Shown here: positions 1 through 27,033 of the stretch, piece after piece
Position numbering within the stretch: position 1 is the first letter of the stretch
Layout: every line of letters begins with the position of its first letter
Source of the DNA: a virus
Reading direction: 5' to 3' (one strand)
Length of the DNA: 27,033 nucleotides
Virus record (IMG/VR): IMGVR_UViG_3300044521_000152
Span: 1-27,033 of that record
Made by a program: the position numbers and the translations under genes
The notes under the pieces: model-generated
The model's database searches: none
The model's input: only the letters and a program-made list of their open reading frames with translations
What the model was told of the DNA's origin: nothing

Positions 1-53
1 ATTTAGCAAGGTACCGAGTAATCGACCGGCACAGATACGACGAAACATTATGA
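1..53 (+). CDS. 3' end of an upstream gene (partial)
   Basis: A reading frame enters the window from the left and ends at TGA 51-53, overlapping the ATG of the next gene by four bases (ATGA). Only the last 16 residues are visible (LARYRVIDRHRYDETL), too few to name a family. Just before a tube/hub adaptor, tape-measure or LysM-type tail genes are common in related clusters, but that is position-based guessing. The overlap is the main support for both this end and the next start. Confidence 0.5.
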   Translation, partial: LARYRVIDRHRYDETL

Positions 54-742
54 CATGGTTCGTGCCCGAGTTTGGAATCGTTAAACAATTCGTGAACCCG
101 GAACGTTTGTCAATCGCAGACAGAAAACTAATCAATAGAGATCGAACAAAATCGGGATTTACGATCCAATATTGGGGCGAGGATCTTACCACCATCAACA
201 TTTCTGGCACTACCGGCAGCTCTGGCATTGAAGGGATCAACGTACTTCATGAGATCTATCGGGCAGAACAATATGCATTCGATTCTATTGGACTAACTCT
301 TGCCGCTAATAATGCTTCTGCTGATGTTGCTCATAATCTCATTAGTGGAATAGGTGGTGGTATTGGTGGAGCAATCGGTAGCGCAATTGGAGGTAGTTCA
401 AGCGCTCCTGGAGGAGCGGGGTTAGGAGCAGGAATATTGGGGGGCATTCTTGGATTAGATTCTCCCAATAACGCACTATCCACTAGGAACATACCATCGT
501 TAGCCCAATTAGCATTTACGGTCGAACTCTACTACAATGGCGTTGTGTATAGGGGGTATTTTGAAAGTTTTACGATGAATGAGCAATCATCCTCGTTTGC
601 TATCGAATACCAGATCGTATTCATTGCGACGCAGAAACGCGGTTACCGTACCAATTATTTCCCATGGACGCACAGTGCCAAAGATGGACCCTCTCAATAC
701 ACGTCGCCGCTCTCTTTTAGCGGCGATATAACGAACGGATAA
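50..742 (+). CDS. Tail tube/baseplate adaptor-like protein with glycine-rich insert
   Basis: A 230-residue protein directly before the hub. The N-terminal part carries QYWGE (residues 40-44) followed by GTTGSSGIEGINVL, a pattern I associate with phage tail proteins between tape measure and hub (the XkdP/gp53/gpX position). The C-terminal part (about 150-210) is a second beta-rich segment with VELYYNGVVYRGYFESF. Between them, residues 98-137 are almost entirely Gly, Ala, Ile, Leu and Ser with repeated GxxxG spacing. There is no LysM motif that I can see. No good Shine-Dalgarno sequence precedes ATG 50, but the start forms an ATGA overlap with the upstream frame, which suggests coupling. The frame is also open upstream to base 2, so a longer N-terminus cannot be excluded. 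The family assignment is from memory of motifs and the exact role is inferred. Confidence 0.72.
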   Translation: MTWFVPEFGIVKQFVNPERLSIADRKLINRDRTKSGFTIQYWGEDLTTINISGTTGSSGIEGINVLHEIYRAEQYAFDSIGLTLAANNASADVAHNLISGIGGGIGGAIGSAIGGSSSAPGGAGLGAGILGGILGLDSPNNALSTRNIPSLAQLAFTVELYYNGVVYRGYFESFTMNEQSSSFAIEYQIVFIATQKRGYRTNYFPWTHSAKDGPSQYTSPLSFSGDITNG

Positions 743-745
743 GTT

Positions 746-3700
746 ATGGGTGATGCCTTCCTTTCAAGCCTTGCCAGTCAATTAAATTCGCAGTTCAGCA
801 CCGGAGAAAATGCGAATCATACCCTCGATGCCGTTATTGATGGTCAGAAGGTCAAATATGGTCAGCTTGGTGATTTAGCTTCTAAGATTGATCAGTCTGC
901 AACCCGATCTTATACGGAGGAGGGCTATTTGCGAAGGGATCCGTATAACACCAGCCCCAAACAGCTCGAAATATTGATGCAAGAGCCAAACGCCACCATT
1001 CTCGTCAAAAAGCGGATGTTCTCTTCGCTCGCAGAAAATCACCGCCCCGATTACTTTGATAGTGATGAACGCCTCTATTATCGTGCCATGAAAGTCCTCT
1101 TCCAAAACAAGTGCCGTCAAATCGCCTCTTTGGAAAAACTCTCCAAAATCCAACAGATCACATCTGCCGTTGGGAACGTTTCGGATCAACTAGTCCCCAT
1201 CATCGCGACTCTAACCGATACCCTCACCCAATCCAGTGCTGGCGGAACAGACGTTGGCGGGTTTGGCACTCTTAACTCCAATACTCATGTTGGTAGTCTA
1301 GTCAAAGTAGTGGACCGGATCAGAAAACTTTCCGCATTCAATACCACTAATCAAACCACAACATGGATTACAGATCACACTAATTTGTTCCAATCAACTT
1401 TTGGTCAAGGGACGGGAGTTATTGAGATTACCAATTTCAATACTTTCTCCACCACAGTTGGGTTGGGGTTGAACGCTGGCACCTTCCAATTTAGTATCAT
1501 GGATCCCTACGAGTCTATGTTGATTACGGAATACGACATTGAAAAAGCATTAAGCGACGCTACCAACGTTTTCTATAACCACAAGTTCTTTCAGTTTGGG
1601 AAAGAAACCTCCGAGCAACTCATCGTGGATCTGCAAAATAGACTCAATCAGTATCGTGCAGATCGTAAAGCTAGTCCCCTCTCCTTCAAGATCAATCCTG
1701 ATACCCTATTAGGTAAGCGAGTTGTTGTTATCATTGAGCGGGTAGGGATCGAAATACCATTTACGGGTGGTGGGATTTTTAGCGATGCCCAAGTGTCTCC
1801 CGAATTTCTGAAAGGCGGAGCGGTAGCCGGATTCGATGGACTAGATCCCATCAATAAAGCCTTCAACTTCATCGATAGCAGCACTGTTCATCGGGGGGCT
1901 GATTCAGAGTTGTCGCTATTCCAACGTTTAATCACTACTATCTTTGACAAGTTGAGTTTGGATGCTAATTCTCGTAACGCCTTCGTAGCCAATAATCAAG
2001 CTACCAACTATGCTCGTCGGAAACTTCGGTTCAATTTCTCTGGCAAGCTAATTGTTCAACCCATGGATACCGTTCACATATACGTTAACTCCAAAAGTAG
2101 ATACGACACTAAATTGATGTCGGGGATCAATAACATGTTTAGCGGAGCAGGTATTTTAGGGAACCTCAACAAAACATTAGTTGATACCAAGAACTCCGTA
2201 GATGCTCTTTTCAATCCTTCGGGCAGCGTTAATTTGCAAGTGGAAAAGTCTGCGTTCGTTGGTCCTGATTTCCCCAATTTCTTATGGTCTTTGATGCGGG
2301 GGCAATTCGTTACCGAAAGGGAGGGCACTCATATCTTTGGTGGCGTTATCGATGGCGCATCCAGCGATTGGTCGGAAGGAAAGTTTAGAGTGGATGTTCG
2401 GGGTAGTGATAACACCGCTTACTTCAAACTTGGTAAGGTCAATTTCAAGCCCAGTCTTGACGTTTTTAATGGCTCTTTGTTTGATCCTCTAACTCCATTC
2501 AAGACGCGGTTTGATGCCGTGGGAAGCGTCGCCCATGATTTGTTGGACGAAAACGTCCAATTGTTGGGGACAACACAAGACACTGATTCGCCATTAGTCA
2601 AGTTCAAGCTCGGACCCAGTGCGGGACAACGGGCTGCCAGTGATAATTTACTTCAAGATCATAACGTCGATAAGGTATCAGGGAGAGTGAGCAAGATCTA
2701 TCACGCTCCCGATGGGCTCGTTTACAAGTGGAAAGAGGGTATTGGAACGCTGGTCATGTTTGGGAGCTCTCAGGATATGGAAGATCCAAATCAGCTTAGC
2801 ACGCCTCCCACTCGTAATGAACCGTTCGCTGGACAAGATGTCATGAACGTCTTGTCATTACTAATAACAGGGCAACCATATAATTTTGCTACTTATTGGA
2901 AGACGGTTGTCAATTTTGATGCTGGCTCCAATGATCCTCAAAGCCAACAAAATTCCGCTTACTCTTACTATACGGCATTGAGAAATGATCTCACCAAAAA
3001 CAATGTTCTTTGGGGCAATTTTCTTCCCTTTAAAAACTTGATGATAGATGAGCAAACTTATGCTCTCTCCCAGGCTCAACTCAACATCATTAGAAACAAT
3101 AAGGATCTGGAACTCAAACTGCAAAGATTGGCAGATTTACGGAAGAAAACACTTATTTTTACGGCGGCAGTTGGTATCGTCGAAAGTTCAAGTGAACGAA
3201 TTGGATTTCGAAAAGATGCTCAAGATGCCGAATCAGAACGTAAACAACTAGAAACGGAAGTTCGGGCTCAAATTGCTGCAGAACAAGAGGATCGAAAAAA
3301 GTTCGCCGGTTTGGTTCAATTCGGGAGCGACACCTCTTTTGACTTCAATGAGTTCGTTGATTCTAGCAAAGCAAGCAAGCAGGCATCAGATCCGGGACTT
3401 CGGCGATTATTGCGAAGACAGCTCAACTATCTAACACGCCGCATGTCCTACAACGTCCGAGCTAACGAAGACAAAAACTTATTCATTGTTGATGATTCTT
3501 ACGACAAAGATTATGACATCATTGCCTACGAAACGGTTTTGACTGATGGGATCAAGCTTTACAACAACGAATTTACCAGCGTCGCAGAAAAAATTGGCAA
3601 TGCCGCGGGTTTGTTAGATCTGGAAGTGTTTTGTGATACTCAGGGACATATTCGAGTTCGTTCTCCTCAATACAATCGGATGCCAAGTTCTGTTTTCTAT

Positions 3701-5740
3701 CGGATGATGTATCTGAAGAAAACTAGCGGTGTTCAAGTGTTTCCGCAGTTTTTGGATGATTTGTTCTCCAACCAAATCCAAACTCTAATCAAGAGAGTAG
3801 AGATCTTGGAAGATCAGATTCGCTTGGACTGTGCGGTCATTGGGATCAACAATGATAAAGATGCCACGGCATTTATTCTCTCCAACGGCGCCAATCAAGG
3901 AGATGGTAGCGCATTTGGGTTTCTTTCCGATCCAGACAATGGAAAAATTATTCACCTTACCCAACTACTAAAAGCAACCAGCCCAGAATTAGATGGTACA
4001 GAATTAGGTATCCAAGCGACTGGAACCAAAGACATCTTCAATACCACTCAACGAGTCAATGCTATTCTAACTGCTTTGGATCCCAATGCCTCCAATAAAC
4101 TATCCCAAGCAGGATATGACGTTAGTGATATTCGAGCATTTGAGAATAATACTTATGTTGATGTTTTGATCAATAGAATAAGAGATGCTTCTGGTCAAGA
4201 AATACAACGAACTTCATTTATTGATCCTGGGACCGGCGCCGTAGGTAATACTGTTATTCCCTCCAATCCCGTTATTGATGCCTTCAAGGTTATTCAGGAA
4301 CTAGCTGACAAAATCAAAGATCGTCAAAAAGCTATTCAATTGCTGTTTGGATCTCTTAAAAATTCTGCTGAGTTCAAGTCGTTGGATAATGATAGTAGCA
4401 CCGGAAACCAACTACTGATGCCTGGTATCTTTGGAAACTCCCACATTCCTGAAGTGTTTGAGCACATGATCGAAGACGAAACTTACGATGACTATGGTCC
4501 AGGGTCTGGAAAACGGTTCATCATAAAAAACTCTCAAATTAGGAGTCTCAACATCGCGGAAAATCCACCAGATTTCACTATGGTAAGCGTTCAAGGAAAA
4601 TTTGATCCACAACTATCAAATAGCACCCTCCACCAAGATCTAAACGTATTTCCGCAAGGAGGCAATGGACTGGTCACAGGAGCCGCCATCGATTACGATA
4701 TGTGGAGAAACTACGGATTCCGAGAATTGAATCCCATTAACGTTCCTTTCCTCAAAGACCCCAATACTCAATGCGCCCCCTATGCTGCTATGCTGCTATC
4801 CCGAGCCCGGCGTAACATTATTCGTGGCTCCCTAACGATTTCGGGAAATGAGTTCATGCAGCCAGGAGAGGTGATATTTATTGAAGGTCGGGGTATGCTC
4901 TTTTACGTTAGTTCGGTGAGGCACTCTTTCACCTACTCTTCGGGATTCACTACATCCTTGGAACTAACCTATGGACACACTCCGGGCGAATATATCCCAA
5001 CTCCACTGGACGTTATTGGGAAGCTGCTTTACAACAACCGAGATTTCAATGACTTCATTATTCAGCGCCAGTCCAGCGCTTTCAATGAAACCAACATGGG
5101 GGTTATTCTCAAAGACAAGCGAAATACCAGCAACGATGTTTTTAGCCCCAATGATCTAATTAGTGAGGGCGATCCCAATCAGCAGACTAATACCTATTCG
5201 TCTTTCAATTCTCAAACTATTAACAACATCCTCTTTACTGCTGCTTACAAAATCAATGCCAATAATGCTAGTGGCAATACCGTCAAAGCCTCCGTAGAAC
5301 TACGAGTCTATTACGATAACAAGCATGCCGCTAATAACGAAGTAGTCAAATTTGCTGACAAAGTAAGGAGCATCCTCACCACACCAGGCTCCGGACCAAA
5401 ACAACTTTTCAAAGCTACGACGGGCGTTTCGACTAATCCCCATCTCAATCCCGAAGACGTCAGAATTGTTCAACAAGTCAATATGGATGATAAGGACGAT
5501 TCAAGATCTCCGTCCCAAAAAGCGTTCGATGCTGCCAGAAGCAACCTTGCCAATATTAGCATTAGCGATAAAGGAGTCCCACCACCTAATTCCAATGATC
5601 AAGTTCAATCAAACAATTCTTCTCCACCGTCCCAATCCAAAGACAAACTTCGTATCGCCCTTTTCAATTATGTTGTGGATTGCTGGATCAAATTTGATCA
5701 GGTCCCCGTAGAACAAGCCAAAACAAATAAAGGTGGGTAA
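746..5740 (+). CDS. Giant baseplate hub protein (gp27/gpD-like)
   Basis: A 1664-residue protein starting 3 bases after the previous stop, with a weak ribosome site. Its likely role is the trimeric hub joining tail tube to central spike. The N-terminal part has a helical region with MFSSLAENHRPDYF at about residue 91. Residues 249-269 carry a FSIMDPYESMLITEYDIE segment, and 515-550 form a beta-rich stretch. A predicted coiled coil rich in Glu, Lys, Arg and Gln runs through about 776-855. The most diagnostic part is C-terminal: residues 1344-1428 contain QPGEVIFIEGRGMLFYVSSV and then FTTSLELTYGH, the last beta-domain of late-control-D/gp27-type hubs. After it lies a low-complexity tail (Ser, Pro, Asn, Gln) to 1664. 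T4 gp27 is about 390 residues, so this is over four times longer. The following spike gene supports the hub call. Individual domain limits are approximate. Confidence 0.77.
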   Translation: MGDAFLSSLASQLNSQFSTGENANHTLDAVIDGQKVKYGQLGDLASKIDQSATRSYTEEGYLRRDPYNTSPKQLEILMQEPNATILVKKRMFSSLAENHRPDYFDSDERLYYRAMKVLFQNKCRQIASLEKLSKIQQITSAVGNVSDQLVPIIATLTDTLTQSSAGGTDVGGFGTLNSNTHVGSLVKVVDRIRKLSAFNTTNQTTTWITDHTNLFQSTFGQGTGVIEITNFNTFSTTVGLGLNAGTFQFSIMDPYESMLITEYDIEKALSDATNVFYNHKFFQFGKETSEQLIVDLQNRLNQYRADRKASPLSFKINPDTLLGKRVVVIIERVGIEIPFTGGGIFSDAQVSPEFLKGGAVAGFDGLDPINKAFNFIDSSTVHRGADSELSLFQRLITTIFDKLSLDANSRNAFVANNQATNYARRKLRFNFSGKLIVQPMDTVHIYVNSKSRYDTKLMSGINNMFSGAGILGNLNKTLVDTKNSVDALFNPSGSVNLQVEKSAFVGPDFPNFLWSLMRGQFVTEREGTHIFGGVIDGASSDWSEGKFRVDVRGSDNTAYFKLGKVNFKPSLDVFNGSLFDPLTPFKTRFDAVGSVAHDLLDENVQLLGTTQDTDSPLVKFKLGPSAGQRAASDNLLQDHNVDKVSGRVSKIYHAPDGLVYKWKEGIGTLVMFGSSQDMEDPNQLSTPPTRNEPFAGQDVMNVLSLLITGQPYNFATYWKTVVNFDAGSNDPQSQQNSAYSYYTALRNDLTKNNVLWGNFLPFKNLMIDEQTYALSQAQLNIIRNNKDLELKLQRLADLRKKTLIFTAAVGIVESSSERIGFRKDAQDAESERKQLETEVRAQIAAEQEDRKKFAGLVQFGSDTSFDFNEFVDSSKASKQASDPGLRRLLRRQLNYLTRRMSYNVRANEDKNLFIVDDSYDKDYDIIAYETVLTDGIKLYNNEFTSVAEKIGNAAGLLDLEVFCDTQGHIRVRSPQYNRMPSSVFYRMMYLKKTSGVQVFPQFLDDLFSNQIQTLIKRVEILEDQIRLDCAVIGINNDKDATAFILSNGANQGDGSAFGFLSDPDNGKIIHLTQLLKATSPELDGTELGIQATGTKDIFNTTQRVNAILTALDPNASNKLSQAGYDVSDIRAFENNTYVDVLINRIRDASGQEIQRTSFIDPGTGAVGNTVIPSNPVIDAFKVIQELADKIKDRQKAIQLLFGSLKNSAEFKSLDNDSSTGNQLLMPGIFGNSHIPEVFEHMIEDETYDDYGPGSGKRFIIKNSQIRSLNIAENPPDFTMVSVQGKFDPQLSNSTLHQDLNVFPQGGNGLVTGAAIDYDMWRNYGFRELNPINVPFLKDPNTQCAPYAAMLLSRARRNIIRGSLTISGNEFMQPGEVIFIEGRGMLFYVSSVRHSFTYSSGFTTSLELTYGHTPGEYIPTPLDVIGKLLYNNRDFNDFIIQRQSSAFNETNMGVILKDKRNTSNDVFSPNDLISEGDPNQQTNTYSSFNSQTINNILFTAAYKINANNASGNTVKASVELRVYYDNKHAANNEVVKFADKVRSILTTPGSGPKQLFKATTGVSTNPHLNPEDVRIVQQVNMDDKDDSRSPSQKAFDAARSNLANISISDKGVPPPNSNDQVQSNNSSPPSQSKDKLRIALFNYVVDCWIKFDQVPVEQAKTNKGG
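5729..5737 (+). promoter_or_regulatory. Shine-Dalgarno site of the spike gene
   Basis: AAAGGTGGG lies about six bases before ATG 5743, inside the last codons of the hub gene. It is among the stronger ribosome sites in the window and fixes the spike start, keeping hub and spike translation adjacent. Confidence 0.7.
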
Positions 5741-5742
5741 TT

Positions 5743-7749
5743 ATGGCTACCCATATTTTTGACGAAAAGGTTGGGCTTCTCCATCGTGGCTGGATTGATA
5801 GTTATGATGCGGAGAGGGACATCATCAATGTCAAACTCAATATCGCAGTTTCATCCAAGGCTAATACCCCAGTAGAGATTCCTGCACCTCACTCCATGTT
5901 CTTCAACAATGGATTATTCATTGGAACTTCTCCGCAGCCCGGCACGCCAGTGGTAGTCGGACAGGGAAGCGGAGGACAGTTTTATTTCGTGTCATTCTTG
6001 GCGGAAAATCTTCCAATTCTCCCAAACCTAGTCCCCGGAGAACTATTAATCAGAGCCAACGATGCCACCAAAATCTCTCTAAATACCAATAACGACATGT
6101 TGATTGGTTCCGACGGTAATCGTATCCACATCGATACTAATCAAAACTTCATTAGTACCAACTTTTACAGTGAATACGATTTCACGCAAGCATCTCGACG
6201 TATCGAGGGTATTGTCAAGCGAGATAAAATCGTCAATACCAATTTCGATCCCAATTCCAAGCTAGAGGACGATAGCTACGATCCCAATTTTTTTATTATC
6301 GCTCTGGATCCATCAACCACCTCCAATTCCATTATCACGGGTTCCACTAAAAATCCGCCTCTGGTTGAACAGAGGGAGACGATTTATGAGTTCCAGTATG
6401 TTTCCGATATTGAAGATGATTTGAACGAATCGGTCTTGTATAGCAATTCAACTCCCGGTCAACAAACTTTTTCTTTCCCGAATCGTCGTCGAAGCCGAGC
6501 CGACACATTGAGTTTGACATTGGCTTCGCCCAACTATTTGATGGAAACAATCAAGGGAACCGTAGTTGATATTTTTGGCAATATCCTAGATCTCAATCGT
6601 AATCCACTTCCTATTGGCAAAGAACAAAACACCCTTCGTCCTGACAAATCTAGTGATAAATCTCAGTCCTTCTTGAAAATCAAGGAATTGGAGAGAAAAA
6701 GCCTGGCTTTCCATTTTGAGTTGAACGCTCGAAAAGATCTTGCTGGAAAGAATGGAAAACTGGCTCTTCCCGATATCAGCTCCAATGCTGATTATGCTCG
6801 AAATCGAAGTCGTTTCTTCTTCGATATTGATAAGGAAGGGCAGTTCAAGTTGAATGTGCCCGCCTCTAGCGAAAAGGGGAATATACCTTTACTAACCCGA
6901 TACGAGAACTATTCTACGTTCGGACCCGAGGACAATGGCAATCCTAATAAGTTGATTTTTAGAGACGATAACCTGGACATCTTTCAAGATTCGTTCGCGG
7001 CTCCGGCGGCAGCGCCATCTTTTACTGGGTTTGATATTGCTTCGGATCGAGGATCCATCAAGTTGATGGATGGTACAGCAGATGGTGCTCCCATTGATCG
7101 TATCACGCAATCTCACATCAAGCATGGTACTGCCTATCACGATATCATGCAAACATGTTTTGCGCATCAGGAGCGAGGCTTCATTGATTATCAGAACGGA
7201 ACCAATACTAGCATAACGGTAAATATCAATGCTATTCCTTTGCTCAAAAAGATAGTCTCTGATACTATTATTGTCTCTGGTGATAGCGCTAATGCGGGAG
7301 GACGAAGCGGCTCCCTCAATTTTGATGGTTCTGTTGAGGTGAATATTGGGGCTAATACTGTAGATCGGCAGTCTCTCTGGTTAGATACTGCTGGCGGTAT
7401 CGTTGCTAATATTGGACGGGATTTGCAAGGGAGAAGTGCCGCTATAGGGATGAATGGGGATGTTTTTATTCAGGTCGGCGGATTTGGGGTTACCGGGGAC
7501 AGTAGGTTTGTGAAAGAGAACAATGGTAATGTTGGCGCCGTACTGGATTTGAGGGTGTTTACGGATGGCGGGTATACGCACATGGTGAGATTCGACAAGA
7601 ATGGAATTAGTATACTTAGCCCAGGAAATATCGCAATACATGCTAAAGGAAACCTAAAACTCAGTGCAGACGCTAACATGGAATTCGAGGCCGAAACAAT
7701 AATGATCCAGAATCGACCGGTTATTAAAGATTTCGGTGGAAGTATTTGA
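5743..7749 (+). CDS. Central baseplate spike (gp5/gpV-like), OB-fold plus beta-helix
   Basis: A 668-residue protein, the likely membrane-puncturing needle under the hub. Residues 4-85 form the N-terminal OB-fold typical of VgrG/gp5/gpV spikes: a short beta start, a GWIDSYDAERDIINVKLN strand pair, and SPQPGTPVVVGQGSGGQFY. Residues 90-455 are a large region of unknown fold, rich in Asn, Asp and Ser. Around 457-480 is a His-rich helix-like stretch (SHIKHGTAYHDIMQTCFAHQ). From about 526 to 668 the sequence turns into short repetitive beta strands with Gly and Asn turns (VFIQVGG, GISILSPGNIAIHAKGNLKL), as in the triple-stranded beta-helix of gp5 C-termini. No lysozyme domain is seen and the C-terminus lacks an obvious HxH iron-binding tip, so a separate tip (PAAR-type) protein may exist elsewhere. 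A strong ribosome site precedes the start, which lies 2 bases after the hub stop. Confidence 0.85.
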   Translation: MATHIFDEKVGLLHRGWIDSYDAERDIINVKLNIAVSSKANTPVEIPAPHSMFFNNGLFIGTSPQPGTPVVVGQGSGGQFYFVSFLAENLPILPNLVPGELLIRANDATKISLNTNNDMLIGSDGNRIHIDTNQNFISTNFYSEYDFTQASRRIEGIVKRDKIVNTNFDPNSKLEDDSYDPNFFIIALDPSTTSNSIITGSTKNPPLVEQRETIYEFQYVSDIEDDLNESVLYSNSTPGQQTFSFPNRRRSRADTLSLTLASPNYLMETIKGTVVDIFGNILDLNRNPLPIGKEQNTLRPDKSSDKSQSFLKIKELERKSLAFHFELNARKDLAGKNGKLALPDISSNADYARNRSRFFFDIDKEGQFKLNVPASSEKGNIPLLTRYENYSTFGPEDNGNPNKLIFRDDNLDIFQDSFAAPAAAPSFTGFDIASDRGSIKLMDGTADGAPIDRITQSHIKHGTAYHDIMQTCFAHQERGFIDYQNGTNTSITVNINAIPLLKKIVSDTIIVSGDSANAGGRSGSLNFDGSVEVNIGANTVDRQSLWLDTAGGIVANIGRDLQGRSAAIGMNGDVFIQVGGFGVTGDSRFVKENNGNVGAVLDLRVFTDGGYTHMVRFDKNGISILSPGNIAIHAKGNLKLSADANMEFEAETIMIQNRPVIKDFGGSI

Positions 7750-7757
7750 TAATGCTT

Positions 7758-7766
7758 GATATATGG
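7758..7766 (+). promoter_or_regulatory. Candidate late promoter or leader motif GATATATGG
   Basis: GATATATGG, preceded by T, lies in the gap after the spike gene, about 75 bases before the next start. The same ten bases (TGATATATGG) recur in the gap before the J-like gene. No -35 box at proper spacing was seen. Phage late promoters can be single AT-rich elements, so this is a guess based on recurrence and position. Confidence 0.25.
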
Positions 7767-7840
7767 ATAGTGAAATGAAAACGAAGGTTTGTGAAGGTCA
7801 ACGGGGACTTAAAAAAAGCGAAAGGGCGAGGAATAAATAA
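7763..7840 (+). CDS. Possible 25-codon leader ORF before the hydrophobic protein gene
   Basis: An open frame of 25 codons starts at the ATG inside the GATATATGG motif and ends at TAA 7838-7840, which overlaps the start of the next gene (TAATG). The product would be basic and Lys/Arg-rich. It has no recognisable Shine-Dalgarno sequence of its own, so expression is doubtful. It occupies most of the 90-base gap between the spike gene and its neighbour. Confidence 0.15.
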   Translation: MDSEMKTKVCEGQRGLKKSERARNK

Positions 7841-9987
7841 TGCCCTGTGATCCCAGCTCAATCTCGCTCCCATCGCCTTCTGGACCTTCGGGTCCACCAC
7901 TACCTGGTTTTGGTTTGGCGCATGCCCTAACTGTCCCAGACATTGCTATTGTTCCTGGTGGATTTCCCGAAGACTTGCTTGAGATTTTCAACACGCTTCA
8001 GATGCTTACTCCTGTTGGAATTATGAAACCTCAACTTTCTGTTAATTGGGGCAAGGATATTTACGACGGCATTATGAAGCTCCTTGATCAGTTCATGCCT
8101 TTTCTAATGATGTATCAGCTTATATTACCTATTCTTAATCTGATAATTTGTTTGATTGAAGTGATCTGTGCAATTCCTAATCCCTTTAAATTGGCAGCAG
8201 CCATCATTAAACTATTTCGCACCTGTTTGCCACCATTTCTTAATTTATTTCCTATTTTTGCTATGATCATCATGATCATCTCCCTCCTCCTTCTTCTTCT
8301 CGCCCTCATCGAATATCTCATCTCCCAAATCCTCAAACTTATTCAAGCCCTCCTTCGCAACATCAACGCGCTCGTCAAAGCCTTTCAGGATGCCGACTCT
8401 TCCTCCATCCTCGCCATCGCCAGGAAAATTGGAAATCTCCTTTGCACCTTCCAAAACCTATTCGTTCTCCTCTCTCTATTCAGTATTCTCATTCAAATCA
8501 TCAAAGATATTTTGAGCCTCGTCAGTTCGATCCCGCCCTGCGGAGATAGCAGCAACTGCTGCACGCCTGATGTCTGTCCTGCCATCGTCAAAAACTCTTA
8601 CACTCGTACTACCGCTAATCTCCAATACTTCAATCGTGCCAAAGTTGATACGGGCATCGTACTGCCACCACCATTTGGCAATTTCAGCGTTGATGCTAGA
8701 GCAGAGAGTTGGCAAATTTACGATGCACAACAACTTCAGGCTCAAGAGTTTATTAACATCGTAGATGCTTTTGACGTTGCTTCGCCCAAACCAATCTTCT
8801 TCCCAACCGATGCTACATATACGGCTCAAACTCCGCCCAATCAAGCAGCTTACACAGTAGATTTGAGGCTCTATTATGATCCTACCAATTGGGGTAGAAT
8901 TGGACCTGCTCGTTTCATTAGATTCAAGAACTGCATAGTTCTAAAGGCTCCCACCAAAAAACTCACTACCTACAATAACAATACGCAAGACATCAATAAT
9001 GGAGTCTTGCTTTTAGCCGGTGGTCTTGGTTATGAGGATGATAGCACTACCACTCTAACTGGTTTTGCTCCCGATGGTATTACCGCTATTTCGGATCAAG
9101 CAACACTAGAAAACTTCTTGCACAAAGCTGATATAGTTTCCACCAATCCTACCCTATCTCCTACAGATGGGTATCTTTTTGGTCAAGCAGAATACACTTT
9201 CGTTCCTCACATCGAAACATTGTTTAGCAAGAACTTAGTGACGTTAGGGTGCATCCCTGCCGTCGCTCTGAATAAAGATTTTGCCAATAGCGTTTTTGCT
9301 GGCGACATCGCATTAAAAGGACAGGAATTATCTGATCTGCTCAATGGTGTTTTCCCCAACCCAGCGGGCGCGCAACAATGTTTGGGTCTCGCCCTATCTG
9401 ATTTGCGTAGTAACCTTACTCCCGATGGTGTTGCTCAATTTCAAGCCACCACCACCATCTGTTTGCAAAAACTCAAAGATGATACTAGTGGCGCTTTGGG
9501 GGCGTTAGTTGGTATTGGATTTGACCCTTGTAAGAGCAAATTCTCTCTCAATCCTGATATTCAATTCACCAGCAAACCTATTGTGGTATCAGCTAATCTC
9601 AACGAAAGAAACGGCTTATCCTTGACTACCGGTTTATCTGCAGATGTTGCTCAAAATATCGCAGCCCGACTTAAGGCGCACATAACGTTTGGAGATATAT
9701 CCAATTTTGCTTATGATGGATATCAAGCATTTACTGCTAACCTAACAAGTAATGATGCTGGTACTGGACAGATTATGATTTCGTTTGACGACAACATTTT
9801 CTGTACCAACATCATTCCAACAGATACAACGGTCAATCCAGAGCATACTCTTCAGTCGCTCACCTATAAATTCGTTCATACACTTACCATCCCAATCGTG
9901 CCAACAGCAGAGGGCGACACAGATGGCAAACCCCAAAGAAATGAAAGCGATTTAGCTGGTGAAGGCTCTGATAGTGGGGGTGGTTGA
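7840..9987 (+). CDS. Baseplate-cluster protein of unknown function with hydrophobic N-terminal third
   Basis: A 715-residue protein with GAGGA (7828-7832) seven bases before the ATG. Residues 1-80 are Pro/Gly/Ser-rich. Residues 84-230 hold several long hydrophobic helices, including an Ile/Leu/Met run at 139-165 and another at 205-230, enough for about four membrane-type segments. A Cys cluster follows at C234, C240, C241 and C246. The rest (about 250-690) is polar and probably beta-rich, ending in an acidic, Gly/Ser-rich tail. It sits between spike and wedge genes, so it is probably a virion or baseplate assembly component. The hydrophobic part could pack in the baseplate core, act as a membrane-active injection factor, or be an assembly scaffold. 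It is not a usual tape measure, given its position after the spike. I do not assign a named family. Codon use and pyrimidine content shift locally around 8280-8590. Confidence 0.88.
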   Translation: MPCDPSSISLPSPSGPSGPPLPGFGLAHALTVPDIAIVPGGFPEDLLEIFNTLQMLTPVGIMKPQLSVNWGKDIYDGIMKLLDQFMPFLMMYQLILPILNLIICLIEVICAIPNPFKLAAAIIKLFRTCLPPFLNLFPIFAMIIMIISLLLLLLALIEYLISQILKLIQALLRNINALVKAFQDADSSSILAIARKIGNLLCTFQNLFVLLSLFSILIQIIKDILSLVSSIPPCGDSSNCCTPDVCPAIVKNSYTRTTANLQYFNRAKVDTGIVLPPPFGNFSVDARAESWQIYDAQQLQAQEFINIVDAFDVASPKPIFFPTDATYTAQTPPNQAAYTVDLRLYYDPTNWGRIGPARFIRFKNCIVLKAPTKKLTTYNNNTQDINNGVLLLAGGLGYEDDSTTTLTGFAPDGITAISDQATLENFLHKADIVSTNPTLSPTDGYLFGQAEYTFVPHIETLFSKNLVTLGCIPAVALNKDFANSVFAGDIALKGQELSDLLNGVFPNPAGAQQCLGLALSDLRSNLTPDGVAQFQATTTICLQKLKDDTSGALGALVGIGFDPCKSKFSLNPDIQFTSKPIVVSANLNERNGLSLTTGLSADVAQNIAARLKAHITFGDISNFAYDGYQAFTANLTSNDAGTGQIMISFDDNIFCTNIIPTDTTVNPEHTLQSLTYKFVHTLTIPIVPTAEGDTDGKPQRNESDLAGEGSDSGGG

Positions 9988-11663
9988 TGCCTATCTCTAA
10001 CAAAATCCCCAATCAAGCCAACTATCAAGATTCTCAAAACTTCAATATTGATATTGAGAAGATTTTTACCGACTTCATTCAAGAGATTGATGCCACGCGA
10101 AGCACTGCCAACATCACCAACCCAGTTAACCAGGCCATCATCAATTCGTTGGGAGGGAGCACTATCTCAAGGTTAGAGCAATCTTTGAAGGTAGAACGAA
10201 CTCCCCAAGAAAGTCGTCTTCATGCCTTTTACCGATTGATTGGGTTTCCCGTCGTTTCTAATGATCAGACCCGTTTTTATAACCCCGGCTTTGATAAGAT
10301 TTTCGTTCCTAATCGAACCATCAAGTTAGAGGATAAAATTAGCATCGCCAATAAGCCTATCAAGGGGTTTCAGGAAATTAGCTCTAATAGAGAAACATAC
10401 TCTAATGTCGTAGCTAAAATTTTCGCCACCAATAAAACGATCAGTGCCAGTGTTGTCGCTTTATCTTCTGGTGTTTTTACTCGTCCTTTTGTATTTTTGG
10501 ACAAAGAAGATGATGATCCATTTGTTTTTTCACTCGTAAATCAAACTTATCAAGTTGAAGATCGGGGTCTCATTGGGTTCAACAAAAATGTCGCCCTATC
10601 AGATTATGTTGATGAATTTGGAAGTAAATGTGATCTTGCCCTTCAACGATCTCATATTCTTAAACCCTTTATGGTGGATCCGCGAATTGATTTTACGGTT
10701 AGCCCTGCAGATCGTAGGGTTGCAATTCCTTTTGTTCTCAACAAATCGGATCTCATGATTCGAGAAAATTCCTTCGTCAAACGTCCTTTGATTGAGAAAG
10801 TCATTAGAGATCGCCTCACCGTTCAGGATCAAAAGAATACTCTTGGGAGCGCCGATCAATCATTTGTTGATTATATTCAGAGCGTTCCAGCCGTACGGGA
10901 TGAAAACCTCATCAAACAAATGGCTAGTGGAAACGTGTATAAATTGGGAGATCAGATCCAGTTCATTAAATACTTCAATATCATTCGAACTATGTGTAGC
11001 AAATTGGTGGAAGCTCAAAAAAAGATTCAGCAAGTTCAGTCAAGATACTATTGGCTTCCTATTCCATCCATTACTGGACCAGAGGGCGGCAACGAGATCA
11101 AGCCAGTTATAATTTCCAAGAATTTACCAGATGACTTTATAACGCGAGCAGATCGCTCTATTATTGTCGCCACTTTGAAACAAGCTGCCAACCAATTCAA
11201 CTCTCAGACGGCATCCGTCAGCGGAACTCCCGATTCAGGCGGATTTGCTTTTGAGTCTTTTGCCACGACCACGTTCGATCAAGATGCTAGCGAGGCTTAT
11301 GGAAATAATATCGAAAAGCAACTGAATAGTCTCAATAAGTTGCGAGAGCATGAAATGGCAGCCGCAAACGGCGCCCTTCGCACCATTGAAATCATCATGG
11401 GTGAATTTAGTGGCTTGGGGCTATGTGATATTGTAGCTATTATGGGCGCTTTATACGTTATGGATGAGAAAAAATTGCTTGGATTTTTGGATGCTGATGC
11501 TCACATTAGAATGAGAAACGCGCCCGAACTTGATGCGGCAAAAACCTCCGCTTCTAACATTATTGATGCTCATAAAGAATTTTGGAGTAGGGTCAGGGAC
11601 TTTTACCACATCATGGACAAGATTTACAAGGATTTGAGGCATAGCAATGGGTTACCAGATTGA
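9987..11663 (+). CDS. Baseplate-cluster protein of unknown function
   Basis: A 558-residue protein whose ATG overlaps the previous stop (TGATG). A TTG three bases upstream (9984) is an in-frame alternative. A G-rich stretch (GGGGGTGG, 9976-9983) just before favours the ATG and suggests coupling. Residues about 72-104 carry ESRLHAFYRLIGFPVVS followed by FYNPGFDK, which reads like a conserved core. Residues about 467-502 hold EFSGLGLCDIVAIMGALYVM and a following helix. The middle is mixed alpha/beta, and the C-terminus is helical and charged. No known enzyme motif, signal peptide or membrane segment is clear. Its place between the hydrophobic protein and gp25 suggests a structural part of the baseplate wedge or hub periphery. 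I do not recognise the family with confidence. Confidence 0.87.
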   Translation: MPISNKIPNQANYQDSQNFNIDIEKIFTDFIQEIDATRSTANITNPVNQAIINSLGGSTISRLEQSLKVERTPQESRLHAFYRLIGFPVVSNDQTRFYNPGFDKIFVPNRTIKLEDKISIANKPIKGFQEISSNRETYSNVVAKIFATNKTISASVVALSSGVFTRPFVFLDKEDDDPFVFSLVNQTYQVEDRGLIGFNKNVALSDYVDEFGSKCDLALQRSHILKPFMVDPRIDFTVSPADRRVAIPFVLNKSDLMIRENSFVKRPLIEKVIRDRLTVQDQKNTLGSADQSFVDYIQSVPAVRDENLIKQMASGNVYKLGDQIQFIKYFNIIRTMCSKLVEAQKKIQQVQSRYYWLPIPSITGPEGGNEIKPVIISKNLPDDFITRADRSIIVATLKQAANQFNSQTASVSGTPDSGGFAFESFATTTFDQDASEAYGNNIEKQLNSLNKLREHEMAAANGALRTIEIIMGEFSGLGLCDIVAIMGALYVMDEKKLLGFLDADAHIRMRNAPELDAAKTSASNIIDAHKEFWSRVRDFYHIMDKIYKDLRHSNGLPD

Positions 11664-11701
11664 GGATGGAAACTCCCAATACTTCGGCATATTTAGGAAA
11701 C

Positions 11702-11708
11702 GGGAGAA
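11702..11708 (+). promoter_or_regulatory. Shine-Dalgarno site of the gp25-like gene
   Basis: GGGAGAA lies six bases before ATG 11715 in the 51-base gap after the previous gene. It decides the start, because the other ATG in the gap (11666) belongs to a short unrelated frame. Confidence 0.65.
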
Positions 11709-11714
11709 CTATAC

Positions 11715-12146
11715 ATGTCTTTTGACTTCAAAATATCAGGTGGAGACCTTGTCATCAAAAATGGACAACCCCAAACCGTCCAAGATTCAGAAAAACTCAT
11801 TCAATCCATCCTTAAAATCTGCCTAACCGAGGCTGGAAGTAACCCGATCCACCCATGGTACGGGTCCTTTCTTTCCCGCACTATTATAGGCAATCCCCAA
11901 CATAGCGGGATATTGGTTCAAGTTGCCAAATCTCAGCTAAATACTGCCCTAGAGAACCTCAAAAATTTGCAAGATGCCCAAGTTCGATCCTTCCAAAGGG
12001 TTAGTGCTGACGAGCAAATTAGCGCCATTATGGAGATTAGCGTAGTTCGTAGTCAATTCGACCCTAGGCTGTTTGACGTGAGAATTGGAGTGTTATCTAA
12101 GGGCTTCAAACCGATCTCAACGGCATTTTCGGTGAATACGATCTAA
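11715..12146 (+). CDS. gp25/gpW-like baseplate wedge protein
   Basis: A 143-residue protein, the normal size for the GPW/gp25 family (T4 gp25 is 132 residues). This family is the most conserved wedge component and links the baseplate to the first sheath ring. Diagnostic parts are the N-terminal strands with DLVIKNGQPQTVQDSEKLIQ, the helix continuing through ILKICLTEAGSNP, then HPWYGSFLSRTIIG (about residues 46-59). A second helix follows (about 70-90), and C-terminal strands include FDPRLFDVRIGVLSKG. Good ribosome site. The next gene is the J-like wedge, the same order as gpW-gpJ in P2. This assignment is one of the firmest here and is the main sequence evidence that the tail is contractile. 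Confidence 0.9.
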   Translation: MSFDFKISGGDLVIKNGQPQTVQDSEKLIQSILKICLTEAGSNPIHPWYGSFLSRTIIGNPQHSGILVQVAKSQLNTALENLKNLQDAQVRSFQRVSADEQISAIMEISVVRSQFDPRLFDVRIGVLSKGFKPISTAFSVNTI

Positions 12147-12159
12147 TTCTTAAAGAATG

Positions 12160-12169
12160 TGATATATGG
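12160..12169 (+). promoter_or_regulatory. Candidate late promoter or leader motif TGATATATGG
   Basis: These ten bases are identical to those in the gap after the spike gene and lie about 20 bases before the J-like start. A weak palindrome (TTCTT-A-AAGAA, 12147-12157) lies just upstream. The motif also contains the ATG of a 7-codon frame ending in TAATG on the next start. Function is a guess. Confidence 0.25.
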
Positions 12170-12175
12170 TGTATA

Positions 12176-12182
12176 GAGAGGA
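12176..12182 (+). promoter_or_regulatory. Shine-Dalgarno site of the J-like gene
   Basis: GAGAGGA lies six bases before ATG 12189, a near-consensus ribosome site that supports this start. Confidence 0.7.
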
Positions 12183-12188
12183 TGAATA

Positions 12189-15100
12189 ATGGTCACGATT
12201 CGCAGTTCTAACGAAATTATTTTGAGCCTGATCGATTACTATCGATTGGTACAGCCAGATCTTGATACCAGCGTTGGAAGCGTGAGCCGTGATATTTTTA
12301 TCGAAGGATTGGCCAGCCAGATTTCCCTCCTCTACGATGAAGTCTCCGGAGTCTCCTCTCAACAATCTATGCGATTGGTTGTTGGATCCGATCTCGATAA
12401 ACTCGCCAAAAACTTCGGAATTATCCGAAAACAGGCAACGCCTTCTACGGGCGTGGCTTTGCTTACTTTCTCATCTATCAACTCTACGATCAATATCAAT
12501 CGGGGTGACATCGTTACCGCCTCTAATGGTTTCTCTTTTTCAGTAGCCGCGGGTCTTTCCGTATCTCCAGCAGCTATTAATTTTTATCGTTCTGTAGCTA
12601 GCAAGTTCCGAGATCAATTGGATATTGCGGGAATCAGCGATCAATTTGCTGTCGAAGTTACGGTAGCAGCCACCTCTTCCGGCGCCGTAGGCAACATTGG
12701 AAAGTTTTCTCTTAATCGCACCGCTATTGCGGGAGTTTCCAACGTCACTAACATTAATGCTTTTGCCGGGGGAACTGATCAAGAAAACGATACCTCCTTT
12801 AGAAATAGAGTTCTCTCCGCCTTTAGTGGATCCAGTGTTGGAACGGCATTAGGATATTTAAACGTTGCTCTCGGAACCACAGGAGTTTCGGACGCCGCCG
12901 TTATTGAGCCCGGGGATCCGCTCATGACCCGAGATGGAACGGTCGTTAGCATTGCTACTGATGGCGCTCGAACCATCCTTTCAGAGGGTTCCGGCGGCAA
13001 AGTAGATGTTATCATTTTGGGCTCCAATCTTGTCCAAAATACTGATAGCTTCATCTATCACGACAAAAGCAATAGCAACGATCCTACAAGCATTAAAAAT
13101 GATGTGGTGTTAGGGCAAATTGCAGCAGACGTTAATAAAACCATCAATCGTCGCCGAATCGATGACATCAAGAACGGACAGCTTCCCATTCAGCCCGTCG
13201 AAGAGATTCTTCAAGTAACAGGATCAATTAGTGGTTCCAATTTTCAAGCTAAAAGCGTTGATGAGTTTGGGATAGTATCGGGCAATTATGAGTTGGTCAA
13301 GGATACCGGAGTTTTTGGTGGAAGCCCCTTCGGCTTTGATACGTTTCACTGGATTAGCAACCAAGTTAGCGGGTTCAATGAAGACAGAATTAAGGGACAA
13401 TATAATGGTCAAGATGCCCTAACCTTCATTGATGTTTTGGAGATATCGCAGGCACAACAGAACGTTTCTATCACCAATGAAAATAGCACCGTAACTTTTG
13501 ATCGTTCTCTCATCAAGTTGCTTCATACACCAGCCACCAATGTTACACGCGTTTTTAACGTCAATACGGGAGAGCGATACATAGTCGTTGATCAGAACTT
13601 CGACAAAACCGGAACATTCAATACATCGGGACGAATCCAAATTTCCGGAAGCACTCTTCCTTCTCCAAGCGATACTCTACAAGTGGATTATAGCTGGATC
13701 GTTAATTACGATCAATACTCCGATTATGATGGACTCAAACATACCACTAATCCCCGAGCGGTTTCTGATAGCGTTGATTGGGGATTTTCTTCTGCAGTTC
13801 GGAATGAAAGAATCTTGTTTTCTTTGGATGCCAATGGTAACTTTTTCCAAGGAACGTCGCTCCTTCCTATTGGAACGATCATTTCTACTCAAAAGTTTTT
13901 GGAAGTAGATGGTGTCATTCAGAGGGTAACCTCGGGCGTTTTTACTAATCGGTTATCGATGGTGATATCTCATTTATCCAACACCACCACAACGGTAGAC
14001 TCTATTACTCTCAAAAATACCAACGTAGAGTTATTCAAAACGGCGCAGGGGAACGGAAGTTTTTCTAGCGCAACCGAAGTAGTTGGCATTCAAGTTCTCA
14101 ATATCACCACAATTATTCTTCCCACCGATACTGTGGCTGTTGATGGAGACAAGGTAACGACAATTCTTAATAGTACCGATGTCTTTACGTCTGTCACGAC
14201 CTCTGGAAGTAGCTCTGGAAATCAGATCACCATTCCGTCTTCATTGGTTGACACGACAGCAAACAGTATTGTTCTTCGGACAACTTACATTACCAGCATC
14301 ACCGATTTAGCATCTACGGCGATAACGACCCTACCAATGAGCCGAACTGGCAATGGATTTGCCCTTTCTGACAACAATGGATTTGGTAACTTCAGCCCGG
14401 TAAATACTGCCCATCGTGAGAATCAAGTAGTTCAAAAGAACCTGAGCAATCAGTTCTTCGTGGAAATCGGCTTATTAGTTGCTGATTTTTCGCTGGAAGC
14501 CACTCAAGTAGTTTCTGTAATCCGTTTGTCAGATGGATTAGAACTTTGGAACTCTGACAATCCGGGAACCATTACTACGGGTACCTCCGGTAATTATCAG
14601 CTCATATTCTCTGGTGTCAATACTCCGGCAACTGGGGACCGGGCTCTCGTCGTGTATTATGCAACCGACATCAAACGATTCCAGCCTTTCAGTTTTAGTA
14701 ATGCCCTTATCAAAAGCCGAACTGATTCTTTGCAGTTGGATGTTGCTACTGGTAAGTTCTACCTTCAGATCAACAAGTTTACTCCGCAAGCCAGCAATGT
14801 TCATTTCAAGGTCATTGAGCCTAACACCGACACAGCTTTATTTACTGTTACGGACGGGTATTTAACTTCTAGTGGCGATGGAACAGCCCATATCACTAGC
14901 CTCACCGTCAATTTTTCCTCCCTTGCCGATTTGACTCACAAGAAGATCAAAATCACTAATGCTACCGATCCGAATGATAGTGGCACCTACGATATCGTTT
15001 CTTATGATCTGACATCTAATGAGATTACGATTACCGATGTCATGGACAAATTGACTGCAGACCAAGTTTCTGTCATTCGCCTTCTTGATGGTCAAGAGAT

Positions 15101-16289
15101 TTGGAACTACACAGGGGTAATCAATGCTGGGTCTAATAAGATTTTGATTGCTCCTACCCCAAATATCAGCTTGAATGATAAAGTTTATGTTCTATTCTTC
15201 AACTTTAGTCCGCTCAAAAAGTCTCCAACACGTATTGTTGGGTCCGTTACGGATCAAGTATCTAATACTGGCATTATCAATATCTCTGGGACGACGTTGT
15301 CATTGGCGCAGGATGTTGTTTTCACCGCCATTAACTCAGGACTCAAGCTGAATTTGTCAGAAGCAATTCGGAAAGCTTTAGGGCTGGCAAGTACTGCTAG
15401 TATTCCAAGTAACATCAAGATAGCAAAACTGATCAAGCTGGAAAAAGTGACTACAGTGAGCGCCTCCAATGATACAGTACTAGAGGTCCTTGCCACTTAC
15501 GATACCTACAATACTATCCTCCAAAACAACCTCCTCTATGTTGGGGAGATGCTATCCGATCCTACTCTTCAGAGTCTTGAATTCATTCTTCCCGCAACCC
15601 AAAATAACATCTCTGATGTTCAGGTTCATAATCTCCCCAAATTGGGTGATAAATTGAGAGCTACCTTTTACTTCGTAATGCGCGGAGATCAAGAAGATTT
15701 GGCTTACACTCGAAACGGTACACTCTACACCAACAAGAAGTTTGCCCTCATTGATAAGGTGTTCGTTTCTAGCGGATTTAGATCTTCCCAATCCACCAAA
15801 TTTACAGCGACTTCTTTTACCCAGCCGAATCTTGGAGCCCGTTACAAAGTCACCTACGATTACTTGGCACCCAAACAGAATGAAAGAATTGTCATCCAGT
15901 ATAGTTTCAACAAACTGATCAGTGACACTACGTTCAACATCGAAAACTCCCGACCCATCAATGCTGACGTTTTAGTCCGTGCCGCTAAATTGCTTTTGCT
16001 CGACCTCACCATAAATGTCGTAATTGCTGACGAATTCAAGACGTCCACCGCTACCGTTCTTCAGAACCTACGTGATCAGTTGAATACCGCCCTAACTACA
16101 ACCAGCCTTAGCAGCATTATAGATGCGCCGACCCTTATTAACGTAGCGCAGGCGGTGCAGGGAGTTTCGCGCGCCAGAATCCTGTTCTTCAATAAAACCG
16201 GACAATCAGGCTCTGTCCAAAAAATCCAAGCCCAAGCTGATGAGTTTTTTGCCCCTAACAATATCATCATCAACACTGAAACACGCTAA
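12189..16289 (+). CDS. Baseplate J-like wedge protein (gp6/gpJ), enlarged by inserted beta modules
   Basis: A 1366-residue protein. The N-terminal 250 residues match the baseplate J family: a helical start, a GSDLDKLAKNFGIIRKQAT segment (about 67-85), the INRGDIVTASNGFSF strand, then FAGGTDQENDTSFRNRVL (192-209) followed by a GTALGYLNVAL helix. The C-terminus (about 1255-1337) has RPINADVLVRAAKLLLLDL and a helix-strand pair typical of the J C-terminal domain. T4 gp6 is 660 residues and P2 gpJ about 300, so roughly 800 central residues are extra. These hold repeated beta modules: TNVTRVFNVNTGERY near 446, two copies of SVIRLxDGxExW (776 and 961), and a module at 871-950 containing HFKVIEPNT and YDIVSYD. 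Related modules occur in the two downstream proteins. It likely forms the wedge ring that triggers sheath contraction, with the extra domains exposed. Its stop overlaps the next start (TAATG). Confidence 0.9.
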   Translation: MVTIRSSNEIILSLIDYYRLVQPDLDTSVGSVSRDIFIEGLASQISLLYDEVSGVSSQQSMRLVVGSDLDKLAKNFGIIRKQATPSTGVALLTFSSINSTININRGDIVTASNGFSFSVAAGLSVSPAAINFYRSVASKFRDQLDIAGISDQFAVEVTVAATSSGAVGNIGKFSLNRTAIAGVSNVTNINAFAGGTDQENDTSFRNRVLSAFSGSSVGTALGYLNVALGTTGVSDAAVIEPGDPLMTRDGTVVSIATDGARTILSEGSGGKVDVIILGSNLVQNTDSFIYHDKSNSNDPTSIKNDVVLGQIAADVNKTINRRRIDDIKNGQLPIQPVEEILQVTGSISGSNFQAKSVDEFGIVSGNYELVKDTGVFGGSPFGFDTFHWISNQVSGFNEDRIKGQYNGQDALTFIDVLEISQAQQNVSITNENSTVTFDRSLIKLLHTPATNVTRVFNVNTGERYIVVDQNFDKTGTFNTSGRIQISGSTLPSPSDTLQVDYSWIVNYDQYSDYDGLKHTTNPRAVSDSVDWGFSSAVRNERILFSLDANGNFFQGTSLLPIGTIISTQKFLEVDGVIQRVTSGVFTNRLSMVISHLSNTTTTVDSITLKNTNVELFKTAQGNGSFSSATEVVGIQVLNITTIILPTDTVAVDGDKVTTILNSTDVFTSVTTSGSSSGNQITIPSSLVDTTANSIVLRTTYITSITDLASTAITTLPMSRTGNGFALSDNNGFGNFSPVNTAHRENQVVQKNLSNQFFVEIGLLVADFSLEATQVVSVIRLSDGLELWNSDNPGTITTGTSGNYQLIFSGVNTPATGDRALVVYYATDIKRFQPFSFSNALIKSRTDSLQLDVATGKFYLQINKFTPQASNVHFKVIEPNTDTALFTVTDGYLTSSGDGTAHITSLTVNFSSLADLTHKKIKITNATDPNDSGTYDIVSYDLTSNEITITDVMDKLTADQVSVIRLLDGQEIWNYTGVINAGSNKILIAPTPNISLNDKVYVLFFNFSPLKKSPTRIVGSVTDQVSNTGIINISGTTLSLAQDVVFTAINSGLKLNLSEAIRKALGLASTASIPSNIKIAKLIKLEKVTTVSASNDTVLEVLATYDTYNTILQNNLLYVGEMLSDPTLQSLEFILPATQNNISDVQVHNLPKLGDKLRATFYFVMRGDQEDLAYTRNGTLYTNKKFALIDKVFVSSGFRSSQSTKFTATSFTQPNLGARYKVTYDYLAPKQNERIVIQYSFNKLISDTTFNIENSRPINADVLVRAAKLLLLDLTINVVIADEFKTSTATVLQNLRDQLNTALTTTSLSSIIDAPTLINVAQAVQGVSRARILFFNKTGQSGSVQKIQAQADEFFAPNNIIINTETR
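14511..14667 (+). repeat. Protein-level module SVIR...W, copy 1 (J-like protein)
   Basis: Residues 775-826 read VSVIRLSDGLELWN, then a Gly-rich turn, LIFSGVNTPATGDRALVVYY. The same order of motifs appears at 15066-15206 and 18779-18916. DNA similarity is limited, so the copies are old or fast-evolving. Confidence 0.6.
14799..15038 (+). repeat. Module shared with the fibre-type protein (J-like copy)
   Basis: Residues 871-950 of the J-like protein. It lies directly between the two SVIR...W copies, so the modules are arranged in alternation. The matching copy is in the fibre-type gene at 25432-25680. Confidence 0.6.
15066..15206 (+). repeat. Protein-level module SVIR...W, copy 2 (J-like protein)
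   Basis: Residues 960-1006 carry VSVIRLLDGQEIWNYTG, a Gly turn, LIAPTPNISLNDKVYVLFF. It matches copy 1 closely in the SVIRLxDGxExWN part and more loosely after it. Confidence 0.6.
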
Positions 16290-19200
16290 TGCAGAACCTA
16301 CGGATCCTCAACGCCCAAGTCATTGATAGTTCCAATATCGACATCACTTTCACTGAAAAGTTGAGCCGAGATTTGGTTACTGCCAATGTTTCTATCATTG
16401 CGGATACCCCTAACGTTCCTTCGTCCAAAGTATTAAGCGTCAAAGTATCGCAAAACATTCTGAGCCTCGTTTGTCAACCGTTGACGCCGCTTGCTACCTA
16501 CTTTTTGCAGCTTCAATCGGTGCCACTTCATCCCTTTATTTCTCTCAATGGCGATGCCAAGGTGTCGGAGGACGGTGTAACCAACAAATTTCTAATCAAC
16601 GGACCATTAGATACCGATAATCCCGTCAAAAACTTTTTGAGCAGCTTTTATAACGGCAATATCTACAAGACTGAGGATGACAATACCATTGTTAGCAAGT
16701 ATCTCAAATCGCTTGCGATTAACTTATCTCGCGCGCTGTATGATATTCGTCAAGTCAAGAATGAAAACTATCTATCGGTTGAAGTCAAAGACGAAAGAAA
16801 AGTTCGGGGACCCGGACCATTTGATAGGTTAGGAGAAGAGGGTGCCTACAAAATTGAACGAGTGGGAAGATCTCCTACTGGAGCTTCGGCGAACGCCGCA
16901 TTCGCATTTGATGCTTTTCCATCTTCCCCGGTTACTCTCCAAAAACAGACGGCCCCCGAAACACTCACAGCCACCTCCGCTGATGAAGTTGGACAATTCA
17001 ACATCAATTCTTTGATCCTCAACCTAGAACACGCTCCCGTTACAAAAGTCGAAAGTGTCGTTTTTACTCTGTCAACCGTTAACCCCATCTACGTTTACAA
17101 CATTGAAACATTGGGGTATCAGATTCTGGACGCTCGTTACGATCAAGACTTCGGATTTAGTTACCATCAGCTAACTAACAACCAAATTAGGCTCAATGAT
17201 AGCATCTTGAGCGACCCCAATTTTTCACTAGACAGCATTCTAAAAGTTGATGTCTTGTACGAATACAAGGACCAAGGTATCGTTGTTGATCCAAATACTG
17301 TCTCGGTTTATACTGTACCTGAAGCCAAAAGAGAGGTGTTGCCGCCAATCATCAATGTTTTTTCTCTTCAACACGCTCCCATTGTTAATGCTGATGGAAC
17401 TACCTCTGGTTTGGGCGGTGTTACATTTATGGATCCCAATACTAGCGTTGTTGGTGCAAAGCATCCAGCATTCCTGAGTGAGATCCCTTTTCGGTTCAAT
17501 GCATTGCCCTCTGCCCCAGGACAATATGCCATTGACTATGAGTTGGGTCAAGTTTATGTGTTTGGCGAAGACCTGTCTAATAGTGGAACTGGTCCATCCC
17601 CACCATTAGCCACTTATCTTTACAAGTTCACTTACAAACCAGAACAGGATTACGTTTTTGATCCCGATACATCAGATTTGGTTTCATTGCCCCTAGGAAC
17701 CCTGGTTGATGCACAGGGAACAATCGTTTTCAAGTACGAGCAGGTGTTGATACCCAACATCGACTATAAAGCTAACTTGCACCTAGAGATTCTTACCGAA
17801 AGGGCTGAGAACCGGCTGCTTGCTGTCAACGTTATCAAAACCAAGAATTCTCCAATTACTAATGTGTTCCGCATCTTCAATGAGACAACCGGAGAGATTT
17901 ATACGCTCAATCGTTGGAATGATGACAGGATCTATTTTAGGTTCACCAATCCTCCGCGAGTCAATAGTCAACAAGGTGAAAGAGCAACTTTTCAGATCGT
18001 TCCCAATGAGCTATTGTTTGTCAACACGACACTCATCAATGGTGGTTCGTTGAGAGTATTCAAAATTCTGCTCAACAATAACACTATCGTTGCTTCTACG
18101 GAAGACGGACTTGGTTCCGCTTTCAATAGCAGCGCTTCCTTCAGTGACAGTAAAGTTTTCATCTCCGAAAAGTGGTTCAATATAGCAGCAAGCGAATCCT
18201 CCAACATCAATAGGCTTCAAAATATTGGTGAGTACCTGGTGGATTATGTCAATGGAATCGTTTATGTAGCCGCCTCTAACACACAGAGTTTTAGCATCGG
18301 AACGACAACCTATAAGACCAATGTTATTGTCCCTATGTTTCCACATTTAGTGAGTGTTGATGATATCTACTATCGTATTAGCTCTTTGACAGCCAAAAAC
18401 AAAAGCTTTTCATACGCGTCTTTTGACGAGGGCTCTATTATTCCGGAGATTTTAGATCCTGGTATTGAATTGCTCTTGAATGGTGGAAACCCATATCAGA
18501 TACTGAATGGTATTGTTGGAGTATTCGACAGTTCGACGTTCGTGGCTGGTGTATCCAATCAAGTCAAGTTTGTTCGGGCGCTCTACGAGTATAATGATCT
18601 TCTCAATAGCACGCATCCTATCAACTTTGCTACATCAGCAGCTTCTTCTGGATTCGGCGTTACTGTATCTCCAATAAGCAAACAGGTATTTGGTAGTGTT
18701 CAATTTGACGGATCCAATTATTATGTCGCTATTGAAGAGAATGTCCCGTTCCTATCTTCCGACATTATCTACACGTTTAGCGTGATTCGCAACTCTGATG
18801 ACGCCCAACTTTGGGATGGAACTGGTACTGTTGTGCCGGGCGACTTTATCAAGTTGATATTGCCTGGTATCAATTCTCCGGCTGCCGGCGATCTGGTTAC
18901 CATCGACTACACTTTCACTATTCAGAATTTGGCTCGTGTTGCCATTGACTACAATAAGGGAGACTACTTCGTTGATTATACTTACGTAGCAGATGAGATC
19001 ATCGTTAGCTATGAATATGGGGATAACGTTCTTGATTTTCGAACCAGTCAGGTAGTTCCGGCTAACACAGAATATTTCGTTTCTTATAAGGTCGGTGCTT
19101 TGCGAGACGCCCTGCTAAAAAACTTCGGAACTCTTGTCAACATTCCAGAATTGGCTAATTTTGACGTTGATTTTGATCGGGAAAGATATCGAGACGCCCT

Positions 19201-22200
19201 AACGGCAGCCCTCTCTTCTTTTATACAGGGACCAACAGTAGCTGCCATCAAAAACATTGGAAAAATCATTTCTCACATTGAGCCAGATGTTATTGAGTCA
19301 GTTTTTGAGGGCTGGTCCCTCGGAAACAGCCTACTCAATCCCGAGTCAATTACAACTACGGGGTCCTTTCAGCTTCTGCCGGCTAAATATGGAAACGGTG
19401 TTCTTATTGATCAATCAGATCAGTCCATTAAGTTCCCGGTCAATGCCAACATTCGATTAGAAGAGGGAACTTTTGAAACTTGGCTCGTTCCACAGTGGAA
19501 TGGATTAGACAATGATGCTGCCATCACGCTCAATATTCTTCGTGATGGTTATGCTATCTCTCCATCTAGAGTATTTGTTGGGGCGTCGGAGTATCACCCC
19601 GCCATTACCAATGGTTCCTTCACCTTGACCAAAAATAGTGGTGTTGCGGGCAAACCCAATACCAATAAAGATGGGATCTTCATTTACTATGACAAGGACC
19701 TTTCTGGTAATTTTCAACGCTGGTATTTAGACATCATCGATGGATATGTTGATGGTTATGCCCCTAAGTACCAGATCAAGATTTCGACTAATGGACAGTT
19801 CTATGATGTCAAAAGTTTGACGTCTCCCAAACCATCCAATATGACCACTTTTACCGGAACCAATACTGTCAATCTAACTATCGCCGCGGGCGGGCAAATT
19901 AATGAGGGCTTGACTTTTTTGGCTGATTTGGAGCATTATGTTCTGGACTTTGGGGAGAAGTCTAAAAACAGACTTTCCATTTTCAAGGACGTGAGCGGAT
20001 ATGTAGTGTTCCGCGTTTTTGATCGAGATGGGTCCGCATATTCTATTAGTGCCGATGTATCAAGTTGGAAAATCGGGGTTTTGCATCACGTTGCGGCATC
20101 ATGGAAATTGGATACGCGTAATAGTAGAGATGAAATGCATCTCTTTATAGATGGGTTAGAGGTGCCTAACATCATTAAATACGGCCAAAAATTAAGACCC
20201 TTTTTGCACGAGAAGTTCAGAACCGTGGATCCAGAAGAAATAGCCGGATTAGCAAATAGAGATATAGTTGCCTCTATTGATCTTCATACCATCAGTGGCA
20301 GCACTATTGTTACCTCTAGTCTCAACTTTAGTAGCTTCAATATCTTTGCTGGTGATACCATCATCATTGATGAGGTAGGGTTTTCTCCGTCGGGATATAC
20401 CATCATCAATGTCAATGGACAAAACCTTACCCTCAATACTACGATGCCCCTAACTTTAAGTGGAGCCAGATTCTCTATCAACCGTACTAACTTTACGGTT
20501 GTTTCCGATATTGACATTGCACCCAATATCGCAGTATCCACTATTCATGCCTTTACATCTGGCAACGATTTATCGGGAACTTCTGGATCTTCGACGGTTT
20601 CTTCTGCAGGCACCAACTTTGGAACCATTGGGACGCTTCCGGGCTATTCGATCAAAATTGGTAGCATTCCATCCCCCATCGTCTTTACTATCATTCAGGT
20701 CTCTGGGAATTCTTTGACTTTGGATAGCCCTCTTCCCTCCAACGTTTCTAGCGCCAGTTTTTCCATCTACTCTAACACAGAAAATGAAATTCCCGGCGTT
20801 CGTGCTATTCGTCCTTCTTACTCTATCTCCAAATCAACAGACGGATACTTCAACAACATTCTCACCATCTCTAATAATGTTTTTGCTGATGATTTGATCT
20901 TGATCAGAACGTTGGGGCTCAATCATCGTAGTTTCAAGAAACGATATTACATATGGAGCGATTATCAAGAAAACGTTTTAATGACTCGGATGCCTCCGCC
21001 CATATCCTTGGATGAGACCCATATCACCAAAATTATTCTCCCTAATGTTGCCATTGGTTCCAGCAATTCAACATTGATACTTGGAGTGTTCAATTCTAGC
21101 AACTTTGCTGCCTCTCAGCCCGTTACTTCACAGAATGGGCGTACGCTTACAGTTACTTTGAGCGGTACCAATGCTGATTTCTCGACGCCCGCTCAAGTCA
21201 ATATCAATGGAAACAACGGTACTGGGACTATTACGGAAACACTCATCTTCAATGATTATGGCTCTTTAGATACTCTCAATCACTTTATCTCTGTCAACTA
21301 CATCAACATTCAAGTCAAACCAATCAACTCTTCCAAAAATGCCGCCAACTTAGAGGTCAAGGAAAAGTTCCCGCTTACTTTCCCGGAAGTTAGTGCATTC
21401 TACCCAATTATTAGATACAGTTATCAAATTGGCGGCGGGTATACTCTTCATGATGCGGGATATGGAATTGTTCGTGACGAGAATAATACCTTCAGCGGAT
21501 TAGATATTGGTAACTATCTTCTCATCAATGCACCAGCGCCGGTTGCTGGGTTTTACAAGATCACAGGATTAGCATCTATAGATCGCAAATCCATTTCAAT
21601 CGAGCCTACCAACGCCGGGACGGCACTCCCGCTCCCCACTTTCACCAATGGAATTTATCAAGTCCTAAACGTCTCTCAATTTCGTAGCGGCTTACAAAAT
21701 GGCTTCTTTACCCTGGAGGTCGCAGATCTGCCCAGTCAAGCATATTTATTACCTAGCGGGTTTTACGATGTGGAATATTCTACTTACGCCAGGATCAAGT
21801 TAGATCCTATTCAATCTCACGCTTTCTTGGGAACCGACTATGTAGGGAAAAATCAACTCCATGGGATTATGGATCAGATCAAGATTTACTCTGCCACCTT
21901 GACAGACACAAGAATTGGTGAAAGCATTCCAAACAATCAACGCTCTATCACCAAGGATTTTAATTCTCTCAAACCACTGAAACATGACGCCAATACCTTG
22001 ATGCTTCTTTCTTTCGATAGTTTTCCATTTGTTAATGAGGCTCTTTTCTACGTAGACGAGCCGCCAAGCAAGCATCTCTTTCGTTCTGCGATGGTGATCA
22101 ATGAAAACTTTGGAAGTAGCGCTGTTATTCTTGATCAACCACTTATTGTTTCGAATGATGGAATATTAGATACCAAGAAGGAAGGCACCATTGAGTTTTG

Positions 22201-23425
22201 GGTCAGTCCACTTTTTGATACCGGTAATGACCCAAATGACAGATTTTACTTTGATGCATTTGGTGCCACCCTGGAAGAAACTGTTAGCGTAGACAACGTT
22301 TCCGTCAAAATCTCTGCTCCCGCTTCTAAGATTTTGAGCGTCAAACTCAAGGGAGATCCTGATATTGACTATTTTGCTGGGGGTAAGTTAGAGATCGATA
22401 CTCAACGTGCCACTCAAGAAGAAACGGTTAGCTCTTCTAGCAGCTCCGTCGTTACTTCCAACCCAATACTACAAGTAATTACTGTCAAAATTGTTGGTGA
22501 TTTGACTGAAATCGATTATTTTGAGGACGGCTCCATTGGAACAGATCAAAAAACAATCTTTCTCGGCAAGATTCTTCCTGACAATCATCTTTCTCTTTTG
22601 GTGACATATCAAAGCACCATCAATAACAATGATACTCTCAATACTCAAGTCATTCGTCTCAACCGGCGCCTCCCCAATCAAAAATCTAGGGTCATCGTCA
22701 ATTATTTGCCCAAAGGAATACAAGGAGATCGCATCTCCATTTTCAAAGACAATTTTGGATACGTCAATTTTAGTGTTATCGCTTCAGGTACCGAATTTCT
22801 TCTTCGCGGACCCACTCGCTGGGCTCAAAATACATGGCATAGGGTCAAAGCCAGCTATAAAATGAATGGGGGTTCTGGAACCGATGCAATGAAGTTGTTC
22901 TTGGATGGATACGAATACACCAATATTCTTTTTGGGACCAATGTCCTTTTAGGGAGTTTTCCATTTGTTGCCGGTGCCTCTATGGTTGGAGATGGCTACA
23001 ATATTACTGGTAATATCAGTTTCAAGGATCCTATCAATGATTTGTTTATTGGCTCCGAATATACCGCCACCAAGCCCATATTTAGCCTCATCGACAATTT
23101 CCGAATCAGCGACATCTTTCGACCCATTTATGCTCCTTATGGAGAACCATTGGATGTCAATTATAGCAGCAATTTGGACATTGTCTTCCCGGTGGTAGAG
23201 GATCTCTTTACAACCTTCTTATTGGATTTCGGTCTTGATAGGGCAATAAATGAGGACTTTACAACGATCCGCAACAAGAAAACGGGACAATTCGATTTCA
23301 GCGTAAATATCAAGGACTCGTTCCGAATCGTTTTACCTAGCCCCAAGGTGAAAGAAGTGTTAGAGAAATTGATTAGGATTTTGAAGCCGGCAAACAGTCG
23401 TGCATTCATTGGATATATAGTCTAA
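16289..23425 (+). CDS. Giant wedge/tail protein in gp7/gpI position with two LamG-like domains
   Basis: A 2378-residue protein starting at an ATG that overlaps the J-like stop. Residues 1-85 resemble a bacterial Ig-like domain (SbsA/Big_5 type). Residues 105-200 contain a helical segment and VRGPGPFDRLGEEGAYKIE. Residues 240-930 are beta modules, several repeated or shared with the J-like protein. LamG-like domain 1 has SIFKDVSGYVVF (1230), HHVAASW (1266), LFIDGLE (1285) and, after a long insertion, FLGTDYVG (1846) and GIMDQIKIYS (1859). LamG-like domain 2 has SIFKDNFGYVNF (2150), HRVKASY (2184), LFLDGYE (2203), FIGSEYTA (2253) and a final IDNFRISD strand. The end, LEKLIRILKPANSRAF, resembles the C-terminus of gpI-type tail proteins. 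Position after J and before a fibre gene supports a wedge or fibre-attachment role. LamG folds often bind sugars or proteins, so receptor or surface binding is plausible but inferred. No enzyme motif or membrane segment is evident. Confidence 0.8.
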   Translation: MQNLRILNAQVIDSSNIDITFTEKLSRDLVTANVSIIADTPNVPSSKVLSVKVSQNILSLVCQPLTPLATYFLQLQSVPLHPFISLNGDAKVSEDGVTNKFLINGPLDTDNPVKNFLSSFYNGNIYKTEDDNTIVSKYLKSLAINLSRALYDIRQVKNENYLSVEVKDERKVRGPGPFDRLGEEGAYKIERVGRSPTGASANAAFAFDAFPSSPVTLQKQTAPETLTATSADEVGQFNINSLILNLEHAPVTKVESVVFTLSTVNPIYVYNIETLGYQILDARYDQDFGFSYHQLTNNQIRLNDSILSDPNFSLDSILKVDVLYEYKDQGIVVDPNTVSVYTVPEAKREVLPPIINVFSLQHAPIVNADGTTSGLGGVTFMDPNTSVVGAKHPAFLSEIPFRFNALPSAPGQYAIDYELGQVYVFGEDLSNSGTGPSPPLATYLYKFTYKPEQDYVFDPDTSDLVSLPLGTLVDAQGTIVFKYEQVLIPNIDYKANLHLEILTERAENRLLAVNVIKTKNSPITNVFRIFNETTGEIYTLNRWNDDRIYFRFTNPPRVNSQQGERATFQIVPNELLFVNTTLINGGSLRVFKILLNNNTIVASTEDGLGSAFNSSASFSDSKVFISEKWFNIAASESSNINRLQNIGEYLVDYVNGIVYVAASNTQSFSIGTTTYKTNVIVPMFPHLVSVDDIYYRISSLTAKNKSFSYASFDEGSIIPEILDPGIELLLNGGNPYQILNGIVGVFDSSTFVAGVSNQVKFVRALYEYNDLLNSTHPINFATSAASSGFGVTVSPISKQVFGSVQFDGSNYYVAIEENVPFLSSDIIYTFSVIRNSDDAQLWDGTGTVVPGDFIKLILPGINSPAAGDLVTIDYTFTIQNLARVAIDYNKGDYFVDYTYVADEIIVSYEYGDNVLDFRTSQVVPANTEYFVSYKVGALRDALLKNFGTLVNIPELANFDVDFDRERYRDALTAALSSFIQGPTVAAIKNIGKIISHIEPDVIESVFEGWSLGNSLLNPESITTTGSFQLLPAKYGNGVLIDQSDQSIKFPVNANIRLEEGTFETWLVPQWNGLDNDAAITLNILRDGYAISPSRVFVGASEYHPAITNGSFTLTKNSGVAGKPNTNKDGIFIYYDKDLSGNFQRWYLDIIDGYVDGYAPKYQIKISTNGQFYDVKSLTSPKPSNMTTFTGTNTVNLTIAAGGQINEGLTFLADLEHYVLDFGEKSKNRLSIFKDVSGYVVFRVFDRDGSAYSISADVSSWKIGVLHHVAASWKLDTRNSRDEMHLFIDGLEVPNIIKYGQKLRPFLHEKFRTVDPEEIAGLANRDIVASIDLHTISGSTIVTSSLNFSSFNIFAGDTIIIDEVGFSPSGYTIINVNGQNLTLNTTMPLTLSGARFSINRTNFTVVSDIDIAPNIAVSTIHAFTSGNDLSGTSGSSTVSSAGTNFGTIGTLPGYSIKIGSIPSPIVFTIIQVSGNSLTLDSPLPSNVSSASFSIYSNTENEIPGVRAIRPSYSISKSTDGYFNNILTISNNVFADDLILIRTLGLNHRSFKKRYYIWSDYQENVLMTRMPPPISLDETHITKIILPNVAIGSSNSTLILGVFNSSNFAASQPVTSQNGRTLTVTLSGTNADFSTPAQVNINGNNGTGTITETLIFNDYGSLDTLNHFISVNYINIQVKPINSSKNAANLEVKEKFPLTFPEVSAFYPIIRYSYQIGGGYTLHDAGYGIVRDENNTFSGLDIGNYLLINAPAPVAGFYKITGLASIDRKSISIEPTNAGTALPLPTFTNGIYQVLNVSQFRSGLQNGFFTLEVADLPSQAYLLPSGFYDVEYSTYARIKLDPIQSHAFLGTDYVGKNQLHGIMDQIKIYSATLTDTRIGESIPNNQRSITKDFNSLKPLKHDANTLMLLSFDSFPFVNEALFYVDEPPSKHLFRSAMVINENFGSSAVILDQPLIVSNDGILDTKKEGTIEFWVSPLFDTGNDPNDRFYFDAFGATLEETVSVDNVSVKISAPASKILSVKLKGDPDIDYFAGGKLEIDTQRATQEETVSSSSSSVVTSNPILQVITVKIVGDLTEIDYFEDGSIGTDQKTIFLGKILPDNHLSLLVTYQSTINNNDTLNTQVIRLNRRLPNQKSRVIVNYLPKGIQGDRISIFKDNFGYVNFSVIASGTEFLLRGPTRWAQNTWHRVKASYKMNGGSGTDAMKLFLDGYEYTNILFGTNVLLGSFPFVAGASMVGDGYNITGNISFKDPINDLFIGSEYTATKPIFSLIDNFRISDIFRPIYAPYGEPLDVNYSSNLDIVFPVVEDLFTTFLLDFGLDRAINEDFTTIRNKKTGQFDFSVNIKDSFRIVLPSPKVKEVLEKLIRILKPANSRAFIGYIV
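18779..18916 (+). repeat. Protein-level module SVIR...W, copy 3 (gp7/gpI-position protein)
   Basis: Residues 831-876 read SVIRNSDDAQLWDGTG, a Gly turn, LILPGINSPAAGDLVTIDYTF. The second half matches copy 1 (SGVNTPATGD) especially well. The module therefore lies in two adjacent genes. Confidence 0.6.
22265..22408 (+). repeat. Tandem 48-residue repeat, copy 1, inside LamG domain 2
   Basis: Residues 1993-2040 begin ATLEETVS and continue through ILSVKLKGDPDIDYFAGG to the start of the next copy. It directly abuts copy 2, and both are 48 residues long. Confidence 0.6.
22409..22552 (+). repeat. Tandem 48-residue repeat, copy 2, inside LamG domain 2
   Basis: Residues 2041-2088 begin ATQEETVS and continue through a Ser-rich run, VITVKIVGDLTEIDYFEDG, to TDQK. 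Shared positions with copy 1 include ATxEETVS, VK, GD and IDYF. Confidence 0.6.
23412..23421 (+). promoter_or_regulatory. Candidate promoter-like motif GATATATAGT
   Basis: It overlaps the last codons of the giant gene, 64 bases before the fibre-type start, and resembles the two TGATATATGG elements. Because it encodes the C-terminal Gly-Tyr-Ile-Val it may be coincidence. Confidence 0.18.
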
Positions 23426-23440
23426 TAGGGTGGTGATGTA

Positions 23441-23488
23441 ATGGAAACTGCAGCATTTTTTAGCATAGTTGGGACGGAAAAACCATGA
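23441..23488 (+). CDS. Possible 15-codon leader ORF overlapping the fibre-type gene start
   Basis: The frame encodes METAAFFSIVGTEKP and ends at TGA 23486-23488, overlapping the fibre-type start by ATGA. AGGGTGG (23427-23433) lies seven bases upstream of its ATG and is a better ribosome site than the one before the fibre-type gene (GGACGGAAA, about seven bases away). Translating it would bring ribosomes onto the fibre-type start. The peptide matches nothing I recognise, and the frame is too short for coding statistics. Confidence 0.3.
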   Translation: METAAFFSIVGTEKP

Positions 23489-26400
23489 CCAAAAGATCCC
23501 CGGTTTCATTTGAGCAGACTGTTTTTACCAATTCGCAAATGGTAGACGACGAAGATTTGTCCCTCGAACAAACCCATAACGACGTCATCACCGCCGATAT
23601 CATCAACAACCATATCGGTACTGGTATTCTTCCCGAAGTCTTAGTTCCCAATATTCTGTTCAACTCATCGTTAGCGTCCGGCTTCCTCGATGGAACCAAC
23701 GTCCAAACCCAATTTCAGCCCTCCGACAATAACTTCGGAAACCAACTTGAACTCACCCTAACCGGCTCCAAAGCGGGCGGTAAACGAGATGTCAAGATAG
23801 CAATCATTGGGCTCGACTTCCAAAGCAATCTCCAATACGAGACTTTTGTTTTCAAGACCAACGAAATCCAAGTCAGCAAGAAACACTTCACCAAGATTTT
23901 GCTTCTTCTATTCAATGACTTTGTCGGAGACCCAGACTTGTCCTTTAATTTAGGCGGGCAATTAGTCATTAGCGAAGCTTCTCCGATGACGCTGTCTCGG
24001 GATCCCATTATGGTTTCCCAAGATGTCCAGCCTAACCTCTTTTTCCGAGACTTCTTCGTAGATGGATTTGCTTCTCTTCAATCCCTCCTCCAAAGCGCTC
24101 TCCCCCTTTATAACGTTGATACCCTCAATATCTTTACTGCTCCCGTCGATACTCTAGTTTTACCCAAAGATGATGTCACTACTCAAATTGGGCAGAAATT
24201 TCAAGCCGTAACTAACAACATCCAAAAAATCTCTCTTTTGCTCTCCGTCAGAAACACAGAGGTGGGACACGAAACCGATCTGACCTGGAACGGAGAGCTC
24301 ATTGTCAGCGTTTATCCTCTCCAATCCAATATCGAATGCCCCACTGATATCGCCCCCAATCTCCAAATTGATTTTGCCCCCGCCAATAATCCCATCGCCC
24401 AAACTAGCATCGATTATGCTACTCTTCAAGCATCAGGCTATGTTCTTGACTCTATTCCCCAGCCCATAGACTTTATTTTCAGCAACAGCCCTCTTGCCTC
24501 TGGTAATGTTCTCACTCCAGGCAAATACTATGCGGTCACAATAAAGCGGGCGGGCTCTGCTAATAAATGCGATCTTTTGATTTCCGCTGGCAGTGATCAA
24601 ACTCCCAACTCTCGAATCACCATTTTTACAGGAAGCCTCTGGGTAGATATTCCCGAAGAAGATTTGTGGTTCCGAATTTGGACGGATGCTGCTAAGGTTT
24701 CGGATGGTCAGGCTTATGAGTCTGGGCACGGAATGATAGTGCCGAAAACCCAAGAGGATGTGATTTCTCAAGCCACGATTGATTTCTCCAAAGGAGGCAT
24801 TCAATTCACGGGCAATGACGTTTTCCGAGCCGTTGCCACTGCTGTTACAGAAGAAACCACCCCCATCCCAGATCAACGAACTGGACAGCCTGTCTTTTCA
24901 AGAAAAGAAGTCATTCCCAAAATCGATCTCCTCAATACTATAGATTTGACCAATCTGGAAAAAACGACAGATCCTCTTCTCCTTGGCGCCATTTCTGACA
25001 AGAACAGAAAGTTTTTCGATTCCATTTCTTCACTAATCATTTCCAAACTTTACAGTGCAACCATGGTCAATAATGAGTTGCTCATCCGTGTTGTAGACGA
25101 TCCAACTGATACTGGACGGTATGACACCTCGGTTATTGGATTGATCTCTAATTTGCTCAACGGAGATTTCGCCAGCGCTAAGATTATTCCCGATGCCAGC
25201 GATCCTTCTGTTTACTATCGAATTGCCAGCGCTCGGCTGTGCTCAATGATTTTAGGAGATGTAAATGGTGATGGGATTATTGATCAATCCGATCTTGATC
25301 TTCTCAATACATACATCGGTTATGATCTGACTACGGAATTACCTCTTCATACTAGTGTTGTCACGGATGGATATACGACCACCTATACCAATGGTTACAT
25401 TACTTACACTAACCCATTTAGTGATCTGTTTAGCATTCACTTTCAGTTGGTTGATCCCAATACTCATATAGTGGTTGCTGATGGATATGATGGTGTTTTG
25501 GTGGCTAATCCCGCCGACTCAAGATTGGCTCAATTCACCAGTGCCAGCGTTTCATTCAGCAATATTATTGGGTTGAGCAGTTTCAAGATCGTCCTGATCA
25601 CTCCAACCGTTGAAGCAGATTATGGTGGATTTGATATTGTGTCATTAGATACAGTTTCTGATGTTTTGACTATCCGCAAGATCTTCTTGACGGGCGATGT
25701 TTTGGCTCAAATGTTGCGCTCTGATGTTGATGGAGACTTCCACATTACTTTCAATGATGGCTATCTCCTCCAAAACTATATCGACAGACATACTCTATCA
25801 AATTCCCCGGTTAGTCCCTTTCCCTCACCAGCAACCAATCCGTTTACCAAAATTGGAGTTCCCTTCAACGTTATTCGATTGAGAGTGGAGGAGTTTATTG
25901 ATCGGGGTGATGATTATTCACCGGTTGTTTCGGGGAGATCTGGTGTTGTCCATCCATTACCCGATATTTTTGAGGGAGATGGTTATTTCGATAGCCATAA
26001 TTTTTATGCCTCTCCAGTTACCTTCAATATTCAGAAACAGCTTACTTGGGATGAATCGCTTATCGTTTCCAATGGACATACCAAGTTGGTTCCGTCCGTT
26101 TTCACGACACTGAACGGCTTTCAACAAAATAGCTGCTCTATTGAGGGAGTTCATTGCAGCACCTATCCAGCATCACCTGATTTTGACCCTGGCCGCGTAG
26201 ATTTCTTTGTCCCCAATAACCTTATTCTTGGGGCTGGCGGCGAACTCAAACGTTCTGATGATACCTTTTACAAGGTGGATTTTGAGGTTGGAACCATTAT
26301 TTTGGAGATTCCGGATGGGTTGTTTGGTTCCGAAAAAACCATCAATCTCATGGATGATTTCATCTCTGATTATACGGGACATGGAGTAACGCGCCTTGGC

Positions 26401-27024
26401 TTCCCTGCCATGCGATTTGCTGACTGTTCTTATGTGTTGGCGGACGCATTAACAAAAGATCAATTACGTTTCTCTGTATCGGTTCAGTCCTTCTCGCCAA
26501 ATACTAACGGATTATCAACAGATGGTTATGGCGGGATTATTGTTGATGGAAAGATTGGTGTTTCCATCGATCCTACAACGGCATTACTAACGCTCAACTT
26601 CACTAACCTTTTTCAAGACACCATCCTAAAAACCCTGAATACCAAGATTCAGGTTCATGTCTTTCTCAAAAAAGGCGGCTTCAATAACGTTCCTTTGTTT
26701 GTTGATTCTGTCAAAGTTCAGAACTTACTAAAACTTGTTAGCGTATTTAGTGGGGTTGTGGATGGTGGACCATCAGCTCTGGTAGATTTGGCTAATGACG
26801 TCTCCGATGTTCTTCCCATCCTTCATGGCGGAACGGGATTAGATGGTGTGGGAGCCGCCGGTACAGTTTTAGTAAGTACTGGAAGTGGATTGAGTTATCA
26901 GTTCATTTTAGCTTCTAACGCAAGCTATGCGCCAGGTGTTCCTGGAAATTGGACAGGAAGTCCACCAACCACCGTGCAACAGGCATTAGATCGTATTGCT
27001 GCCGCAATTGGACCGATCCCGTGA
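23485..27024 (+). CDS. Tail-fibre-type protein with dockerin-like calcium loops
   Basis: A 1179-residue protein, last in the block, matching the fibre (gpH) position after gpI. Residues about 30-170 are a beta-rich N-terminal domain. Residues about 330-430 contain TPGKYYAVTIKRAG and IPEEDLWFRIWTDAAKVSDG, a beta-sandwich-like part. Two dockerin/EF-type loops follow: D592-V-N594-G-D596 with D600 and D603, and D747-V-D749-G-D751 with T755 and D758. Each leads into a short helix (SDLDLLNTYIG; NDGYLLQNYI). Dockerin halves normally lie next to each other, but here about 140 residues separate them. The C-terminus has LPILHGGTGLDGVGAAGTVL (from 1110) and a TTVQQALDRIAAAIG end, patterns common in phage tail fibres. 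It likely forms an elongated trimer contacting the host or linking to other fibres, with the calcium loops stabilising the shaft. A cohesin partner is not implied. The start is supported by overlap with a short upstream frame. Confidence 0.83.
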   Translation: MTKRSPVSFEQTVFTNSQMVDDEDLSLEQTHNDVITADIINNHIGTGILPEVLVPNILFNSSLASGFLDGTNVQTQFQPSDNNFGNQLELTLTGSKAGGKRDVKIAIIGLDFQSNLQYETFVFKTNEIQVSKKHFTKILLLLFNDFVGDPDLSFNLGGQLVISEASPMTLSRDPIMVSQDVQPNLFFRDFFVDGFASLQSLLQSALPLYNVDTLNIFTAPVDTLVLPKDDVTTQIGQKFQAVTNNIQKISLLLSVRNTEVGHETDLTWNGELIVSVYPLQSNIECPTDIAPNLQIDFAPANNPIAQTSIDYATLQASGYVLDSIPQPIDFIFSNSPLASGNVLTPGKYYAVTIKRAGSANKCDLLISAGSDQTPNSRITIFTGSLWVDIPEEDLWFRIWTDAAKVSDGQAYESGHGMIVPKTQEDVISQATIDFSKGGIQFTGNDVFRAVATAVTEETTPIPDQRTGQPVFSRKEVIPKIDLLNTIDLTNLEKTTDPLLLGAISDKNRKFFDSISSLIISKLYSATMVNNELLIRVVDDPTDTGRYDTSVIGLISNLLNGDFASAKIIPDASDPSVYYRIASARLCSMILGDVNGDGIIDQSDLDLLNTYIGYDLTTELPLHTSVVTDGYTTTYTNGYITYTNPFSDLFSIHFQLVDPNTHIVVADGYDGVLVANPADSRLAQFTSASVSFSNIIGLSSFKIVLITPTVEADYGGFDIVSLDTVSDVLTIRKIFLTGDVLAQMLRSDVDGDFHITFNDGYLLQNYIDRHTLSNSPVSPFPSPATNPFTKIGVPFNVIRLRVEEFIDRGDDYSPVVSGRSGVVHPLPDIFEGDGYFDSHNFYASPVTFNIQKQLTWDESLIVSNGHTKLVPSVFTTLNGFQQNSCSIEGVHCSTYPASPDFDPGRVDFFVPNNLILGAGGELKRSDDTFYKVDFEVGTIILEIPDGLFGSEKTINLMDDFISDYTGHGVTRLGFPAMRFADCSYVLADALTKDQLRFSVSVQSFSPNTNGLSTDGYGGIIVDGKIGVSIDPTTALLTLNFTNLFQDTILKTLNTKIQVHVFLKKGGFNNVPLFVDSVKVQNLLKLVSVFSGVVDGGPSALVDLANDVSDVLPILHGGTGLDGVGAAGTVLVSTGSGLSYQFILASNASYAPGVPGNWTGSPPTTVQQALDRIAAAIGPIP
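25432..25680 (+). repeat. Module shared with the J-like protein, lying between the two calcium loops
   Basis: Residues 650-732 (SIHFQLVDPNT, VADGYDG, SASVSFSN, GGFDIVSLD, LTIRK) run in the same motif order as residues 871-950 of the J-like protein (VHFKVIEPNT, VTDGYL, SLTVNFSS, GTYDIVSYD, ITITD). Confidence 0.6.
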
Positions 27025-27030
27025 TATAGT
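27022..27030 (+). promoter_or_regulatory. Candidate promoter-like motif TGATATAGT at the window end
   Basis: It starts at the TGA stop of the fibre-type gene and resembles the junction motifs at 7757 and 12160, with two bases missing. The downstream gene lies outside the window. Similar strings (GATATAG) also occur inside genes near 9130 and 20260, so the evidence is weak. Confidence 0.15.
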
Positions 27031-27033
27031 GTC

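Follow-up and report, generated by a model that had tools for sequence, protein, structure and literature searches.

The window analysed here is a virus record of 27,033 bases that holds a contractile-tail gene run, coding for structural proteins, baseplate proteins and a fibre-type protein. The fibre-type protein contains a pair of calcium-type loops, each followed by a short helix as in a dockerin, with a folded module (B) lying between the two halves. A homologous module is found in the baseplate J-like protein of the same gene run. The features are listed in Table 1.

Table 1. Features of the tail gene run in the window, and weak module B matches in other records
Feature	Position	Strand	Basis
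Baseplate protein, 143 aa	11715-12146		
Baseplate J-like (wedge) gene, 1366 aa	12189..16289	+	PF04865 E 1.8e-23; phrog_6 E 8e-33
Module A, J-like residues 750-829	14436..14675	+	profile; missing in unsplit clade
First strand of A', J-like residues 853-862, upstream of B	14745..14774	+	model strand 856-860; alignment with empty-site relatives
Module B, J-like residues 864-955, nested in A'	14778..15053	+	alignment, hhalign, model
Rest of A', J-like residues 956-1010	15054..15218	+	A-profile match 951-1004, model positions 16-75
Protein with LamG domain, 2378 aa	16289-23425		
A-like stretch, LamG protein residues 810-875	18716..18913	+	A-profile E 1e-8; tblastn 46% in a relative
Fibre-type tail protein gene, 1179 aa, holds split dockerin	23485..27024	+	ORF; full-length homologues
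Calcium-type loop 1 DVNGDGIIDQSD, residues 592-603	25258..25293	+	Pfam Dockerin_1; D1 and D12 52/52
Helix after loop 1, residues 601-609	25285..25311	+	AlphaFold2 model
Linker hairpin, residues 613-643, length varies	25321..25413	+	alignments; model strands 624-627, 631-635
Inserted module B, residues 644-733, six strands	25414..25683	+	hhalign to J-like B; pLDDT ~94; Foldseek; missing from 19 unsplit relatives
Helix before loop 2, residues 737-746	25693..25722	+	model; alignment
Calcium-type loop 2 DVDGDFHITFND, residues 747-758, position 6 F instead of G	25723..25758	+	D1 51/52, D12 52/52
Helix after loop 2, residues 756-766	25750..25782	+	model
Weak B match, other record	G020:C1:260792-260980		B profile
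Weak B match, other record	G029:C1:49540-49701		B profile
Weak B match, other record	G015:C1:77167-77346		B profile
Weak B match, other record	G006:C1:45337-45510		B profile

The fibre-type protein has full-length homologues in 70 or more viral contigs, which are up to 481 kb long. Searches of named phages and of bacterial and archaeal genomes returned no relatives of it. A GGTG-type motif, which we take to be a feature of tail fibres, stands at its C-terminus. Many relatives (among them the fibre ORFs L003, L004, L005 and L006) have an extra C-terminal domain of about 150 residues, which is missing from the window protein and L002.

The tail genes also share a compositional trait. No tripeptide is more enriched than DGY in the window proteins encoded between 16289 and 27024; it occurs there 14 times against about 1.3 expected, and two relatives have 19 and 15 copies, 7-8 times expectation. 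Elsewhere in these genomes it shows no enrichment (2 copies in six 20-kb stretches; tail regions L199, L200, L204 and L205 were compared with L201-L203 and L206-L208), nor does it in the tail regions of phage G and Tunturi_5. Since the codons used vary, the enrichment acts at the protein level. It may reflect a turn preference or a linear motif.

The initial annotation had placed the two loops within 25258-25782, which corresponds to residues 592-766 of the fibre ORF, and both are found there. It had called both canonical; this holds for loop 1, but loop 2 carries phenylalanine in place of glycine at position 6. It had also put the separation at about 140 residues. The wide separation is real, the exact figures being 155 residues from aspartate to aspartate and 143 between the loop ends, with no short linker.

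The pattern D.[DN].[DN]......[DE] matches the fibre protein only at these two loops. Shuffled versions of the protein give 0.22 matches each, and two or more in 2.3% of shuffles, so the pattern alone is only fair evidence. Conservation across relatives is real evidence for the loops and, at the level of sequence, settles the matter. Among 52 split relatives, aspartate occupies positions 1 and 12 of loop 1 in 52/52, and the same positions of loop 2 in 51/52 and 52/52. Nearly all of them have D or N at positions 3 and 5, and the D/N ligands at 1, 3 and 5 together with D at 12 are present in both loops of the split and unsplit clades alike. Because the ligand residues are kept, calcium binding is probably retained in the split dockerin, perhaps with altered geometry. 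Position 6 of loop 2 is F, M, L or Y in 49/52 split forms and G in 19/19 unsplit ones; alignments show the glycine kept in L044, L051 and L045. Its loss in split forms may have altered calcium binding.

In the window protein, Pfam Dockerin_1 matches loop 1 and its helix (residues 591-612, model positions 2-23 of 57) at 24.6 bits, above the cut-off of 22.9 yet not over the whole domain. In split relatives the profile matches each half separately (model positions 1-24 and 13-56). No dockerin is among the top PDB Foldseek matches of the fibre model.

Relatives with an unsplit pair do exist. Nineteen such sequences (L007 and 18 further distinct ones) have the loops exactly 46 residues apart, with 34 residues between them, in 19/19 cases. 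Loop spacings across the relatives are either 46 or 136-181, with no intermediate values. The usual spacing in type I dockerins is about 34, so that the 46 of the unsplit relatives is longer. In a full-length alignment, some 1,000 residues of L007, flanks included, can be matched to the window protein. The helix at residues 737-746 has a counterpart in the unsplit relatives too (LELLRAD). The linker hairpin at 613-643 is reduced in L033-L038, L044, L051 and L057.

The window protein resembles a type I dockerin (PF00404) in its pair of 12-residue calcium loops with a helix behind each, and its unsplit relatives match nearly the full model above cut-off. It departs from one in that 155 residues separate the loops and a folded module lies between them.

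Dx[DN]xDG calcium loops are found across many folds that have no relation to one another (PMC3123361), and the two loops could therefore be independent, with no domain interrupted. Loop 2 is atypical at position 6, and the packing of the halves in the split form is a prediction. Against this, the orthologues carry both loops and the linker helix within a single full Dockerin_1 match: three unsplit relatives that were scanned score 27.9-40.4 bits, above the cut-off, over at least 53 of 57 positions. The dockerin matches of one unsplit relative also include the solved structure 1ohz_B, with 69 residues aligned. Independent loops are therefore an improbable account, and the loops are better read as the two halves of a dockerin.

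The initial annotation had matched fibre residues 650-732 with J-like residues 871-950. The homology stands, with the approximate bounds corrected to fibre residues 644-733 and J-like residues 864-955, and fibre residues 613-643 form a separate linker hairpin. Profile-profile alignment of these segments, with profiles built from 48 and 21 relatives respectively, gave a significant match (hhalign probability 99.5%, E 5.6e-23, 34% identity). In three relatives, the J-like query retrieves the fibre insert directly (E 7.5e-9 to 5e-7). Together with the unsplit relatives, this match bears out the description of a dockerin-like pair interrupted by a module homologous to the J-like one; the split loop pair and the shared module are confirmed as observations.

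AlphaFold models of the fibre and J-like regions (pLDDT 87 and 86) have six strands alike in order and of similar lengths. When the fibre model was compared with viral structures (BFVD) by Foldseek, only three matches reached E<=1e-3, all to proteins of uncultured Caudovirales phage: one with a dockerin domain, one J-like protein of the baseplate and one from the tail sheath. Neither model has a PDB fold match at E<=0.001. The best PDB matches for B are PilZ and protease barrels; the similarity is weak and a PilZ-barrel identity is not claimed. There are no Ig-family Pfam matches in the fibre or J-like protein, and B has neither an Ig fold nor an Ig family profile by Pfam or PDB matching.

Pairs of fibre B and J-like B from one genome share about as much identity (0.297) as pairs from different genomes (0.293), so no recent copying is visible, and there is no sign of gene conversion or homogenisation between the two modules of one genome. 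All B copies are old, and a DNA footprint of insertion is not expected to remain.

Two possible further sites of the module were noted. Residues 1350-1500 and 1720-1790 of the 2378-aa LamG protein look B-like by eye only; the B profile found no match in that protein. Weak B-profile matches (E 5e-4 to 3e-3) in several records (Table 1), within an ORF some 500 residues long, may mark a fourth home.

The J-like copy of B likewise sits inside another module. This module, A', follows module A, and B separates its strands 1 and 2. A single-sequence search of viral contigs with this region gave no confirmed match, and the regions of relatives were obtained by searching whole records. In the unsplit clade the J-like proteins are without residues 740-1008, and so without A, A' and B. 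In L044 and L051, A and A' are present and B is missing, leaving an empty site, though the fibre dockerin of these two is split. In all other relatives examined, A' is split by B. The outgroup J-like proteins (phage G gp188 and Tunturi_5 gp241) are without A, A' and B, and join between the two clades. A second module shared within this tail is A, which the LamG protein has in common with the J-like protein (46% identity in a relative).

Because L044 and L051 have a split dockerin and no J-like B, the fibre and J-like insertions happened separately, the fibre one first, provided that the root lies between the clades, as the outgroup places it. In a tree of the fibre flanking regions, split and unsplit forms are separated by one change on one branch (support 100). 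L044 and L051 represent the earliest split lineage; their excess length of 90-92 residues is about that of one B module. A concatenated tree (fast run) places L044, L051 and the unsplit forms together against the rest, with support 99.9.

The change could also have run the other way, from a long-form ancestor, with the unsplit clade losing both the fibre module and the J-like stretch from A through A' and B. With the root inferred between the two clades, the fibre tree alone leaves the direction unfixed. No outgroup with the fibre protein was found, and the direction for this protein therefore rests on standard dockerin architecture. Deletion is nevertheless quite unlikely. The outgroup J-like proteins lack the region, and excision from the fibre protein would have to restore exactly a full dockerin (53-57 Pfam positions) with a spacing of 46 in 19/19 sequences. 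L044 and L051 would require another exact excision, from A'. Insertion is thus the preferred reading.

A third home of B, besides the fibre and J-like proteins, came from running the B profile over 30 whole records. It lies some 20 kb upstream, in an ORF of 820-950 residues that encodes the tail sheath: phrog_279 matches at E 1.3e-13 and 1.5e-18, with the sheath core in the C-terminal part, and Pfam sheath models match below cut-off. The sheath carries one B in 8 unsplit-clade records and two in tandem in the 12 split-clade records read. Copy 2 is much closer than copy 1 to the fibre and J-like modules.

The tree of B modules separates sheath copy 1 from the other three homes, namely sheath copy 2, the fibre and the J-like protein (96/97). 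Among these three, sheath copy 2 and fibre B fall together (93/89), with J-like B next to them. The four homes need three changes, which is the minimum, one for each newly occupied home. The tree is built on about 94 columns, support for the fibre-with-sheath-2 grouping is moderate, and sheath 2 is not monophyletic. The order sheath, then fibre dockerin, then J-like protein is thus favoured by the sequences but, with alignments this short, not proven.

The initial annotation had proposed that fibre B was copied from the J-like protein. The two modules are clearly homologous, but L044 and L051 carry the fibre insert without any J-like B, and fibre B groups with sheath copy 2. A J-like source is accordingly very improbable, since the trees favour the order from sheath to fibre to J-like protein. 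The earlier interpretation was right on insertion and sharing, and probably wrong on the source; calcium binding may be what lets the hairpin tolerate the insert, as it had suggested. That the dockerin instead docks to cohesin, attaching the protein to cellulosome-type partners of the host or to phage partners, would fit the family name and the loop and helix pattern, but is the least probable reading of all: no cohesin (PF00963) was found in 19 large phage records at E<=1, and it would be unusual for the two binding helices to be parted by an insert of 90 residues.

The insertion model that we favour is the following, and as a whole we consider it likely. The fibre protein of this contractile-tailed phage family would originally have had a compact calcium domain of dockerin fold. 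In the ancestor of one clade, a beta module of about 90 residues would have been inserted in frame between the two loop and helix halves; its donor was presumably the second B copy of the tail sheath or something like it, to which the inserted module is most closely related. Later, a like module would have been inserted between strands 1 and 2 of A' in the J-like protein. Each home of B would have been colonised once, followed by vertical inheritance.

The functional part of the insertion model is more tentative, and we hold it at somewhat less than even. The dockerin halves would still clasp each other through calcium and act as an internal clamp, not as a cohesin-docking module. B would be held outward as a surface or lattice-contact module, the role proposed for the extra beta domains on other tail sheaths.

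Domain insertion and promiscuous tail modules are both already known in kind. Dockerins with natural insertions occur in CttA (family 4a) and ScaA of Ruminococcus flavefaciens (PMC4266597, PMC5934362). As in the window, the insertion is into a dockerin; however, those inserts are short (12-13 residues inside calcium loop 2, with two further inserts in CttA) and are not a separate domain shared with other proteins. In the literature searched, which lay mostly outside subscription journals, no domain-size insertion between dockerin halves is described. A dockerin domain-containing protein of an uncultured Caudovirales phage, A0A6J5RS54, is 60% identical to the window protein (TM 0.92 over the query). 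It is known from database annotation only, and neither the split nor the shared module is described in the literature searched.

Tail sheaths carry extra beta domains, among them promiscuous Ig-like ones, at a distance from the tube. Phages are believed to exchange these domains, with proposed roles in adhesion or in stabilising or cementing the virion (PMC9230969). B resembles them as an extra beta domain on a sheath. It differs in having no significant PDB match to an Ig fold, in spreading within one virion and nesting in other domains, and in the existence of empty-site relatives.

A bolder extension would make B a virion-wide mobile domain, carried into sheath, wedge and fibre by transposing in frame, more than once, among the genes of the tail cluster, and nested at least twice in domains that still fold, so that three tail parts share one binding surface. 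We regard this as rather doubtful.

Most inferences of domain insertion have only one end state to go on. Here, occupied and empty sites survive for two insertions of one module in one virion, so that direction and order can be tested. A predicted calcium hairpin that accepts a whole domain is a possible natural display scaffold. Nesting of a single module is one way in which large phages can enlarge their tail proteins.
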